From contig JAMPGE010000006.1 of NCBI GenBank assembly GCA_023664085.1, positions 1 to 57,071 of the forward strand: a stretch of 57,071 nt of DNA, given 5' to 3'. The notes beneath the pieces are model-generated. The model was not told where the DNA came from, searched no databases, and saw nothing but the letters and a program-made list of their open reading frames with translations. How positions within the stretch are numbered: position 1 is the stretch's first letter; each line of letters begins with the position of its first letter. Made by a program: the position numbers and the translations under genes. The stretch comes from Muribaculum sp. Lineage in GTDB: Bacteria; Bacteroidota; Bacteroidia; Bacteroidales; Muribaculaceae. Positions 1-57,071 of the stretch are shown here, piece after piece.

Positions 1-99
1 TTAATTTGTGTAAAGAAATGTTAATTTTTGTAAACGTTTAAACAATCGGGGTTGCATATATGTTTATACGTGTCTGTCTATGCCGAAACACCCAGGGAT

Positions 100-425
100 G
101 GAGAGCCTCCCGGCTCGCATAAGCAGATTGCTCTTCTGCTCGATGCGCGAGCCGGGAGGCCCGCTTTCCTTGGGCAGGGAGGACCGCTTTCCATGAAAGT
201 TCTTTCTGTTGAAATGCTTGGGCAGGGAGGCTCGCTCTCCCTGAGATGCCGCTCAAGGATGGCGAGCCTCCCGGCTCGCATATACAGACTGCTCTTCTGC
301 TCTATGCGCGAGCCGGGAGGCTCGCTTTCCTTGAAAGTTCTTTCTGTTGAAATGCGCGAGCCGGGAGGCTCGCTTTCCTTGGGCCGGGAGGCCCGCTTTC
401 CCTGAGGGCCGCTTTCCTTGAGGGG
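100..425. repeat. G+C-rich palindromic repeat array
   Basis: About seven copies or near-copies of a short palindrome of the form GCGAGCC-(GGGA or TCCC)-GGCTCGC lie within roughly 320 bases. The clearest perfect copies are at 262-279, 308-325 and 356-373, with degenerate ones near 103-118, 147-164, 225-236 and 381-395. Opposed copies can pair with each other into larger hairpins: 105-118 with 147-160, and 262-279 with 308-325. Both large hairpins enclose a related inner segment containing CTGCTCTTCTGCT-like sequence. A 24-base direct repeat (194-217 and 332-355) separates units. The composition differs sharply from the AT-rich flanks. The layout resembles REP/BIME-type intergenic repeats; no associated transposase is in the window. 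Reading frames across it are low-complexity artefacts. Confidence 0.8.
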
Positions 426-552
426 TGGCTCACCTACTTGTCGGTTGGAATTATTTGCAATACTACGCAGTTAGAACCGGAAATCTTTTTAACCAAAAAA
501 TAGTTCGATAAAGTCGAACTATTTTCAATGTAGTCAGATATGAAATAGATAT

Positions 553-2043
553 TTAGAATTGAAAATATATAAACGGAGAGACTTCCGCGCTCATGAATTC
601 TATTACGAATTGTACTACTATAAGAAAGCATAGTAGTTTTACAATCCATGGGGAGCGCAGAAACAGAACCTCTGCTTTATTTGCCCATTTTTCGGGAATA
701 AAGTGAAAAATTATAAGTACGAGCATCATGATGCACCAAGTGATTCGAGCCATGAAGAATTCTGGAATTTGAGCCCAGTGGAAGTCTACAAAAATATTCT
801 TAATAATAAGGATACTTTGCTGGAAGTCGTTGGCGCGGAAAAATACCCAAAGGAGCGACACGTAAATAAACGTTATAGACCAAGACAAGAAAATAGTAAA
901 AGGATTGTCTGGAATTTTTTTAAGTATCGGCTGACATGCTTTATGCACAGCTAATCCGGCACCGTGCATTGCACCCCAGAACACAAATTTCCAAGCAGCG
1001 CCGTGCCAAAGACCGCCAATCAACATAGTTAGGAAGTTGTTAAGATAAGTGCGAAACACACCTTTACGGTTACCTCCGAGTGGGATGTAGACGTAGTCGC
1101 GCAACCATGACGAGAGAGATATGTGCCATCTGCGCCAGAAGTCTTGAAGGTTTCGGCTTTTATACGGATAATTGAAATTAATGCCTAGTTTGAATCCCAT
1201 AATGAGGGCGAGACCAATAGCCATGTCGGAATATCCGGAGAAGTCGCAGAAAATCTGCATCGTATACCCTAACACACCCATTAGGGTCTGCACTCCGGTG
1301 TAAAGGTCCGGGTCATTGAAGATCAAGTCGTTGAATTGGGCAATGTAGTCTGCAATAAGAGCTTTCTTGACAATCCCGATCATTATCAGCCAAAGGCCGC
1401 CATAAATATTGTCGCGAGTAGCGGGACGATTTTTTTCTAATTGTGGCAGGAAATAATCCGCCCTAACGATGGGTCCGGCCACGAGGGCAGGAAAGAACGA
1501 AAGGAAGAAAAGATAATCAATCCAACTGCGGGTAGGGGCAAGACGAGACTTATACACGTCGACCACATAACTTATGGATTGAAAAGTATAAAATGAGATT
1601 CCCACGGGTAGGATTATGTCCATGGGTTGGAAATTTCCTTTCACCATGGCATTCCAGTTCCACATGAAGAAATTGGCATATTTAAAATATGCAAGAATGG
1701 AGAGTGAGATACAAATTGAGATCCACATCCAGAGCAATTTTGCTTTCCGAGTGTGGCACCTATAAATTTGTTTTGAAATAAGCCAATCGGCCAGAGATGT
1801 ACCAATCAGCATCAAAAAAAACAAACCGCTGGATTTATAGTAAAAATATAAAGAGAAGGCCACAACGAACAATACCATTTTGGCCTTGCTTTTTTTGAGC
1901 AATATATAAATCGGGAGAAAAAAGATGAAGAGCAACCAAAAAAGGCCACTGGAGAAGAGCATAGGAGCCTTTTCATCATAAAGGAGCATGTCTCCGATAT
2001 TGGAGAGAGCTAATTGTATGCGATCGATAGTGAGTGGGGCCAT
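553..2043 (-). CDS. MBOAT-family membrane O-acyltransferase (AlgI/DltB-like)
   Basis: A 496-residue polytopic membrane protein with many hydrophobic segments from about residue 30 onward. Hallmarks of the MBOAT family are visible: 'ILPVGISFYTFQSISY' in the first half, 'FFPALVAGPIVRADYFLPQL' in the middle, and 'GGLWHGAAWKFVFWGAMHG' carrying the conserved histidine. Family members move an acyl, usually acetyl, group across the membrane onto an extracytoplasmic sugar or polymer. The upstream neighbour on the same strand, 22 bases away, is an SGNH-fold protein, the usual partner for the second transfer step. ATG at 2043 is preferred over the GTG one codon earlier. The acceptor polymer cannot be told from the sequence; no alginate or teichoic acid genes are nearby. 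Confidence 0.9.
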   Translation of the reverse strand: MAPLTIDRIQLALSNIGDMLLYDEKAPMLFSSGLFWLLFIFFLPIYILLKKSKAKMVLFVVAFSLYFYYKSSGLFFLMLIGTSLADWLISKQIYRCHTRKAKLLWMWISICISLSILAYFKYANFFMWNWNAMVKGNFQPMDIILPVGISFYTFQSISYVVDVYKSRLAPTRSWIDYLFFLSFFPALVAGPIVRADYFLPQLEKNRPATRDNIYGGLWLIMIGIVKKALIADYIAQFNDLIFNDPDLYTGVQTLMGVLGYTMQIFCDFSGYSDMAIGLALIMGFKLGINFNYPYKSRNLQDFWRRWHISLSSWLRDYVYIPLGGNRKGVFRTYLNNFLTMLIGGLWHGAAWKFVFWGAMHGAGLAVHKACQPILKKIPDNPFTIFLSWSITFIYVSLLWVFFRANDFQQSILIIKNIFVDFHWAQIPEFFMARITWCIMMLVLIIFHFIPEKWANKAEVLFLRSPWIVKLLCFLIVVQFVIEFMSAEVSPFIYFQF

Positions 2044-2065
2044 CACTAATTGAATTTATAAACAA

Positions 2066-2854
2066 TTATTTGTTAAGAGCCTTAAGAAAAGTGACATTTT
2101 CGTTGACTTTACCCAGTGAGTCGGCAGGAGAGTCCATAAGGATAGGATGACTTGATTTGGGCATCCAACGGGCCACGCTGTCGATCCATAATGCCGATGC
2201 TTTTCTCGTAGGATGTATTTTATCTTTTTTTCGTTCGAACGTCATGCCGGCACTTCGAAAGAATGCTCCGGGAGCGCAAACGGATTGAATCATATCATTG
2301 ATACCTGCATCTTCTTTCCAATTCGGGGGTCCGATCCATACATAAGGACGGCCTCCTAATTTATCGATTATAGACTCCACATACTTGCGATGGCTTTCTG
2401 GCTTGGTAAGATACAGTTCATTACTGCCTAAAGATATAAAAACATAGGTTGCTGCATATTTTTTAATGAAATATTGCAAAGTGTCGGATTCAGCCCATAT
2501 CTTGGTATTGCTCGAATCCCAGTTTATTGCATGAAACTGATGGCCGTTTTGTTTAGCGTATTGAGCTAGTCGGATAGCAAGGTTCCACGTCATAGAGTCT
2601 CCGATGAGAAGGATACTTTGAGCAGTGGAATCCATGGGAGCCTCTACCTTCTCCGCTTCCTTTTGCAATGAATCGGCAAGGGCTTGACCCTGTAACGGGG
2701 CAGGAGCGTTTTTATCAGAGAAAAGAGTCTGCTCAAAGGGAGCTTTCTTTACTGTCCAGGATCCGATGGTAAGATCATCAGACAAGGCCACCAAAAGGAT
2801 AATAAAAAGCGATATGGCGAGAAGACACCAAAGCCCTATATATGATGATTTCAT
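2066..2854 (-). CDS. SGNH/GDSL-like hydrolase-fold protein, membrane anchored
   Basis: A 262-residue protein with one N-terminal transmembrane segment (about residues 7-25) and a periplasmic SGNH domain. The blocks are visible: 'LLIGDSMTWN' with the candidate nucleophile Ser87, 'ISLGSNELY' with Asn145, and 'DKIHPT' near residues 211-216, giving the Asp-His pair. It resembles AlgX/AlgJ-type or DUF459-type partners that receive acetyl groups from an MBOAT protein and pass them to a polysaccharide. It is first in a two-gene operon with the MBOAT gene. Substrate is unknown. The domain call is firm and the O-acetyltransferase role is inferred from the pairing. Confidence 0.8.
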   Translation of the reverse strand: MKSSYIGLWCLLAISLFIILLVALSDDLTIGSWTVKKAPFEQTLFSDKNAPAPLQGQALADSLQKEAEKVEAPMDSTAQSILLIGDSMTWNLAIRLAQYAKQNGHQFHAINWDSSNTKIWAESDTLQYFIKKYAATYVFISLGSNELYLTKPESHRKYVESIIDKLGGRPYVWIGPPNWKEDAGINDMIQSVCAPGAFFRSAGMTFERKKDKIHPTRKASALWIDSVARWMPKSSHPILMDSPADSLGKVNENVTFLKALNK

Positions 2855-2982
2855 TAAATAATTTCTAAAACAACCTTTTCTTAAAAGCTAAAAAATAATA
2901 CTTCTCTCTATTTGAGCGTGAAGATATTCAAATTTCAGGAGTTTATCTCACAAACAGATTGAGATATCCCCCTAAAAGCGCA

Positions 2983-3013
2983 CAAAATTACAACCAATCC
3001 AAATATCCTGCAA
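2983..3013 (-). promoter_or_regulatory. Promoter for the SGNH-MBOAT operon
   Basis: On the minus strand, a -7 box TAATTTTG (2983-2990) and a TTG at 3011-3013 lie 20 bases apart, matching the Bacteroidota TTTG/TAnnTTTG pattern. Transcription would start near 2976, giving a leader of about 120 bases. The rest of 2855-3104 is AT-rich with nothing else recognisable. Confidence 0.5.
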
Positions 3014-3104
3014 TATGTAGACAAAAAAAATTTTCAAAGAAGAATAAATAATCAGTAGGCCAAATTTTCAGTAGGAAAAGATGCAATAATCCTGAATGTC
3101 TCGG

Positions 3105-5564
3105 TCAATTGAACTCAACTACAGTAATTCCGGCTCCACCAAAACGGACGTCTTCATCGTGAAAAGACTCAACGGCCGGATTTACTTTGAGCTGTTCCCG
3201 AATCACAGATTTGAGGATACCGTGACCGGTGCCGTGAAGTATCCTAACGCGCTTGGCATTGAATTGAATCGCGTCGTCTAAGAAATAAGTAAGGGCTTGA
3301 AGGGCTTCATCCGCTCTCATTCCTCTTACGTCTATCTCTTGACGGAAAGAGAGCTGACGATTGCGACTGTCTTCAAGTGTGGAATCCGAAACTGTCATTA
3401 CAACGTTTGATCCGGTCGGTTTTGGCCTGGAAGACGGTTTGAGTTTAGACAATTGTACTAAAGTACGTAATGCTCCGAAAGCCACTTCAGCTTTTGTGCC
3501 GTTAATGGAAAGAATTTTACCCACCACTCCCCCATCATCCATCTTTACAAAATCGCCCGGTTGGAGAGGTTTGGCAGCTGGAACCTGAGTTGGTTTTTCT
3601 GACTTCGCAGTATTTCTACTTTTATGTTTAAGTGGCTTAAGAAGTTTGGGCTGAGAATCATCTGAATCACCTTTCAGAGATTCTGAATACTGTTTGAGTT
3701 CCTGTCGGATCATTTTTGTACGTTCCTTCTCAGCCTGGAATTCGCGAATCTGCCTTATCGTGGCTTCTACTTTGGCATTTGACCGGGATATTATCTCCTG
3801 TGCCTGCCGACGGGCATCGCTAAGAATCTGACGACGTTGTTGCCTGAGATCTGAAGAAGAATCTTCATATTTGGCGAGAAGATCATTCAGCCGTTTCTCT
3901 TTTTCATGAATATTTTGTCGCTTATTTGACCAATATCTGCGATCTCTTTCAATATCGAGCAGATATTTATCCATATTTACATAGTCGCTGCCTACAATTT
4001 GTTTTGCATCCTCCACCACCTGACGTGGCAAACCGATATTTCCAGCGATTTCCAAGGCAAAAGAGCTTCCAGGGTGGCCGATCGAAAGTTGAAACGTGGG
4101 GCGCAGTTTCTGTCGGTCGTAGATCATAGCTCCGTTTACAAACCCCGGAGTGTCATCTGCAAACGTTTTCAAATTCTGATAATGAGTAGTAACAATACCG
4201 AAACAACCGGTTGTTGACAATCGAGCAAGGATAGCCTGAGCCAATGCACCTCCTATTTGAGGTTCGGTGCCGGATCCCATTTCATCAGCGAGAAGAAGAG
4301 ATTCAGCATTTGCATTCTGCATGAAAAACTTCATGTTGCGAAGATGAGATGAATATGTACTGAGATCATTCTCAATAGATTGTTCGTCACCAATATCTAC
4401 GAAAACGGAATCGAAAATTCCCATATGTGAATTCTCGTAGAGTGTGGGAAGAAGCCCGCATTGCATCATATATTGCACAATACCTACAGTCTTTAAAACC
4501 ACTGATTTGCCACCTGCGTTAGGACCGGAAACAATCAGAAATCTTACATTAGGGTCAAGACGTAAAGAGAGTGGCACAATATCTCTACCCTGCTTTCTGA
4601 GCGATTGTAGCAAAACAGGATGAACGGCACCATACCAATCAATCTCACAATGTTTTTCCAATGACGGCATATTGGCATTGGTGCTTCGTGCAAACTGAGC
4701 TTTGGCTGTGATGAAGTCAAGTTGAGCAAGGATATCAGCGGAGAAAAGGATATCGTCGATGTGCGGACGAATTTCATTGGATATACTCACCAATACGGCA
4801 ATTACTTCTCTTCGCTCCTGCATTTGAAGTTCTCTAAGCCGGTTGGATACTTCTACCACTTCGGAGGGTTCTACAAATACGGTTTTGCCGGTGGCACTTT
4901 CATCGTGAACAATGCCGGGAATAGCTCTTTTGGATGCTGCAGCGATAGGGATCACCATTCTGCCATCGCGAATGGCAGGAGAGGTGTCTTTATCCACTAA
5001 TCCCGCGGCAGAAGCCTTCTCAATTGCACGGTGCATTGCACGCGCCACTGCACCGTTAGCTGTTTGCAATGCCGTCCTTACTTTTAGCAAACCCTCTGAC
5101 GCATTATCATTAACCTCACCAAACTTATTGATGCACTTAGCGATTAGCGTACACAAATTTGGGAATTCCTTAAGAGGCGAGAACACCTCAGCGAGCCATG
5201 GATGCAAAGGAGAATCGGTATCGGATGATTTTTTGCAGTAGAAAGCTTTCACATCTTTGAAAGCAGTCATCATCTTAAGGAGTGCATCCAAAATGCGAGG
5301 TTCGAGATAGGCGCCTTCTGCCCGAATACCGAATAAATGAGAAGATAGATCAAAGTAATTGGGACGTGGTATATCACCGCCGGCTTCAAGGAGAGCCGAC
5401 ATTTCGGATGTTTCGCGAAGTCTTCGGTTAATAACGTTGAATTCAGCCGAGAAATTCATTTCGGCTACCAGTCTACGTCCAGCCTCTCCACTGCAAAACG
5501 CGGAGAGCATATTCCGGACTGTATCAAAGCCAATTTTGGCTTCAAAATCAGATGGATATATCAT
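3105..5564 (-). CDS. mutS2: MutS2 family ATPase/endonuclease
   Basis: An 819-residue MutS2, typical length. The N-terminal part carries the MutS core and clamp (residues 1-320). The ATPase has Walker A 'GPNAGGKS' (347-354), 'SIENDLSTYSSHL' and Walker B 'LLLADEMGSGTEP' (423-435). A coiled-coil stretch follows at about 540-650, rich in Arg, Glu and Gln. The C-terminal Smr domain (about 740-819) has 'IDVRGMRADEAL' and 'HGTGHG'. MutS2 binds branched DNA to limit recombination and, in Bacillus subtilis, acts on collided ribosomes; it is not the mismatch repair protein. The gene follows a universal stress protein gene with only a 4-base gap, suggesting co-transcription. Confidence 0.96.
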   Translation of the reverse strand: MIYPSDFEAKIGFDTVRNMLSAFCSGEAGRRLVAEMNFSAEFNVINRRLRETSEMSALLEAGGDIPRPNYFDLSSHLFGIRAEGAYLEPRILDALLKMMTAFKDVKAFYCKKSSDTDSPLHPWLAEVFSPLKEFPNLCTLIAKCINKFGEVNDNASEGLLKVRTALQTANGAVARAMHRAIEKASAAGLVDKDTSPAIRDGRMVIPIAAASKRAIPGIVHDESATGKTVFVEPSEVVEVSNRLRELQMQERREVIAVLVSISNEIRPHIDDILFSADILAQLDFITAKAQFARSTNANMPSLEKHCEIDWYGAVHPVLLQSLRKQGRDIVPLSLRLDPNVRFLIVSGPNAGGKSVVLKTVGIVQYMMQCGLLPTLYENSHMGIFDSVFVDIGDEQSIENDLSTYSSHLRNMKFFMQNANAESLLLADEMGSGTEPQIGGALAQAILARLSTTGCFGIVTTHYQNLKTFADDTPGFVNGAMIYDRQKLRPTFQLSIGHPGSSFALEIAGNIGLPRQVVEDAKQIVGSDYVNMDKYLLDIERDRRYWSNKRQNIHEKEKRLNDLLAKYEDSSSDLRQQRRQILSDARRQAQEIISRSNAKVEATIRQIREFQAEKERTKMIRQELKQYSESLKGDSDDSQPKLLKPLKHKSRNTAKSEKPTQVPAAKPLQPGDFVKMDDGGVVGKILSINGTKAEVAFGALRTLVQLSKLKPSSRPKPTGSNVVMTVSDSTLEDSRNRQLSFRQEIDVRGMRADEALQALTYFLDDAIQFNAKRVRILHGTGHGILKSVIREQLKVNPAVESFHDEDVRFGGAGITVVEFN

Positions 5565-5568
5565 TTAC

Positions 5569-6687
5569 TCAAACAGGAAGAGCAAGTAGGGGCATATCTC
5601 GTTCGAAAAGGATTTTATGAGCGATCCCCGGATTAAACAGACGAGATAATATATTCTTCTTTTTATTAGGAACTATGATAAGCTGCAGATTTTCCTTCTG
5701 CACCAGATTTTCGAATTCTGAACGAAAAGTTTTAGGATCAAGTGGCGCGGAATGAAAAATTGCCGAGGGATAATTTGAGGAGAAATATTTGCAGAGAGAA
5801 TCGAGTTTTGTTTTTAGACTTGATCCGGCGCGATCGTTGACTGGTATCAACCAGACATCCACATTGGGGTAGCCGAAGAGACGCATTAAGTTATCAAGAG
5901 AGAGAATGTCTTGCTGATCAAGATTGCAGAAGAATGCGAGCCGTGTAATGTTTCTTATTCCACAAAATGAATAATTTTCCGGAACTGTGAAAAGAGGCAC
6001 CCTGCAGGAATCGATTACTTCGGCGGTGACACTGCCCACCATTTCTTTTTCGCGTTTATGGCGTCCGCGGTTTGCCATAACTACGAGTGCCGGAGATCTT
6101 GTACGTGTGTATTCAAGAATCACTTCTTCTGCCACTCCTTCGTCCACTTCTGTAGAAAATTCCACTTGAGGGAGCTGACCTATTTCCTGAAGATGCTTGA
6201 TTTTGTCGGAAAGCTTTGTCATCAGCTTGTCGGCATCTTTATCAATTTCTGAAGAAGCCACAACCTCGTTGAATTCTGCCTGAGTATCCATATACGGGAA
6301 ATCAGGATTTTCCTGACCGTAAACGGCACCTGCGAAGTAAGGCGTTACTACCGCATGGAGAATTACTACTTTAAGACTCAGGCGCTCGGCCAATTCAAAA
6401 CCGGCCCTGACGGCAAGCATGCACATATTCGAAAAGTCGACAGGTATGAGTACGATGTTGCTCACGCCTGTCAACTTTTTAATTTCAGCCAACGGTGAAA
6501 ATTTACCGCTTTCAATGATTCTCAGAGCCGGAGAAAGATTCGCTTCATCAATATTGATCTTAACTGCGGTTGCGATGTCGGATTTGTTTTCGAAATACTT
6601 TTCGAAAGAAACGCTGATTCCGTGTGCTTCAAGGAGCTTCTTCACCCCAAGAGCATATTCATATGTATGAATGCAAAGTGTTATCAT
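5569..6687 (-). CDS. Universal stress protein, tandem UspA-like
   Basis: A 372-residue protein. Residues 1-70 form a small alpha/beta domain resembling the N-terminal signal-transducing (DUF2007-like) module. Residues 75-236 are a UspA domain: it opens 'SNIVLIPVDFS' and ends with the ATP-loop motif 'ANRGRHKREKEMVGSV' (about 205-219), a good match to G-2x-G-9x-G-S. A second, degenerate Usp domain (about 245-372) lacks that loop and ends 'ERDMPLLALPV'. Usp proteins bind ATP or AMP and act in stress survival. The stop lies 4 bases before the mutS2 start, so both are probably one transcript. The role is known only at family level. Confidence 0.85.
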   Translation of the reverse strand: MITLCIHTYEYALGVKKLLEAHGISVSFEKYFENKSDIATAVKINIDEANLSPALRIIESGKFSPLAEIKKLTGVSNIVLIPVDFSNMCMLAVRAGFELAERLSLKVVILHAVVTPYFAGAVYGQENPDFPYMDTQAEFNEVVASSEIDKDADKLMTKLSDKIKHLQEIGQLPQVEFSTEVDEGVAEEVILEYTRTRSPALVVMANRGRHKREKEMVGSVTAEVIDSCRVPLFTVPENYSFCGIRNITRLAFFCNLDQQDILSLDNLMRLFGYPNVDVWLIPVNDRAGSSLKTKLDSLCKYFSSNYPSAIFHSAPLDPKTFRSEFENLVQKENLQLIIVPNKKKNILSRLFNPGIAHKILFERDMPLLALPV

Positions 6688-6743
6688 AGTGAAGCGATGT
6701 TTCTGCAGACTCTTCTGATAAGGAATGTGAGAATTATTATAAA

Positions 6744-7004
6744 TTATTTATTCTCGTTTTCCTCTTCAAGAATCTTTACTGCCATGTCATAGATAGTAGT
6801 ATCGTCGAGCACAACTATACCACCATCAGGACCCGGCTCAATATGCAGACCGTGGTTGTTGCCAAACTGATAGTTTACGCCTCCGAAATAGTTGCGTACT
6901 GTCTGCACCGTAAGGTTGAGCTCGTCGGCGATGCGGTGAGTGGCACCGTCGGGCAGACTGTCTTTGAGTCTGCGAAGTTCATTGAATGAGATTGTTTTGC
7001 TCAT
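6744..7004 (-). CDS. Small HTH DNA-binding protein
   Basis: An 86-residue protein. Residues 22-40, 'HRIADELNLTVQTVRNYFG', read as a helix-turn-helix; the Gly-rich middle 'GPDGGIVVLDD' and the acidic C-terminus 'EEENENK' look structured and tail-like. I recognise the general type as a small conserved Bacteroidales protein of unknown role but cannot name it. It stands alone, 56 bases upstream of the Usp gene on the same strand, with a 260-base AT-rich region upstream that contains a perfect 14-base palindrome (7143-7156). It may be a nucleoid-type or transcription regulator. Confidence 0.75.
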   Translation of the reverse strand: MSKTISFNELRRLKDSLPDGATHRIADELNLTVQTVRNYFGGVNYQFGNNHGLHIEPGPDGGIVVLDDTTIYDMAVKILEEENENK

Positions 7005-7142
7005 AATAATGGTATGATATGTTTGGTTTATAATTAGATTTAGTATCGCAAAAGGAACTTATTCAGTTGGAAGCCCCTTATTTTGAACGCTAATTTACTA
7101 AGAAATTCTGATTAAACCGAAAAAAAATTTAACTTTTTTTAC

Positions 7143-7156
7143 ATGTTATATAACAT
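7143..7156. promoter_or_regulatory. Perfect 14-base palindrome ATGTTATATAACAT
   Basis: The inverted repeat lies 139 bases upstream of the HTH gene and 110 bases downstream of batE. It has the form of a homodimer operator. Ownership by the HTH protein is a guess. Confidence 0.35.
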
Positions 7157-7265
7157 ATACCAACTATGAACAATTTTACGCCGGGATACTTTTGTCTTAA
7201 CTACCGAAATGATAGTTAAATATAAACACCTTGTTTAAATATGACAAATTATTTGGTGTGGCGGC

Positions 7266-8108
7266 TTACAGTTCAGTCACCATTTCAAACTCCGATCCAC
7301 TTACCCATCCTTGCATATCATTGTTCAGCCTACAGTTGTACCATATTTTACCATCCACACTGTCGGTTGACGCCACTGTAAGTTCTGTTCCCCCATGAAG
7401 TACGGTTCCGACCGCGGATGCTGTATCGCCCGGTTGGGTACGGAGTGCGGTCTTGTTTTCAATGATCACTCCTACGTCATTTTTATTCCATGCTTTTGCG
7501 GCTGAATAAGCGCAAATCACCAGCAATACTGTGCCAATCAGAAACAGTAGGCCGGAAAAGAATCCAATCTTTCTTATCAGTACGTTGGAAGAAAAAACAT
7601 AGCAGCATCCGGCAGCGACCAGACATAAGAAACATACGACTGCCCATGCCGCCCAAGTGTTGGGAAGATGATCTGAGGAGATATGATTATACAGGCTTCT
7701 CCAAAAAGATGGAGAATCCGGTTCTACATTACCTTTTTTTTCTTTAATTTCCGCTCTGTTGGAGTCTATCACAAATGACCGCAGGAAGTTGAGATTGGAC
7801 TTTGCCACTTTATTGGAAGGGTCAAGACGCAATGCTCTCAGATAAGCGATGACAGCCTCGCCCGTATTACCTCTTTTATACTGAGCATTGCCAAGATTGA
7901 CGTATAAATTTGAGGATATTCCCTGATTGTGGATAACTTCGTTATACAATTCCACGGCACGGTCAAATTCACCACGAGAATAAGCAGAATCCGCATCTGC
8001 AATCAATGTTGAGCCATTATCGGTCTTAATACTGTTGGCTAAAGCACTTGATGACGTGACAGCAAACATAAATACCAGTACTGATACAATTATCTTAAAT
8101 ATTCTCAT
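7266..8108 (-). CDS. batE: BatE: TPR and SH3-domain membrane protein
   Basis: 280 residues from ATG 8108; a TTG three codons earlier is less likely because a signal peptide begins at 'MRIFKIIVSVLVFMFAV'. TPR repeats follow (about residues 35-110: 'ADSAYSRGEFDRAVELYNEV', 'NLYVNLGNAQYKRGNTGEAV'), then two transmembrane segments (about 150-170 and 180-200), then a bacterial SH3 domain at the C-terminus ('ALRTQPGDTASAVGTVLHGG'). It is last in the bat operon and overlaps the end of batD by 14 bases. Bat proteins form an envelope complex linked to aerotolerance and stress in Bacteroides and Leptospira; the exact function of BatE is unknown. Confidence 0.88.
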   Translation of the reverse strand: MRIFKIIVSVLVFMFAVTSSSALANSIKTDNGSTLIADADSAYSRGEFDRAVELYNEVIHNQGISSNLYVNLGNAQYKRGNTGEAVIAYLRALRLDPSNKVAKSNLNFLRSFVIDSNRAEIKEKKGNVEPDSPSFWRSLYNHISSDHLPNTWAAWAVVCFLCLVAAGCCYVFSSNVLIRKIGFFSGLLFLIGTVLLVICAYSAAKAWNKNDVGVIIENKTALRTQPGDTASAVGTVLHGGTELTVASTDSVDGKIWYNCRLNNDMQGWVSGSEFEMVTEL

Positions 8109-9927
8109 GGTATGCAATGTCTTTGTTGGTGATTGTATGGTTTGCTTGTGAAGAAAAGGACGATTCCAAAGATGAAATCACATTTGAACCTTCATCATAA
8201 ATAGATTTCAGGCTACGCGACTCGGACTGAGGTGCATACTTAGCGAATTCACATTCATCAAGCAGCGATATAGCCTTGTCTGCAATTGGCTCCGACACAT
8301 TATGAGTGGTAAGCATTTCCCGAATATTATCGCGCAAAAGTTCGGAAGTAGGCATTTTCAATTTGTGCGCCATGTATCCCCAAAGAGCAGCCAGCATTTC
8401 ATCATAAAAGGCTCCGGAATCATTTCTTTTGAGAGCAACGGCGGCTTTCTTAAGGCGTTTTCTGGCCATTCGTCCCGCCCTACGACTCTTTAGAGCCTCC
8501 ATATCGGAATGAGTCTTTTCGTAACGGAAATACATTAATAAGGCAAATAGGAAACCGGCGGAGGGTATGATGAAACATAACCAGTATTTAAAACCCAGTA
8601 TCCAAGGCTCAGATTCCGGTATGAGTTTCCCCACGGGTTGCAACGAACTTTCAAAATGTTTGGCAGTCTGAGATTTTTCGGAAGAGCTTCCCTGTCCTAC
8701 ATCTATATTGTAGCCGTGAGTGACGGCAGATTCATATTTACCCGTCTCTGGGTTGAAATATACGAGCGTAACCGGAGGAATCGCAAATTTACCTGTTTCC
8801 ACAGGCATAAATGAATAAGTGAACTCCACGCTTCCGGACACATTGTTCCCATTCACACTTGCCTCCACTTCAGATTGAGGGGTAAACACTTCCAACTGAG
8901 AAGGAAAAAGTTGGTTCAAATCGGGGAGTTTGATATATTTGAGATTTCCCGTGCCATTTATGGTATACGTGATGGTGGCGGCTTGATTTGTCTTGTAATT
9001 TTGACGGGGCAACGAGGACGTAATGGAGAACTTTCCTACGCCTCCAGAGAAATCGGCGGGTCTGTGAGTTGGGAGGGCTTTTACGTCCACGCTTAGGTCG
9101 TTGGGGGTAATGTTGAGCTGAACAGGCCTTTTCACCACCATTTGCTGAAAATAAGGATCATGGTAATATTCGAAGGCATCGGCACTGACCGTATACGTAT
9201 TACCAATAATGTTTAGCTTTCCGGCCTTCTGAGGGAAGATTATATATCGGGCTACAACAGCTGTCTTATAATTTTTACCGTTGTAAGTCTCGAATTTTTG
9301 CTGAACATCGGTAATTTTATCCTCTTCCACTACAAATCCCTCAAACTTGGGAGCAGCCGTAGCGCCAAGGAACTTGATATAGTTGTATGAGGTATATAAT
9401 TTTATTGTATACACGATAGCTTCCTGCTCATACACATTGGTTTTGGAGACGGAAGCCCTAAGAAACATGTTTTCATTGCCTTTGCCGATAAACTGCGGGC
9501 CTGACTGTTTGCTTGCAGCCACAGGATCGCCTTGAGGTGCACCGTGCTGAGTGGATGCCCCGGCTTGACTCTTAGAAATACCACCCCCTTCTGCTATTGT
9601 ATATTTCAGGACTTTGCTTTTGGAAGACCCCACAGATGCCTGAAACGAGTAAGAGCCCACCGACTGCGCAAGGAGAGTGAGTACGCATTTGGCAGATGTC
9701 CGACCATTGATATCGGTAGAGGAAACGCTACTGTAAAGAAGGCGTGTACCCGATGGAGGATTAGGGAATGAAATCTCTTTTCCTTCACCATCGGCTTCAA
9801 TATAGATGTAGAATTTATCACCAACCTTGATCTTGCCTCGGGTCTGAGTCTCCATTCGCACATTGACCCCTGCCATAGCATAAAGCGTAAGGCAAAACAT
9901 TAAGAATATCGAAAAAACCCGTTTCAT
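8095..9927 (-). CDS. batD: BatD: oxygen tolerance family protein
   Basis: 610 residues from ATG 9927, chosen because the signal peptide 'MKRVFSIFLMFCLTLYAMAG' starts there rather than at the in-frame ATG 14 codons upstream. The large extracytoplasmic region holds repeated Ig-like BatD modules (for example 'VSKTNVYEQEAIVYTIKLYT' and 'DFSGGVGKFSITSSLPRQNY'). One transmembrane helix (about residues 440-465, 'YWLCFIIPSAGFLFALLMYF') precedes a cytoplasmic helical tail rich in Lys and Arg. This is the full-length BatD of the operon. A shorter paralogue lies directly upstream, with 48 bases between its stop and this start. Confidence 0.92.
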   Translation of the reverse strand: MKRVFSIFLMFCLTLYAMAGVNVRMETQTRGKIKVGDKFYIYIEADGEGKEISFPNPPSGTRLLYSSVSSTDINGRTSAKCVLTLLAQSVGSYSFQASVGSSKSKVLKYTIAEGGGISKSQAGASTQHGAPQGDPVAASKQSGPQFIGKGNENMFLRASVSKTNVYEQEAIVYTIKLYTSYNYIKFLGATAAPKFEGFVVEEDKITDVQQKFETYNGKNYKTAVVARYIIFPQKAGKLNIIGNTYTVSADAFEYYHDPYFQQMVVKRPVQLNITPNDLSVDVKALPTHRPADFSGGVGKFSITSSLPRQNYKTNQAATITYTINGTGNLKYIKLPDLNQLFPSQLEVFTPQSEVEASVNGNNVSGSVEFTYSFMPVETGKFAIPPVTLVYFNPETGKYESAVTHGYNIDVGQGSSSEKSQTAKHFESSLQPVGKLIPESEPWILGFKYWLCFIIPSAGFLFALLMYFRYEKTHSDMEALKSRRAGRMARKRLKKAAVALKRNDSGAFYDEMLAALWGYMAHKLKMPTSELLRDNIREMLTTHNVSEPIADKAISLLDECEFAKYAPQSESRSLKSIYDEGSNVISSLESSFSSQANHTITNKDIAYHENI

Positions 9928-9975
9928 AATGGTTTCTGTCATATAAAAGATATCCGTCATTACAGGCACATACTC

Positions 9976-10875
9976 TCAAATTTCAATCGCCGGTTTGCGA
10001 TCTTCAGACGGCTGCTCGATCTCGCGTGATGCCTTCCATTCCGTCTTTTCACTTCGTACGGTACGGTATTTACCCTTTTCAACGTCGAAGAAATTGAATT
10101 CTACAGGAAGAATCTCTCCGGTGGTTTCCTCAGGAATAAACGTTACCGTGAGAGTGACCTCTGAGTATATTTTATCTCCTTTTTGATACACATTATTGTT
10201 TCGTGTCACTGATTTGAATTGAGCACCGGAAGCAAATACATTTTCAAGACTCGGCATTTGCGCATCATTAAGCGAACCGTAACCACTGATAGTAAATACT
10301 GCAATCGCAGGGATTCCTGTAGTGATATTGCCGGGAGGCACTGTGCATTCAATCGTATAGTCACCAATCGCACCAGAAAAATTATCAGGAGATTTTCCTC
10401 TGGATTTTACGTTGATTTCCACGTCGGGTGCTTCAAGACGCATCCTACGGTCTATGGAATAACTGCGGTTTCCCCAAAAGTCATAACGTCCGGTGTCCCA
10501 TCCGGTAGTCACGTTGTAGAGTCCGCCACGTATCCGGAATTTGCCTGTTTCGTCGGGCGTGAGGAAGAATAACGATACGTTCCAGCGCACATAATTCTTC
10601 CCCTTATATTTAATCTTTTCTGCCTGATCATATTTATTGCCACGAATAAATGGGAAGTCTTCTACTCCGGCTACCCTCAAGGGATCGCATCCCAACACCG
10701 ATTCGCCGCTCTCAGCATATAGATAAACTGCATACGGCACATACTGCCCGATATAGGCAGTCTTTGGACACTCCACCTTAAAGAAAACATCGCTTTCTTT
10801 TTTAGCAGCCGTCACAGATGATACTGTGCTACATAGAGCAATGATAAATATAATTGTCTTTGTTAAAAATCTCAT
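9976..10875 (-). CDS. Short BatD-like periplasmic paralogue
   Basis: 299 residues from ATG 10875, where the signal peptide 'MRFLTKTIIFIIALCSTVSS' begins; the frame is open further upstream but that would bury the signal. The body matches two BatD modules: 'PKTAYIGQYVPYAVYLYA' and 'DNFSGAIGDYTIECTVPPGN', the latter aligning with 'DFSGGVGKFSITSSLPRQNY' in the downstream BatD. It lacks the transmembrane helix and cytoplasmic tail of BatD, so it is probably soluble in the periplasm or exported. It lies between batC and batD. This looks like a duplicated and shortened BatD rather than a broken gene, since the frame is intact and ends cleanly after 'EDRKPAIEI'. Confidence 0.82.
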   Translation of the reverse strand: MRFLTKTIIFIIALCSTVSSVTAAKKESDVFFKVECPKTAYIGQYVPYAVYLYAESGESVLGCDPLRVAGVEDFPFIRGNKYDQAEKIKYKGKNYVRWNVSLFFLTPDETGKFRIRGGLYNVTTGWDTGRYDFWGNRSYSIDRRMRLEAPDVEINVKSRGKSPDNFSGAIGDYTIECTVPPGNITTGIPAIAVFTISGYGSLNDAQMPSLENVFASGAQFKSVTRNNNVYQKGDKIYSEVTLTVTFIPEETTGEILPVEFNFFDVEKGKYRTVRSEKTEWKASREIEQPSEDRKPAIEI

Positions 10876-10906
10876 ATACAAATTTTGGGTTACAGGGCAA
10901 ATTAAA

Positions 10907-11725
10907 TCACCAATTCTTATTTGATCTACCGGCGTTTTGCGTCTTTTCTTCAGGGGCGCCAAGACGTTTGGATCGCGTCTGATTCTCTTTGCGTTCTATT
11001 GCCTGCAGAATCTGGTTTGAGGTCTGACTATCGATATTGCCGCTATTGTCTTGATTGGAATTATTCTGATTTTGGTCTTTATTATGATTCTGATCTTTGT
11101 TTTGATCCTTATTCTGATCTTTATCCTGATCCTTGTTTTGATCTTGGTTGTTTTGATTGTTTTTGTCTTGGTTTTGCTGATTTTTAAGCTGGGCAATTCT
11201 CAGGTTTCGCCTTGCATTGTTGTCGTTTGGATTCAGACGCAATGCCCATTTGTAAGCTTCTATGGCCTGAGGATACTGCTCGGCAGAAAACTGTACGTTA
11301 CCGATATTATAGTACGCCCGCGAACTTAAATTTCCCCGGCGAACGTTTCTGGAAGCTATATCCTGAAGCTGAGACAATCCAGTCTCAATCAGATTTTTTG
11401 CCAACGAGTCATTGTTTTGAGCCAGAGATACACCAATCATCAATCTTGATAAACCGCTATTGAACATAGCGGCGTTTGAGCGTGAATGATCCTTTAATGC
11501 GAGCTGATAAAGAGAATCAGCCACAGACGGTTGGCCATCGCGATACTTCTTATTGCCTTCAAGTATCAATTTACGTTCATTTGGTGTAGCACCCTTGCCT
11601 ACGGTGTCCACTATATCTGAGTCAATAGAAACAGAATCCGTATCCTCCCTCTTGGTAGAAGTACAAGCCGAAATCAACACAGAAGATATTATTGCGAAAA
11701 TCAGCAGATTTAAATATCTTTTCAT
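10907..11725 (-). CDS. batC: BatC: TPR lipoprotein with Asn/Gln/Lys/Asp-rich tail
   Basis: 272 residues. The signal peptide ends in the lipobox 'LISAC' at residue 21, predicting an envelope lipoprotein. TPR repeats cover about residues 50-175 ('AYYNIGNVQFSAEQYPQAIE', 'AYKWALRLNPNDNNARRNLR'). From about 178 to 230 the protein is a low-complexity run of KDQN-type repeats, encoded by an imperfect 12-base tandem repeat (about 11035-11180). A short conserved tail 'NQILQAIERKENQTR' follows. The start overlaps the end of batB by 4 bases. TPR proteins of this operon are thought to scaffold the complex. Confidence 0.9.
   Translation of the reverse strand: MKRYLNLLIFAIISSVLISACTSTKREDTDSVSIDSDIVDTVGKGATPNERKLILEGNKKYRDGQPSVADSLYQLALKDHSRSNAAMFNSGLSRLMIGVSLAQNNDSLAKNLIETGLSQLQDIASRNVRRGNLSSRAYYNIGNVQFSAEQYPQAIEAYKWALRLNPNDNNARRNLRIAQLKNQQNQDKNNQNNQDQNKDQDKDQNKDQNKDQNHNKDQNQNNSNQDNSGNIDSQTSNQILQAIERKENQTRSKRLGAPEEKTQNAGRSNKNW
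11035..11180 (-). repeat. Low-complexity tandem repeat inside batC
   Basis: Imperfect in-frame units of about 12 bases, coding K-D-Q-N or close variants, run through this interval. Such tracts can change copy number by slippage in steps that keep the frame. Confidence 0.7.
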
Positions 11726-12768
11726 TTAGTGGCCTCCTTTCTGAAAAAAGTGAATCTGTCAAGCCAAACGAACTTGCTGTCAAGCACGAAAATATCCAAA
11801 ATAATCAAGACAAACGCTCCCCAAACGAATATTAGGTACAGCTCATCGTGCACAGCAAGGAAGCTGGATTCAAGATTCGATTTTTGCAATTGGTTGAGTT
11901 TCTTGTCAAGCTCACTGATTGCATTTTTATTAGCGGCGTTGACATAAATGCCCTTACCTGCTTTGGCAATTTCAAGGGCCAGATCTTCATTTAAGGCTGT
12001 TGCTACGGGCTCACCCGTCTCAGAGTCAATCAACTCTCCAGACGAAAGAGGCACCGGCATGGGCTTGGTAGCACCGACGCCTATCACGTCGATTTGAATT
12101 TTCTTCTTCGATGCATCCTCCACAGCTTTTGTCACCTCATTAGGGTTTTCGAGTTCTTCAGCATCTGTAAGCAAAACAATGGCCTTACCGATATTGGGAT
12201 TTTCAGAAAAAGAAGCAGCCGCGAGATTGATGGCACCGCCGATGTTGGTGCCTTGGTGCTGGATCATGGAAGGATCGATTGAATTGAGAAACATTTTGGC
12301 GGAAACATAATCTCCTGTGACGGGAATAAGGGAATATGCATCTCCGGCATAAACTACGAGTCCAACCCTGTCGTTGCCAAGATGGTCAATAAGTTTTTCC
12401 AAAGTAAGTTTTGCCATCCGCATGCGATCTATCCCCTCGGGATTGTCTGTGGCAGAGGCAAGCATTGAATTAGAGGCATCCACAGCTAGAATCACTTCAA
12501 TGCCATCACGGGATGTATTCTGATTGCTTACACCGCCCCAAGGTCTGCACAAAGCCAAAATAATGCATGCAAGAGCAAAGCAACGCAGTGTCAACTTTAT
12601 AGGTGGTTTATATGGAGACACAAGCGGTGCGAGTTCCGACAGATTGGAAGGTTTGCCAAACTTGCTAAGTTTGCAGCTACGCGCCCAGCGGGCCCAGAAA
12701 TACAGAGCCATAACAATGGGCACGGCAGCAAGCAGCCAGAGAAGATATGGATAAGCGAAGGTAATCAT
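11722..12768 (-). CDS. batB: BatB: von Willebrand A domain membrane protein
   Basis: 348 residues. N-terminal transmembrane segments (about 8-25 and 58-78), then a VWA domain with the MIDAS motif 'VILAVDASNSML' (D-x-S-x-S) and later 'KAIVLLTDAEELENP'. A final transmembrane helix lies near 310-330 ('LIFVWGAFVLIILDIFVLD'). It starts 3 bases after the batA stop and overlaps batC by 4 bases, so the genes are translationally coupled. The paired VWA proteins BatA and BatB are the metal-dependent adhesion-type core of the complex. Confidence 0.93.
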   Translation of the reverse strand: MITFAYPYLLWLLAAVPIVMALYFWARWARSCKLSKFGKPSNLSELAPLVSPYKPPIKLTLRCFALACIILALCRPWGGVSNQNTSRDGIEVILAVDASNSMLASATDNPEGIDRMRMAKLTLEKLIDHLGNDRVGLVVYAGDAYSLIPVTGDYVSAKMFLNSIDPSMIQHQGTNIGGAINLAAASFSENPNIGKAIVLLTDAEELENPNEVTKAVEDASKKKIQIDVIGVGATKPMPVPLSSGELIDSETGEPVATALNEDLALEIAKAGKGIYVNAANKNAISELDKKLNQLQKSNLESSFLAVHDELYLIFVWGAFVLIILDIFVLDSKFVWLDRFTFFRKEATK

Positions 12769-12771
12769 TTG

Positions 12772-13749
12772 TCAAGGAATTCTACGTATGGCAGTGTAAC
12801 GAATAAGCAACATAATCACATAGCAAATCAAAGCAGCACACACCCATGGCATAAAGTTCTCATCCATACGGGTGAATTTGCTTACATCGATTTTGGACTT
12901 CTCAAGTTTGTCGATAGTCTTAAATACATCTGCCAACACATGTTCATTATGTGCTCTGAAGTATTCTCCACCGGTGGCTTCAGCTATATTCTTCAAAGCT
13001 TCTTCATCGATTTTGGTTTCCATTGTAGTGTTCGTGAATCCATAAGGATCAGTAATCTGCACCGATTGATCCGTGCCTACACCGATAGTGTAAACCCTCA
13101 TACCCTTTTCAGCCGCAATTTCAGCGGCTGTGGAGGGCGACACTTCTCCGGTATTATTTGTGCCATCGGTAAGCAATATGATGCTTTTGGACTTTGCAGT
13201 GCCTGCACATAAGCGGTTTATTGCGCTGGCCAAACCGTCTCCAATAGCAGTGCCATTATCCAGATCGCCCATTCTCAGATTGGCAATTGAATTTATAAGG
13301 GCCTGACGATCTGTAGTAAGTGGCATTAAAGAAAGCGATTCTCCACCGAAAGCCACAAGTCCGATGTTGTCGTTGGCACGTCCGGAAATAAAATCGGCAG
13401 CCACTCGTTTGGCAGCTTCAAAACGGTTGGGTTCCATATCGTTGGCAGCCATGGATGTGGAAATGTCAATAGCGAGCACAATATCCGTGCCTTCGATAGA
13501 AGAAGAAGTCTTCGAATTATACGACAAAGGACGGGCTATAGCAACTATCAAACACCCTAATGCTCCTAACTGCAGGGCGAAGCATACATGGATCAATGCA
13601 GATTTCCATGTGCCGAAACCTTTTGGGAATGCGCTGAGTGAAGATATGCCAAGGCTCGGTGTAGAATTTTTCTTTTTAGCTATATACCACCAGATAAGTG
13701 GTATAAATGATAGAAAAAGCAGAAGCCACCATGGATGTTTAAGCATCAT
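12772..13749 (-). CDS. batA: BatA: von Willebrand A domain membrane protein
   Basis: 325 residues. It begins with transmembrane segments ('HPWWLLLFLSFIPLIWWYIA' and a second near 50-72), followed by a VWA domain with MIDAS 'VLAIDISTSMAAND' and 'SIILLTDGTNNTGEV'. A C-terminal transmembrane helix ('WVCAALICYVIMLLIRY') closes the protein. The first two codons are both ATG and either could be the start. It overlaps the upstream gene by 4 bases (ATGA). It is similar in plan to BatB, as is usual for this operon. Confidence 0.93.
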   Translation of the reverse strand: MMLKHPWWLLLFLSFIPLIWWYIAKKKNSTPSLGISSLSAFPKGFGTWKSALIHVCFALQLGALGCLIVAIARPLSYNSKTSSSIEGTDIVLAIDISTSMAANDMEPNRFEAAKRVAADFISGRANDNIGLVAFGGESLSLMPLTTDRQALINSIANLRMGDLDNGTAIGDGLASAINRLCAGTAKSKSIILLTDGTNNTGEVSPSTAAEIAAEKGMRVYTIGVGTDQSVQITDPYGFTNTTMETKIDEEALKNIAEATGGEYFRAHNEHVLADVFKTIDKLEKSKIDVSKFTRMDENFMPWVCAALICYVIMLLIRYTAIRRIP

Positions 13750-14801
13750 AACGTATCGCCGCCTCCTTCGGATCCAGCCTTATTGGCCTTGTCGGCTCGG
13801 TTAGCTTCCTCAAGATGCCGGAGGTAACGGGAGTGAGCCGTATGAATGATCTGTTCGGTATACTTCATGCATTCTTCGTTATCCTCAGCCAATGGTCTAA
13901 CTTTGGCAAATTTTGCAAAATCAGCCATGTTTAGAATTTTACGCACTTCATCAGTCATGGAAGTAAGATCAGGATGGCTTTTAAAGGCGTTAAGAATTTG
14001 TGCTGAAGTCATTTCCATGGCCGATATATTATATTCCTTGTAGAGGTAGCGACGCAGTATAAACGTTAGCCCCGTATAGAATTCCTTCTCCCTTCCATTT
14101 TCCCAGAGTTTGCGTTTATTTAGTTTTACCAATGAATTCATTGCCTCATCATAGGGTGGGATTGCCGGTTTTGGAGGAAGTACGGATCCCGTGGATTTAT
14201 AATTTCGCCAAGCCTTAAGCGTAAACCATAGAGTGGCCGCAAGAGCTAAAAGTGCGAACGCCATCAGCCACCAATATTTCTCGAGAAACGAACGGAAGGC
14301 CGACTTGGGTCCTTTTAAAGTTGCATCTTCCGGCTCTGCCACATCTGTGAAACCGGCGATCTCATCATCAGCCTTTACTTTTACCGGGATCACATTAAGT
14401 GAAACACGGTTTGACTCCACATGTATCCCATTATAGTCGAATACAAAAGGCGGAAGCTTATAATAACCTGAATCGTATGCCTGCACCAGAAGATTATAAT
14501 TCACCCGGATTCTGCCGCTGGATAATTTTACAGTATCTATTTTGAAACGCTGACGAATCTCCACAGAGTCCTTAATCAACGGAATAAACGCCCCGTTTCC
14601 TTCCTTAAGAATAGGAAGTGTGACTTTGGCATTTGCTGGCTGCTCCACTTCTATGCGCAGAGGAGCAACATTTCCCATAAGCAGGGAAGCGGAATCCAGC
14701 TGGGCTTTGACCGATATGGGCACGGCTGCAGATACAGCCGATGCCGAGACCGACATCATAGCCAGAAGCAACAGATATAATGATTTGCCTATAAAATTCA
14801 T
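13746..14801 (-). CDS. Bat-operon membrane protein with periplasmic BatD-like domain
   Basis: 351 residues with a signal peptide (about 1-25, ending near 'SAVSA'), a beta-rich periplasmic region (25-165), one transmembrane helix ('YWWLMAFALLALAATLWF', about 176-193), and a cytoplasmic helical region (210-351) with 'FYTGLTFILRRYLYKEYNIS'. The arrangement resembles the C-terminal half of BatD or the DUF4381-type proteins found between DUF58 and VWA genes. It sits 23 bases after the DUF58 gene and overlaps batA by 4 bases. Function is unknown; position suggests a structural part of the same complex. Confidence 0.82.
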   Translation of the reverse strand: MNFIGKSLYLLLLAMMSVSASAVSAAVPISVKAQLDSASLLMGNVAPLRIEVEQPANAKVTLPILKEGNGAFIPLIKDSVEIRQRFKIDTVKLSSGRIRVNYNLLVQAYDSGYYKLPPFVFDYNGIHVESNRVSLNVIPVKVKADDEIAGFTDVAEPEDATLKGPKSAFRSFLEKYWWLMAFALLALAATLWFTLKAWRNYKSTGSVLPPKPAIPPYDEAMNSLVKLNKRKLWENGREKEFYTGLTFILRRYLYKEYNISAMEMTSAQILNAFKSHPDLTSMTDEVRKILNMADFAKFAKVRPLAEDNEECMKYTEQIIHTAHSRYLRHLEEANRADKANKAGSEGGGDTL

Positions 14802-14824
14802 CTTGGAATCTGTTTCATATAAAA

Positions 14825-15703
14825 TTAACGCTGGCGACTTCTACGCCGAAACATCCCCAACAATGATTTCACATAGTCTTCATCATTGCGAATGCTGACC
14901 ATATCCACACCGCATTTGTTAATGGTATTGGAAAGCTTCTGCAGGTTGGCATACCAATTCTTATGATATGCGTCCCTCACCTTTCTTGATGATGTATCTA
15001 CCCAAAGCAATCGGCCGGATTCAAGATCGCGCAAGCGCATGAGGCCTACGTTTGGTAAATCGGAATCTCTGGCATCAAACACCTGTATTGCGGCCAATTC
15101 GTGTTTTCGGTTTGCCACCGACATACTTTTTGAATAGTCATGATCATCAATAAAGTCACTGATAAGAAAGGCGCTACTGCGTTTATTTATTGCATTGGTA
15201 AGAAACTGCAGAGCTGTGTCAATATTGGTGCCATGGTGTTCGGAATGGAAATTGATAATCTCACGGATAATCAACAATACGTGTTTGCGGCCCTTTTTGG
15301 GAGGAATGAATTTTTCAATTTTATCACTGAAAAAGATCACTCCCACCTTGTCATTGTTCTGAATAGAGGAAAACGCCAAAGTGGCCGCGATTTCAGCGAT
15401 AAGATCTCGTTTGGGCATACCCTGTGCACCAAAAGACTCTGAACCGCTCACATCGATCAGAAGCATCATTGTCAGCTCTCGATCTTCTTCATACACCTTT
15501 ACATATGGCTTGTTTTGACGCGCGGTGACGTTCCAGTCAATATCTCTCACATCGTCACCGGGCTGATATTCACGCACTTCGGAGAAAGTAACACCTCTTC
15601 CCTTAAAAGCAGTGTGATATTCACCGGCAAAGACATTCTGACTGAGGCCACGCGTCTTTATTTCTATCTTTCTTACCTTTTGAAGCAGATCGTTTGTATC
15701 CAT
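14825..15703 (-). CDS. DUF58 domain protein of the moxR/bat operon
   Basis: 292 residues with the DUF58 signature 'GRGVTFSEVREYQPGDDVRD' followed by 'IDWNVTARQNKPYVKVYEED', then a VWA-like part with 'MMLLIDVSGSESFG' (D-x-S-x-S). No membrane segment is visible, so it is probably cytoplasmic. DUF58 proteins nearly always sit beside MoxR ATPases and VWA genes, as here: 48 bases after moxR and 23 bases before the next gene. It is thought to be a substrate or adaptor for the MoxR ATPase. Confidence 0.92.
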   Translation of the reverse strand: MDTNDLLQKVRKIEIKTRGLSQNVFAGEYHTAFKGRGVTFSEVREYQPGDDVRDIDWNVTARQNKPYVKVYEEDRELTMMLLIDVSGSESFGAQGMPKRDLIAEIAATLAFSSIQNNDKVGVIFFSDKIEKFIPPKKGRKHVLLIIREIINFHSEHHGTNIDTALQFLTNAINKRSSAFLISDFIDDHDYSKSMSVANRKHELAAIQVFDARDSDLPNVGLMRLRDLESGRLLWVDTSSRKVRDAYHKNWYANLQKLSNTINKCGVDMVSIRNDEDYVKSLLGMFRRRSRQR

Positions 15704-15751
15704 ATATTTATAGAGTAGAGCTACAATTTATGCGGTCTAACCAAGCCTCTC

Positions 15752-16747
15752 TCAGGGCACCTGTACCTTATCGATTATTTCTGTAATAATCTCATCGGCA
15801 GTGATATTGTTGGCTTCGGCTTCATATGTAAGACCTATACGATGACGCATCACATCAAGGCATACGGATCTTACATCTTCTGGAATAACGTAGCCGCGAC
15901 CCTGCAGGAAAGCGTATGCCCTTGAGGCAAGTGCCAACGAAATAGAAGCACGAGGTGAAGCTCCGTATGATATTATACCTTGAAGGTCTTTAAGATCGTA
16001 TTTCGACGGTTCGCGAGTGGCAAATACAAGATCCACGATATAATTTTCGATTTTCTCATCGATGTAAATCTTCTGAACAATCTTTTGTATCTCAAGCACA
16101 TCTTCTTTGCTCACCACCGGGCGCAATGGTTCTTGTGAACCGGAAATATTCTGGCGAATAATTTCTTTCTCTTCTTCCTTAGTGGGATATCCGATCACTA
16201 CCTTAAGAAGAAAACGGTCCGTCTGGGCTTCGGGCAATGGATATGTACCTTCCTGTTCAATAGGGTTCTGCGTAGCCATCACGAGGAACGGGGAGGGAAG
16301 TTTAAAAGTTTGTTCACCTATTGTGACCTGTCTTTCCTGCATGGCTTCGAGCAATGCACTCTGCACCTTTGCCGGGGCACGGTTTATCTCATCGGCGAGC
16401 ACGAAGTTTGCAAAAACAGGTCCTTTCTTTACCTCGAAAGATTCATTTTTTATACTGTAGATAAGAGTTCCCACCACATCGGCAGGCAGAAGGTCCGGAG
16501 TGAATTGAATTCGACTGTAGTCGGCATCAACGATTGCGGCAAGAGTTTTTATAGCAAGGGTTTTTGCCAAACCGGGCACTCCTTCAAGAAGCACATGACC
16601 GTTGCATAGCAATGCTACCAACAGAGAATCTACAAGATGTTTTTGTCCTACAATCCTGCGATCCATACCTGACCGAATCAGACTTAGGAAATTGCTTTTG
16701 GAAGCAATCAGATCATTGAGGTCTCGTATATTGATTGTATCATTCAT
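15752..16747 (-). CDS. moxR: MoxR-family AAA+ ATPase
   Basis: 331 residues, standard length. Walker A 'EGVPGLAKT' and Walker B 'VLADEINRAPAK' are complete, with sensor 'MATQNPIEQEGTYPLPEAQ' and 'TDRFLLKV' carrying the arginine-finger region. MoxR ATPases act as chaperones that insert cofactors or assemble complexes. It is the first gene of a nine-gene minus-strand operon running to batE. Upstream lies a 299-base AT-rich gap with a possible -7 box at 16894-16901. Confidence 0.95.
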   Translation of the reverse strand: MNDTINIRDLNDLIASKSNFLSLIRSGMDRRIVGQKHLVDSLLVALLCNGHVLLEGVPGLAKTLAIKTLAAIVDADYSRIQFTPDLLPADVVGTLIYSIKNESFEVKKGPVFANFVLADEINRAPAKVQSALLEAMQERQVTIGEQTFKLPSPFLVMATQNPIEQEGTYPLPEAQTDRFLLKVVIGYPTKEEEKEIIRQNISGSQEPLRPVVSKEDVLEIQKIVQKIYIDEKIENYIVDLVFATREPSKYDLKDLQGIISYGASPRASISLALASRAYAFLQGRGYVIPEDVRSVCLDVMRHRIGLTYEAEANNITADEIITEIIDKVQVP

Positions 16748-16944
16748 TTGTGAATATATTACTGTTCAGGTTATTTCCTATATTATACCATCGATGTTGA
16801 AGTGTGAAATCGTCTGATAATTGAGAATAAAGTTAAAATTTAAACTCTTACTTATGAGTAAAATTGGACTTGAAACCCTTCATTACACCTTTGCAAAAAT
16901 AACCTTATTTGAGATAAAGATATTTCAAAAAGTGTTAAATCTTA

Positions 16945-16991
16945 TTAAATTTAAACCTTATTCAATATTAAATTCAAACCTTATTCAATAT
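16945..16991. repeat. Tandem 23-base duplication between moxR and thiL
   Basis: Two copies of TTAAATTYAAACCTTATTC followed by AATAT lie head to tail (16945-16968 and 16968-16991). The remainder of the 16748-17046 gap is AT-rich with no gene and only a weak candidate -7 box (CAAAAATA, 16894-16901) for moxR. Confidence 0.6.
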
Positions 16992-17046
16992 AAAGTTAAT
17001 GAGGATCCACAAGAAGTCGGCTTATTGACGGATTTGCATCGGAAAT

Positions 17047-18093
17047 TTACTTATTATTAGCGAAGGCATTCCACCCTTGTGCCCTAAGCGGAATCTCAGA
17101 GCCATCTCTTGTCACCATAGCCTCACCCAATTCGGGCGTGGTGATATAGCCTATTCTTGTTATTCCCTTGAGATTTTCAATCTTCTCATTATCAGTGAGC
17201 GGCACTGTAAACAGAAGTTCGTAGTCCTCTCCGCCATTCATTGCCGCAGTGACCAGATTCATATTGAATTCCTCTGCCATGAGTGCTGTCTGATAATCTA
17301 TTGGAATCCGGTCTTCATACACACGGCAACCCACTTTGGAGTCTTTGCATATATGCATAAGTTCTGAACTCAAACCGTCGCTTACATCCATCATTGAAGT
17401 AGGCTTTATCCCGTTTTCCCTGAGCAACGCAATAATATCTTTGCGGGCCTCCGGCTTAAGCTGACGTTCCAGAATATATTCTTTTCCGGCAAAATCCGGC
17501 TGAAATTCCTTGTCTTTTCCCGCTGCCACGGCATTCTCCCTTTCAAGCAATTGCAGGCCCATGAAAGCTGCTCCAAGATCACCGGACACACATATCAGAT
17601 CAGTAGGTTTGGCTCCGTTTCGGTAAACTATCTCATTCTTTTCGGCTTCGCCAATACAAGTGATGCTTATGATAAGACCTGTGACAGAAGCACTGGTATC
17701 ACCACCCACCAAGTCCACGCCATATATTTCGCATGCAAGACGAATACCCTCGTATATTTCTTCTATGTTTTCAACCGTGAATCGGCTTGAAATTCCGAGG
17801 CTGACTGTAATTTGTCTGGGAGTGCCGTTCATGGCATAGATATCACTGAAGTTTACAATTGCGGATTTGTATCCCAGATGTTTCAGCGGCACATATCTAA
17901 CGTCAAAATGAACTCCTTCAAGCAAAAGATCTGTAGTGACGAGAACTTCCTTGTTGCCATACGAAAGCACGGCGGCATCATCACCCACACCTTTTAATGA
18001 AGAAGGATTCCTCAAAGGGAAAGCCTTGGTGAGTCGGTCTATAAGACCGAACTCTCCAAGACTTGATATTTCGGTTTGCTTTTCCTGTTGCAT
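17047..18093 (-). CDS. thiL: Thiamine-monophosphate kinase
   Basis: 348 residues from ATG 18093; a GTG four codons upstream is possible. The ThiL fold is clear: 'LGEFGLIDRLTKAF', 'GVGDDAAVLSY', 'TTDLLLEGVHFD' and later 'DVSGDLGAAFMGLQLL'-like 'CVSGDLGAAFMG', 'MMDVSDGLSSELMHIC' and 'GGEDYELLFTV'. The enzyme phosphorylates thiamine phosphate to thiamine diphosphate using ATP. It is a lone gene; no other thiamine genes are in the window. The neighbouring downstream gene (moxR operon) is separated by 299 bases. Confidence 0.95.
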   Translation of the reverse strand: MQQEKQTEISSLGEFGLIDRLTKAFPLRNPSSLKGVGDDAAVLSYGNKEVLVTTDLLLEGVHFDVRYVPLKHLGYKSAIVNFSDIYAMNGTPRQITVSLGISSRFTVENIEEIYEGIRLACEIYGVDLVGGDTSASVTGLIISITCIGEAEKNEIVYRNGAKPTDLICVSGDLGAAFMGLQLLERENAVAAGKDKEFQPDFAGKEYILERQLKPEARKDIIALLRENGIKPTSMMDVSDGLSSELMHICKDSKVGCRVYEDRIPIDYQTALMAEEFNMNLVTAAMNGGEDYELLFTVPLTDNEKIENLKGITRIGYITTPELGEAMVTRDGSEIPLRAQGWNAFANNK

Positions 18094-18211
18094 AAAGTAT
18101 CTCACTCAAGGACTGGCTTAATTCTGTAAAATTATCCACTTGTGTAGTGATAAAAAACATACGGAATTCCTGCCAGGCCTATGGATAAGTTGTTTATATT
18201 AATGGAGGATA

Positions 18212-19027
18212 TTACAGACGTGCAATCATCTCGGTGATGATACGGGTCATGATAGGCTGTGCCTTGACGGCAGCCTTCTGCACCTCCTCGTGGCTGGGAG
18301 CTTCGGTGATATCCTTGCCTCCAAGATCGGTTATGACGGAAAATCCGGCAACCTTCATTCCCGCGTGGTTTGCCACAATAACTTCCGGCACTGTAGACAT
18401 ACCTACAGCGTCGCCTCCTATGATACGGAAATATTCATATTCAGCCGGTGTCTCAAAAGTAGGTCCGGGGGTGCCTACATACACACCATGCATCAGACGT
18501 ATGCCGTCCTCAGCAGCAATGTCATCGGCAAGTTTCATCATCATGTGATCGTAGGCCTCGGTCATTGCCGGGAATCGTGGTCCGAGTTCATTGTAGTTTT
18601 TACCGCGAAGAGGATTTTCGGGGAAGAGATTGATATGGTCAGTGATCAGCATTACATCTCCCACCTTAAATTCTTTATTCATGCCTCCGGCGGCGTTGCT
18701 TACAAACAGGCGTTCCACACCGATCTCTTTCATAACGCGCACCGGGAATGTAACCTGCTTCATATCGTATCCTTCGTAGTAATGGAAACGTCCCTGCATT
18801 GCCATGATGTATTTACCCCCGAGGAAGCCGAAGATGAGTTTACCGGAATGCCCCTCCACTGTAGAGATAGGGAAATTCGGTATATTCTTATAGTCGATCT
18901 CTTTTTTTACGTCTATCACATTCACGAGATCTCCAAGTCCGGTGCCCAGAATGACAGCGATCTTGGGCATTTCTCCACTCACTTCCTTACGAATGAAGTC
19001 TGCTGTCTGTTTGATTTTTTCAAGCAT
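18212..19027 (-). CDS. punA: Purine nucleoside phosphorylase (trimeric type)
   Basis: 271 residues, the length of the trimeric family. Conserved blocks: 'VILGTGLGDL' (phosphate loop), 'QGRFHYYEGY', 'SNAAGGMN', 'TPGPTFETPAEYE' with Glu192 matching the purine-binding Glu201 of human PNP, and 'VGMSTVPEVIVANHAGM'. The residue that is Asn243 in human PNP is Asp234 here ('SVITDLGG'). In human PNP that exchange is known to widen use toward adenosine. The enzyme cleaves purine nucleosides with phosphate. It lies alone between thiL and lpxK. The family call is firm; substrate range is open. Confidence 0.94.
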   Translation of the reverse strand: MLEKIKQTADFIRKEVSGEMPKIAVILGTGLGDLVNVIDVKKEIDYKNIPNFPISTVEGHSGKLIFGFLGGKYIMAMQGRFHYYEGYDMKQVTFPVRVMKEIGVERLFVSNAAGGMNKEFKVGDVMLITDHINLFPENPLRGKNYNELGPRFPAMTEAYDHMMMKLADDIAAEDGIRLMHGVYVGTPGPTFETPAEYEYFRIIGGDAVGMSTVPEVIVANHAGMKVAGFSVITDLGGKDITEAPSHEEVQKAAVKAQPIMTRIITEMIARL

Positions 19028-19120
19028 TTTTCAAGATATTAAGCCGCTTTATATGTAGACCGTCTATTACGTTTACGTAGACTAATCAAATCTTATAAAA
19101 GCGAAAATGGGTTATATAAA

Positions 19121-19154
19121 TTTTGAGAAGAGCATTTAACGTTTTTGAGAAGAG
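19121..19154. repeat. Direct repeat TTTTGAGAAGAG in the punA upstream region
   Basis: Two exact 12-base copies (19121-19132 and 19143-19154) start 22 bases apart, about two helical turns, upstream of the punA start. The spacing would suit a DNA-binding protein dimer, but nothing else supports that. Confidence 0.4.
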
Positions 19155-19288
19155 TGATTATCTGAAAGTGAGAATTTCTCACTACCTAATTTATTAACAA
19201 TTGATATAAAATATAGTTTTTCTTTCCGTAATTACATGGCAGTAGGCGATTGAAAAAAAAATACTAATTTCAAGACAAATGCGAAACC

Positions 19289-20392
19289 TTATAAAGAATT
19301 GCTGCTTTCAATCAATCCTACCAAATCATTGATAAAATCATGATGTTCCACTCCCGGATCTATCACCACTTCTATGGGAAGATAAAAAGTGAAAGGTTTC
19401 AGTTCCCTCGGATAATAAGGATTGCAGGCAAGTCTTACAGCATCTTTTTCAGTAGTGATGATAATTTTTCGGTAGCCTTTCATAGAATCGTATCTGGCTC
19501 TGATATCATCAATATCTTTTCTGGAAAAATCATGATGGTCAGGATAATGCGCCACTTTCACCTTAAAGGGATAAGTCCGGAAATGTCTGACGAAATATCT
19601 GGGACGGGCTATGCCGGTGAGCAAAAACACCGAATCATCGGCCGAAAGCTGACCTAATGAAGCATGATACGGAGAATCGTCTTCAAAAACCGGCTTCAAT
19701 TGTCCGTACTCATATCGTGAGAAATAAATCTTTTGATACTTCAGCAAGTCAAGATCATGAATTACCTGACGGTAGTCGTGAGGCATCATATTGTCCGGAC
19801 ATTTCGTCATTATCACCATGTCCGCTCTCAATACGGAATGAGGAGATTCGCGAAGTCTTCCCAAAGGAAGCAGTTTATCGTGGTAATACGGACGATCGTG
19901 GTCTGTGAGCAAGATTGAGACTTTGGGTTTAACCCATCTGTGTTGGAAGGAGTCATCAAGAATTATTAACTGGAGATCCGGATATGCCTTCAGAAGTTCG
20001 GTGATTCCTTCTCTTCGGCTCTCACAGACGGCCACTTTCACCATCATGCCGTATTTGGCATAGATCTGCATAGGTTCATCTCCGATCTGATCCGGCGTGC
20101 TTTTATGATTGGCTTCAATAAAACCTTTGGTCTTTCGTTTATAGCCTCTTGACAATACGGCCAGATTATATTTACTTGAAAGGTTTTTAATCAAATATTC
20201 CACGTGTGGAGTTTTTCCGGTGCCTCCCACCGTGATATTTCCTACACCCACTACAGGGACATCAAACATCTCTTCGCGAAAGAATCCGAAATCGAACATT
20301 TTGTTGCGTACCCATACCCCGGCGCCATAAAGCCACGACAGAGGAGTAAGTACGCACTCAATGATTTTATCCGTTACTGATTTCTTTTTCAT
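19289..20392 (-). CDS. lpxK: Tetraacyldisaccharide 4'-kinase
   Basis: 367 residues from ATG 20392; the frame also has a TTG two codons earlier. An N-terminal hydrophobic helix ('LTPLSWLYGAGVWVRNKMFD') anchors it at the inner membrane. The kinase P-loop 'VVGVGNITVGGTGKTP' is diagnostic, with 'VLSRGYKRKTKGF', 'DEPMQIYAK' and 'ILDDSFQHR' following. It phosphorylates the lipid A disaccharide at the 4' position. In some Bacteroidota the 4' phosphate is later removed, but the kinase is retained. It lies 43 bases downstream of sppA. Confidence 0.96.
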   Translation of the reverse strand: MKKKSVTDKIIECVLTPLSWLYGAGVWVRNKMFDFGFFREEMFDVPVVGVGNITVGGTGKTPHVEYLIKNLSSKYNLAVLSRGYKRKTKGFIEANHKSTPDQIGDEPMQIYAKYGMMVKVAVCESRREGITELLKAYPDLQLIILDDSFQHRWVKPKVSILLTDHDRPYYHDKLLPLGRLRESPHSVLRADMVIMTKCPDNMMPHDYRQVIHDLDLLKYQKIYFSRYEYGQLKPVFEDDSPYHASLGQLSADDSVFLLTGIARPRYFVRHFRTYPFKVKVAHYPDHHDFSRKDIDDIRARYDSMKGYRKIIITTEKDAVRLACNPYYPRELKPFTFYLPIEVVIDPGVEHHDFINDLVGLIESSNSL

Positions 20393-20435
20393 TTGCAAGG
20401 AGATATTCGTTAAAATTACTTTGGTGAAAGAGATA

Positions 20436-22223
20436 TCATAGTCTCACTCTGAAATAGGGTGCCAATGCTTGCTCGTGTCTGCGTCGAAGAGTGGTGAAGG
20501 CCAGATGAAGCAGTGTCTTGTCGGGTGTCACCTCTTGGTATTTCTCACAGAATTCTTTGAATGCCTTACTTTGAAAACCTCCTTCAGTCACGATTCTCAT
20601 CAAATCGTTGTTGATCTGAGGATATACCGCCACTTCATATTTGGTAGGTATCTTGGCCGAGTTGGCGGTCCATCGAATTGCTTTGTCAAGAGATCCGAGT
20701 TCATCAACAAGTCCGATCTTTACGGCCGTGGCCGCATTCCATACTCTTCCTTCCGCTATGGTTTTCACTTTCTGCTTAGTGAGTTGTCTGCCGGTGGCAA
20801 CTCTTGTGATAAATTTATCATAGCCCTCTTCAATATAGGTCTGCATTGCCGATAGCTGCGATTCCGTAAGAGGGTAGTATAGCGTTGGAAAATTAGCACC
20901 CGGATTGGTAGATACAGTTTGTGGTGAGACGCCCAATTTTTGCTCAAGTCCCTGTACATTCGGTATCAGACCGAATATACCGATAGAGCCGGTGATGGTG
21001 AGAGGATCTGCATATATTCTATCGGCATGACACGAGATCCAATATCCTCCTGAGGCGGCATAATCACCCATACTTACAGACAGCGGTTTGCCTGTTGATT
21101 GAAAATAATCAAGGGCTTCTCCTATCTGTTCGCTTCCGAATACGGAACCTCCCGGAGAATTCACTCTGAGAACCATTCCTTTCACGTTGTCATCTTCGGC
21201 CAACTTAACAATTTGGGGCACAAGCACCTCGCAATTGATGCCATTAGAAGCGCCTTCCATGATTTCACCAGTGGCGTAGAGCACGGCAATCTGATTCTTG
21301 GAGGAATATGCCTGACCGAATTCCTGTTGCGACACAAGTGTCTTCGCACTTACAAAATTCAGTTTCTCTTTCTTTACTCCAACGAGTCTTGCAAGGATAT
21401 CATCAATTTGTCGGCTATAGATGCATCTATCCACAAGACGATGCTTCACAGAGAAATCCGCATCGCGGAGCATTAAGTTGTCATTGTTGATCAGCGAATC
21501 TATCAAGGCCGGGTTGAATCCTCTGCTTTCAGCTATGTCATGCTTGATATATCCCCACATATAGCCATAGAGAGTGTCGAGTTGTGCACGGGCCGGTTGG
21601 CTCATTTCGTTGGAAATATATGGTTCAACGGCTGATTTGAATGTGCCTACTTTCACCACTTGAAACTGCACACCAATTTTATCGAAAAAATCCTTAAGAT
21701 AGAGATTTGTACCGCTTATACCATGCATTGCAAGGCTTCCTCCGGTATTGAGATAAATGCTATCGGCCACTGATGCCACGAAGTAATCTCCCATGGTAAG
21801 AGCATCGCCATAAGCATAAATTTTCTTTCCTGATTTCCTAAACTCTAACAGTTGCTGCCGCAGGGCATTGAGAGTTGCCGGAGCTGCAGACACGGCACCA
21901 CACTCAAGATATATAGCGTCAACTTTTTTATTGTTTTCTGCCTGTTTTATAGCTTGGGTAAGCACGTCCAGTGTCTGTGGAGCTTCGAGATTGCCGTATA
22001 AAGCCTCTATATAGTCTATTCCGGTGGCCTGCTCTGTTTCTTCTATCACTCCGGCGAGCCGGATTTTGAGGATACTGTGGGATATCACAGACTCTCCCGT
22101 TAATGATGTGCCTGTGGCGATAAGTGCTATCACAGTCACCACGGCTGCTATTCCGAATAGAGCAAGGGCTATCCATGCTCCTACAAACGATGACAGAGAG
22201 TTTAATAGAAATCTTTTTAACAT
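20436..22223 (-). CDS. sppA: Signal peptide peptidase SppA (long, 67K type)
   Basis: 595 residues with an N-terminal membrane anchor (about 15-38) and two tandem ClpP-like domains, as in Escherichia coli SppA. The catalytic Lys is Lys196 in 'VGTFKSAVEPY' and the nucleophile is Ser391 in 'DYAASGGYWIS', matching Lys209 and Ser409 of E. coli. 'RVNSPGGSVFGSEQI' forms the oxyanion region. The enzyme digests leftover signal peptides in the membrane and acts from the periplasmic side. It is followed by lpxK on the same strand. Confidence 0.95.
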   Translation of the reverse strand: MLKRFLLNSLSSFVGAWIALALFGIAAVVTVIALIATGTSLTGESVISHSILKIRLAGVIEETEQATGIDYIEALYGNLEAPQTLDVLTQAIKQAENNKKVDAIYLECGAVSAAPATLNALRQQLLEFRKSGKKIYAYGDALTMGDYFVASVADSIYLNTGGSLAMHGISGTNLYLKDFFDKIGVQFQVVKVGTFKSAVEPYISNEMSQPARAQLDTLYGYMWGYIKHDIAESRGFNPALIDSLINNDNLMLRDADFSVKHRLVDRCIYSRQIDDILARLVGVKKEKLNFVSAKTLVSQQEFGQAYSSKNQIAVLYATGEIMEGASNGINCEVLVPQIVKLAEDDNVKGMVLRVNSPGGSVFGSEQIGEALDYFQSTGKPLSVSMGDYAASGGYWISCHADRIYADPLTITGSIGIFGLIPNVQGLEQKLGVSPQTVSTNPGANFPTLYYPLTESQLSAMQTYIEEGYDKFITRVATGRQLTKQKVKTIAEGRVWNAATAVKIGLVDELGSLDKAIRWTANSAKIPTKYEVAVYPQINNDLMRIVTEGGFQSKAFKEFCEKYQEVTPDKTLLHLAFTTLRRRHEQALAPYFRVRL

Positions 22224-22387
22224 AGAATGATGAAAAGAAAAGGTGACCTTTAGAAGTTGTGGGGTCTAAACATGGAGGTGTATCACAAATTGAAAAAATG
22301 ACAAAATTGGAAATTTTACCACTGAATATCAGTTCGTGATAAATACAATTTTTTTAATCGATATATGATACATACTCAAGGAAGGTC

Positions 22388-23770
22388 CTAACCTATTATA
22401 TCCTTAATTTTTTGGGCTAAAGCATCAGCCTTCTCCATACTTGAGGCTTCGCTGTAGATTCGGATTATAGGTTCTGTATTTGATTTGCGTAAGTGAACCC
22501 AACCGTCGGCAAAATCAATTTTTACACCGTCGATTGTGGTGACGTCTTCATCCTTAAACTTTTCTTGGACTTCGGCAAGTATTTTATCCACGTCAATTTC
22601 AGGGCTGAGTTCAATTTTGTTTTTCGCTATTGCATATGACGGATAAGTCTTCCTGAGTTCGCTCACCTTCTTTCCGCTCTTTGCAAGCAGGGTAAGGAAT
22701 ACAGCCACTCCTACCAATGCATCGCGGCCATAGTGAAGAGCCGGATAAATCACACCGCCATTGCCTTCTCCTCCGATCACGGCGCCGGTCTCTTTCATTT
22801 TCTGGACCACGTTAACCTCGCCTACGGCTGCCGCGGAGTATTGACAACCATGACGAAGAGTTACGTCGCGGAGCGCACGGCTACTACTTAGATTAGACAC
22901 AGTGCTTCCCGGCGTTATGCCAAGAATATAGTCGGCTACCGCTACAAGGGTATACTCTTCCACAAACATTTCGCCATTTTCCATGACAATAGCCAGACGG
23001 TCCACATCGGGATCTACCACAAAACCCACATCCGCCTTACCTTCTTTCATAAGGTTGGAGATCTGACCAAGATTTTCCGGGATCGGTTCAGGAGTATGGG
23101 CAAATTTGCCAGTGGCCTCGCAATTGAGTTCAATAACGTTTTTCACACCCAATGCTCTCAGAAGACGCGGAATCACTATGCCTCCTATGGAATTCACAGC
23201 GTCCACTACCACTGTAAAGTCAGCTTTGGAGATGGCCTCGCAATCCACAACCTCAAGTTTCTTCACCATATCGATGTGGCGATCTGCCCAAGTGTCGTTA
23301 TGAAACTCCTGGCCCAATTCGAAAACGTCAGCAAAGCCGAAATCTTCATTCTCGGCAATGGAGATTACAAGTTTTCCCTCGCTGTCATTTAGAAATTCCC
23401 CTTTGGAGTTCAAGAGTTTCAAGGCGTTCCACTGAACAGGATTATGGCTGGCTGTAATGATAATGCCTCCATCGGCCTTTTCACCGGTGACTGCCAATTC
23501 AGTGGTGGGAGTGGTGGCCATACCGATATTGATTACGTCAAATCCCATCGCCATAAGTGTGCCGCATACCAAATGGCTCACCATCTGACCCGAGATGCGG
23601 GCATCGCGTCCCACCACAATTCTTGGTCGCACATTCCCCGTTTCAATTCCTCTCTTTATAAATTCGGCGTATGCAGCCGTAAACTTTACAATGTCAACAC
23701 CCCCCAGACCATCGCCGGAGCGGCCGCCTATTGTGCCTCTTATTCCTGATATGGATTTTATTAGTGACAT
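22388..23770 (-). CDS. glmM: Phosphoglucosamine/phosphomannomutase
   Basis: 460 residues with all four alpha-D-phosphohexomutase blocks: the phosphoserine loop 'IIITASHNPVQWNA' (Ser108), the metal loop 'DPDVDRLAIV', the sugar loop 'GGEGNGGVIYP', and the phosphate-binding loop 'RKSNTEPIIRIYSEA'. The sugar loop GEGNGG resembles phosphoglucosamine mutases. The likely reaction is glucosamine-6-P to glucosamine-1-P for UDP-GlcNAc synthesis, though mannose-phosphate use cannot be excluded. It is a lone gene after the DUF4827-like and DHH pair, 71 bases from the former. Confidence 0.9.
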   Translation of the reverse strand: MSLIKSISGIRGTIGGRSGDGLGGVDIVKFTAAYAEFIKRGIETGNVRPRIVVGRDARISGQMVSHLVCGTLMAMGFDVINIGMATTPTTELAVTGEKADGGIIITASHNPVQWNALKLLNSKGEFLNDSEGKLVISIAENEDFGFADVFELGQEFHNDTWADRHIDMVKKLEVVDCEAISKADFTVVVDAVNSIGGIVIPRLLRALGVKNVIELNCEATGKFAHTPEPIPENLGQISNLMKEGKADVGFVVDPDVDRLAIVMENGEMFVEEYTLVAVADYILGITPGSTVSNLSSSRALRDVTLRHGCQYSAAAVGEVNVVQKMKETGAVIGGEGNGGVIYPALHYGRDALVGVAVFLTLLAKSGKKVSELRKTYPSYAIAKNKIELSPEIDVDKILAEVQEKFKDEDVTTIDGVKIDFADGWVHLRKSNTEPIIRIYSEASSMEKADALAQKIKDIIG

Positions 23771-23841
23771 GGTTTAGCGTATAGTTATCTATTATTATGT
23801 GATTACCGATGAAAACAAAGGCATTTATTTCTAAAAAATGA

Positions 23842-24423
23842 TCAATATAATGCCTTGAAATATTTAATATTATAGAGATATGGAATACATGTGGCCTGCT
23901 CTTCGGTTAAGCCTTCCGATGCTTTTATCACGAGATATACCTCGGAATTATAGCCTACGTATTTGAGCGGCTCCTGTACTCCCATGCCATACTTGGTAGT
24001 ATTGGGCAGATAGGTATTGCCAAAAACGAACGAAGTGGAGTTGAGATTGCCTATTTGAACGGTATTGCCCTCCCATTCAGCCTCGCCGTCATTTTGAAGA
24101 GTTTCGAGATTCTGACGTTTGAATCTGAAAAATACTTTATCGTCTTTTTTCGGTCGGCTTTCGGAGTTCATGTCACCGGGGGTCAACACTTTTAAATATA
24201 GCGTGCCGTCTTCGTTCAATTTATAATACGGTGCATCTTCTCCATATTCCAATATACTGTCCTTCGGGATCTCCACACATACATTCTGTCCTGATAAAAA
24301 CCAGTTCACTGCCCTCTCCTCTTTTTTAAGCAAGTTAGAATAGCTCTCTGATTTGCTGCACGAAGGCAACAACATGAGGGATACGCCCACAGACAGTGAT
24401 ATATATTTTGCAATCTTTGTCAT
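23842..24423 (-). CDS. DUF4827-like lipoprotein
   Basis: 193 residues with a lipoprotein signal ('GVSLMLLPSCSKSES', Cys22). The body is beta-rich and contains 'SYSNLLKKEERAVNWFL' and 'KDDKVFFRFKRQNLE', fitting the Bacteroidota DUF4827 family, possibly a degenerate FKBP-like fold. Its start overlaps the stop of the DHH phosphoesterase gene by 4 bases (ATGA), so the two are coupled. The function is unknown. The family assignment is from recognition of the sequence, not a search. Confidence 0.75.
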   Translation of the reverse strand: MTKIAKYISLSVGVSLMLLPSCSKSESYSNLLKKEERAVNWFLSGQNVCVEIPKDSILEYGEDAPYYKLNEDGTLYLKVLTPGDMNSESRPKKDDKVFFRFKRQNLETLQNDGEAEWEGNTVQIGNLNSTSFVFGNTYLPNTTKYGMGVQEPLKYVGYNSEVYLVIKASEGLTEEQATCIPYLYNIKYFKALY

Positions 24424-25469
24424 TTCATATCAATCTTTTCCACATGAGGCGGAAGGTATTTATCATATTTCGGGAGAGCATCCACAAGAATTTTTCTGCA
24501 TTCCTCCAAAGTGCCGTGAAATTCTCCCCCCGCAGCCTGAAGGTGACCACCACCGCCAAAGAGATCCTCGCATATTTTACTTACCGGAAAGCCGAAACAA
24601 CTTCTTGAAGAAATCTTGATGCAATCCTTATCTTCTCGCAAGAAGAAACTACTGACCATTCCCCTCACTTCCAACGGCATATTCACGAGTCCTTCGGTGT
24701 CGCCACGTTCATAATGGAAGCGGTCAAGATCTTTGCCGCCAAGGCTTATTATGGCTGCATGATGCTTCTCAAAAACCTCGAGTCTTTCGGATATGGCAAA
24801 CGCCTGTATGAGTAGGCTCCAGTATGAACGTGTCATCAAGGCCTTCTTTACAATATCTTCCTTGTCTGCGCCCCGCTCCATCAAAATACCCAGAATCTCA
24901 TATATATCGGCATGCTTTGTATTGACAGAGAAATTGCGGGTGTCGGTCACGATACCGGTGAGCAGACAAGTGGCTACATTTTTATCCACTTCGGTAAAAA
25001 GACCAAGCGCCGCTATTATTCTTACTGCAAGTTCGCATGTAGACGACATGTCGGGGTAAGAAAACGTGACATTCGCAAAGTCATCCGGATCCATATGATG
25101 GTCTATCATCACCTTCGGACATTCCGCACCTTGAATTACGGATGCCAACAAGTCTTGGCGACTTGCTTTGTTGAAGTCGCAACAGATTATTAGATCCGCT
25201 TCGCGTGCAAGCCTACCGCAATAGGGATCATACTGTGTGAAAACCACAATATCTTCAAACCCGGGCAGAAATGATAGATTGCGAGGTGGCCGGTCCGGAA
25301 CTACTACGTTGCATTCCTTTCCAAGCCTTTTCAAAAGTAGAGACAGGCCAAGGGTGCTGCCTATGGCATCGCCGTCGGGACGCACATGACATGTCAGCAC
25401 AATCTTTTGTGACTGTGAGATAAGCGACTGAAACGCATCAACGTCCGATGTATCAATCATTTTCTTCAT
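24420..25469 (-). CDS. DHH/DHHA1 phosphoesterase (NrnA-like)
   Basis: 349 residues. Motifs: 'CHVRPDGDAIGSTLGL', 'IICCDFNKASR', 'VMIDHHMDPDDF' (the DHH triad) and 'TGIVTDTRNFS'; the C-terminal DHHA1 domain has 'FGGGGHLQAAGGEF'. NrnA-type enzymes degrade oligoribonucleotides or hydrolyse pAp or cyclic dinucleotide products; the precise substrate is not visible. It is the first gene of a two-gene minus-strand unit with the DUF4827-like lipoprotein. A well-formed promoter precedes it (25513-25543). Confidence 0.92.
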   Translation of the reverse strand: MKKMIDTSDVDAFQSLISQSQKIVLTCHVRPDGDAIGSTLGLSLLLKRLGKECNVVVPDRPPRNLSFLPGFEDIVVFTQYDPYCGRLAREADLIICCDFNKASRQDLLASVIQGAECPKVMIDHHMDPDDFANVTFSYPDMSSTCELAVRIIAALGLFTEVDKNVATCLLTGIVTDTRNFSVNTKHADIYEILGILMERGADKEDIVKKALMTRSYWSLLIQAFAISERLEVFEKHHAAIISLGGKDLDRFHYERGDTEGLVNMPLEVRGMVSSFFLREDKDCIKISSRSCFGFPVSKICEDLFGGGGHLQAAGGEFHGTLEECRKILVDALPKYDKYLPPHVEKIDMK

Positions 25470-25512
25470 CCGAACTTTTTTCCAGTATTTTTATACGAAA
25501 GGATTCAACACG

Positions 25513-25543
25513 CAAAGTTAATAAACTTATCTCTGATTTCAAA
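25513..25543 (-). promoter_or_regulatory. Promoter for the DHH phosphoesterase operon
   Basis: On the minus strand TTTG (25540-25543) and TAACTTTG (25513-25520) are separated by 19 bases, an exact fit to the Bacteroidota consensus. Predicted start is near 25506. Confidence 0.65.
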
Positions 25544-25604
25544 CCTTGGCGATGATTTAAGCTTAATTTTTACATTTTAATCCGAATCATCACTATTTTT
25601 TTGT

Positions 25605-25612
25605 TAATTTTG
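25605..25612 (+). promoter_or_regulatory. -7 box for mazG
   Basis: TAATTTTG matches TAnnTTTG. Transcription would begin near 25619, 32 bases before mazG. No clear TTTG sits at the expected -33 distance. It faces away from the DHH operon promoter about 85 bases to the left. Confidence 0.5.
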
Positions 25613-25650
25613 TAAGTTGAAATTAGACGCCAACTCATAAATTCTTTGTC

Positions 25651-26439
25651 ATGCATACTAAAGAGGAAAAAATTGAAGCTTTCGGTAAAATGCTTGATGT
25701 GCTCGACATTCTACGCGTAAAGTGTCCTTGGGATGCCAAACAGACCAACGAGTCGCTCAGGCCCAACACCGTGGAGGAAGTTTTCGAACTTGTGGATGCA
25801 CTTGCCTCCGATGACAATTCCAACATAAAGAAAGAACTCGGCGACGTGCTGCTGCACATTGCTTTTTACGCCAAAATCGCTGAAGAGAAACAACTCTTCG
25901 ACATAGCCGACGTATGCTCCGCCCTTACCGAAAAACTAATCTTCCGTCATCCACATATTTTTGGAGATGTAAAGGCTAATTCTCCCGAAGAGGTAGCAAA
26001 AAACTGGGAACAAATAAAGCTCAAAGAAAAAGGAGGAAACAAGACTGTGCTCGGAGGTGTGCCCTCTGCTCTGCCTGCACTTATCAAGGCTAACCGTATT
26101 CAGGAAAAAGCCCGGAATGTGGGCTTCGACTGGGAGGAGCCGGCTCAGGTTTGGCAAAAAGTGAAAGAAGAAACCGCCGAAGTGGAAGCTGAGATCAAAA
26201 ACAATGCCCCTGTTAATCTTGAAAACGAATTCGGAGATCTGCTGTTTTCTGTAATCAACGCAGCCCGTCTTTACGGTGTAAATCCCGAAAATGCGCTGGA
26301 GAAGACCAACCGTAAATTCATTGCTCGATTCAACTATGTGGAAAAGAAGGCTAAAGAGTATGGGATTAATCTGAAAGAAATGTCTCTCGCTGAGATGGAC
26401 CGCCTTTGGAATGAAGCCAAAACCTTTAGCTCCAAATAA
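25651..26439 (+). CDS. mazG: Nucleoside triphosphate pyrophosphohydrolase MazG
   Basis: 262 residues with two MazG domains. The first has 'CPWDAKQTNESLRPNTVEE' and 'KKELGDVLLHIAFYAKIA', the second 'VKEETAEVEAEI' and 'NEFGDLLFSVINAARLYG', giving the EExxE and ExxD metal-binding motifs. 'RKFIARFNYVEKKA' closes the family pattern. The enzyme converts NTPs to NMPs and PPi, limiting aberrant nucleotides and, in E. coli, ppGpp build-up. It starts the plus-strand block and lies 98 bases before topB. Confidence 0.96.
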   Translation: MHTKEEKIEAFGKMLDVLDILRVKCPWDAKQTNESLRPNTVEEVFELVDALASDDNSNIKKELGDVLLHIAFYAKIAEEKQLFDIADVCSALTEKLIFRHPHIFGDVKANSPEEVAKNWEQIKLKEKGGNKTVLGGVPSALPALIKANRIQEKARNVGFDWEEPAQVWQKVKEETAEVEAEIKNNAPVNLENEFGDLLFSVINAARLYGVNPENALEKTNRKFIARFNYVEKKAKEYGINLKEMSLAEMDRLWNEAKTFSSK

Positions 26440-26537
26440 GCAAGTTTGTTTTTTCATAAACCGGATAGTTTCATACGTTTAACCATTCGCAAGTTAAAAT
26501 CGCGAAAAATCAGGAGATTAGTTACACAGGCTATTAA

Positions 26538-28409
26538 ATGATACTCTGCATTACCGAGAAACCGAGTGTAGGCCGCGATATCGCCAAAATTCTTGGTGCC
26601 GATTCGCAAAGAGCCGGATATTATGAAGGCAACAATTATTGCGTCACATGGACCTTCGGTCATTTGTGCGAACTGAAAATGCCGGATGACTACAACACGT
26701 ATTGGAAGAGCTGGTCTTTGTCTTCTCTGCCGATGATACCGCAGCGTTTCGGCATAAAACTCAAAAACGACAACGGCATTCGTCAGCAATTCGAAATTAT
26801 CAGCAAACTCATTGAGCAATGCGATGAAGTGATCAACTGCGGTGATGCCGGTCAAGAGGGAGAACTCATCCAAAGATGGGTGATGCAAAAGGCAGGATGC
26901 CGCAAGCCGGTGAAACGTCTTTGGATTTCATCCCTGACCGATGAAGCCATCCGTGAGGGTTTTAAAAGCCTGCGTCCGCAGGAAGATCTAGAGCCCCTTT
27001 ACAATGCCGGTCTTTGCAGAGCTATCGGAGATTGGGTTCTCGGCATAAACTGTACACGCCTATATACTATTAAATATGGTGTGGATCGTCAGATCCTCTC
27101 CATTGGCAGAGTGCAGACCCCAACGCTTGCCATCATTGTCAAACGCCAGCAGGAAATAGAAAATTTCGTGCCTAAGGATTCCTGGGAACTCCGCACCAAG
27201 TATCGCAACGTCAATTTCACAGCCACTCTCAAGCCTTTCGAAATAGAAGATCGTGCACTTAAGGCTCTTGAAGAGATAAAACCTTTCCAATTCGAAATTA
27301 CCGACATTGCCACAAAAAGCGGCAAAGAAGCGCCCCCTAAACTTTTCGATCTCACTTCGCTTCAAGTCGAAGCAAATAAAAAATTCGGATACTCGGCCGA
27401 GACTACCCTCAATACCATTCAGAGTCTGTATGAAAAGAAAGTGGCCACTTATCCCCGTGTGGATACCACTTATCTCACCGAAGACATCTACCCTAAATGT
27501 AAAGGTATTCTGAATGGGCTCTCTCAATATCAGGACACACTCTCTGCCATTCGCGGAAAGCAGTTGCGTAAAAGCAAGAAGGTGTTTGACAATTCCAAGG
27601 TCACCGACCACCACGCAATCATCCCTACCGGGCAGCAACTTCCCCCTGGATTATCATCGGCGGAACTCAACGTTTTCGACTTGATCGCCCGGCGGTTCAT
27701 CAGCGTTTTCTTCCCCGACTGCAGTTTCAAGCAAACCACCGTCAACGGCAAAGCCGGGAAAGTAACATTCAAAACTACCGGTAAAGTAATCATTGACAAG
27801 GGATGGAAAGCTGTATTCGAAAAGGATGCAAAGGGCAACGATGTTTCCGAAAATCCGGAAAACAAGGAGCCCGATCAACAGACACTTCCGGAGTTTCAGA
27901 AAGGTGAGTTTGGACCTCACTCCCCATTTCTGGGCAAGAAAACCACCCAGCCTCCAAAATACTTCACAGAAGGCACCCTGCTGAAGGCTATGGAGACCGC
28001 TGGAAGCACCGTGGAAGACGAAGATTTGCGTGAGGCACTCAAAGCCAATGGAATAGGGCGTCCGTCCACAAGAGCTGCAATTATAGAAACTCTATATAAA
28101 CGCGGATATATTCGTAGGGAACGCAAATCACTTCGTGCCACTCCGGAAGGATGCGAACTGATCGCCATAATTCGCGAAGAACTTCTCAAAAGTCCGAAAT
28201 TAACCGGTATCTGGGAAGGGAAACTCCGACAAATAGAGCATCAATCCTATAGCCCTTCCGACTTTATATCCGAATTGAAAAAAATGGTGACCGAAATCAC
28301 TTTACAAGTGCTTCGCGACAACTCCAACCGTCGTATCCAGACATCCGCCCCTGTCGTTAAACCCTCGACGGAGAAAAAACGTTCTAAAAAGACGGATAAA
28401 CAAAAATAA
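26538..28409 (+). CDS. topB: DNA topoisomerase III (type IA)
   Basis: 623 residues. The Toprim domain shows 'CITEKPSVGRDIAKILG' and 'CGDAGQEGELIQR'. The cleavage domain has 'LSIGRVQTPTLAIIVKRQ' and the active-site tyrosine Tyr305 in 'VATYPRVDTTYLTED'. 'TDHHAIIPTG' and 'GIGRPSTRAAIIETLYKRGY' are also family marks. The C-terminus is a basic tail ('EKKRSKKTDKQK') without zinc fingers. It removes negative supercoils and decatenates single-stranded links. Length suits the chromosomal TopB rather than larger conjugative-element versions. A Cys-rich membrane peptide gene follows after 8 bases. Confidence 0.95.
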   Translation: MILCITEKPSVGRDIAKILGADSQRAGYYEGNNYCVTWTFGHLCELKMPDDYNTYWKSWSLSSLPMIPQRFGIKLKNDNGIRQQFEIISKLIEQCDEVINCGDAGQEGELIQRWVMQKAGCRKPVKRLWISSLTDEAIREGFKSLRPQEDLEPLYNAGLCRAIGDWVLGINCTRLYTIKYGVDRQILSIGRVQTPTLAIIVKRQQEIENFVPKDSWELRTKYRNVNFTATLKPFEIEDRALKALEEIKPFQFEITDIATKSGKEAPPKLFDLTSLQVEANKKFGYSAETTLNTIQSLYEKKVATYPRVDTTYLTEDIYPKCKGILNGLSQYQDTLSAIRGKQLRKSKKVFDNSKVTDHHAIIPTGQQLPPGLSSAELNVFDLIARRFISVFFPDCSFKQTTVNGKAGKVTFKTTGKVIIDKGWKAVFEKDAKGNDVSENPENKEPDQQTLPEFQKGEFGPHSPFLGKKTTQPPKYFTEGTLLKAMETAGSTVEDEDLREALKANGIGRPSTRAAIIETLYKRGYIRRERKSLRATPEGCELIAIIREELLKSPKLTGIWEGKLRQIEHQSYSPSDFISELKKMVTEITLQVLRDNSNRRIQTSAPVVKPSTEKKRSKKTDKQK

Positions 28410-28417
28410 GCATCATC

Positions 28418-28675
28418 ATGTCCACCAACATTATTATACAGTACTCTCTGGTTGCAATCCTTCTGATTGGTGCGCTTGTTTGGATTGCAGTGAAATCCTA
28501 CAGGCTTACGAAAAAGAAAGGCACCACCTGTTGTGGATGTTCACTTCAGAGTTCTTGTAAAAATTCACAAAATCCACATCCTGTAAAAGCCACAAAATCA
28601 GCCCGCAACTACAAATCAGAATCCTCTCCTGATTCCACATGTGATTGCCTTGAGAAGAAATCGTGCTGCAAATAA
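28418..28675 (+). CDS. Small Cys-rich membrane protein (FeoB-associated type)
   Basis: 85 residues. One transmembrane helix (about 8-26, 'QYSLVAILLIGALVWIAV') is followed by a Lys-rich stretch and a cluster 'TTCCGCSLQSSCKN', then a second cluster 'TCDCLEKKSCCK' at the very end. This resembles the FeoB-associated Cys-rich membrane proteins (YoaI/virus attachment p12-like in some annotations), but no feo genes are nearby. The eight cysteines suggest metal or Fe-S binding, or disulphides. It is probably co-transcribed with topB and ends just before a strong terminator. Confidence 0.7.
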   Translation: MSTNIIIQYSLVAILLIGALVWIAVKSYRLTKKKGTTCCGCSLQSSCKNSQNPHPVKATKSARNYKSESSPDSTCDCLEKKSCCK

Positions 28676-28677
28676 AT

Positions 28678-28714
28678 CAAATTCCGCAAGTTGCTAAGCA
28701 ACTTGCGGAATTTG
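28678..28714. terminator. Bidirectional hairpin between topB unit and mtnN
   Basis: A 17-bp perfect inverted repeat (28678-28694 with 28698-28714) with a three-base loop lies between convergent transcription units. There is no long T-run on either side, so it may act mainly as a 3' end stabiliser. Confidence 0.75.
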
Positions 28715-28773
28715 ATTCTTATGGTTGATGTTTGATATCAATGGAAATAAGATGCACAAGATTGCAATTGTTG

Positions 28774-29457
28774 TCAATCGAGAAGGCTCAGCAATTTTTT
28801 TACGGCATGAAAGGTGGTCTGCGGTGCTTTGGTCCAGAAATCTTTATACTGTTCTATATTCTCTCCTTGTCCCGGAGTATCACTCACGACTCTAAGGATA
28901 TTGAACGGTACACCCTTCATCGAGCACACCTGAGCTATCGATGTAGACTCCATATCCACTGCCATCACCGCAGGAAACGTCTTTTTTATCTCCTTTATTT
29001 CCGAAGCTTTGGAAATAAATCTATCACCTGAACAGATCAGTCCGAAAAACACATTATCTTTATCCAAATGCTCATGAGCCAAGGTAATAAGACGATCATC
29101 GGCAGGCAGATACACTGAGCATCCATCAGCTCCGCCGATTTCAGTGCCCGGACCGCACCACACGTCGTGATATGCTGCATATTCCGCCACAAGCAACTGA
29201 CCGGGCGTCATCCCGGACGCGCCTCCGGCCACTCCGGTGTTCACTATCAGATCCGGTGTGAAACTATTGATTAAATTATATGTAGACAGCGCTGAATTAA
29301 CTTTTCCTATACCGCATTTTGCCACACATACGTCATGATGGCCAATCTTACCTATATGATGCTCGAAAATATCGCTCTTTATGTCTTTGGCACTCTCTAT
29401 AAGAGGCAACAGAAGATTCATTTCCTTATCCATTGCCACTAATATTCCTATCTTCAT
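28774..29457 (-). CDS. mtnN: 5'-methylthioadenosine/S-adenosylhomocysteine nucleosidase
   Basis: 227 residues. Catalytic residues align with E. coli MTAN: Glu12 in 'GILVAMDKEMNLLLPLI', the purine-site block 'AVDMESTSIAQVC', and the acid Asp in 'RVVSDTPGQ'. 'VNTGVAGGASG' is the phosphate-like glycine loop. The enzyme removes adenine from MTA and SAH, feeding methionine salvage and autoinducer-2 formation. A futalosine nucleosidase role is possible since the families overlap. It is divergent from the threonylcarbamoyl-AMP synthase gene with overlapping promoters. Confidence 0.9.
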   Translation of the reverse strand: MKIGILVAMDKEMNLLLPLIESAKDIKSDIFEHHIGKIGHHDVCVAKCGIGKVNSALSTYNLINSFTPDLIVNTGVAGGASGMTPGQLLVAEYAAYHDVWCGPGTEIGGADGCSVYLPADDRLITLAHEHLDKDNVFFGLICSGDRFISKASEIKEIKKTFPAVMAVDMESTSIAQVCSMKGVPFNILRVVSDTPGQGENIEQYKDFWTKAPQTTFHAVKKLLSLLD

Positions 29458-29530
29458 TTTTTCAATTTTTAAGGGTATATACGAACATTGCAGTTAGAAG
29501 TAATTTGGCAACTTCAACTTTAGTAGAAAA

Positions 29531-29562
29531 CAAATTTAAGATTTTTTTTGTTTTCGAACAAA
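29531..29562 (-). promoter_or_regulatory. Promoter for mtnN
   Basis: On the minus strand TTTG (29559-29562) and TAAATTTG (29531-29538) are 20 bases apart. The -33 element lies inside the oppositely directed promoter of the downstream plus-strand gene. Confidence 0.6.
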
Positions 29563-29577
29563 TATTTCTTACATTTG
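29547..29577 (+). promoter_or_regulatory. Promoter for threonylcarbamoyl-AMP synthase gene
   Basis: TTTG (29547-29550) and TACATTTG (29570-29577) are 19 bases apart, an exact consensus fit. Predicted start is near 29584, about 50 bases before the gene. Confidence 0.65.
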
Positions 29578-29634
29578 CATCTGCAATGCATCCGTTGAAA
29601 GACACAACGTGAAGAAATACAAACCCCGGAATTT

Positions 29635-30237
29635 ATGAAACTTCAGCGACTTTACGACAATCAGCCATCGGAGCGACAACTCGCCGAGACCGTGCGCGAC
29701 TTGAAAAACGGACAGATTGCCATTGTGCCTACAGATACCGTATATGCCATTGTTTGCGACGCCCTAAATTCCAAAGCAATTGAATCCATCTGCAGACTCA
29801 AAGGGATCAATCCGGAAAAAACAAATCTTTCCATTATATGTGAAGATATCTCCATGGCCGCCGACTACGCCAAAATTGACAATGCCGCTTTCAATCTTAT
29901 GCGCAACAACACTCCGGGGGCCTTCACATTCCTGCTACCCACTACCCATAAGCTGCCCAAAGCATTCAAAGGCCGCAAAACGGTAGGGGTAAGAATTCCC
30001 GACAACACGGCCGTTAAAGCCCTTGCCCAACAACTCGGCAATCCCCTTCTCACTACGTCCATTCAATTCGAAGACGATGATTATGCCAGAAATCCCGAAC
30101 TAATAGCGGAAGCATACCACGAAAAAGTCGATATCATATGGATTGGCAATGATGGAGACACCGAATACTCCACAATAGTGGATTTAACCGGACAGGAGCC
30201 CGAAATAATCAGAGATGGAAAAGGAATTTTGGATTAA
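29635..30237 (+). CDS. tsaC: L-threonylcarbamoyladenylate synthase (Sua5/YrdC family)
   Basis: 200 residues, a short YrdC-only form. Motifs: 'GQIAIVPTDTVYAIVCDA', 'CRLKGINPEKTNLSIIC', 'TPGAFTFLLPTTHKLPKAF' and 'VGVRIPDNTAVKALA', with the basic KxR-type and SxN-type nucleotide-binding residues of the fold. It makes threonylcarbamoyl-AMP from threonine, bicarbonate and ATP for the tRNA modification t6A. The C-terminal Sua5 domain of longer homologues is absent. The mdh promoter begins within its last codons. Confidence 0.92.
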   Translation: MKLQRLYDNQPSERQLAETVRDLKNGQIAIVPTDTVYAIVCDALNSKAIESICRLKGINPEKTNLSIICEDISMAADYAKIDNAAFNLMRNNTPGAFTFLLPTTHKLPKAFKGRKTVGVRIPDNTAVKALAQQLGNPLLTTSIQFEDDDYARNPELIAEAYHEKVDIIWIGNDGDTEYSTIVDLTGQEPEIIRDGKGILD

Positions 30238-30258
30238 TTAATTTTTTCTTTAATTTTG
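30228..30258 (+). promoter_or_regulatory. Promoter for mdh
   Basis: TTTG (30228-30231) inside the end of the preceding gene and TAATTTTG (30251-30258) are 19 bases apart. Predicted start near 30265 leaves an unusually long leader of about 190 bases before mdh. Confidence 0.65.
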
Positions 30259-30264
30259 CAAATA

Positions 30265-30457
30265 ATTAATAAGGAGTGAAACCTCCCGGTATCTCTCCTT
30301 GTTGATTAATTGGTATAAATAGGCAGCGGGACATCCCTCAATTCCGAACCGATACCCATGCAGGGTATATCCTCAACTCCCGTCTTTATCCCATTACCAT
30401 ATGGTATAATAATCAATCATATTTGAAATAATAACCCAATTTATAATACTTACAGAA
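30265..30457 (+). other. Structured 5' leader of mdh
   Basis: The leader contains several short inverted repeats: AAGGAG (30271-30276) with CTCCTT (30295-30300), ATACCC (30352-30357) with GGGTAT (30363-30368), and the palindrome TACCATATGGTA (30395-30406). No open reading frame or known riboswitch core is recognised. It could be a regulatory RNA leader, but base-pair covariation would be needed to show that. Confidence 0.4.
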
Positions 30458-31387
30458 ATGTCAAAAGTAACAGTTGTAGGCGCCGGCAACGTAGGCGCCA
30501 CCGCAGCCAACGTTATCGCTCTGCGCGAAGTGGCTGACGAAGTTGTAATGATTGATATCAAGGAAGGTGTATCCGAAGGCAAAGCCATGGATATGATGCA
30601 GACCGCCAACCTTCTCGACATGAACACTTGCATCTGCGGTGTGACAAACAACTATGAAGCCACTGCCAACAGTGACGTAGTGGTGATCACATCAGGCATT
30701 CCCCGCAAACCGGGTATGACACGTGAAGAGCTCATCGGTGTCAACGCAGGCATCGTAAAGCAGGTCACCGAAAGCGTACTCGCACATAGCCCCAATGCCG
30801 TGATCGTATGCGTATCCAATCCTATGGATACCATGACCTATCTGATCCACAAGATCTCCGGTCTCCCCAAAAACCGCATCATCGGTATGGGTGGCGCTCT
30901 TGACTCAAGCCGCTTCAAATACTATCTGAGCAAAGCCCTCAACGCCAATCCCAACGAAGTGGAAGGTTTTGTAATCGGCGGTCACGGCGACACTACAATG
31001 ATTCCTATGAAGCGTTTCGCTACTCTGCGTGGCATTCCTGTGACAAACTTCATCAGCGCTGAGGTTCTCGACAAAGTTGCCGCCGACACCATGGTAGGAG
31101 GTGCCACTCTTACCAAACTCCTCGGCACTTCCGCATGGTATGCTCCCGGTGCTGCCACAGCTGAAGTAGTGGAAGCTATTATCCACGACCAGAAAGCCAT
31201 CATCCCCTGCTCCGCTCTGCTCGAGGGTGAATACGGTGAGAAAGATCTCTGCATCGGCGTGCCATGCGTTCTCGGCAAAGGCGGTATCGAAAAGATTATC
31301 GAACTCGACCTCAATGCTGAAGAAAAAGAACTCTTCGCCAAGAGCGCCGCTGCCGTCCACAAAACCAACGCTGCCCTCCCCTGCTAA
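30458..31387 (+). CDS. mdh: Malate dehydrogenase
   Basis: 309 residues of the LDH-like MDH type common in Bacteroidota. The dinucleotide fold opens 'VTVVGAGNVGATAANVIA', with 'IDIKEGVSEGKAMDM' giving the NAD-specifying acid. Substrate and catalysis motifs are 'SGIPRKPGMTREELI' (mobile loop Arg), 'CVSNPMDTMTYL', 'MGGALDSSRF' and 'VIGGHGDTTMIPM' with the catalytic His. It interconverts malate and oxaloacetate, here probably toward fumarate and succinate fermentation. Codons end largely in C, consistent with high expression. A strong terminator follows. Confidence 0.96.
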   Translation: MSKVTVVGAGNVGATAANVIALREVADEVVMIDIKEGVSEGKAMDMMQTANLLDMNTCICGVTNNYEATANSDVVVITSGIPRKPGMTREELIGVNAGIVKQVTESVLAHSPNAVIVCVSNPMDTMTYLIHKISGLPKNRIIGMGGALDSSRFKYYLSKALNANPNEVEGFVIGGHGDTTMIPMKRFATLRGIPVTNFISAEVLDKVAADTMVGGATLTKLLGTSAWYAPGAATAEVVEAIIHDQKAIIPCSALLEGEYGEKDLCIGVPCVLGKGGIEKIIELDLNAEEKELFAKSAAAVHKTNAALPC

Positions 31388-31412
31388 TCAAATTAGTATT
31401 GAAAGAATACTG

Positions 31413-31447
31413 AGTCCTGCCCCATTTCCGGGCAGGACTTTTTTTCA
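31413..31447 (+). terminator. Rho-independent terminator of mdh
   Basis: A 10-bp GC-rich stem (31413-31422 with 31430-31439) is followed by a run of seven or more T. Confidence 0.9.
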
Positions 31448-31496
31448 TTTTCCGCCCCATCAATTTACTATACTTATGCATATTAAACTTTAAAAT

Positions 31497-31527
31497 TTTG
31501 CTTTCTGGATTTATTTTCGTATTTTTG
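31497..31527 (+). promoter_or_regulatory. Promoter for the amylase gene
   Basis: TTTG (31497-31500) and TATTTTTG (31520-31527) are 19 bases apart. Predicted start near 31534, about 29 bases before the GTG start codon. Confidence 0.65.
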
Positions 31528-31562
31528 CAACGGCTTAACAACTTACAATTAGTATTAAAATC

Positions 31563-33401
31563 GTGAAAAAATTTTTTCTTACGGCCGGCTTATTCTTATT
31601 TTCTTCGTCGGCACTTTTGGCTCAAAACTATGCTTGGCCGTCACACTTTGAGGGCGTGATGCTGCAAGGGTTCTTCTGGGATTCTTATTCGGGCGCCAAC
31701 AATTCCAAATGGTCTACTTTGACATCTCAGGCTGATGAGATAGCTCCATACTTTAAAGTAATATGGGTGCCAAACGCCGGCAAAGCCGCCACTAATCCCA
31801 GCATGGGTTACGACCCTGTATACTGGTTCACAAATCATACATCTTCGTTTGGCACCAAGCAACAACTAATTAAAATGATCAGTGCCTACAATGCATTGGG
31901 CACCGACATAATTGAAGACGTAGTGGTAAACCACCGCAGCGGCGTAACCAATTGGACCGACTTCCCCTCCGAAGTATGGAATGGCAAGACCTATAAACTC
32001 GGTCCGGAGCACATTTGCTCCGACGACGAAGTTGCCTCTCAAAGCGGTCAGGCTAAACCAACCGGTGCGCGCGACACCGGTGAGGGATTCTCCGGATCAC
32101 GCGACCTTGACCATACAAGCCCCGTGGTGCAGGAAAATGTAATCGCCTATTGCCAACACCTTATGCAGGACCTTGGTTTCTCAGGTTTCAGATACGATAT
32201 GGTGAAAGGCTACAGTGCAAAATATACCAAGATATATAACGAAGCTTCCAAACCAAAATATTCTGTGGGCGAATATTGGGACGGAAGCTACGACAAAGTG
32301 GCCGCATGGATCGAAGGCACCGGACGACAGAGCGCAGCCTTCGACTTCCCGTTGAAATACTGCATCAACGAAGCCTTTGCCAACAATGATATGACAAAAC
32401 TCGTATGGCTTGCAAACGGCGTCACACCGCAACCCGCCGGTCTGATTCATTACAATTATCCGCAATACGCAGTAACCTTTGTGGACAATCACGACACTTA
32501 CCGCGACGGTTCCAAATTCAACGGCAACGTTCTTGCAGCCAATGCATTCATCTTATGTTCCCCCGGCACGCCCTGCGTTTTCCTCCCCCATTGGCAAAAG
32601 TATAAAGAGCAAATCAAACCGATGATAGCCATCAGAAATGCCTGCGGGGTAAACAATCAAAGCTCCGTGAAAGTGCTCCGGTATGAACGCGACTGCTATC
32701 TCGCTGAAGTGAAGGGCACCAAGGGATCTCTTGTAGTGAAAATTGGAAATGCATCCGTCACACCCGACGGATATACCAACAGCGACATTCGTGCCACAGG
32801 ATCCGGCTACTGTATTTGGTCTAAGACCAAGATCGATGGAAATTCCACGGTGGAACCCGATCCCGTAGACCCCACTTATCCTCAGAAAGTATACCTCATG
32901 GGTAATCTTACTTCCGGACATTGGGACACTTCAACCGCGATACCCGCCGATGAAGCCTCAAAGGGTGTATACAAATGGCACGAAGTGGAGCTTGAAGCCG
33001 CCGCGGACAACAACTACTCCTACTTCTCCTTCACTACTGCCGTTGCATCCACTGTTTCTGATTGGGATCTCATCAACGCTTCTGACCGTTATGGTGCCAC
33101 TTCCAACGACCTTTCCATAAAACTCAACAATCCCGTCGGCGTGAAATGCTTCTATGGCGGTGGCAACGCAGGCGAGGCCTTCGCCTGGAAAGCCGTGCCC
33201 GGCACTTACTCATTTACCCTCGATCTCTCCCAGAACTCTCTGGTAATATCTGAACCTACAGCCGTAGGCCTTGTAGACGATGACATTCTTCTGCCAGCTG
33301 TTTACTACAATTTGCAAGGCATTCGGGTAGAGAATCCCGCACCCGGAATTTACGTCAAACGGCAAGGCTCAACCATGAAGAAAGTTTTGATTAAAAATTA
33401 A
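31563..33401 (+). CDS. Secreted GH13 alpha-amylase with C-terminal module
   Basis: 612 residues starting at a GTG; no nearer ATG would keep the signal peptide (1-20, 'LFLFSSSALLA', cleaved before Gln). The GH13 barrel has all four motifs: 'DVVVNHRSG', 'GFRYDMVKGY' (nucleophile Asp212), 'VGEYWDGS' (acid Glu237) and 'FVDNHDT' (Asp311). Residues about 440-570 form a beta-rich module resembling outer SusE/F-type starch-binding units ('VYLMGNLTSGHWDT'). A 35-residue tail ('YYNLQGIRVENPAPGIYVKR') resembles a T9SS-type or Bacteroidota sorting tail. No SusC/SusD genes are beside it. Confidence 0.93.
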   Translation: MKKFFLTAGLFLFSSSALLAQNYAWPSHFEGVMLQGFFWDSYSGANNSKWSTLTSQADEIAPYFKVIWVPNAGKAATNPSMGYDPVYWFTNHTSSFGTKQQLIKMISAYNALGTDIIEDVVVNHRSGVTNWTDFPSEVWNGKTYKLGPEHICSDDEVASQSGQAKPTGARDTGEGFSGSRDLDHTSPVVQENVIAYCQHLMQDLGFSGFRYDMVKGYSAKYTKIYNEASKPKYSVGEYWDGSYDKVAAWIEGTGRQSAAFDFPLKYCINEAFANNDMTKLVWLANGVTPQPAGLIHYNYPQYAVTFVDNHDTYRDGSKFNGNVLAANAFILCSPGTPCVFLPHWQKYKEQIKPMIAIRNACGVNNQSSVKVLRYERDCYLAEVKGTKGSLVVKIGNASVTPDGYTNSDIRATGSGYCIWSKTKIDGNSTVEPDPVDPTYPQKVYLMGNLTSGHWDTSTAIPADEASKGVYKWHEVELEAAADNNYSYFSFTTAVASTVSDWDLINASDRYGATSNDLSIKLNNPVGVKCFYGGGNAGEAFAWKAVPGTYSFTLDLSQNSLVISEPTAVGLVDDDILLPAVYYNLQGIRVENPAPGIYVKRQGSTMKKVLIKN

Positions 33402-33432
33402 TTTGTAATCTAACTCATAGATCTTTTAAGCT

Positions 33433-33470
33433 GAGCCCGAATCTATTTTAGGATCCGGGCTCTGTCTTTT
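33433..33470 (+). terminator. Terminator of the amylase gene
   Basis: An imperfect stem of GAGCCCG (33433-33439) with CGGGCTC (33456-33462), extended by partial pairing across GGATC-like bases, is followed by TGTCTTTTTAA. Confidence 0.8.
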
Positions 33471-33540
33471 TAATTGCATCAATACGCTTTATCTTGAACA
33501 ATTACCCCTCGTCCGGGTGTTAATAAATTATAATTTTTAC

Positions 33541-33548
33541 TAATTTTG
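33541..33548 (+). promoter_or_regulatory. -7 box for the GT4 gene
   Basis: TAATTTTG matches the consensus and overlaps the upstream in-frame GTG. This implies a start near 33555, favours ATG 33563 as the start codon, and gives a leader of about 8 bases. No clear -33 element is seen. Confidence 0.5.
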
Positions 33549-33562
33549 TGGCGTATTTGCAC

Positions 33563-34771
33563 ATGAAGATATTTCATCGCGACATAAAATCCTCCGGTGC
33601 CTACTACGGAATTTTCAACGACAGTTTCCCCCCCATTATGGACGGAGTGACTCTGACGGTGGAAAATTATGCCCGCTTGCTTCCCGTTACGGGACATCCA
33701 TCCTGCGTGGTTACGCCCTGGAATCCTGTCTCGGCAAAATATCCATATCGTGTGATGAGATACTTCTCTGTGCCTATAGCCAACCGTTATCCTTATCGAT
33801 ACGGTTACCCCAAACTCGATCCTTTTATCTGGCAACGACTCCGAAAAACGCCATTCAGGCTTGTGCACTCTCACTGCCCATTTTCATCCGGAAGACTCGC
33901 TGTATACGTAAAGCGCAAACAACACGTGCCGCTCATAGGAACATTCCATTCCAAATACCGCACTGATCTTGAACATAGTTTCAAGCATATGCCATGGTGT
34001 ATCCCTATAATAATGAGAAGAATACTCAACTTCTTCAATGCGTGCGACGAAGTATGGATTCCCCAGGCCCGTGTGGAAGAGACTGTGAGGGAATACGGCT
34101 ATAAAGGCCATCTCGAGGTTGTAGACAACGGCATTGATTACGCCGACATGGCGGATAAGGCAAATATTCCCATGTCTGATTATAAATCTCTAGCGAAAGA
34201 GACTCTGGGCATCCCCGCTGACCAATTCGCTCTCCTGTTCGTAGGCCAGCACATTGAAGCAAAAGGCATTCTCTTAATCGCGGATGCCCTCGCCCTCTTG
34301 AAAGACAAAGTGAATTTCACTATGAACTACATAGGCAACGGATACGCACTCCCACAGCTTAAGGAACGCATCCAAAACCATGGGCTTTCTTCCAGAGTAA
34401 ATATCAACGGTGTGATACAAGACAGAAAAGTTCTGGCACGCTACTATGCAGCCTCCGATCTGTTTCTGTTCCCGTCCATGTACGACAATGCCCCACTCGT
34501 GCTCCGCGAAGCCGCCGCTATGGGCACCCCGGGGATCCTTCCATTCGAATCCACTGCTTCGGAAGTGATTGCGGATGGTGTAAATGGATTCCTTACCCGC
34601 CCCACTCCTGCCGCATATGCTGAACTCATCGAAAAACTTTACCACGACAGAAACCTTGTGGCTCTCGCAGGGCAATCAGCCCGAAATTCTTTGGTGAGAG
34701 GATGGGAGGATGTGGTGGAAGAAGTGGCCGATAGATATAATTCTTTACTTAAACGCCATGGCCGAGTCTGA
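33563..34771 (+). CDS. GT4 family glycosyltransferase
   Basis: 402 residues from ATG 33563. The N-terminal half opens 'GIFNDSFPPIMDGVTLTVEN', a pattern seen in GT4 enzymes that glycosylate diacylglycerol or phosphatidylinositol. The C-terminal half has 'LLFVGQHIEAKGILLIADAL' and the E-x7-E region 'PSMYDNAPLVLREAAAMGTP'. It overlaps the downstream flippase-like gene by 14 bases. The pairing suggests synthesis and membrane crossing of a glycolipid, but the acceptor and sugar are not evident. Confidence 0.9.
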   Translation: MKIFHRDIKSSGAYYGIFNDSFPPIMDGVTLTVENYARLLPVTGHPSCVVTPWNPVSAKYPYRVMRYFSVPIANRYPYRYGYPKLDPFIWQRLRKTPFRLVHSHCPFSSGRLAVYVKRKQHVPLIGTFHSKYRTDLEHSFKHMPWCIPIIMRRILNFFNACDEVWIPQARVEETVREYGYKGHLEVVDNGIDYADMADKANIPMSDYKSLAKETLGIPADQFALLFVGQHIEAKGILLIADALALLKDKVNFTMNYIGNGYALPQLKERIQNHGLSSRVNINGVIQDRKVLARYYAASDLFLFPSMYDNAPLVLREAAAMGTPGILPFESTASEVIADGVNGFLTRPTPAAYAELIEKLYHDRNLVALAGQSARNSLVRGWEDVVEEVADRYNSLLKRHGRV

Positions 34772-35831
34772 TAATACCAATCATAAGAAATACTTTTCCA
34801 TATGGAAAGTGCTGCTTCCGGTAGCCATCGGAATTGCAGTGGTCGCTCTTATGTTCTGGCACGATGCCCGTAAGGAAGACTTGGGAGAAATATTGCACAG
34901 TATTCAATTCACTCCGCGGTGCATACTCTGCATAATTCTTGCCTTCATGTGTATGCTCGGCCGCGACTTCGGACTCACCTGGAGATTCAGAGCTCTCACA
35001 AACCATCAGTTAAAATGGAAATCCGCTTGGGAGGTAGACATGCTGTGCGAATTCACTTCGTGCATCACTCCTTCCGCAGTAGGGGGAAGCAGCCTCGGCA
35101 TGGTGTTTCTGAATTCCAAAGGAATTGAATTCGGAAAAGCCACCACATTGATGATGACCACTCTGATTCTTGATGAGTCCTTCTTCGTATTGTTTTGCCC
35201 GATTATGATTTTCCTCACTCCCGGCAATGAAATATTCGCATCGGGAGGCGCTACATTCTCTCATGGTATCAAACTCACTTTCTGGACCGTATATGCCATC
35301 CTATTTATATGGACCCTCATCCTTTATATGGGGGTGATCTGGCGTCCGCAGTGGATCAAGAGCATTCTTGCCAAAATTTGCCGAATCAGGTTTCTGAAGC
35401 ATTTTGCTCCAAAAGCAGAATCGCTGAGTACCAACATGATCGCCACTTCTGCCGAACTAAAGAAGAAGCCTTTTAGGTTCTGGCTTGAAGTGTTTGGCGG
35501 CACTGCCCTCTCCTGGACTTCCCGGTATCTGGTGGTCAATGCCCTTTTCCTTGGATTCATCCCAGCCGACGATCCTTACCAATGGATTATCCTCGCGCGT
35601 CAGTTTGTGATCTGGGTGGTATTGATGGTAAGTCCCACTCCCGGAGGTGCAGGTCTTAGCGAATGGTTGTTCTCAGAATATTACGGCGATCTCGTGGTCA
35701 CTGCCGGAATGGCCCTTATCCTCGCTATATTCTGGAGAATCATTTCCTATTATCTTTATCTGCTCATCGGTGCTATTATAGTGCCTGGATGGCTCAAAAG
35801 TTCGGTTCAAAAGATTCGTTCCCAAAAATAA
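34758..35831 (+). CDS. LPG-synthase-TM/flippase-like membrane protein
   Basis: 357 residues from ATG 34758, inside the end of the GT4 gene; the frame is open upstream but that would double the overlap. About eight hydrophobic segments are visible, with 'TPSAVGGSSLGMVFLNSKGI' and 'MVSPTPGGAGLSEWLFSEYY', the family signature of the lysylphosphatidylglycerol synthase TM region (UPF0104/AglD-like). Such proteins are proposed flippases or transferase anchors. It lies between a glycosyltransferase and kdsB, so an envelope lipid role is likely. There is no cytoplasmic MprF synthase domain. Confidence 0.87.
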   Translation: MAESDNTNHKKYFSIWKVLLPVAIGIAVVALMFWHDARKEDLGEILHSIQFTPRCILCIILAFMCMLGRDFGLTWRFRALTNHQLKWKSAWEVDMLCEFTSCITPSAVGGSSLGMVFLNSKGIEFGKATTLMMTTLILDESFFVLFCPIMIFLTPGNEIFASGGATFSHGIKLTFWTVYAILFIWTLILYMGVIWRPQWIKSILAKICRIRFLKHFAPKAESLSTNMIATSAELKKKPFRFWLEVFGGTALSWTSRYLVVNALFLGFIPADDPYQWIILARQFVIWVVLMVSPTPGGAGLSEWLFSEYYGDLVVTAGMALILAIFWRIISYYLYLLIGAIIVPGWLKSSVQKIRSQK

Positions 35832-35840
35832 GATTTTGAT

Positions 35841-36623
35841 ATGAATATTATCGCTATAATTCCAGCACGTTACAATTCCTCCCGTTTCCCCGGCAAACCC
35901 CTTGCCATTCTTGGTGGAGAACCGGTGATAATCAGGGTATGTCGTCGTGTGGAGCAAGCCGGGATCCATCCGGTTGTGGCCACGGATGACCAACGTATCT
36001 ACGATGCAGTGATCCAAGCGGGATTCATGCCTGTGATGACTTCTCCGGTCCACCGAAGCGGTACTGACCGTATCTGCGAAGCTCTTGATAAGATCACGGC
36101 CGAAGGTATGCAGCCCGACGTAGTGGTCAACGTACAGGGAGATGAGCCTTTCATCCGTCCTCAACAATTGATTGCACTATGCCAGACTTTCACTGATCCG
36201 GAAGTGGAACTTGCTACACTTGTGAAGCCATTTCCTGACGATATGCCGTATAAAGCACTGGAAAACCCCAATTTGGTGAAAGTGGCGCGCAAACTCAACG
36301 GAGACGCCCTTTACTTTTCCCGCTCCGTAATTCCCACGATCCGAGGTGTGGAGAAAAACAAATGGCCGGACTCACACGTCTTTCTTACACACATGGGCGT
36401 CTATGCATATCGTCCGGACACACTCAGGCATGTGGCATCTTTACCGCAATCGCCACTGGAAAAGGCCGAAAGCCTTGAGCAACTAAGATGGTTGGAAGCC
36501 GGGCTGAATATTCGCACCGTTGAGACCACCGGTGAAAGCATCGGAATAGACACTCCCGAAGATCTAAAGCGGGCGGAAGCCTTTCTACTCAAAATTTCCG
36601 ATACGGAAATTGCAGATATATGA
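35841..36623 (+). CDS. kdsB: 3-deoxy-manno-octulosonate cytidylyltransferase
   Basis: 260 residues. The nucleotide-binding start 'IIPARYNSSRFPGKPLA' is diagnostic, with 'HRSGTDRICEALDK', 'NVQGDEPFIRPQQL', 'YFSRSVIPTIR' and 'HMGVYAYRPDTL' following in order. It activates Kdo as CMP-Kdo for transfer to lipid A. It begins 9 bases after the flippase-like gene and is probably in the same transcript. kdsA is about 17 kb away on the other strand. Confidence 0.96.
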   Translation: MNIIAIIPARYNSSRFPGKPLAILGGEPVIIRVCRRVEQAGIHPVVATDDQRIYDAVIQAGFMPVMTSPVHRSGTDRICEALDKITAEGMQPDVVVNVQGDEPFIRPQQLIALCQTFTDPEVELATLVKPFPDDMPYKALENPNLVKVARKLNGDALYFSRSVIPTIRGVEKNKWPDSHVFLTHMGVYAYRPDTLRHVASLPQSPLEKAESLEQLRWLEAGLNIRTVETTGESIGIDTPEDLKRAEAFLLKISDTEIADI

Positions 36624-36749
36624 GTTTTTTAGTAATTTCGCAATGAATTTGGCAAAGATGCGGATTATCCAATATTCTTTTATAGGGCCCAATCTGCATT
36701 ATTCGTCATAAAATCTTCTATAATAGGCTAATAGGTAAAAAAGATAAGT

Positions 36750-38405
36750 ATGAAAAAGAGTGCACTCCAAAGAGTGAGAGCTGAGTATCAACCCAAACTT
36801 CCTAAAGCTCTCCAAGGTCCTGTAAAACTTAAAATCGGTGATCCCACACAATCAGTAGCCGATCAAGATCGTATCAAAGAACTGTTTCCGAACACTTACG
36901 GCATGCCCGTGGTGGAATTTGTCACAGACGAACACCCCGAACGCCTTGAAGAGCCTTTCAACGTAGGCATAATCCTTTCCGGCGGACAGGCCCCCGGCGG
37001 CCACAACGTGGTGAGCGGCATTTTCGACGGAATCAAGTCGCTCAATAAAGAATGCCGCCTTTACGGATTTCTTATGGGTCCCTCCGGATTCATCAACCAT
37101 CAATACATGGAGCTGACTGCCGGATACATCAAGGAATACCGCAACACCGGCGGCTTTGACATTATCGGCTCCGGACGTACAAAACTTGAGACTCCCGAAC
37201 AATTCGACTCTGGCCTTAAAATTCTTAAAGAACTCAACATCAAGGCCCTCGTTATAATAGGCGGTGACGACTCCAACACCAATGCCGCTGTGCTCGCCGA
37301 ATATTACAAGGCTAATGGCGAAGACATTCAGGTGATCGGAGTGCCCAAAACTATCGACGGTGACCTCAAAAACGAATGGATCGAAACATCTTTCGGTTTC
37401 GACACAGCCTGCAAAGTATATTCCGAAGTGATAGGCAACATCCAGCGTGACTGCAACTCCGCAAAAAAATACTATCATTTCATAAAACTCATGGGCCGTT
37501 CGGCTTCCCATATCGCCCTCGAATGCGCTTTGGAAACCCAGCCTAACGTTTGCATTATATCTGAAGAAGTGCAGGCCAAAAGAATGACCCTAGACAACAT
37601 CGTAAGCTACCTCTGCTACGTGATTTCCGAACGTGCCAAACTCGGCTGGAACTTCGGCACTGTACTTGTGCCCGAGGGTCTCATCGAATTTATACCTTCG
37701 GTTAAAAAACTCATTCAGGAACTCAACGACGTACTCGTGGAATATGCTCAGGAACTCGAAGGTCTTGAAGAACTCGACAAACTCCGTGCGATCCACTCTC
37801 ACCTCTCCCCCGCCAACGCCGATCTCTACAAGAGTTTCCCCAAGGCCATTGCCCTGCAGCTAAGCCTTGACCGAGATTCCCACGGCAACGTACAGGTCTC
37901 TCTTATCGAGACTGAAAGCCTGCTGAGCCAAATGGTGGAAAAACGCCTTCAGGAAATGGCTGAAGAGGGCGAATACAGCGGTAAATTCTCTGCCCAGCAC
38001 CACTTCTTCGGCTACGAGGGAAGATGTGCGGACCCCACCAATTTCGATGCCGACTATACCTATGCTCTCGGATATAACGCCGCCATGCTTATAAATTCCG
38101 GTCTCACAGGTTACATGTCCAGCGTCCGCAACCTTACCGGACACACTGAAGAATGGATACCCGGCGGTATTCCCATCACCATGATGATGAATATGGAACG
38201 CCGCAACGGCAAAGAAAAACCCGTGATTCAGAAAGCTCTCGTAAACCTCAACGGACGTCCTTATCTTAAGTTCGCATCCATGCGTGAGACTCTTGCTCTC
38301 AACACCCTGTATCAGTATCCCGGCCCAATCCAGTATTTCGGCCCCGCCGAGGTCTGCGACCGTCCTTCCATGACTCTTCTGCTCGAGCACGGTAAAGAAA
38401 TCTGA
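36750..38405 (+). CDS. pfp: PPi-dependent phosphofructokinase
   Basis: 551 residues, the length of the large PFP (clade II) type. Motifs are 'ILSGGQAPGGHNVVSG', 'IIGGDDSNTNAAVLAEYY' (the GGDD that selects PPi over ATP), 'VPKTIDGDLKNEWIETSFG', and 'KLMGRSASHIALECALETQP'. It phosphorylates fructose-6-phosphate reversibly with PPi, saving ATP in fermenting anaerobes. Heavy use of C-ending codons suggests high expression. It is a single-gene unit with 126 bases upstream and no clear consensus promoter. Confidence 0.96.
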   Translation: MKKSALQRVRAEYQPKLPKALQGPVKLKIGDPTQSVADQDRIKELFPNTYGMPVVEFVTDEHPERLEEPFNVGIILSGGQAPGGHNVVSGIFDGIKSLNKECRLYGFLMGPSGFINHQYMELTAGYIKEYRNTGGFDIIGSGRTKLETPEQFDSGLKILKELNIKALVIIGGDDSNTNAAVLAEYYKANGEDIQVIGVPKTIDGDLKNEWIETSFGFDTACKVYSEVIGNIQRDCNSAKKYYHFIKLMGRSASHIALECALETQPNVCIISEEVQAKRMTLDNIVSYLCYVISERAKLGWNFGTVLVPEGLIEFIPSVKKLIQELNDVLVEYAQELEGLEELDKLRAIHSHLSPANADLYKSFPKAIALQLSLDRDSHGNVQVSLIETESLLSQMVEKRLQEMAEEGEYSGKFSAQHHFFGYEGRCADPTNFDADYTYALGYNAAMLINSGLTGYMSSVRNLTGHTEEWIPGGIPITMMMNMERRNGKEKPVIQKALVNLNGRPYLKFASMRETLALNTLYQYPGPIQYFGPAEVCDRPSMTLLLEHGKEI

Positions 38406-38434
38406 TATTTTAGTAAGGCATCTGCCCTATTGCG

Positions 38435-38938
38435 ATGAAAATAAACTCTTTTATATTAAACACGGTGACGATAGGCCTATGGCTTATCGTCACCGCGTGC
38501 TCTTCCGGTCAGTCCAAGGCCACGGATTCTTTGTCGGATTCTCAAAGTGCCGGATCTTTTGCCGAATCCCATTCCAACCCCTCTTCACTGGCCGACAACG
38601 CTGAATATAAATTAATCAATAATAGGATCATTCCCATCAACGGACGCCCCGCCGTAGTGGATTTCTACGCCGACTGGTGTCCTCCCTGTCGCAAACTCCA
38701 CCCAATATTCACCTCAATAGCTCAGGATTTCGAAGGGATGGTCGACTTCATTAGAGTAGACGTAGATGCCAAGGAATCTCTGGCTCAGGAATATGTAGGA
38801 AGGGGCATACCCACACTCGTATTTCTACTTCCCAACGGAGATGTGGCCGCTACTACCGAAGGATTCATGACCGAGCCGGAACTCCGTTCCTGCGTAGAGG
38901 AACTCATCGAAAAGACCCACAATATTTCCCACCAATAA
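38435..38938 (+). CDS. Thioredoxin-fold lipoprotein
   Basis: 167 residues. The signal ends in the lipobox 'LIVTAC' (Cys22), so it is anchored in the envelope. The thioredoxin domain (about 60-160) has 'AVVDFYADWCPPCRKLHPIF' with the CPPC active site and the cis-Pro in 'GRGIPTLVFLLP'. It probably reduces or isomerises disulphides in the periplasm. It lies 29 bases after pfp and may be read through from it. Confidence 0.88.
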   Translation: MKINSFILNTVTIGLWLIVTACSSGQSKATDSLSDSQSAGSFAESHSNPSSLADNAEYKLINNRIIPINGRPAVVDFYADWCPPCRKLHPIFTSIAQDFEGMVDFIRVDVDAKESLAQEYVGRGIPTLVFLLPNGDVAATTEGFMTEPELRSCVEELIEKTHNISHQ

Positions 38939-39057
38939 AACACCTCTCCCATCTTATAAAAATAAAACATTTATTCTCCTCTTCATAAAACACCGCTCCC
39001 ACGCCTCAGGCTCCAGTCCTCTTCCGAAGCCAATTCCACTATGAAATGGCCTCTTAT

Positions 39058-39088
39058 TTTGAACTTCCCCAAAATTCTACTATCTTTG
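39058..39088 (+). promoter_or_regulatory. Promoter for the MFSD1-like transporter
   Basis: TTTG (39058-39061) and TATCTTTG (39081-39088) are 19 bases apart. Predicted start near 39095 gives an 89-base leader that carries a GTCTCATAAAAT element at 39104-39115. Confidence 0.65.
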
Positions 39089-39183
39089 CACCGACTAAGA
39101 CCCGTCTCATAAAATTCATATGACCAACGGCTCTTCGCCGGGAGTTCCTTCCCAATATTTTTCGACAACCTAAACTATCAATT

Positions 39184-40920
39184 ATGTCTAACCAATCTGC
39201 TGCCGCCATGAACGGTGGAGTGATCGAAGTGCTACGCGACAAAGCCTGGGCCCGCTGGACTGCCCTCGGACTGCTCGCCTTCGCCATGTTCTGCTCCTAC
39301 GTATTCATGGATGTCCTCTCCCCTATCAAAGATCTACTTCAATCTACACGCGGTTGGGATTCAACCGCCTTCGGCACCATGCAAGGTTCCGAGACTTTCC
39401 TCAACGTATTTATCTTCTTCCTGATCTTCGCCGGAATCATCCTCGACAAGATGGGCGTGCGCTTCACAGCCGTCCTTTCCGGTGGCGTAATGGTTGTGGG
39501 CGGCCTTATCAACTGGTATGCCCTCACCGATGCCTTCCAGGGTTCCGGTCTTGACATCTGGTTTACCGAACACCTGAACTACATCCCGGGCTTTGACGAA
39601 CTCGGCATCTCCCCCTTCTATGAAGGTATGCCGGCAAGCGCCAAACTTTCGGCCGTAGGCTTCATGATTTTCGGTTGCGGTGTGGAAATGGCAGGTATCA
39701 CTGTGTCGCGAGGCATTGTAAAATGGTTCAAGGGTCGCGAGATGGCTATGGCCATGGGTTCCGAAATGGCTCTTGCCCGTCTGGGTGTGGGCACATGTAT
39801 GATCTTCTCCCCACTTATCGCCAATTTCAGCGGCAACATCAGCGTATCACGCTCCGTGGCTTTCGGCGTGTTGCTCCTCCTGATTGCCCTAATCATGTTT
39901 ATCGTATACTTCTTCATGGACAAGAAGCTTGATGCCCAGACCGGTGAAGCTGAAGAATCCGATGAACCGTTTAAGATCTCCGACCTCGGCAAGATTCTCT
40001 CCAGCTGGGCCTTCTGGCTGGTTGCGCTTCTCTGCGTACTTTATTATTCCGCTATATTCCCATTCCAGAAGTATGCTGTCAACATGCTTCAGTGCAACCT
40101 TACGCTCCATCCGGAAAGCGTCACCGAATTCTGGCAAAGCGATCTGGCCACATATATTCAATATGTAATCATGCTTATTGTAGCCATCGGGGCTTTCGGT
40201 TTCAGTTTCACAAAGGCCAAAGGCGTGAAATACTCCTCTCTCTGCATTGCCATTGTTGCTCTCGTCATCTACTGCGTGATGGGATATATGCGTCAGTCAG
40301 CTGCCGCTATCTTCGCGGTATTCCCCCTGCTCGCCGTCGGTATCACCCCCATTCTCGGTAACTACGTGGACTACAAGGGCAAAGCAGCTTCCATGCTCAT
40401 TTTCGGTGCTCTTTTGCTTATCATCTGCCACCTCACCTTCGCCTTTATACTTCCGATGTTTAAGGGCAACGATATGGGTGGTGTGATCCTTGCCTATGTC
40501 ACGATCCTCGTGCTCGGAGCAAGTTTCTCTCTCGTGCCGGCTTCCCTTTGGCCCTCCGTGCCCAAGCTTGTCGACGCCAAAATCATCGGTTCTGCCTACG
40601 CTCTGATTTTCTGGATTCAGAACATCGGTCTGTGGCTCTTCCCGCTGCTGATCGGTAAAGTGCTCGATAGCACCAACGCCGATCTCGTGGCCCAGCAGAA
40701 AGCCGGACTGATCTCCGCCGAACAAGCCGCCATCAGCTACAACTACACCTGGCCCCTCGTGATGCTCGCTTGTCTCGGAGGTGCAGCTCTCGTGCTTGGA
40801 ATCATCCTCAAGGGTCTTGATGCCAAAAAGCACCTTGGGCTCGAACTCCCCAATATTCAGGAACCCACTCAAGTTAAGAAGGAAGTGGAAGAATCTGAAG
40901 TTATCGACGCTGAACTTTAA
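39184..40920 (+). CDS. MFS transporter, MFSD1-like
   Basis: 578 residues with 12 or so transmembrane helices. 'CSYVFMDVLSPIKDLLQ' begins the first, and an MFS loop pattern follows at 'ILDKMGVRFTAVLSGGVMV'. The late block 'PASLWPSVPKLVDAKIIG' and 'AYALIFWIQNIGLWLFPLLI' closely resembles animal MFSD1, which carries dipeptides in lysosomes; bacterial relatives are uncharacterised. A long loop and an acidic C-terminal tail ('EVEESEVIDAEL') are present. Single-gene unit with its own promoter and a perfect terminator. Confidence 0.85.
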   Translation: MSNQSAAAMNGGVIEVLRDKAWARWTALGLLAFAMFCSYVFMDVLSPIKDLLQSTRGWDSTAFGTMQGSETFLNVFIFFLIFAGIILDKMGVRFTAVLSGGVMVVGGLINWYALTDAFQGSGLDIWFTEHLNYIPGFDELGISPFYEGMPASAKLSAVGFMIFGCGVEMAGITVSRGIVKWFKGREMAMAMGSEMALARLGVGTCMIFSPLIANFSGNISVSRSVAFGVLLLLIALIMFIVYFFMDKKLDAQTGEAEESDEPFKISDLGKILSSWAFWLVALLCVLYYSAIFPFQKYAVNMLQCNLTLHPESVTEFWQSDLATYIQYVIMLIVAIGAFGFSFTKAKGVKYSSLCIAIVALVIYCVMGYMRQSAAAIFAVFPLLAVGITPILGNYVDYKGKAASMLIFGALLLIICHLTFAFILPMFKGNDMGGVILAYVTILVLGASFSLVPASLWPSVPKLVDAKIIGSAYALIFWIQNIGLWLFPLLIGKVLDSTNADLVAQQKAGLISAEQAAISYNYTWPLVMLACLGGAALVLGIILKGLDAKKHLGLELPNIQEPTQVKKEVEESEVIDAEL

Positions 40921-40932
40921 TTAAATCATATA

Positions 40933-40970
40933 TAGGACAGAGTTTTCCGAGAAAGGAAAACTCTGTCCTA
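40933..40970 (+). terminator. Terminator of the MFSD1-like gene
   Basis: A perfect 16-bp stem (40933-40948 with 40955-40970) around a six-base GAGAAA loop. Little poly-T follows; the stem alone is very stable. Confidence 0.85.
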
Positions 40971-41049
40971 CTTATTATTGTTTAAAGTATAAGCACGTCT
41001 GCTTTCTCCAATATGCAACTTGCCGAAAGGAAAACCAAAGAAAGTATAT

Positions 41050-42156
41050 ATGAAAAGGACACTTACTATAATAGTGGCAAGCCTGATTATCTTCTTGCAG
41101 TCAAGTGCCGAGACCGTGAGTCAGAAGGCTGCATCCCAACTCGCCCAGGAATTCTTCAACGAGGTGCACGGCAAAATCATGGCCCCTGTCAAACTGGTAT
41201 ATAACGGACGAAACCTTACCACAAACCGTCTGTTCGTGCCTTTTTATATCTACAATCTTCCCGCAGGAGGCTTCGTAATCATCTCCGCAGAAAACAAAAC
41301 TTTCCCCATTCTCGGTTTCAGTCTGAAGGAAAACTTCGATCCTAACCATATCGGGCCGAAAGAAAAAGCGTTGCTCACTTCCTACGCACGCGATATCGAA
41401 ATGATCCGATACGACAGCCGAATACCTTATGAAGCTATTGCCGCCTGGACTGATATCCCACACTACATCCGGAGCATACTCGATGCTAAATACGAGGCCA
41501 CCGACCCCGTTTTTACTATGGATGATGCCTCCTCCAGACTTAACGGCATTATCAACACAGGTCTTGCTGAAGAGACAGCTTCGGATATTTATGATCCGAA
41601 ACAGTGGCAGGAAATGATCAACCGCGAACTCAATACCAATCAAAGTGTTGCCGTAGGTTTAATTGAAAACGGAAACGTCTATCCCACTATTGTTTACGGG
41701 CGTCAAGGTGACTATTTTCGTATCGAGCTCGACCGGCGTAACCAGTGGCTGATGCGCCTGCTTCCCTCCGAACTGCTCAGCGGACTGCAGATTGCAGATT
41801 TCTCTTTCCCTGCTGCCATACCATTACCCGAACCCGAAGATACCACCTACAGGTTTTACGATGACTTCGCTCAAGAAACCCGCGCCATTGAACAATCCCG
41901 TCTCTCAGACTCTCAAGCAACTCTTTTGGATTCACCTATCGTGAAAGCCATCGGAGGAGGACATTATGCCATCACTCTGCCCGAAAACGTTAGAATGTTG
42001 ACAATTTATAATCTTGGAGGAGCGATAAGCAGCATACGCACTTTTAAAAATACAAATACCGCTTTTGCAGATCTCAGTATTGAACCCAACGGTTTTTATT
42101 TCGCAAATCTTCTCGGAGAATCCGGCAAAACCTACGGTGTGAAACTAACTCGATAA
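41050..42156 (+). CDS. Secreted Spi-domain protein with degenerate C10 peptidase-like region
   Basis: 368 residues from ATG 41050, where the signal 'MKRTLTIIVASLIIFLQSSA' begins. Residues 25-125 match the Spi/streptopain propeptide type ('ASQLAQEFFNEVHG', 'YNLPAGGFVIISAENKTFPI', 'LGFSLKENFD'). Then the region corresponding to a C10 cysteine protease is shortened: no CVAT-type catalytic cysteine, and where a GHAFV histidine would sit the text is 'NVYPTIVYGRQGDYFRIEL'. A tail 'GFYFANLLGESGKTYGVKL' resembles a sorting signal. It looks like a catalytically dead relative or a standalone inhibitor. A small membrane protein gene follows after 10 bases. Confidence 0.7.
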   Translation: MKRTLTIIVASLIIFLQSSAETVSQKAASQLAQEFFNEVHGKIMAPVKLVYNGRNLTTNRLFVPFYIYNLPAGGFVIISAENKTFPILGFSLKENFDPNHIGPKEKALLTSYARDIEMIRYDSRIPYEAIAAWTDIPHYIRSILDAKYEATDPVFTMDDASSRLNGIINTGLAEETASDIYDPKQWQEMINRELNTNQSVAVGLIENGNVYPTIVYGRQGDYFRIELDRRNQWLMRLLPSELLSGLQIADFSFPAAIPLPEPEDTTYRFYDDFAQETRAIEQSRLSDSQATLLDSPIVKAIGGGHYAITLPENVRMLTIYNLGGAISSIRTFKNTNTAFADLSIEPNGFYFANLLGESGKTYGVKLTR

Positions 42157-42166
42157 AAACCAACCT

Positions 42167-42439
42167 ATGAACCTCATGAAATCCAAGGTAGCCGCTTGGG
42201 CTGCTATTATACTCATTATAATTGTAGTAGGCTTGACATTCGCCATGCGTCCGGTATGGTGGTGCTTTTTCGATATTTTCTTTGCCTTCATGATGTGTTT
42301 TTGCCATCTTCTCGCTCTCAATATGGAAAAGATCAGCGCCATCGCCTGTGTCAAACTGGATCGGGCAGCCTTGGTATTTGGCATCCTTTTCATTTTGGCG
42401 TTGATCGCAGAATACATTGCATATCAATATATTTTTTAA
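42167..42439 (+). CDS. Small three-helix membrane protein
   Basis: 90 residues with three predicted transmembrane helices (about 8-27, 28-50 and 65-88), including 'AAWAAIILIIIVVGLTFAM' and 'ALVFGILFILALIAEYIAYQ'. I do not recognise a family. The frame starts 10 bases after the Spi-domain protein and is probably in the same transcript. A second ATG three codons in is also possible. Confidence 0.65.
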   Translation: MNLMKSKVAAWAAIILIIIVVGLTFAMRPVWWCFFDIFFAFMMCFCHLLALNMEKISAIACVKLDRAALVFGILFILALIAEYIAYQYIF

Positions 42440-42521
42440 GAATGAAATTCAGGTTTCATCTTGTCTTGTGCAAATACATCAAATTAAATTCGCCAAAACC
42501 ATCAATTTTTCAATAAAAATA

Positions 42522-42553
42522 TTTGGTCATTACAAAATAAATATCTAACTTTG
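42522..42553 (+). promoter_or_regulatory. Promoter for tRNA-Cys
   Basis: TTTG (42522-42525) and TAACTTTG (42546-42553) are 20 bases apart. Predicted start near 42560, 22 bases before the tRNA. Confidence 0.6.
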
Positions 42554-42581
42554 CATCGCAATTCCGGAAAGGAAAGCAAAT

Positions 42582-42652
42582 GGTACCATGTCCGAGTGGT
42601 TAGGTAACGGTCTGCAAAACCGTGCACACCAGTTCGAATCTGGTTGGTACCT
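42582..42652 (+). tRNA. tRNA-Cys (GCA)
   Basis: A 71-base cloverleaf: acceptor GGTACCA pairs with TGGTACC, followed by discriminator T. The anticodon stem ACGGT/ACCGT encloses loop CTGCAAA, giving anticodon GCA. The T arm contains TTCGAAT. CCA is not encoded. A terminator follows directly. Confidence 0.95.
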
Positions 42653-42653
42653 C

Positions 42654-42684
42654 AAAAGAGCAACTCTTAGTTGCTCTTTTTTGC
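42654..42684 (+). terminator. Terminator after tRNA-Cys
   Basis: AAAAGAGCAACT (42654-42665) pairs perfectly with AGTTGCTCTTTT (42669-42680) around a CTT loop and leads into a T-run. Confidence 0.9.
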
Positions 42685-42766
42685 ATATAAGCATTCCTAA
42701 AGATATGCAGCGAAAATTAGAAGAAAATTTTTAATGTTCTAAATGCAAGACTTTGGAAACAATTAA

Positions 42767-42783
42767 ATGAAGTCGTCTAAACT
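42767..42783 (+). repeat. Dispersed element TGAAGTYGTCYAAACTT, copy 1
   Basis: The same 17-base sequence recurs with two changes at 56816-56832 and, inverted, at 56856-56872. It could be an insertion-sequence end or another dispersed repeat. It opens a 31-codon frame (42766-42858) that is probably not a gene. Confidence 0.5.
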
Positions 42784-42808
42784 TATTTTGTTATTAAGAC
42801 TTAGTAAG

Positions 42809-42887
42809 ATTTCGGAGGGAATTTCCTTCATCGAAGAGGGAACGATGCCTGCATCGTGACTGATGAGATGATGGAAATTCACCCGAA
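42809..42887. repeat. Long multi-part hairpin downstream of the HU operon
   Basis: An outer imperfect stem pairs TTTCGGAGGGAATTTCC (42809-42825) with GGAAATTCACCCGAAA (42872-42887), and an inner perfect 7-bp stem pairs ACGATGC with GCATCGT (42841-42856). The transcripts of neither strand have an adjoining poly-T. No gene is seen in 42685-42935. Confidence 0.6.
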
Positions 42888-42935
42888 AGACCTCTAAGAT
42901 GTGTAAAATATGAGTATTTGTCTCGCAGTTTGAGG

Positions 42936-44276
42936 TTAGAAGCGGCTATAGATTTCCACTCCTTTGGCTTTGGCTTTGGCTTCGTCGGCCTTTGAATTAG
43001 CATCCACTCCGTATTTGGATAATTCCGGTACCACTACTCTTGTGCCCGGTCTTATCTTGTTGGGATGGCCTAGTATGGATTTGTTTTCTTCGTATATATA
43101 TGGCCAAAAATGATAATTGCCGTAGTGCTCTTTGGCTATGGTGGTCAGGTATCGTGTGGTTGTCACAGTGTCGTATCCCGGTTCTTTTATTTTGACGTCG
43201 GAGGGTTCTGTAGGCGCCACTTCTTCCTCACTTTCTTCTTCAGTACATGCACTTTCTTCTTCAATCGAGACCTCTGTATCCTTGACGGGTTGTTCTGAAA
43301 TTAATTTGTTATTTTCAAGAGTTCGCTCCAACTTGTCGTTTAATAAATAATAGCATACACCTATTCCGCACACTACTATTATCAGCGAACATATCACTCC
43401 CCATAAGAATCCAAAACCGAAACTCCTACGCCTATCCTTTTCAATCTTAGTCACTGACGAGTAGTTTGTCTTTGCCGGAACTGCCAGAGTTTCTTTCTCA
43501 TCCGTCGCCACAGTATCTGCCTTATTTTTATCTTCCGATGCAATTGCACCCAATTCCGGTATCGACATATTATCGGTAACAGATACATCGCTTTCTTCCA
43601 TAGCTTTTGTCATTGATTCGGAATGGGTTGTACTTTCTTCCAACACATATTCCACTTCGCCGGAATCTGCAGATTGCATTACGTTCTCATTCTCGCTAGA
43701 TTCCAAGGTATCGTCTGTGTCACACTCTTCTTCTTCCTGAGTGAGGGCGACATCTAAATCAACAATGTGTTGCTCTATATTATCGGTGTCTTCAACGGCA
43801 TCGTCTTTTTCTTCTATCTCCTTTTCTTCATCCGTTGCATCATCAACCGTGTCTATCGCAAAGCCTTCTTCTTTGGATTCTTCTTCAGTCAACGGTGCGG
43901 TCTCACCCATAACTGCGGCAAGTTTGTCATCTTCAAGTTCTTCTTCAGTTATTGAGTCGGAAAGTTCTACAGTCTCAAACATAGAAAAAGGAGAATTTAC
44001 AGCATCCGCCAATTCCTTGGCCGGGATGAAACTCAGTTTGCCATGGGAAGGAATTATGTATTGTTCGCCGGTAGACACGTTCACACTGCGTCTTTCCTCC
44101 ACCATCACAATCTTGAAAGTGCCGAGGCCCTTGATTTTTACTGATTCTCCACTTTCAAGAGTGTCGCTGATCACGCTGAAAAGGGTGCGGATATATTCTT
44201 CCGTGGTTTTCTTATTTTCACCGATCCTTTGGGCAAGCAGAGAGGCAAGTTTCGGTAAAGTAATCTTTTCGTTCAT
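42936..44276 (-). CDS. Membrane-spanning HU-LysM protein
   Basis: 446 residues in five parts. Residues 1-93 are an HU/IHF-fold DNA-binding domain ('LPKLASLLAQRIGENKKT', 'GESVKIKGLGTFKIV', then 'HGKLSFIPAKELADAV'). Residues 100-275 are a long, strongly acidic linker. Basic residues 'KIEKDRRRSF' precede one transmembrane helix (about 286-311), predicting the HU domain inside and the C-terminus in the periplasm. A second acidic stretch follows, then a LysM-like domain (about 371-418: 'YLTTIAKEHYGNYHFWPYI', 'NKIRPGTRVVVPEL'). LysM domains bind peptidoglycan. The start overlaps the upstream HU gene by 4 bases and has a near-perfect Shine-Dalgarno sequence. A DNA-to-wall linker is inferred, not shown. 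Confidence 0.85.
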   Translation of the reverse strand: MNEKITLPKLASLLAQRIGENKKTTEEYIRTLFSVISDTLESGESVKIKGLGTFKIVMVEERRSVNVSTGEQYIIPSHGKLSFIPAKELADAVNSPFSMFETVELSDSITEEELEDDKLAAVMGETAPLTEEESKEEGFAIDTVDDATDEEKEIEEKDDAVEDTDNIEQHIVDLDVALTQEEEECDTDDTLESSENENVMQSADSGEVEYVLEESTTHSESMTKAMEESDVSVTDNMSIPELGAIASEDKNKADTVATDEKETLAVPAKTNYSSVTKIEKDRRRSFGFGFLWGVICSLIIVVCGIGVCYYLLNDKLERTLENNKLISEQPVKDTEVSIEEESACTEEESEEEVAPTEPSDVKIKEPGYDTVTTTRYLTTIAKEHYGNYHFWPYIYEENKSILGHPNKIRPGTRVVVPELSKYGVDANSKADEAKAKAKGVEIYSRF

Positions 44277-44566
44277 ATATCACCTCCTTCCGACGCCTTG
44301 AGTTTAGATTTCAATATCGTAGACGGCTTGAAACCCACCACTATCTTTGGTGGTATCAACAATCGTTTGCCTGAGGCAGGATGCACCGATATGCGTTCCA
44401 TACGCTTTTTGGGTTCTAAATTTCCAAAAGTGGGGATAGCCACCGTGTCTGATTCCTGAAGTACATCAGTGATGACTTCACATAATCCGGCGGTTAAAGC
44501 CGCAACCTTCTCCACGTCGGTGTCCATACGTTGCGCCACTTTATCCATGAGCATCCTATTATCCAT
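44273..44566 (-). CDS. HU family DNA-binding protein
   Basis: 97 residues. The HU fold is visible: 'LMDKVAQRMDTDVEKVAALT', 'QESDTVAIPTFGNLEPKKR', 'ERISVHPASGKRLLIPPK' (the DNA-binding arm with the P near its tip) and 'IVVGFKPSTILKSKLK'. It lies directly upstream of the membrane-spanning HU-LysM gene and its last codons carry that gene's Shine-Dalgarno sequence. HU proteins act as dimers, so a heterodimer with the neighbouring HU domain is plausible. It is shorter than the large DNA-binding proteins and has no membrane segment. Confidence 0.88.
   Translation of the reverse strand: MDNRMLMDKVAQRMDTDVEKVAALTAGLCEVITDVLQESDTVAIPTFGNLEPKKRMERISVHPASGKRLLIPPKIVVGFKPSTILKSKLKASEGGDI
44281..44289 (-). 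promoter_or_regulatory. Strong Shine-Dalgarno sequence for the HU-LysM gene
   Basis: AAGGAGGTG on the minus strand, with six bases between AGGAGG's last G and the ATG, is a full match to the anti-Shine-Dalgarno end of 16S rRNA. It lies within the last codons of the upstream HU gene (…EGGDI-stop). Such matches are rare in Bacteroidota, whose ribosomes usually hide the anti-Shine-Dalgarno. Confidence 0.8.
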
Positions 44567-44648
44567 ATATTGCTGATAATTTATGAATTAAAAACTTTTT
44601 GCACTGCATTCATGAAGAAATTCCAATCAGAATCTTCTCCTGAAACTA

Positions 44649-44656
44649 CAAAAATA
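44649..44656 (-). promoter_or_regulatory. -7 box for the HU operon
   Basis: TATTTTTG on the minus strand matches TAnnTTTG. No clear TTTG is at the expected -33 distance. Predicted start near 44642, 76 bases before the HU gene. Confidence 0.4.
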
Positions 44657-44744
44657 GCTCTTTTCTTTCAATTTGTGATTCTCATTCTCAACTTTTCTAA
44701 TCTCGTCGTATCATTTTTTCAATTCATTTTATAAAATTTTTCCT

Positions 44745-44752
44745 TAAATTTG
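44745..44752 (+). promoter_or_regulatory. -7 box for the TraB gene
   Basis: TAAATTTG lies 7 bases before the ATG. A start at the usual distance would fall at or next to the start codon, giving a leaderless mRNA. No clear -33 element is seen. Confidence 0.45.
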
Positions 44753-44759
44753 TAGTGTT

Positions 44760-45659
44760 ATGAAAATACTACTGTCAGTCCTGGCTCTCGTGGCCACTTA
44801 TATTCCGGCTTCGGCCCAACTCCTTTATAAAATCACAAACCCTGAAGGAACCAACATCTCCTACATTTTCGGCACCCACCACATGGCTCCGTTAAGCGTG
44901 CTTGATGATATCCCCCAGATTCAGCAGGCTCTTGACAATGCCGAGGTCGTGGTCGGTGAGATCGACATGACAGGCGGTCAAATGCAAATGGCCCTTCAAC
45001 TCCAAAAATATGCTGCCGCTCCCCCCGACAGCACTCTTTCCTCACTTTATTCTTCGGCGGATTACGATCGTCTTGATGCCGCTTTCACCAAATTTATAGA
45101 TACCCCACCCCTCTCCTTAAAAATGTTTGATTCCATGCGTCCGATGGTGGTGCAGGCTCTGTTTACCGTCTACCTGATGCAAAAACACTTCCCGGAGTAT
45201 GATCCCTCCCAGCAACTCGACACGTATTTCCAGACCGAATCAAAGGCACTCGGCAAAGATATCATAGCCCTTGAAACCGTCGACGAGCAGGGAAATCTCC
45301 TTTACCAAAGCACCCCCATCGCCCAACAGGCAGACAACCTGCTTAAAATCATTGACAACCCTGAGGAAGCCGTACAAGAAGTGAAGGAACTAAACGAGTC
45401 ATATCTCAGCCACGACATTCAAGCCCTTCTCGACATGACCATTGCACAGGAAGATGATGCAGAAGCAAAACAATTTATTAACGTTTTGCTAACGCAAAGA
45501 AATCACAATTGGATGGAGAAACTTCCCGAAATACTAAATTCGCGCCCAGCCTTTGTTGCTGTAGGCGCATTGCATCTTCCCGGAGAAAACGGCATTCTTA
45601 ACCTCTTACAAAGAAAAGGGTTCAGCATAACTCCGGTTGATGCCATCACCGGGCGCTAA
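44760..45659 (+). CDS. TraB/GumN family protein
   Basis: 299 residues with a signal peptide (1-19, 'LSVLALVATYIPASA'). TraB/GumN marks are 'ISYIFGTHHMAPLSVLDDIP' near the start, 'AEVVVGEIDM' and 'AFVAVGALHLPGENGILNLL' at the end. The two GxxH motifs and the Glu are the proposed metal-site residues shared with the Wnt-cleaving Tiki proteases. The bacterial function is unknown. It is divergent from the HU operon and probably exported. No terminator is seen after it. Confidence 0.88.
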   Translation: MKILLSVLALVATYIPASAQLLYKITNPEGTNISYIFGTHHMAPLSVLDDIPQIQQALDNAEVVVGEIDMTGGQMQMALQLQKYAAAPPDSTLSSLYSSADYDRLDAAFTKFIDTPPLSLKMFDSMRPMVVQALFTVYLMQKHFPEYDPSQQLDTYFQTESKALGKDIIALETVDEQGNLLYQSTPIAQQADNLLKIIDNPEEAVQEVKELNESYLSHDIQALLDMTIAQEDDAEAKQFINVLLTQRNHNWMEKLPEILNSRPAFVAVGALHLPGENGILNLLQRKGFSITPVDAITGR

Positions 45660-45789
45660 GCCGACATATTCTCAATCAGTAGAATTTTCTAAAAACACCG
45701 CGTTTAAGCGTAAAGATACCAAGCATAAATAAATTATTAGGGCAATTTTCTCTTATTTGCAATATCCGACAAATCTTTTTCTAATATTT

Positions 45790-45821
45790 TTTGCATATAA
45801 CGATAATTTAGCCTAATTTTG
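45790..45821 (+). promoter_or_regulatory. Promoter for tnaA
   Basis: TTTG (45790-45793) and TAATTTTG (45814-45821) are 20 bases apart. Predicted start near 45829 leaves a short 32-base leader, so there is no room for a TnaC-type leader peptide. Confidence 0.65.
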
Positions 45822-45860
45822 CGTCAAACAATAACTACCAATCAACAAACAGACAATATC

Positions 45861-47246
45861 ATGGAATTACCATTTGCAGAGTCTTGGAAAATCAAGATGG
45901 TAGAGCCCATCAAAAAGACTACACGCGAACAGCGTCTCGAACTTCTCAAAAAAGCTGACTGGAACGTATTCCTGCTTCCCTCCGACGCTGTATACATCGA
46001 CTGCCTTACCGATTCCGGCACTGGCGCAATGAGCGACCGTCAGTGGGCTGCTATGATGACCGGTGACGAATCCTATGCCGGTGCCCGTTCTTTCTATGAA
46101 CTCAAAGACACCATCTACAAAATCACCGGTTTCCAGTATGTACTTCCCACTCACCAGGGTCGTGCCGCTGAAAACGTTCTCTTCTCCCACCTCGTAAAGG
46201 AAGGTGACATCGTGCCCGGCAACTCTCACTTCGACACCACCAAAGGCCACATCGAATCCCGCAAGGCTTTTGCCGTAGACTGCACTGTAGACGAAGCAAA
46301 AAACACCCAGCTGGAGGTGCCCTTCAAAGGCAATGTCGATCTCAAGAAACTTGAGAAGTGTCTTGAAGAAAACCACGACAAGATTCCTTTCATCATCGTC
46401 ACAATCACCAACAATACAGCCGGCGGTCAGCCCGTTTCCATGGAAAACCTCCGCGGTGTGCGCAAACTCGCCGACAAATACGGCAAACGCGTTTGCTTCG
46501 ACTCTGCCCGCTTCGCTGAAAACGCTTACTTCATCAAAATGCGTGAAGAAGGCTACCGCGACAAGACCATCAAAGAAATCGCTCATGAAATGTTCGATCT
46601 CGCCGACATGATGACCATGTCTTCCAAAAAAGACGGTCTTGTAAACATGGGTGGCTTCATCGCTACTCGCTGGGAAGATATCTACGAAGGCGCCAAAATG
46701 TATCTTATCCCCTTCGAAGGCTTCCTTACTTACGGCGGTATGAACGGCCGTGATATGGCAGCTCTTGCTGTTGGTCTTGACGAAAACACTGAGTTCGACA
46801 TGCTCGAGACTCGTATCCGTCAGGTGGAATACCTCGCAAAAAAACTTGATGAGTACGGCATCCCCTACCAGCGTCCTGTTGGCGGCCACGCCCTCTTCAT
46901 CGATGCCGACAAGGTGCTCGACCAGATCCCCAAGGAAGAGTTCCCCGCCCAGCGCCTCACTATCGAGCTCTATCTTGAAGCAGGCGTACGTGGTTGCGAA
47001 ATCGGCTACCTCCTCGCTGACCGCGATCCCATCACCCGCGAAAACCGCTTCGGTGGCAACGACTTCCTGCGTCTCTGCATCTGCCGTCGCACTTACACCA
47101 ACAACCACATGGACGTGATCGCTGCCGCTCTGAAGAACGTATACGATCGTCGTCACGAGATCAAACGTGGTGTGGAAATCGTATGGGAAGCTCCCCTTAT
47201 GCGTCACTTCACAGTTAAACTCCGCCCCCTCGACGAAGAAAAGTAA
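45861..47246 (+). CDS. tnaA: Tryptophanase
   Basis: 461 residues from ATG 45861, since 'MELPFAESWKIKMVEPIKKT' is the family N-terminus. PLP-fold motifs: 'LPTHQGRAAENVLFS', 'NSHFDTTKGHIESRKA', 'NNTAGGQPVSMENLRGV', 'FDSARFAENAYFIK' and the PLP lysine in 'MSSKKDGLVNMGGF'. Tyrosine phenol-lyase is the close alternative; its key Arg381 (in 'MERG') corresponds here to Ile in 'GCEIGYLL', as in tryptophanases. The enzyme turns tryptophan into indole, pyruvate and ammonia. Codons are extremely rich in C at the third position. A strong terminator follows. Confidence 0.9.
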   Translation: MELPFAESWKIKMVEPIKKTTREQRLELLKKADWNVFLLPSDAVYIDCLTDSGTGAMSDRQWAAMMTGDESYAGARSFYELKDTIYKITGFQYVLPTHQGRAAENVLFSHLVKEGDIVPGNSHFDTTKGHIESRKAFAVDCTVDEAKNTQLEVPFKGNVDLKKLEKCLEENHDKIPFIIVTITNNTAGGQPVSMENLRGVRKLADKYGKRVCFDSARFAENAYFIKMREEGYRDKTIKEIAHEMFDLADMMTMSSKKDGLVNMGGFIATRWEDIYEGAKMYLIPFEGFLTYGGMNGRDMAALAVGLDENTEFDMLETRIRQVEYLAKKLDEYGIPYQRPVGGHALFIDADKVLDQIPKEEFPAQRLTIELYLEAGVRGCEIGYLLADRDPITRENRFGGNDFLRLCICRRTYTNNHMDVIAAALKNVYDRRHEIKRGVEIVWEAPLMRHFTVKLRPLDEEK

Positions 47247-47274
47247 ACTGCAAATTTCATCCAATTATAACCGC

Positions 47275-47312
47275 AAAATAGGAGACCCTTAATTGAGTCT
47301 CCTATTTTTTCT
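47275..47312 (+). terminator. Terminator of tnaA
   Basis: AAAATAGGAGAC (47275-47286) pairs perfectly with GTCTCCTATTTT (47297-47308) and leads into T-rich sequence. The A-rich left arm also lets it serve the converging MscS gene. Confidence 0.9.
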
Positions 47313-47374
47313 TTCTCATGGGAGTGTATATCATTCCCGTGGGATTTTTTACTGCTTTGAGAGAGCAGATTGCC

Positions 47375-48913
47375 CTATTTCCCCTTTGGAGCGGGACCAG
47401 CCGGTGCCGGGGAGGCAACCCCTGTCTGCATGGCAGTTGGTTCCGTAGAAGCCGACGTCTGCGGTGGATAGGCCGGGTTCTCAGGCGTTCCGCTTTCGTT
47501 GAAGAAGGGATACGGCAGACCGTAAAGCACGTCCGGATTCTTGCCGGGACTCATATAGCCGTCGATTATCGTATCGCGCCCCGTCGGATTCTCGAATGTA
47601 TATAGATTGAACCGATACAGCATCACAGCAATATGTTCGAACACGGATGCCTGTATGGCCTCGTAGGGCAGCCAGGCCGATGTGTTGGTGAAGCAATAAA
47701 CCTGCAGCGGAATTCCGGTGGACGTCTGGGCAAGTGTCGTGACAAAACATGTATTGTCCGGACCGGATGCAATCTGAGGATTTGACGCCAGATATATTGC
47801 CAGATATGCTCTGAACACTCCAAGGTTACTTTCGATGCTGCCGTCGGCTATCCCCGCAGGATTCTGTGTGTCGTAATTTTTACCGCTCGCCCTCTGCTCC
47901 CTCTTTATTTTAATCCAATCCGCGAGCAATGGGATTTTGGCATATGCATCAAGCATGGACTCATCGGTAGGCACCACACTGTCAGCATCTATCATATACG
48001 ATCTCTGGATACGACGCGTATTGCTCAGCTGCATGTTGCGATAGTTGGTAAAACTGCCGCTTATCAGACTGTATGGGGGCAATGTTGTGATCGTTTTATC
48101 CCAATTCTCCACCTTGACCGAAGTTAAAGACACTTCCTTAACAGTGCCATTAGCGTCCGTGCCGTTTACCTTTATCCAGTCTCCAACATGCAGACTATCG
48201 TTTTCCGATAATTGTACACCGGCCACAACTCCCAATATATTGTCTTTAAATACAAGCATCAACACAGCTGAGAAGGCACCCAGTCCGGCTATCAACGATC
48301 CGGGAGATTTATCAAACAATACTCCCAATATTACTACAATAGCTAATATCCATATTATTCCTTTTAATAGTTGTACAAGTCCGTTGAGCGGTAATTTTTT
48401 CTTATTCTCACGCTCATCGATGTGCTCCCAAATGGCGGTGGCAATGATGCAGAGCGAATTGGCAATCACATATACTATATATATCCAGCTTATACGAGTA
48501 AGCCATGCCGACAGGCTTTGTCGATCGTTGAGAGTAAACTGTATAAGGATCAGAAAAACAATCGGGGTGATTATCCTGCTGGTCTTGATAAAGAAATGAT
48601 GGTTCCGCAGACGCTTATATATACCTGCGTCAAACCTTTTACTCACAAGCCGTGTCATCTGGACCACAAGTATCCCTACTATCCACCCTATTATCAGTGC
48701 TATCAAAAATACGGTTATGGAGTATAGCCAGATGAAGGCATTGCTGTCGTGGCCAAGACCGACAAGATCAAGCACCCAGTGCGTAATCTTCATAATTACC
48801 CGTGCTATGTCGTAGTAGTTTTCTTCGCTTTTATCGCCTAATATTACTGTTGAAGCCGGCACAATATCGTCGGCATGAACTGTAGGCAAATATGTAATTA
48901 TGTTCGGAATCAT
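47375..48913 (-). CDS. Mechanosensitive channel, MscS/YbdG type
   Basis: 512 residues. Several transmembrane helices (about 62-90, 115-135, 140-160, 195-215, 220-240) precede the MscS beta domain: 'LSENDSLHVGDWIKVNGTDA', 'GTVKEVSLTSVKVENWDKTI' and 'PPYSLISGSFTNYRNM'. The long N-terminal part and 'ESMLDAYAKIPLLADWIKIK' resemble E. coli YbdG. The C-terminal 35 residues are Pro, Ala and Thr rich. Such channels open under membrane tension to release solutes. It is a lone gene, converging with tnaA. Confidence 0.9.
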   Translation of the reverse strand: MIPNIITYLPTVHADDIVPASTVILGDKSEENYYDIARVIMKITHWVLDLVGLGHDSNAFIWLYSITVFLIALIIGWIVGILVVQMTRLVSKRFDAGIYKRLRNHHFFIKTSRIITPIVFLILIQFTLNDRQSLSAWLTRISWIYIVYVIANSLCIIATAIWEHIDERENKKKLPLNGLVQLLKGIIWILAIVVILGVLFDKSPGSLIAGLGAFSAVLMLVFKDNILGVVAGVQLSENDSLHVGDWIKVNGTDANGTVKEVSLTSVKVENWDKTITTLPPYSLISGSFTNYRNMQLSNTRRIQRSYMIDADSVVPTDESMLDAYAKIPLLADWIKIKREQRASGKNYDTQNPAGIADGSIESNLGVFRAYLAIYLASNPQIASGPDNTCFVTTLAQTSTGIPLQVYCFTNTSAWLPYEAIQASVFEHIAVMLYRFNLYTFENPTGRDTIIDGYMSPGKNPDVLYGLPYPFFNESGTPENPAYPPQTSASTEPTAMQTGVASPAPAGPAPKGK

Positions 48914-49287
48914 AGAGTTTTGGGTTTAGTGATGTGAACCAAAAATTTGCTCGGTTCATTTCAAGAAAATACAATACTTTAAAAGGAATACAATGCTCTT
49001 GCAATTTTTGTTCAATCATAACGGCAACGGGGATAGACAAGACTGCAAGGTTTGTCTCATAAAATCAAGGGTTGTCTCATAAAATATTGAGCATACAGAT
49101 ATTAAAATCGAATTAACAAATTTTAACAATTAAGGACAATAATTTTTGCTCATTTTGAGGCCAAGTGTGCAATGTAAAATTTCTTTAAGTTTTTTTAACA
49201 ATATTTCCCAACGTTTTGAAAATAAGTGTATTTTTATCAAAATTAATCTTAAGGGCTAAAATATTATCCTTTAATATTTGTTTTAAA
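48914..49287. other. AT-rich non-coding gap before ndk
   Basis: No gene is visible. It contains a direct repeat of TTGTCTCATAAAAT (49052-49065 and 49072-49085, 20 bases apart) also matched at 39104-39115. Otherwise it is T- and A-rich sequence leading into the ndk promoter. Confidence 0.6.
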
Positions 49288-49319
49288 ATTGGATATGCAA
49301 TCATTATATCCTACCTTTG
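49288..49319 (+). promoter_or_regulatory. Promoter for ndk
   Basis: ATTG (49288-49291, TTG core) and TACCTTTG (49312-49319) are 20 bases apart. Predicted start near 49327 gives a leader of about 90 bases. Confidence 0.6.
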
Positions 49320-49416
49320 AATAGTGAAAATACTCAAATCTTAAAATTTATTAACAAAAACATACGGCATCTCCCGGGACAAAACTGTCCCAATTGGTGC
49401 AAATATAATCATATCT

Positions 49417-49881
49417 ATGGAGCAGACTCTTGTTATTCTCAAGCCATCCGCAGTAGAGCGTAAACTCGTAGGTGAAGTAATCGGTCGCATCGAGCGTCGC
49501 GGTCTCATCATCAGCGGCATGAAAATGATGCAACTTGACGAAAAAATCCTTCGTGAGCACTACGCTCATCTTGTAGACAAGCCCTTCTTCCCCTCCATAG
49601 TGGAATCCATGACTGCTTGCCCGGTAATCGTAATGGTTCTCTCGGGAGTAGACGTTGTGTCCGTGTTCCGCACAATGACAGGCGTAACCAACGGTCGCGC
49701 CGCAGCTCCCGGCACTCTTCGCGGAGATTTCTGCGTAAGTGGTCAAGCCAATATCGTACACGCTTCAGACAGCGTGGAAAACGCCAAGATCGAAATCGCA
49801 CGTTTCTTCCGTCCGGAAGAAATTTTCGACTACTCCCCCGTAGATATCAACTTCCTCTACGGAGCCGACGAACTTAAATAA
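49417..49881 (+). CDS. ndk: Nucleoside diphosphate kinase
   Basis: 154 residues, usual length. 'EQTLVILKPSAVERKLVGEV' is the N-terminal signature, and 'GTLRGDFCVSGQANIVHASD' carries the catalytic His in 'NIVHASDS'. It transfers the gamma phosphate between nucleoside di- and triphosphates. Own promoter; the next gene starts 104 bases later. Confidence 0.97.
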   Translation: MEQTLVILKPSAVERKLVGEVIGRIERRGLIISGMKMMQLDEKILREHYAHLVDKPFFPSIVESMTACPVIVMVLSGVDVVSVFRTMTGVTNGRAAAPGTLRGDFCVSGQANIVHASDSVENAKIEIARFFRPEEIFDYSPVDINFLYGADELK

Positions 49882-49985
49882 AATATTCACTTCGCGATTG
49901 AAATCTCACCTCAGACATTTCTCTCCCGGAATCTCCTCTTCCCAGATGAAGAAAATTCTTAACTGGGACTAAATCAAAACTAAAA

Positions 49986-50927
49986 ATGAATTTACTTAAA
50001 GTATTTTGCTTAGTCGGCGCGATGTTGGTTATGCCGGCTTTTATGGCCGACGCCCAGACTACTAAATCAGGCAACAAGCATTCTGCTGCCCACCGGCAAT
50101 TACTTGCATCCCAATCAAAGGGTCAAGACAAAATCAAACTCATAGACCAGAGTTCTTTTATCGATCTGCTCGATGACATTGAACCTGAAATCGATATCTA
50201 TACCGAGGGATGGAATTCAAAACGCGTGAATCCCTTCCGCGAACAGGACGTGCCCAATTCCAAGACAATTGACGTGACAGGCTACTTCATGCCCGTGCCC
50301 GGAGGCGTCACTTCCAACTATGGATACCGTGCCAAGTTCGGGCGTATGCACAAAGGGGTCGATCTTCATTTAAGATCAAACGATACCGTATACGCAGCTT
50401 TCGACGGCAAGGTGCGTCTCACCAATTATGAAGCCAAAGGATATGGCAACTACGTCATAATTCGTCACCCCAACGGTCTCGAAACCGTTTATGGTCACCT
50501 CAACAAACATCTTGTAAAACCCGATCAAGTGGTAAAGGCCGGACAACCCATCGGTCTGGGCGGCAGCACAGGCCGCAGCACAGGTCCTCATCTTCACTTC
50601 GAGACCCGCTATATGGGTTATGCCATCAACCCCAACGCCATCTTCGACTTTGCCCGGAAAACAACTCATACCGATACTTATACTTTCTCTAAATCGACCT
50701 ACACTCAGCCTCGCAACTATGCTCCCGCTAAGAACATGGCCGCTTCTCAAGAAAAGCCGTATAAGTCCGGCACTTCCACAAAGTCTACCTATACCGTAAA
50801 AAAAGGCGACACGCTGTCTTCAATAGCCAGATCCTACGGTATGTCGGCCACTACCCTTCGTAAAATCAACGGTCTTTCCTCAAATGAAATAATCAAAGCA
50901 GGTCAGGTACTGAAGATTAAACAATAA
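49986..50927 (+). CDS. M23 peptidase with LysM domain
   Basis: 313 residues. A signal peptide (1-23, 'VGAMLVMPAFMADA') is followed by a spacer and the M23 lysostaphin-type domain (about 100-215): 'MHKGVDLHLRSND' gives H-x-x-x-D, and 'STGPHLHFETRY' gives H-x-H. The C-terminal LysM domain (about 270-313) has 'YTVKKGDTLSSIARSYGMSA' and 'NEIIKAGQVLKI'. It cuts or remodels peptidoglycan cross-links in the periplasm. All zinc ligands are present, so it should be active, unlike the EnvC/NlpD type. Confidence 0.93.
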   Translation: MNLLKVFCLVGAMLVMPAFMADAQTTKSGNKHSAAHRQLLASQSKGQDKIKLIDQSSFIDLLDDIEPEIDIYTEGWNSKRVNPFREQDVPNSKTIDVTGYFMPVPGGVTSNYGYRAKFGRMHKGVDLHLRSNDTVYAAFDGKVRLTNYEAKGYGNYVIIRHPNGLETVYGHLNKHLVKPDQVVKAGQPIGLGGSTGRSTGPHLHFETRYMGYAINPNAIFDFARKTTHTDTYTFSKSTYTQPRNYAPAKNMAASQEKPYKSGTSTKSTYTVKKGDTLSSIARSYGMSATTLRKINGLSSNEIIKAGQVLKIKQ

Positions 50928-51052
50928 AAGGCAACCTACATTATCTTATCTCCCCTTTTCCAATAATACAAAATAGAGCAACTAAGTTATAAATTTTCCC
51001 AATGGGAGGACGCCACACCTGTTCTTCCATTTTTCTTATTTTCTTAATCAGC

Positions 51053-51625
51053 ATGCGACACATCATTTTACTATTTACGATTGCATGTACAGCTCTCTTA
51101 GGTAATGCCAGGCAGCCGTCGACAGGATATCGGGGATTCGTAGATTGGAACGGTGAAGTGCAGGCCGATTTGATCTCCGCCATTTACGGCACCGGCAATG
51201 GCACCTTTTACACAGGCGCAACCACCACTCATGGCTATCAGTTGAAACCATGGCTGTTTGCCGGCGGTGGTGTCGGATTTATCATGTGGCCCAAATACAA
51301 TCAAGCATACGCTCTACCAATCTACGCCGACTGCAGATTTGATATTGGCAAAAGACGATTCTCCCCCTTTCTGGATTTAAAACTCGGAGCAAACGTAATC
51401 CACAGAGGTGGGATATATCTGTCTGCTACCGTTGGTTTTCGAGTAGATGTGTACAAACGTTTGGCACTCAACATCGGTGTGGGATATACCATGACCGGAA
51501 TGCATGAATATTACGATTACATAGCTTACGATGACTGGAATTTAAATCATTGGGGTTGGCTTAAAAACACCGTAGGACATACCTACGACAATTCCATCGC
51601 CTTGAGATTAGGAGTGGAATTCTAA
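51053..51625 (+). CDS. Outer-membrane beta-barrel candidate
   Basis: 190 residues from ATG 51053, where 'MRHIILLFTIACTALLGNA' forms a signal peptide. The rest is built from short amphipathic strands with aromatic residues ('KPWLFAGGGVGFIMWPKYN', 'YLSATVGFRVDVYKRLALNI') and ends in Phe ('IALRLGVEF'), typical of outer-membrane barrels of the OprF/PorT/OmpW kind. No specific family is recognised. It lies 125 bases after the M23 gene. Confidence 0.75.
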   Translation: MRHIILLFTIACTALLGNARQPSTGYRGFVDWNGEVQADLISAIYGTGNGTFYTGATTTHGYQLKPWLFAGGGVGFIMWPKYNQAYALPIYADCRFDIGKRRFSPFLDLKLGANVIHRGGIYLSATVGFRVDVYKRLALNIGVGYTMTGMHEYYDYIAYDDWNLNHWGWLKNTVGHTYDNSIALRLGVEF

Positions 51626-51860
51626 CTCTCCTGTATTTATAGGTAAAACAGAAAATATATTAGCAATTTATGAAATATCCTTTTAGTTCACTTCGCCATC
51701 TCTAATCAATCATAATGGAGACCCATTACTCACTCTTCGAGCTGCCAAATTGAATCTAAAATTATATCCCCTAAAATGCATATATATTTTCTGCTTTACC
51801 TATAGCTATAAATTCTAATCAATTTGCATTTGGACATGAATGCCAATCATTTTTCAATCC

Positions 51861-51897
51861 AAGACCCCATCCCATAAAAAATACGGGATGGGGTCTT
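51861..51897. terminator. Hairpin downstream of the beta-barrel gene
   Basis: A 13-bp perfect stem (51861-51873 with 51885-51897) has an A-rich loop. Neither side has a clear poly-T, so its role as a terminator is uncertain. The sequence before it (51626-51860) holds no gene. Confidence 0.6.
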
Positions 51898-51924
51898 AGT
51901 TCTATCAAATCTTTAATTCTTCAT

Positions 51925-51960
51925 GTACTTGCGGATTTGTAAACAGCAAGTACTTTTCTT
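51925..51960 (+). terminator. Second hairpin with T-rich tail
   Basis: GTACTTGC (51925-51932) pairs with GCAAGTAC (51946-51953) and is followed by TTTTCTTT, the form of a plus-strand terminator, just before the converging TPR gene. Confidence 0.5.
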
Positions 51961-51985
51961 TAGTCGAAATTGTTGATAGCTTTGG

Positions 51986-53527
51986 TTATTTTACGAGATG
52001 ACGGATCGGAGAAATGTTGAGATTTGCCGTCTTATCAGATTCAATATTATATTTGTTTTGGTAACCGCGTTGTAGGGCACGATCCAAAAGTTCCTTTCCC
52101 TTTTCAAGGTTTCCGGTCTGTGAATAATATACGGCAGCATAATAAAGGGCTTCCTTATCGTTAGCCTTGTCGGAGATAGCCTTCTCAATAATGGTGTTGG
52201 CGTCCATCAACTTGCCTGCCTTGGCCTTGGCAAGGGCCTTATACGCAATCTGAGGAAACTCTTCGGTCTCTATCATAGAAGCTCGGGTATAATCGGCAAC
52301 CGATTGTTTGGAATTCCCCAGCAGAGTGTCGTAGACGTATCCTCGAAGCATTAAAGGAAGGATATTTTCAGGATCGCTCATCACTGCCTCATTGAGATAT
52401 TCAATCGCCCCGCTGTTGTTGCCGTTGGAGATCATTGCCTTCGCAGCCTCCACTGCCGCTTCAGTTGACGTTGGTTCCAATTCGAGTGCCTGTTTCGCTT
52501 CAAGCAAAGCTGCCGCTGGCTGTCCGTAGGCATTAAGGATTTGCGCCTTTAGAAGCCGATTCTCGAATTTGTCGTCGGTCTGAAGAGCCTGATTTACGTT
52601 TTTCAGTGCATTTTCAAGATCATTGAGGGCAAACTGAGACTTGGCCAAAAGGCTGTATGACGAACCTTCTCTGCCGTTGGCCTGAGCTATGAGTTTTTCC
52701 GCTGCATTTTCCGCGTCTGAATAATATCCACCGTTGTATGCAAGATATCCCTTGAGAAAATAATAGGGAGATTTATTTTCTGTGCGGTTTATATTGTAAT
52801 CAATCGCTGAGCCCACCGATGGATAATCTTTTTTAGCAAGTTCAAGCAATCCTTCAAGCGGCCGCTGGGGATTATTTGCCAAAGAGAATGCCATGATATA
52901 GCTGTTGGCGGCCTGTTCGTATTGCTTCATATCGGAATATAGGTCACCAAGTCTACAATAGGTGATGTAGTTGCTGGGATCAGCGGCCTGAGCTTCTTTC
53001 ATCAAGCTTTCTGCATCCGCTGTCTTGTCCATCATTATCGAAGCTTTGGCCATACCGAAGAAGGCTTCCTGACTGCGGGATTTCAGTCGCTGCATCTTCT
53101 GGAAGGTCTTATATGCTTCTTCCGGTTGATTCAGATATAGCTGGATGTTGCCCTTTTTATAGAGATTCGGATAATTATCCGGACTCAAGCCGAGCGCTTT
53201 GTCGATCGCAGTTAAAGCCCCGCTATAATTTTTTGTGGCTATATCTATGTCGGCAAGAAGCGAAAGTTCCTGAATTGCCATCTCTGTCTCTTTTGCAGGA
53301 GTATATTCCAATGCCTTTGTGATATCGGCAAAAGCTTTATCGTAAAGGGATAGCTGAAAATATTTGGCAGCTCGATCATAGAGTGTCATGTAGTCTTTAG
53401 GGTCTTGCCTTAAAAGTTCTTCATAACTCTTAAGCATTGCTCTGGTCATAGGGTCTATCTGCTGTGCGCAGAGAGGAAGCGAACATAGCATGGCTACCCC
53501 TATAAATATATTTTTAATTTTTTTCAT
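51986..53527 (-). CDS. TPR-repeat exported protein
   Basis: 513 residues from ATG 53527, chosen because the signal peptide 'MKKIKNIFIGVAMLCSLPLCA' starts there, not 19 codons earlier. About a dozen TPR motifs run through the whole protein, for example 'YMTLYDRAAKYFQLSLYDKA', 'GKELLDRALQRGYQNKYNI'. No enzymatic domain is visible. TPR proteins of this kind act as scaffolds in the envelope. It stands alone between two intergenic regions. Confidence 0.88.
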   Translation of the reverse strand: MKKIKNIFIGVAMLCSLPLCAQQIDPMTRAMLKSYEELLRQDPKDYMTLYDRAAKYFQLSLYDKAFADITKALEYTPAKETEMAIQELSLLADIDIATKNYSGALTAIDKALGLSPDNYPNLYKKGNIQLYLNQPEEAYKTFQKMQRLKSRSQEAFFGMAKASIMMDKTADAESLMKEAQAADPSNYITYCRLGDLYSDMKQYEQAANSYIMAFSLANNPQRPLEGLLELAKKDYPSVGSAIDYNINRTENKSPYYFLKGYLAYNGGYYSDAENAAEKLIAQANGREGSSYSLLAKSQFALNDLENALKNVNQALQTDDKFENRLLKAQILNAYGQPAAALLEAKQALELEPTSTEAAVEAAKAMISNGNNSGAIEYLNEAVMSDPENILPLMLRGYVYDTLLGNSKQSVADYTRASMIETEEFPQIAYKALAKAKAGKLMDANTIIEKAISDKANDKEALYYAAVYYSQTGNLEKGKELLDRALQRGYQNKYNIESDKTANLNISPIRHLVK

Positions 53528-53713
53528 TTTCTGTTTTTTATAGTAGTGAAATCGTTCGGCCGGAGTGATAAGAAGACGAGCCAAGGCATCATTCTCTTAT
53601 TCGGCCCTATTATAATAGACAAATATTTCTTTATTTTGTTTAACCAAAATTTCGAATGGAACACCTAATCACTTTCTTTATAAGCTATTTCCATCGAAAT
53701 TATCTTCAATTGA

Positions 53714-54550
53714 TTAAAAAATTTGCTCCGATGCAAGATATGCTTCCCTTATGAGAGTGAGACGTCGGAGCAGCAAATCCATGTCGTGCAGAGGAAGCAT
53801 GTTGGCACCATCGCTTTTAGCAACCGAAGGATTTTGATGAGTCTCCATGAATAGCCCGTCGGTGCCTGCTGCCAGTGATGCTCTCGCTATTGTGGAGATC
53901 ATTTCCGGTTGTCCGCCCGTCACGCCGCTACTCTGATTCGGTTGCTGAAGCGAATGAGTGATATCTACTATCACAGGGCATTCACATACCTTTTTCATAA
54001 TTGGAATCCCACGCATATCCACGATCAAATCCTGATACCCAAAAGTTGTGCCTCTGTCAGTTACAGCAACTTGCGATGAACCTGACTCAACAACCTTGGC
54101 TACCGCGAATGCCATGGATTCGGGCGAAAGAAATTGGCCCTTCTTTATATTCACCATCTTTCCCGTTCGGGCGGCTGCCACCAGAAGGTCCGTCTGTCGG
54201 CAAAGAAAGGCCGGGATCTGAAGTATATCCACAAATTGTGCGGCAACTTCCGCTTCCGGCGCACTGTGAATATCGGTCACTACAGGGATATCGAAAGTTT
54301 CCCGCACTTTGTTGAGTATCTTAAGGGCCTTTTCGTCACCAATTCCGGTGAATGAATCAAGCCTTGACCGGTTGGCTTTGCGATACGAACCTTTAAATAC
54401 GTAAGGGATATTAAGTTTGGAAGCCGAATTCAGTACTTTCTCTGCGATATCAAGAGCCATGTCTTCTCCTTCAATCACACATGGGCCGGCAAGCAGAAAA
54501 AAATTGCCGGTTGAACTTGATTGGAGATATTCAGTAGTAGTAACCTTCAT
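53714..54550 (-). CDS. kdsA: 3-deoxy-8-phosphooctulonate synthase
   Basis: 278 residues. Conserved KdsA segments: 'LLAGPCVIEGEDMALDIAEK', 'VFKGSYRKANRSRLDSFTGI', 'DIHSAPEAEVAAQFVDILQI', 'RGTTFGYQDLIVDMRGIPIM' and 'TGGQPEMISTIARASLAAG'. It condenses arabinose-5-phosphate with phosphoenolpyruvate to give Kdo-8-phosphate, the precursor used by KdsB. The gene is not clustered with kdsB here. It lies 67 bases downstream of rsmE on the same strand. Confidence 0.96.
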   Translation of the reverse strand: MKVTTTEYLQSSSTGNFFLLAGPCVIEGEDMALDIAEKVLNSASKLNIPYVFKGSYRKANRSRLDSFTGIGDEKALKILNKVRETFDIPVVTDIHSAPEAEVAAQFVDILQIPAFLCRQTDLLVAAARTGKMVNIKKGQFLSPESMAFAVAKVVESGSSQVAVTDRGTTFGYQDLIVDMRGIPIMKKVCECPVIVDITHSLQQPNQSSGVTGGQPEMISTIARASLAAGTDGLFMETHQNPSVAKSDGANMLPLHDMDLLLRRLTLIREAYLASEQIF

Positions 54551-54617
54551 ATATTGTTTAGGGGTTTTGACATGATTTAAACACTTCTTTCGTTTTTATA
54601 AAAAATTTAAATCATTT

Positions 54618-55349
54618 CTATATTTTGTCTGTCATTTCATTGAGTATATGCACTCCTTGTAATCCATAGAGGGCTGCCGTCTCAGTTCGCAGTCGGTTAT
54701 TGCCAAAAGTGACTGGTATAAAACCGGAGGAAAGGGTTTTACTCACCTCTTCTGGGCTGAAATCTCCTTCAGGACCGATAAGTAAAGTGACGGCATTGCC
54801 GGACGCATAGCAATCTACAAATCGGGTCCGCTCACACTTCGGACTGCAATATCCAAACATCAACTGATGGTTGGATTCCTTTCTATTTGATTCCGTATGC
54901 ACAAATTCTGAGAGTGGTGTCAGTTCGGAGATTATTGGCAACACAGCCTTAAGACTTTGTTTCATTGCCGATACAGCGATTTTTTTTAACCTTTCGGTTT
55001 TCACAACCCGTCGCTCACTCCTGTCGCAAAGCAGGGGGACTATTCTATCCACTCCTACTTCCACGGCTTTTTCCACTAGCCATTCCATTCTATCCATATT
55101 TTTGGTTGGAGCTACCGCGATTGTGATTTCGGGAGTCCAGACCTTGGGAAGTTGACGAGTTTCCAATATTTCAACCGATGCATGTTTGGCATTCTCGTTT
55201 AGCAATACACATCGGTATAGTTTACCATAACCATCTACCACCTCTATCTCGTCGCCTGCCCTCCTGCGAAGCACTCTTAGCGCATGAGCACTCTCTTCGG
55301 GTGGAAGAGAGTGCTCTTTATCTATTTCCGGTGCATAAAATCTTATCAT
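54618..55349 (-). CDS. rsmE: 16S rRNA m3U1498 methyltransferase
   Basis: 243 residues from ATG 55349, since 'MIRFYAPEIDKEHSLPPEES' is the conserved N-terminus and longer forms would run into the neighbour. SPOUT-fold motifs are 'EITIAVAPTKNMDRMEWLVE' and the SAM-binding knot 'TLLIGPEGDFSPEEV', with 'LGNNRLRTETAALYGL'-like 'FGNNRLRTETAALYGLQG'. It methylates the 16S rRNA near position 1498. It starts 2 bases after the MFS stop and is likely co-transcribed. Confidence 0.95.
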   Translation of the reverse strand: MIRFYAPEIDKEHSLPPEESAHALRVLRRRAGDEIEVVDGYGKLYRCVLLNENAKHASVEILETRQLPKVWTPEITIAVAPTKNMDRMEWLVEKAVEVGVDRIVPLLCDRSERRVVKTERLKKIAVSAMKQSLKAVLPIISELTPLSEFVHTESNRKESNHQLMFGYCSPKCERTRFVDCYASGNAVTLLIGPEGDFSPEEVSKTLSSGFIPVTFGNNRLRTETAALYGLQGVHILNEMTDKI

Positions 55350-55351
55350 CC

Positions 55352-56701
55352 TCAAATACTTTCTTCGTCCATTTCCTCCGAACGTTTTACCTCGGCCTCC
55401 TGTATGTCGCCTTTCTTTTCTTTGAAAATAAACATAAACAATACCGCTACTATCAACGCATATGCGGCAAAAATGAACCAAGAGTGGCGCCATCCCTCAA
55501 GCTGTTGGGTAGCATCCAGTCCGGGCAGCATCACCAGTTTGTTGACCACGCATGTACCGGCCAGGAATGTGCCGACCGACGCACCGATACCGTTGGTCAT
55601 AAGCATGAATAGACCTTGTGCCGACGAGCGTTGAGCCGGATTTGTCTTTAAATCCACATAAAGACCGCCTGATACATTAAAGAAGTCGAAGGCCACTCCA
55701 TAAACTATGCAGGAGAGTATCAAGAAGATAACGCCACTACCACTGGTATTGCCCACTCCGAAGAATCCAAAGCGGAGCACCCATGCAAACATAGCCATGA
55801 GCATAACACCTTTAATTCCAAACTTCTTGAGGCAGAATGGAATAGCAAGTATGCATAGTGCTTCTGCACATTGCGAGATCGAGATGAGGAATGTAGGATT
55901 CTTGGCCCACCAGTCGCTCATATATTGCGGCACACTTGCAAAGTGGGAGATGTACATTGACCCGTAGCTATTAGTGATTTGAAGAGAAACTCCGAGCAAC
56001 ATACTGAATATAAAGAATATGGCCATTTCCTTCTTCTTAAAGAGGGTGAAGGCCTTGAGTCCAAGTGCATCCGCGAGATTTGCAGATGAGCTCTTGTTGG
56101 TATTGCATTTTGGAAGACTCAGTGCATATAGGGCGAGGGCAAGACTTATTATACCTGAGGTATAAAACTGTGTGTAGCTATACTGAATCTCCTGTCCGCC
56201 TATCGATACAAAGTTTACAAACAATTCCGCACATATAAAACCAACTGTTCCCAGTGTACGGATTGGGGGGAAAGCTGTGACTGTATCGAGTCCGGCCTGT
56301 TCCAATCCGCTAAACGCAACCGAATTACACAATCCTATGGTCGGCATAAAGAAGGCAACTGAAAGAGTGTAGAGACTGAAAACCACAGGAAATTGCAATG
56401 AGCCGCCTCCCGCTATCTCAAGGGATGCCACTACGCCTGCGGCTATCATAAAACCACCGGCCAACAGATGACAAAGAGAAAGCGTATACTGTGCGGGTAT
56501 CCAACGGTCTGCCACTATGCCTATTAATGCAGGCATAAAAATGGATACAAGACCCTGTACTGTATAAAACCAGAAGACTTGATCACCAAGTCCGTGGTTG
56601 CCCAAAAACATACCCATGGAGATCAGATAAGATCCCCATACTGCAAACTCGAGAAAATTCATTATCGCGAGTCGAGTTTTTAACTGTCCGGAAGTTTTCA
56701 T
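55352..56701 (-). CDS. MFS nucleoside-type symporter
   Basis: 449 residues with about twelve transmembrane helices. The N-terminus 'LKTRLAIMNFLEFAVWGSYL' and 'MFLGNHGLGDQVFWFYTVQG' resemble the nucleoside:proton symporter group (NupG/XapB). 'FFNVSGGLYVDLKTNPAQRS' and 'SAQGLFMLMTNGIGASVG' fit the same group. It probably imports nucleosides, in keeping with the PNP elsewhere in the window. It is the first gene of a unit with rsmE. Confidence 0.88.
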   Translation of the reverse strand: MKTSGQLKTRLAIMNFLEFAVWGSYLISMGMFLGNHGLGDQVFWFYTVQGLVSIFMPALIGIVADRWIPAQYTLSLCHLLAGGFMIAAGVVASLEIAGGGSLQFPVVFSLYTLSVAFFMPTIGLCNSVAFSGLEQAGLDTVTAFPPIRTLGTVGFICAELFVNFVSIGGQEIQYSYTQFYTSGIISLALALYALSLPKCNTNKSSSANLADALGLKAFTLFKKKEMAIFFIFSMLLGVSLQITNSYGSMYISHFASVPQYMSDWWAKNPTFLISISQCAEALCILAIPFCLKKFGIKGVMLMAMFAWVLRFGFFGVGNTSGSGVIFLILSCIVYGVAFDFFNVSGGLYVDLKTNPAQRSSAQGLFMLMTNGIGASVGTFLAGTCVVNKLVMLPGLDATQQLEGWRHSWFIFAAYALIVAVLFMFIFKEKKGDIQEAEVKRSEEMDEESI

Positions 56702-56773
56702 AGTGTAGATCTACTTTTTTTATTATAACGATTTTAAACCTGACATTAAAGACAGATATTAAGAATCAATCAA

Positions 56774-56805
56774 CAAAATTAAGGTTTTTTCTGATACTAT
56801 ACAAA
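56774..56805 (-). promoter_or_regulatory. Promoter for the MFS-rsmE unit
   Basis: On the minus strand TTTG (56802-56805) and TAATTTTG (56774-56781) are 20 bases apart. Predicted start near 56767, 66 bases before the gene. Confidence 0.65.
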
Positions 56806-56815
56806 ATTAATCAAA

Positions 56816-56872
56816 TGAAGTTGTCCAAACTTATTTACGAAAGTTAAAATCAATGAAGTTTAGACAACTTCA
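56816..56872. repeat. Inverted repeat of the TGAAGTTGTCYAAACTT element
   Basis: Left arm 56816-56832 and right arm 56856-56872 pair over 17 bases with one mismatch around a 23-base loop. The same 17-base sequence is at 42767-42783. This looks like a short mobile-element remnant or a regulatory palindrome. The gap 56873-56985 holds nothing else recognisable. Confidence 0.55.
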
Positions 56873-56984
56873 ATCAATCGGTAGAGAATAATTCATTAAT
56901 AGATATTTTTGGTGGATATTTTTGATATCGTGACTCATATCTTCCTTAACACTTACTTTAATACTCCTACATTATTTCGTAAAA

Positions 56985-57015
56985 ATAAAAAAGCAGACCG
57001 TAGTCTGCCTTTTTT
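56985..57015 (-). terminator. Terminator of the tRNA at the right edge
   Basis: GCAGAC (56993-56998) pairs with GTCTGC (57003-57008) around CGTA. On the minus strand the stem is followed by a T-run. Confidence 0.85.
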
Positions 57016-57017
57016 AG

Positions 57018-57071
57018 TAGCGGGACCGAGAATTGAACTCGGGACCTCCGGGTTATGAATCCGACGCTCTA
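57018..57071 (-). tRNA. tRNA with anticodon CAU, partial (probably tRNA-Met)
   Basis: The minus-strand sequence shows the 3' half of a tRNA: anticodon loop TTCATAA (CAU), T arm CCGAG-TTCAATT-CTCGG, acceptor strand TCCCGCT and discriminator A. The 5' end lies outside the window. Elongator tRNA-Met is most likely; initiator Met or a lysidine-modified tRNA-Ile2 cannot be excluded from this part. The closing pair of the anticodon stem is A-C instead of a Watson-Crick pair. Confidence 0.85.

Follow-up and report, generated by a model that had tools for sequence, protein, structure and literature searches.

A GC-rich palindrome array at a Muribaculum contig edge is probably a REP cluster of a REP/RAYT system with a non-canonical tag

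The window, by which we mean the whole 57,071-nucleotide stretch of Muribaculum sp. DNA that was analysed, is contig C63 of a 2.16-Mb genome in 66 contigs. Its left edge is occupied by a palindrome array on the 3' side of a leftwards-transcribed gene, whose product we take to be an MBOAT-type acyltransferase. The features are as follows, with units given on the strand on which the tag precedes the palindrome.

1-35, reverse strand: probable beginning of the leader of an rRNA operon, TTTACAAAAATTAACATTTCTTTACA, with 16S after it in three relatives
91-424, no strand assigned: REP-type palindrome array, GC content 0.61
94-118, forward strand: unit with an AGGGATG tag and a single mismatch in the stem; left member of the inverted pair 94-171
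147-171, reverse strand: unit; right member of the inverted pair 94-171, after a 28-nt spacer
174-195, reverse strand: degenerate one-armed unit, family D1
194-217, forward strand: 24-nt direct repeat, copy 1
218-242, reverse strand: degenerate unit, 4 mismatches
255-279, forward strand: exact unit, AAGGATG tag; left member of the inverted pair 255-332
308-332, reverse strand: exact unit, AAGGAAA tag; right member of the inverted pair 255-332, after a 28-nt spacer
332-355, forward strand: 24-nt direct repeat, copy 2
356-380, reverse strand: exact unit, AAGGAAA tag
379-403, reverse strand: degenerate unit, 3 mismatches, abutting the tag of unit 356-380
399-420, reverse strand: degenerate one-armed unit, family D1
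497-525, reverse strand: terminator-like hairpin with a 12-bp stem after the MBOAT-type gene, outside the repeat family
553-2046, reverse strand: 497-aa ORF, presumably for an MBOAT-type acyltransferase, with orthologues in 69 of the 111 genomes of the genus

An earlier note, made from the sequence alone, had described about seven units of the palindrome GCGAGCC-N4-GGCTCGC (18 bp) at 100-425. The dense array is real, although 91-424 are better limits, and seven is a fair count that becomes about nine when degenerate and one-armed copies are included. Three palindromes are exact (262, 308, 356) and two have one mismatch (101, 147), all within 101-373, and about four further copies are degenerate or one-armed (174-195, 218-242, 379-403, 399-420). 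With up to three mismatches allowed there are five matches in the whole 57-kb window, every one inside the array; the mean over 100 shuffles was 1.17 matches, spread across the window, and one shuffle reached five. The GC content is 0.61 in the array and 0.30 and 0.34 in its flanks, as the description of a GC-rich array in AT-rich surroundings implied. The two copies of the 24-base direct repeat, TGAAAGTTCTTTCTGTTGAAATGC, are at 194-217 and 332-355. Parts of the array also recur in tandem at offsets of 161 bp and 138 bp. Larger hairpins formed by facing units, likewise proposed in the note, are borne out by prediction, with the inverted pair region 248-338 folding as single-stranded DNA at -34.6 kcal/mol (z -9.0) and the whole array giving a z of -7.9. 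Rfam reports nothing in the array, and its two matches in the window are both tRNAs. A tRNA gene is cut at the right contig end (57018-57071), and imperfect tandem repeats of 12, 18 and 24 bases occur at 11061-11182 in the region of a reverse-strand ORF. A phage origin of the array was considered and rejected, as a blastn comparison of window positions 80-440 with 50,697 phage records returned no match.

Loci of the MBOAT-type gene were compared in 30 genomes, this one and 29 of its 68 relatives, and none of the 29 relatives' loci has the unit downstream of the orthologue. A 16S rRNA gene begins in the downstream stretch in three relatives (L066, L080, L090; from a scan of 14 of the 29 loci), and a shared TTAACA-type element, which in the window lies 531 nt past the MBOAT-type stop, is 24-207 nt past it in ten and 422-674 nt past it in four of the 14 relatives in which it was found. 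Given these 16S genes and the offset of the element, the array has probably inserted between the MBOAT-type gene and the leader of an rRNA operon that itself lies past the end of the contig. At this site relative G029 (L065) has two palindromes, GTAGGCTTYAGCCTAC, with another stem and the tag CAAGGATT, which is common to some units of the genome studied here; no RAYT match was found in the G029 genome, which is 82% complete.

The exact palindrome class has 41 copies genome-wide, and a polarised pattern (AAGGANN plus the palindrome, with up to three mismatches) is found at 63 places on 14 of the 66 contigs, with no matches of the reversed control pattern in the same 2.16-Mb genome. The genome-wide count that the note had called for therefore disposes of its own caveat that the unit might occur only here. 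The unit can be written as the polarised sequence YCAAGGAWN-GCGAGCC-TCCC-GGCTCGC (as a single strand, YCAAGGAWN-GCGAGCCTCCCGGCTCGC), a hairpin with a 7-bp stem and a 4-nt loop and with the conserved YCAAGGA tag on its 5' side only. Among 56 copies oriented by the loop alone, GGA lies 5' of the stem in 53 and at the mirror position 3' in one; position -8 is C in 53 copies and -7 is A in 48, each of -5 and -4 is G in 54, and -3 is A in 53, and the 3' side is without comparable conservation. A minority subtype, C[T/C]GGGATT, is present on contigs C11, C30 and C36. Inverted pairs make up 15 of the 35 neighbour pairs within 80 nt, nine of them with the 28-nt spacer, and lone units at unrelated sites on C11, C19, C23 and C32 have only the tag and palindrome in common. 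Mapping places the units between genes, as anticipated: all 18 unit groups in the fetched loci, a count that leaves aside copies on C17, C33 and C54, sit in gaps between larger ORFs, with three of the 18 overlapped by short mechanically picked ORFs. Most groups have co-directional or convergent ORFs on either side, and most are downstream of ORFs. These are the general properties of REPs, namely a palindrome of 20-40 nt with many intergenic copies and a conserved, unpaired, one-sided tag, and the inverted pairs have the composition of REPINs, two inverted REPs in one hairpin. Among 60 other genomes of the genus a single exact copy was found, inside a 990-aa ORF of G009, and was treated as chance.

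All unit copy numbers are minimum values, since contigs break within arrays. Both C11 (L013:1-50) and C31 (end of L021) terminate at a shared 50-nt hairpin repeat, oriented oppositely in the two contigs, and the true copy number is therefore probably above the count. On C36 (L023:1-282) a unit array begins ~100 bases past the apparent 3' end of a tRNA gene that is cut by the contig edge, judged by eye from a fragment not reported by Rfam.

A search of the genome for Y1_Tnp, following the proposal that a RAYT gene be looked for, found two genes, RAYT1 and RAYT2. RAYT1 (C10:17261-17854, 197 aa) encodes a Y1/HUH transposase with NHIH, W and Y motifs and is bracketed by four units on each side, three forward and one reverse upstream and an identical arrangement downstream, spaced 37 bp and 51-52 bp apart; it thus has both the domain and the flanking REP copies, inverted units included, that characterise RAYTs, and is most likely the cognate enzyme of the unit. 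It scores 36.7 bits against Pfam Y1_Tnp, above the cut-off of 23, and 61 bits (E 1.1e-16) against NCBIfam NF047646 (REP_Tyr_transpos), short of the curated cut-off of 80; NF047646 matches all 17 genus members at E<=0.001. Residues N122, H123, H125, W162, R172, Y183 and N187 are invariant in the 17 genus RAYTs. The best solved structure for a profile of these 17 relatives is E. coli TnpA-REP (4er8, E 5.6e-6), with an alignment that covers the HUH, W and Y regions, in which W94 and R104 of the E. coli protein are kept and its Q95 corresponds to T163 in RAYT1 and to A in RAYT2. RAYT1 as a query in named genomes gave no match.

Upstream of RAYT1 is a gene that we take to be DUF2723-like, and in its loci RAYT1 is absent from all 29 relatives within the fetched flank. 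Two CCCAAGGAAAG-type tag copies (L011:4888-4916, on C10) encode PKESGPQGK, the C-terminal residues of this gene's product, and the gene ends earlier in relatives, which suggests that the repeats entered its 3' end and lengthened the protein. RAYT2 (G000:C2:3968-4558, in the same genome) is 49% identical to RAYT1 and lies in what, from a reading of the ORFs, is a type I restriction-modification-like region. Directly upstream of it is an ACAGGCTTCCAGCCTGT palindrome, which the genome contains in four exact copies and a fifth that has a mismatch; two of the five have a GTAG tag.

RAYT1 homologues are present in 24 of 111 genomes of the genus, this one included, and a family-wide profile search of 297 genomes gave matches in 17 genomes from six of 30 genera, the own genus among them. 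Recurrent palindromes flank the gene at 15 of 22 RAYT loci in the genus; at the other seven, RAYT2 among them, none was found by the criterion used. There are 73 such palindromes, with a GGR-type tag on exactly one side in 55, on both in two and on neither in 16. The flanking palindromes differ between RAYTs, and three of them were counted over 24 genomes. The palindrome of the G016 RAYT occurs 60 times in G016, four times in G000 and not in the 22 others; that of G005 and G012 occurs 27 and 36 times in those genomes, three times in G052, where different palindromes flank both of the genome's RAYTs, and not in the 21 others; and that of G064 is found at 17 places in G064 and in none of the 23 others. 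Each thus reaches high numbers only in genomes with a RAYT that it flanks, with G000 and G052 as small exceptions, and in a tree the RAYT2 of G000 is the sister of the G016 RAYT. RAYT protein identity correlates with similarity of the palindrome arms, picked by hand, with r 0.40 for 16 RAYTs, a value equalled or exceeded in two of 10,000 permutations. In another genus (G222, L192) a long tandem array beside a RAYT alternates between GCACGCG-TCTC and GCAGGCG types with an AGTAGTTA tag. No work on REPs of Muribaculaceae was among the literature matches listed, as judged from the listings, which leave most subscription journals outside.

We read the array, with a probability of roughly 0.87, as a REP cluster of a REP/RAYT system (REPtron) in a Muribaculaceae species, with a non-canonical tag. 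What weighs against this is the NF047646 score short of its cut-off, the departure of the tag from GTAG and CGTC, the seven genus loci where no recurrent palindrome flanks the RAYT, the G029 palindromes in a genome with no RAYT match, and the three copies in G052. RAYT1 would bind the folded single strand, reading tag and hairpin together, and its tyrosine would nick adjacent to the tag; single units or inverted pairs (REPINs) would then be moved to new intergenic sites, where local duplication would build arrays such as that of the window, which would have landed between the MBOAT-type gene and the probable rRNA-operon leader. This mechanism is drawn from the pertinent sections of PMC8266576, PMC6006769, PMC3733652 and PMC2817692, and the inverted pairs may be the moving unit, as is discussed for REPINs in part of PMC3116915. 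The proposal of REP/BIME repeats spread by a RAYT transposase is accordingly largely borne out, with REP-type repeats and a RAYT bracketed by them and a tag other than the classic GTAG; the spread itself is argued by analogy with the IS200/IS605 and TnpA-REP literature, from one genome of the species.

Part of what the array displays could arise by local tandem duplication or recombination of old sequence, and both the 161-bp and 138-bp offsets and the 37-bp and 51-52-bp spacing of the units around RAYT1 fit such an origin. The lone units at unrelated sites share tag and palindrome alone, however, so that duplication is no sufficient explanation, and we consider an origin without any transposase activity unlikely. 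The units might instead be maintained by the host, the array serving as a topological or protein-binding spacer with only a historical link to the RAYT. E. coli BIMEs bind gyrase and IHF, and a hypothetical binding role here would suit an array that adjoins a probable rRNA-operon leader, as well as the C36 array that comes after a tRNA 3' end; yet the other groups lie beside ordinary genes, mostly downstream of ORFs, and none of the 29 relatives has the unit at the same site, which makes this quite improbable. That the units act as RNA hairpins at transcript 3' ends, terminating or protecting messages, is very improbable: the orientation of the neighbouring ORFs and the strong folding of inverted pairs (folded as DNA) are in keeping with it, but the MBOAT-type gene has its own terminator-like hairpin at 497-525, a one-sided conserved tag is unexpected in a terminator, and one group (L014) lies between divergent ORFs, though ORF picking was mechanical. 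An assembly artefact, the other caveat of the note, can be dismissed, for although C11 and C31 end inside such arrays and the window is itself a contig end, many contigs carry different arrays with unique flanks and related genomes have analogous but different repeats.

With the array read as a REP cluster, the system is real and mostly ordinary, its sequence is new, and its non-canonical tag is the interesting part. REP/RAYT systems have been studied best in Gammaproteobacteria, where the tags are GTAG. The common gut family examined here has many RAYTs whose REPs are often differently tagged, and a comparison of natural tag variants can therefore tell what in a REP is read by the transposase; REP arrays also account for the breaks in the assembly of this genome at such spots. 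Most REPs examined in the genus have a GGR-type tag, often with a TCC loop, and other genera follow only partly. In the genus set 41 of 63 tag-oriented palindromes have a TCC centre and none has GGA (ten of the 73 were not orientable), and 12 of 15 RAYT loci fit the rule, which was suggested by this same set. A held-out set from other genera (15 loci, 57 recurrent palindromes, 30 orientable) gave six TCC and no GGA, and includes several GTAG-tagged families (L187, L190, L192). Since the loops TTT, TGC and TCT also occur with GG tags there is no covariation, and a strict pairing of GGA tag with TCC loop was rejected in view of the partial fit of the held-out genera; the T-rich loop is kept. Tentatively, and with some doubt, Muribaculaceae RAYTs may have a code of their own, with a GGR guide tag at the hairpin foot, a pyrimidine loop (often TCC), a stem free to vary between RAYTs, and a guide that switches between GTAG and GGAG among close RAYTs. 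RAYT2 and the G016 RAYT, for example, are 62% identical and have ACAGGCTTCCAGCCTGT in common, with GTAG and AAGGAG tags respectively. In the Marinomonas system, according to the relevant part of PMC8266576, the REP tag served as guide to the cleavage site, and if the tag is a guide here too the cleavage site should switch along with it.

The closest parallels are the GTAG REPtrons of Stenotrophomonas and E. coli, which also have a short GC-rich palindrome with a 5'-only tag, dozens of intergenic copies, inverted pairs, and a Y1/HUH transposase gene bracketed by its own units. They differ in the tag, which is GT(A/G)G there and YCAAGGA, of GGR type, here; the CAAGGA of the unit falls outside the GTAG and CGTC superfamilies of PMC3733652. 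The Q corresponding to Q95 of E. coli is well conserved in GTAG-type subclasses, according to the subclass descriptions in PMC6006769, and its replacement by T163 in RAYT1 fits a changed tag but proves nothing, because RAYT2 also lacks the Q and yet has GTAG beside it. Inverted pairs are likewise predicted to fold as one hairpin in BIMEs and in the REPINs described by Bertels and Rainey (2011; PMC3116915, in part), where a spacing of 71 bp is given for the GI doublet; spacing here is closer, and many units are single or tandem. The class 3 TnpA-Y1 proteins, in the sections of PMC6006769 that treat them, likewise have a non-GTAG foot and many hairpin copies, and the W-T and Y-4-Q of RAYT1 and the W-A of RAYT2 are as in the class 3 motif table. 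RAYT1 has both W[TA] and Y-4-Q, RAYT2 has W[TA] only, and most relatives in the genus lack this combination, their YIxxNP motif being of class 2 type; the class 3 foot given there is CnGA, which the unit does not have, and the hosts are Planctomycetes, Acidobacteria and Proteobacteria. Subclass 2.6 TnpA-REP (RAYT group 5), in the corresponding section of PMC6006769, also has a Bacteroidota host and flanking hairpins called atypical, with a median HUH-Y distance of 82 and W-Q where RAYT1 has 60 and W-T.

Follow-up and report, generated by a model that had tools for sequence, protein, structure and literature searches.

Two overlapping genes in the 57,071-nucleotide stretch of DNA from the gut bacterium Muribaculum sp. 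that we analysed (the window) encode a pair of HU-family proteins. One, HUs, is small and predicted to be soluble. The other, HUb, carries in a single frame an HU domain, a long acidic linker, one transmembrane (TM) helix and a LysM-like tail, an architecture strongly supported by Pfam, an AlphaFold2 model, hydropathy and profile matches. Tethering of the nucleoid to the cell wall appears to be the most likely function of this pair, and we give this reading about an even chance of being correct.

RESULTS

Organization of the HUs and HUb genes

HUs (97 aa; 44273..44566) and HUb (446 aa; 42936..44276) are both encoded on the minus strand, and the HUs stop overlaps the HUb start in an ATGA (44273..44276), exactly as the initial annotation had placed it. 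Negative gaps between the two genes also dominate in relatives. Translational coupling of HUs and HUb through this overlap is likely. Upstream of HUs, the minus-strand sequence TATTTTTG (44649-44656) is a candidate promoter element, resembling the Bacteroidota -7 element, TAnnTTTG. Directly 3' of the pair lies a tRNA-Cys (gca) gene on the plus strand (42582-42653). The product of 41020-42156 carries a Spi protease-inhibitor domain at its N terminus and ends in a weak sorting tail for type IX secretion.

HU domains of the two proteins

Both proteins belong to the HU/IHF superfamily, with PF00216 scores of 75.3 bits for HUb and 64.4 bits for HUs against a cut-off of 22.4. The match in HUs covers residues 1-89 (E 1.1e-17), and its model is an HU fold with a mean pLDDT of 76.6. 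The tip of its arm, VHPASGKR (44363..44386, minus strand), includes a proline that is conserved in 32 of the 33 HUs proteins compared.

In HUb, the match extends over residues 9-94 (E 4.8e-21). The AlphaFold2 model of HUb was obtained from a shallow alignment of 5 sequences, and its mean pLDDT of 56.9 is lowered by the disordered parts. It has two confident domains (block pLDDT ∼77–92), an HU fold at residues ∼5-93 and a beta-alpha-alpha-beta unit at residues 364-420. Structure alignment of the HU part with solved HU and IHF proteins gave Z values of 9–11, the best being 11.1 to HU 1p71. The Pfam match and the modelled fold bear out the HU domain earlier assigned to residues 1-93. We delimit this domain as residues 5-95 (43992..44264, minus strand); its arm, RSVNVSTGE, is devoid of the tip proline. 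Immediately 3' of the domain is the motif NSPFSMFETVEL (43962..43997, minus strand), whose pattern N-PF--FE is absent from ordinary HU and invariant across 20 relatives (N94, P96, F97 and F100).

Linker, TM helix and topology of HUb

The acidic linker (residues 100-275; 43452..43979, minus strand) is predicted to be disordered, with pLDDT mostly below 50. Its 176 residues, close to the 175 counted initially, include 59 D/E and 9 K/R, giving a pI of 4.05. The suggestion that it mimics DNA found no specific support, but its variable length and sequence fit the other role proposed, that of a spacer holding the HU domain away from the membrane. Being acidic, the linker could make DNA binding weaker close to the membrane.

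A basic stop-transfer stretch, KIEKDRRR (43425..43448, minus strand), precedes the only hydrophobic peak of the protein, which reaches 2.62, whereas the peaks of 2000 shuffled sequences averaged 1.28 and never exceeded 2.57. We assign the lone TM helix to residues ∼288-312 (43341..43415, minus strand), within a region (275-326) also predicted as helix in the model. A second disordered stretch separates it from the compact tail. One hydrophobic peak above the threshold was present in 94 of 95 complete relatives, and none had two. K/R residues were richer on the N-terminal side of the TM in 80 of the 95 and poorer in 5. We derive the topology from hydropathy, the helix predicted in the model and the positive-inside rule; the single TM and the positive-inside pattern predict a cytoplasmic HU domain and a periplasmic LysM tail. 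Both the TM helix and the topology claimed in the initial annotation are thus strongly supported.

LysM-fold tail of HUb

The tail domain (residues 364-420; 43017..43187, minus strand), predicted to be periplasmic, is followed by a conserved C-terminal helix, KYGVD...KAK..GVEIYSRF (42939..43016, minus strand), evident in both the alignment and the model. Among solved structures, the nearest fold is that of the Kbp LysM domain, which aligns at Z 7.8 across 64 residues (rmsd 2.3). A profile built from 21 tails matched Kbp at 1.3e-11, a LysM protein from a phage at 9.5e-8 and Ecp6, likewise a LysM protein, at 1.5e-6, and the LysM signature was recognizable across the whole 20-member alignment. 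The Pfam LysM model PF01476, on the other hand, matched neither the window tail nor those of 21 relatives at E 0.01, and 2 of 28 full-length relatives only weakly. Therefore, an annotation pipeline would probably call HUb merely an HU-family protein. We call the domain through structure and profile: its modelled beta-alpha-alpha-beta fold and its similarity to solved LysM domains agree with the LysM-like domain first read from the sequence. Ecp6 is a chitin binder. Kbp is a cytoplasmic potassium-binding protein, so that the fold alone is no proof of wall binding by the HUb tail.

Distribution of the pair and its fused forms

All 30 relatives compared from the genus of the window have the pair on the same strand, with the TM helix and the acidic linker. 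A profile search found the module in at least 54 of 294 sampled Bacteroidales genomes, from 20 families, counting frames that hold both ends of HUb. In ∼230 genomes from the other orders of this class, a profile made from the deep-branching members gave short HU matches only and no full-length HU-LysM frame. Extending the search to the whole phylum brought in one more family, f138, which belongs to another class and in which the two genes overlap or lie close together.

From 98 distinct LysM-bearing proteins, we set aside three that were incomplete or split, owing to a contig edge (L023), runs of N (L028) or a split frame (L096). In the last of these (L096:7690-8720), the HU part and the TM-LysM part of HUb lie in different frames, for which a frameshift, a sequencing error or a true split are all possible. 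An HU gene lies directly upstream on the same strand in 92 of the remaining 95, with a gap mostly of -4, -8 or -11. The other three have no separate upstream HU, as HUs and HUb are fused in them; every complete HUb thus has an HU partner. That each of the 95 complete relatives carries the two proteins, either paired or fused, rules out chance or artefact as the source of the layout, and answers the earlier concern that the arrangement might be confined to this genome and damaged elsewhere.

The fused proteins are single chains of the order HUs-HUb-TM-LysM, which is also the gene order. They occur in family f20 (L098:7480-8685) and family f85 (L086:8489-9865 and L087:7912-9234), in genomes having no separate HUs. 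These genes occupy the slot after ftsY-rimO, and L086 also precedes moxR-DUF58. In a tree of HU domains, all HUs and the first domains of the fused proteins formed one group (bootstrap/SH-aLRT 100/94), and all HUb and the fused second domains another (100/99), although the tree has 95 domains over only 98 columns, its bootstrap is not fully settled and the fused rows are on long branches. Both groups were apart from the housekeeping HU. The positions of the fused rows require two origins.

Repeated fusion of two partners is classical 'Rosetta stone' evidence. Two separate fusions of the same partners, in gene order, argue that HUs and HUb act as one dimer. The best reading of these sequence data, and a strong inference, is that the two work as one obligate heterodimer. 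The small HU had initially been proposed as the dimer partner of HUb, and the independent fusions together with the invariant pairing in ∼20 families strongly support this proposal.

Gene neighbourhood

In many families, the pair is flanked on one side by rimO, itself preceded by ftsY, and on the other by moxR-DUF58-bat, which is likely to be its ancestral neighbour. In the window, the moxR-DUF58-bat cluster (8095-16747) is on the same strand as the pair but 26 kb away, and an AIR-synthase-like gene adjoins moxR. The pair is likewise kept without adjacent bat genes in several other families and in f138. Its persistence where the neighbourhood breaks up argues for HUs and HUb functioning on their own, and weakens the idea that their function is tied to the bat operon.

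Comparison with known systems

Prokaryotic HU-CCDC81 proteins (PF18174/PF18175) were reportedly described by Burroughs et al. in 2017 as membrane proteins with SPOR-type tails and a predicted role in chromosome partitioning. Like HUb, they are Bacteroidota proteins that combine HU-type domains, one TM helix and a C-terminal envelope domain. However, they have two tandem CCDC81-type domains and a SPOR-like tail (judged by eye) in place of the PF00216 domain and the LysM of HUb, and we know of no dedicated soluble partner for them. HUb is not a member of this family, as PF18175 scored 11.3 bits against a cut-off of 35 and PF18174 gave no match. HU-CCDC81 was found in 262 of the 294 Bacteroidales genomes, compared to ∼54 for HUs/HUb. 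The genome of the window itself encodes a second membrane HU protein (L117:1769-2830) with two CCDC81-type HU domains (PF18174 and PF18175 matches), a TM stretch and, by eye, a SPOR-like tail.

The HubP/FimV proteins of gamma-proteobacteria share with HUb a periplasmic LysM, one TM and a long acidic cytoplasmic region. They differ in having the opposite domain order, a TPR and no HU, and in acting via ParA1 and other partners; HUb, with its LysM C-terminal, its HU N-terminal and no TPR match, does not belong with them. HubP positions the chromosome origin through ParA1 (PMC8789113), and is thus a working precedent for a LysM-TM-acidic protein that positions chromosomal DNA.

IHF and the E. coli HU-alpha/beta heterodimer consist of paired HU subunits, as HUs/HUb would, but are soluble and devoid of a membrane helix or wall domain. 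The natural HU-HU fusions resemble engineered single-chain IHF (2iie). Kbp (YgaU) has the LysM nearest to the HUb tail, but is a soluble BON-LysM protein that binds potassium. Our search of the open literature found no description of an HU-TM-LysM protein or of an HUs-HUb pair. The joining of HU-type domains to a membrane helix and an envelope domain in one protein is already known from HU-CCDC81.

Charge and arm patterns of the HU domains

The median pI among relatives is 9.4 for HUs and 6.6 for the HU domain of HUb (8.0 for the window HUb domain). HUs is basic in most lineages, and its arm keeps the basic character and the proline there. In most Bacteroidales, the HUb arm reads VNVxTG instead of RNPxTG and has lost the tip proline. 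The DNA contact of the pair therefore looks asymmetric. The deep-branching lineages f138, f23, f31 and f46 mostly retain an NPxTG arm in HUb (mostly NPQTG or NPRTG in f138), so that arm loss in HUb looks secondary. Other members depart further, and some lineages seem to make only weak contact with DNA: the HUb of L102 is without an arm, in the fused proteins the HUs arm is degraded and that of the HUb domain shortened, and both subunits are acidic in pairs such as L056, L061 and L127. Arm and charge patterns across the lineages suggest that the pair is likely to have a role on DNA in most of them, and may have lost it in some.

DISCUSSION

We propose that HUs pairs with HUb as an obligate HU heterodimer, and that HUb holds this dimer on the cytoplasmic side, at the tip of its disordered acidic spacer. 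HUb would cross the inner membrane once, with its N terminus inside, and its periplasmic LysM domain would grip peptidoglycan. HU binds DNA without strict sequence requirement and shows little sequence choice. The dimer could bind any bent or flexible DNA, mainly via the basic HUs arm, and so tie the nucleoid to the wall at the membrane. We count in favour of this tether the presence of both proteins, paired or fused, in every one of the 95 complete relatives, the basic HUs arm with its proline, the single TM with its positive-inside pattern and the LysM fold. Counting against it are the degraded or absent arms, the doubly acidic pairs and the tip proline lost from most Bacteroidales HUb.

Alternatively, the pair could be a wall-anchored protein scaffold, its HU folds pairing with each other or binding other proteins rather than DNA. 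A protein-binding role of this kind was reportedly once proposed for CCDC81-type HU domains. The invariant N-PF--FE motif after the HU domain of HUb, foreign to HU itself, points this way, as do the lost or shortened arms and the acidic domains of some lineages. Yet the HUs arm is basic and carries the proline in most lineages, and the HUb arm of f138 mostly keeps NPQTG or NPRTG; we consider a scaffold unlikely.

Still less probable, in our estimate, is a membrane signalling regulator, in which LysM would sense the state of the wall and the HU pair would alter transcription or the architecture of the DNA locally, such as at the neighbouring moxR-bat genes, following a one-component logic like that of ToxR or CadC but built on HU. 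The little sequence choice of HU speaks against it, as does the retention of the pair where bat is not adjacent. We count for this reading that many families, and one of the fused forms among them, conserve the slot between rimO and moxR-DUF58-bat, and that bat genes have been linked to stress tolerance (PMC3557215).

There is a slim chance that the tail binds a target other than peptidoglycan (an ion, as in Kbp, its nearest solved relative, or an envelope protein), tying DNA to the membrane only, but its predicted location is periplasmic and its profile also matches the LysM protein Ecp6.

Returning to the tether, we put somewhat short of even the broader proposition that, in many Bacteroidales, a dedicated HU heterodimer, carried by a LysM protein that spans the membrane, links chromosome and peptidoglycan directly and physically, with a second, different HU membrane protein present in the same cells. 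Chromosome positioning and segregation in Bacteroidota are poorly known. If the proposition is true, one chain running from DNA to the wall would provide a direct mechanical link between the two.
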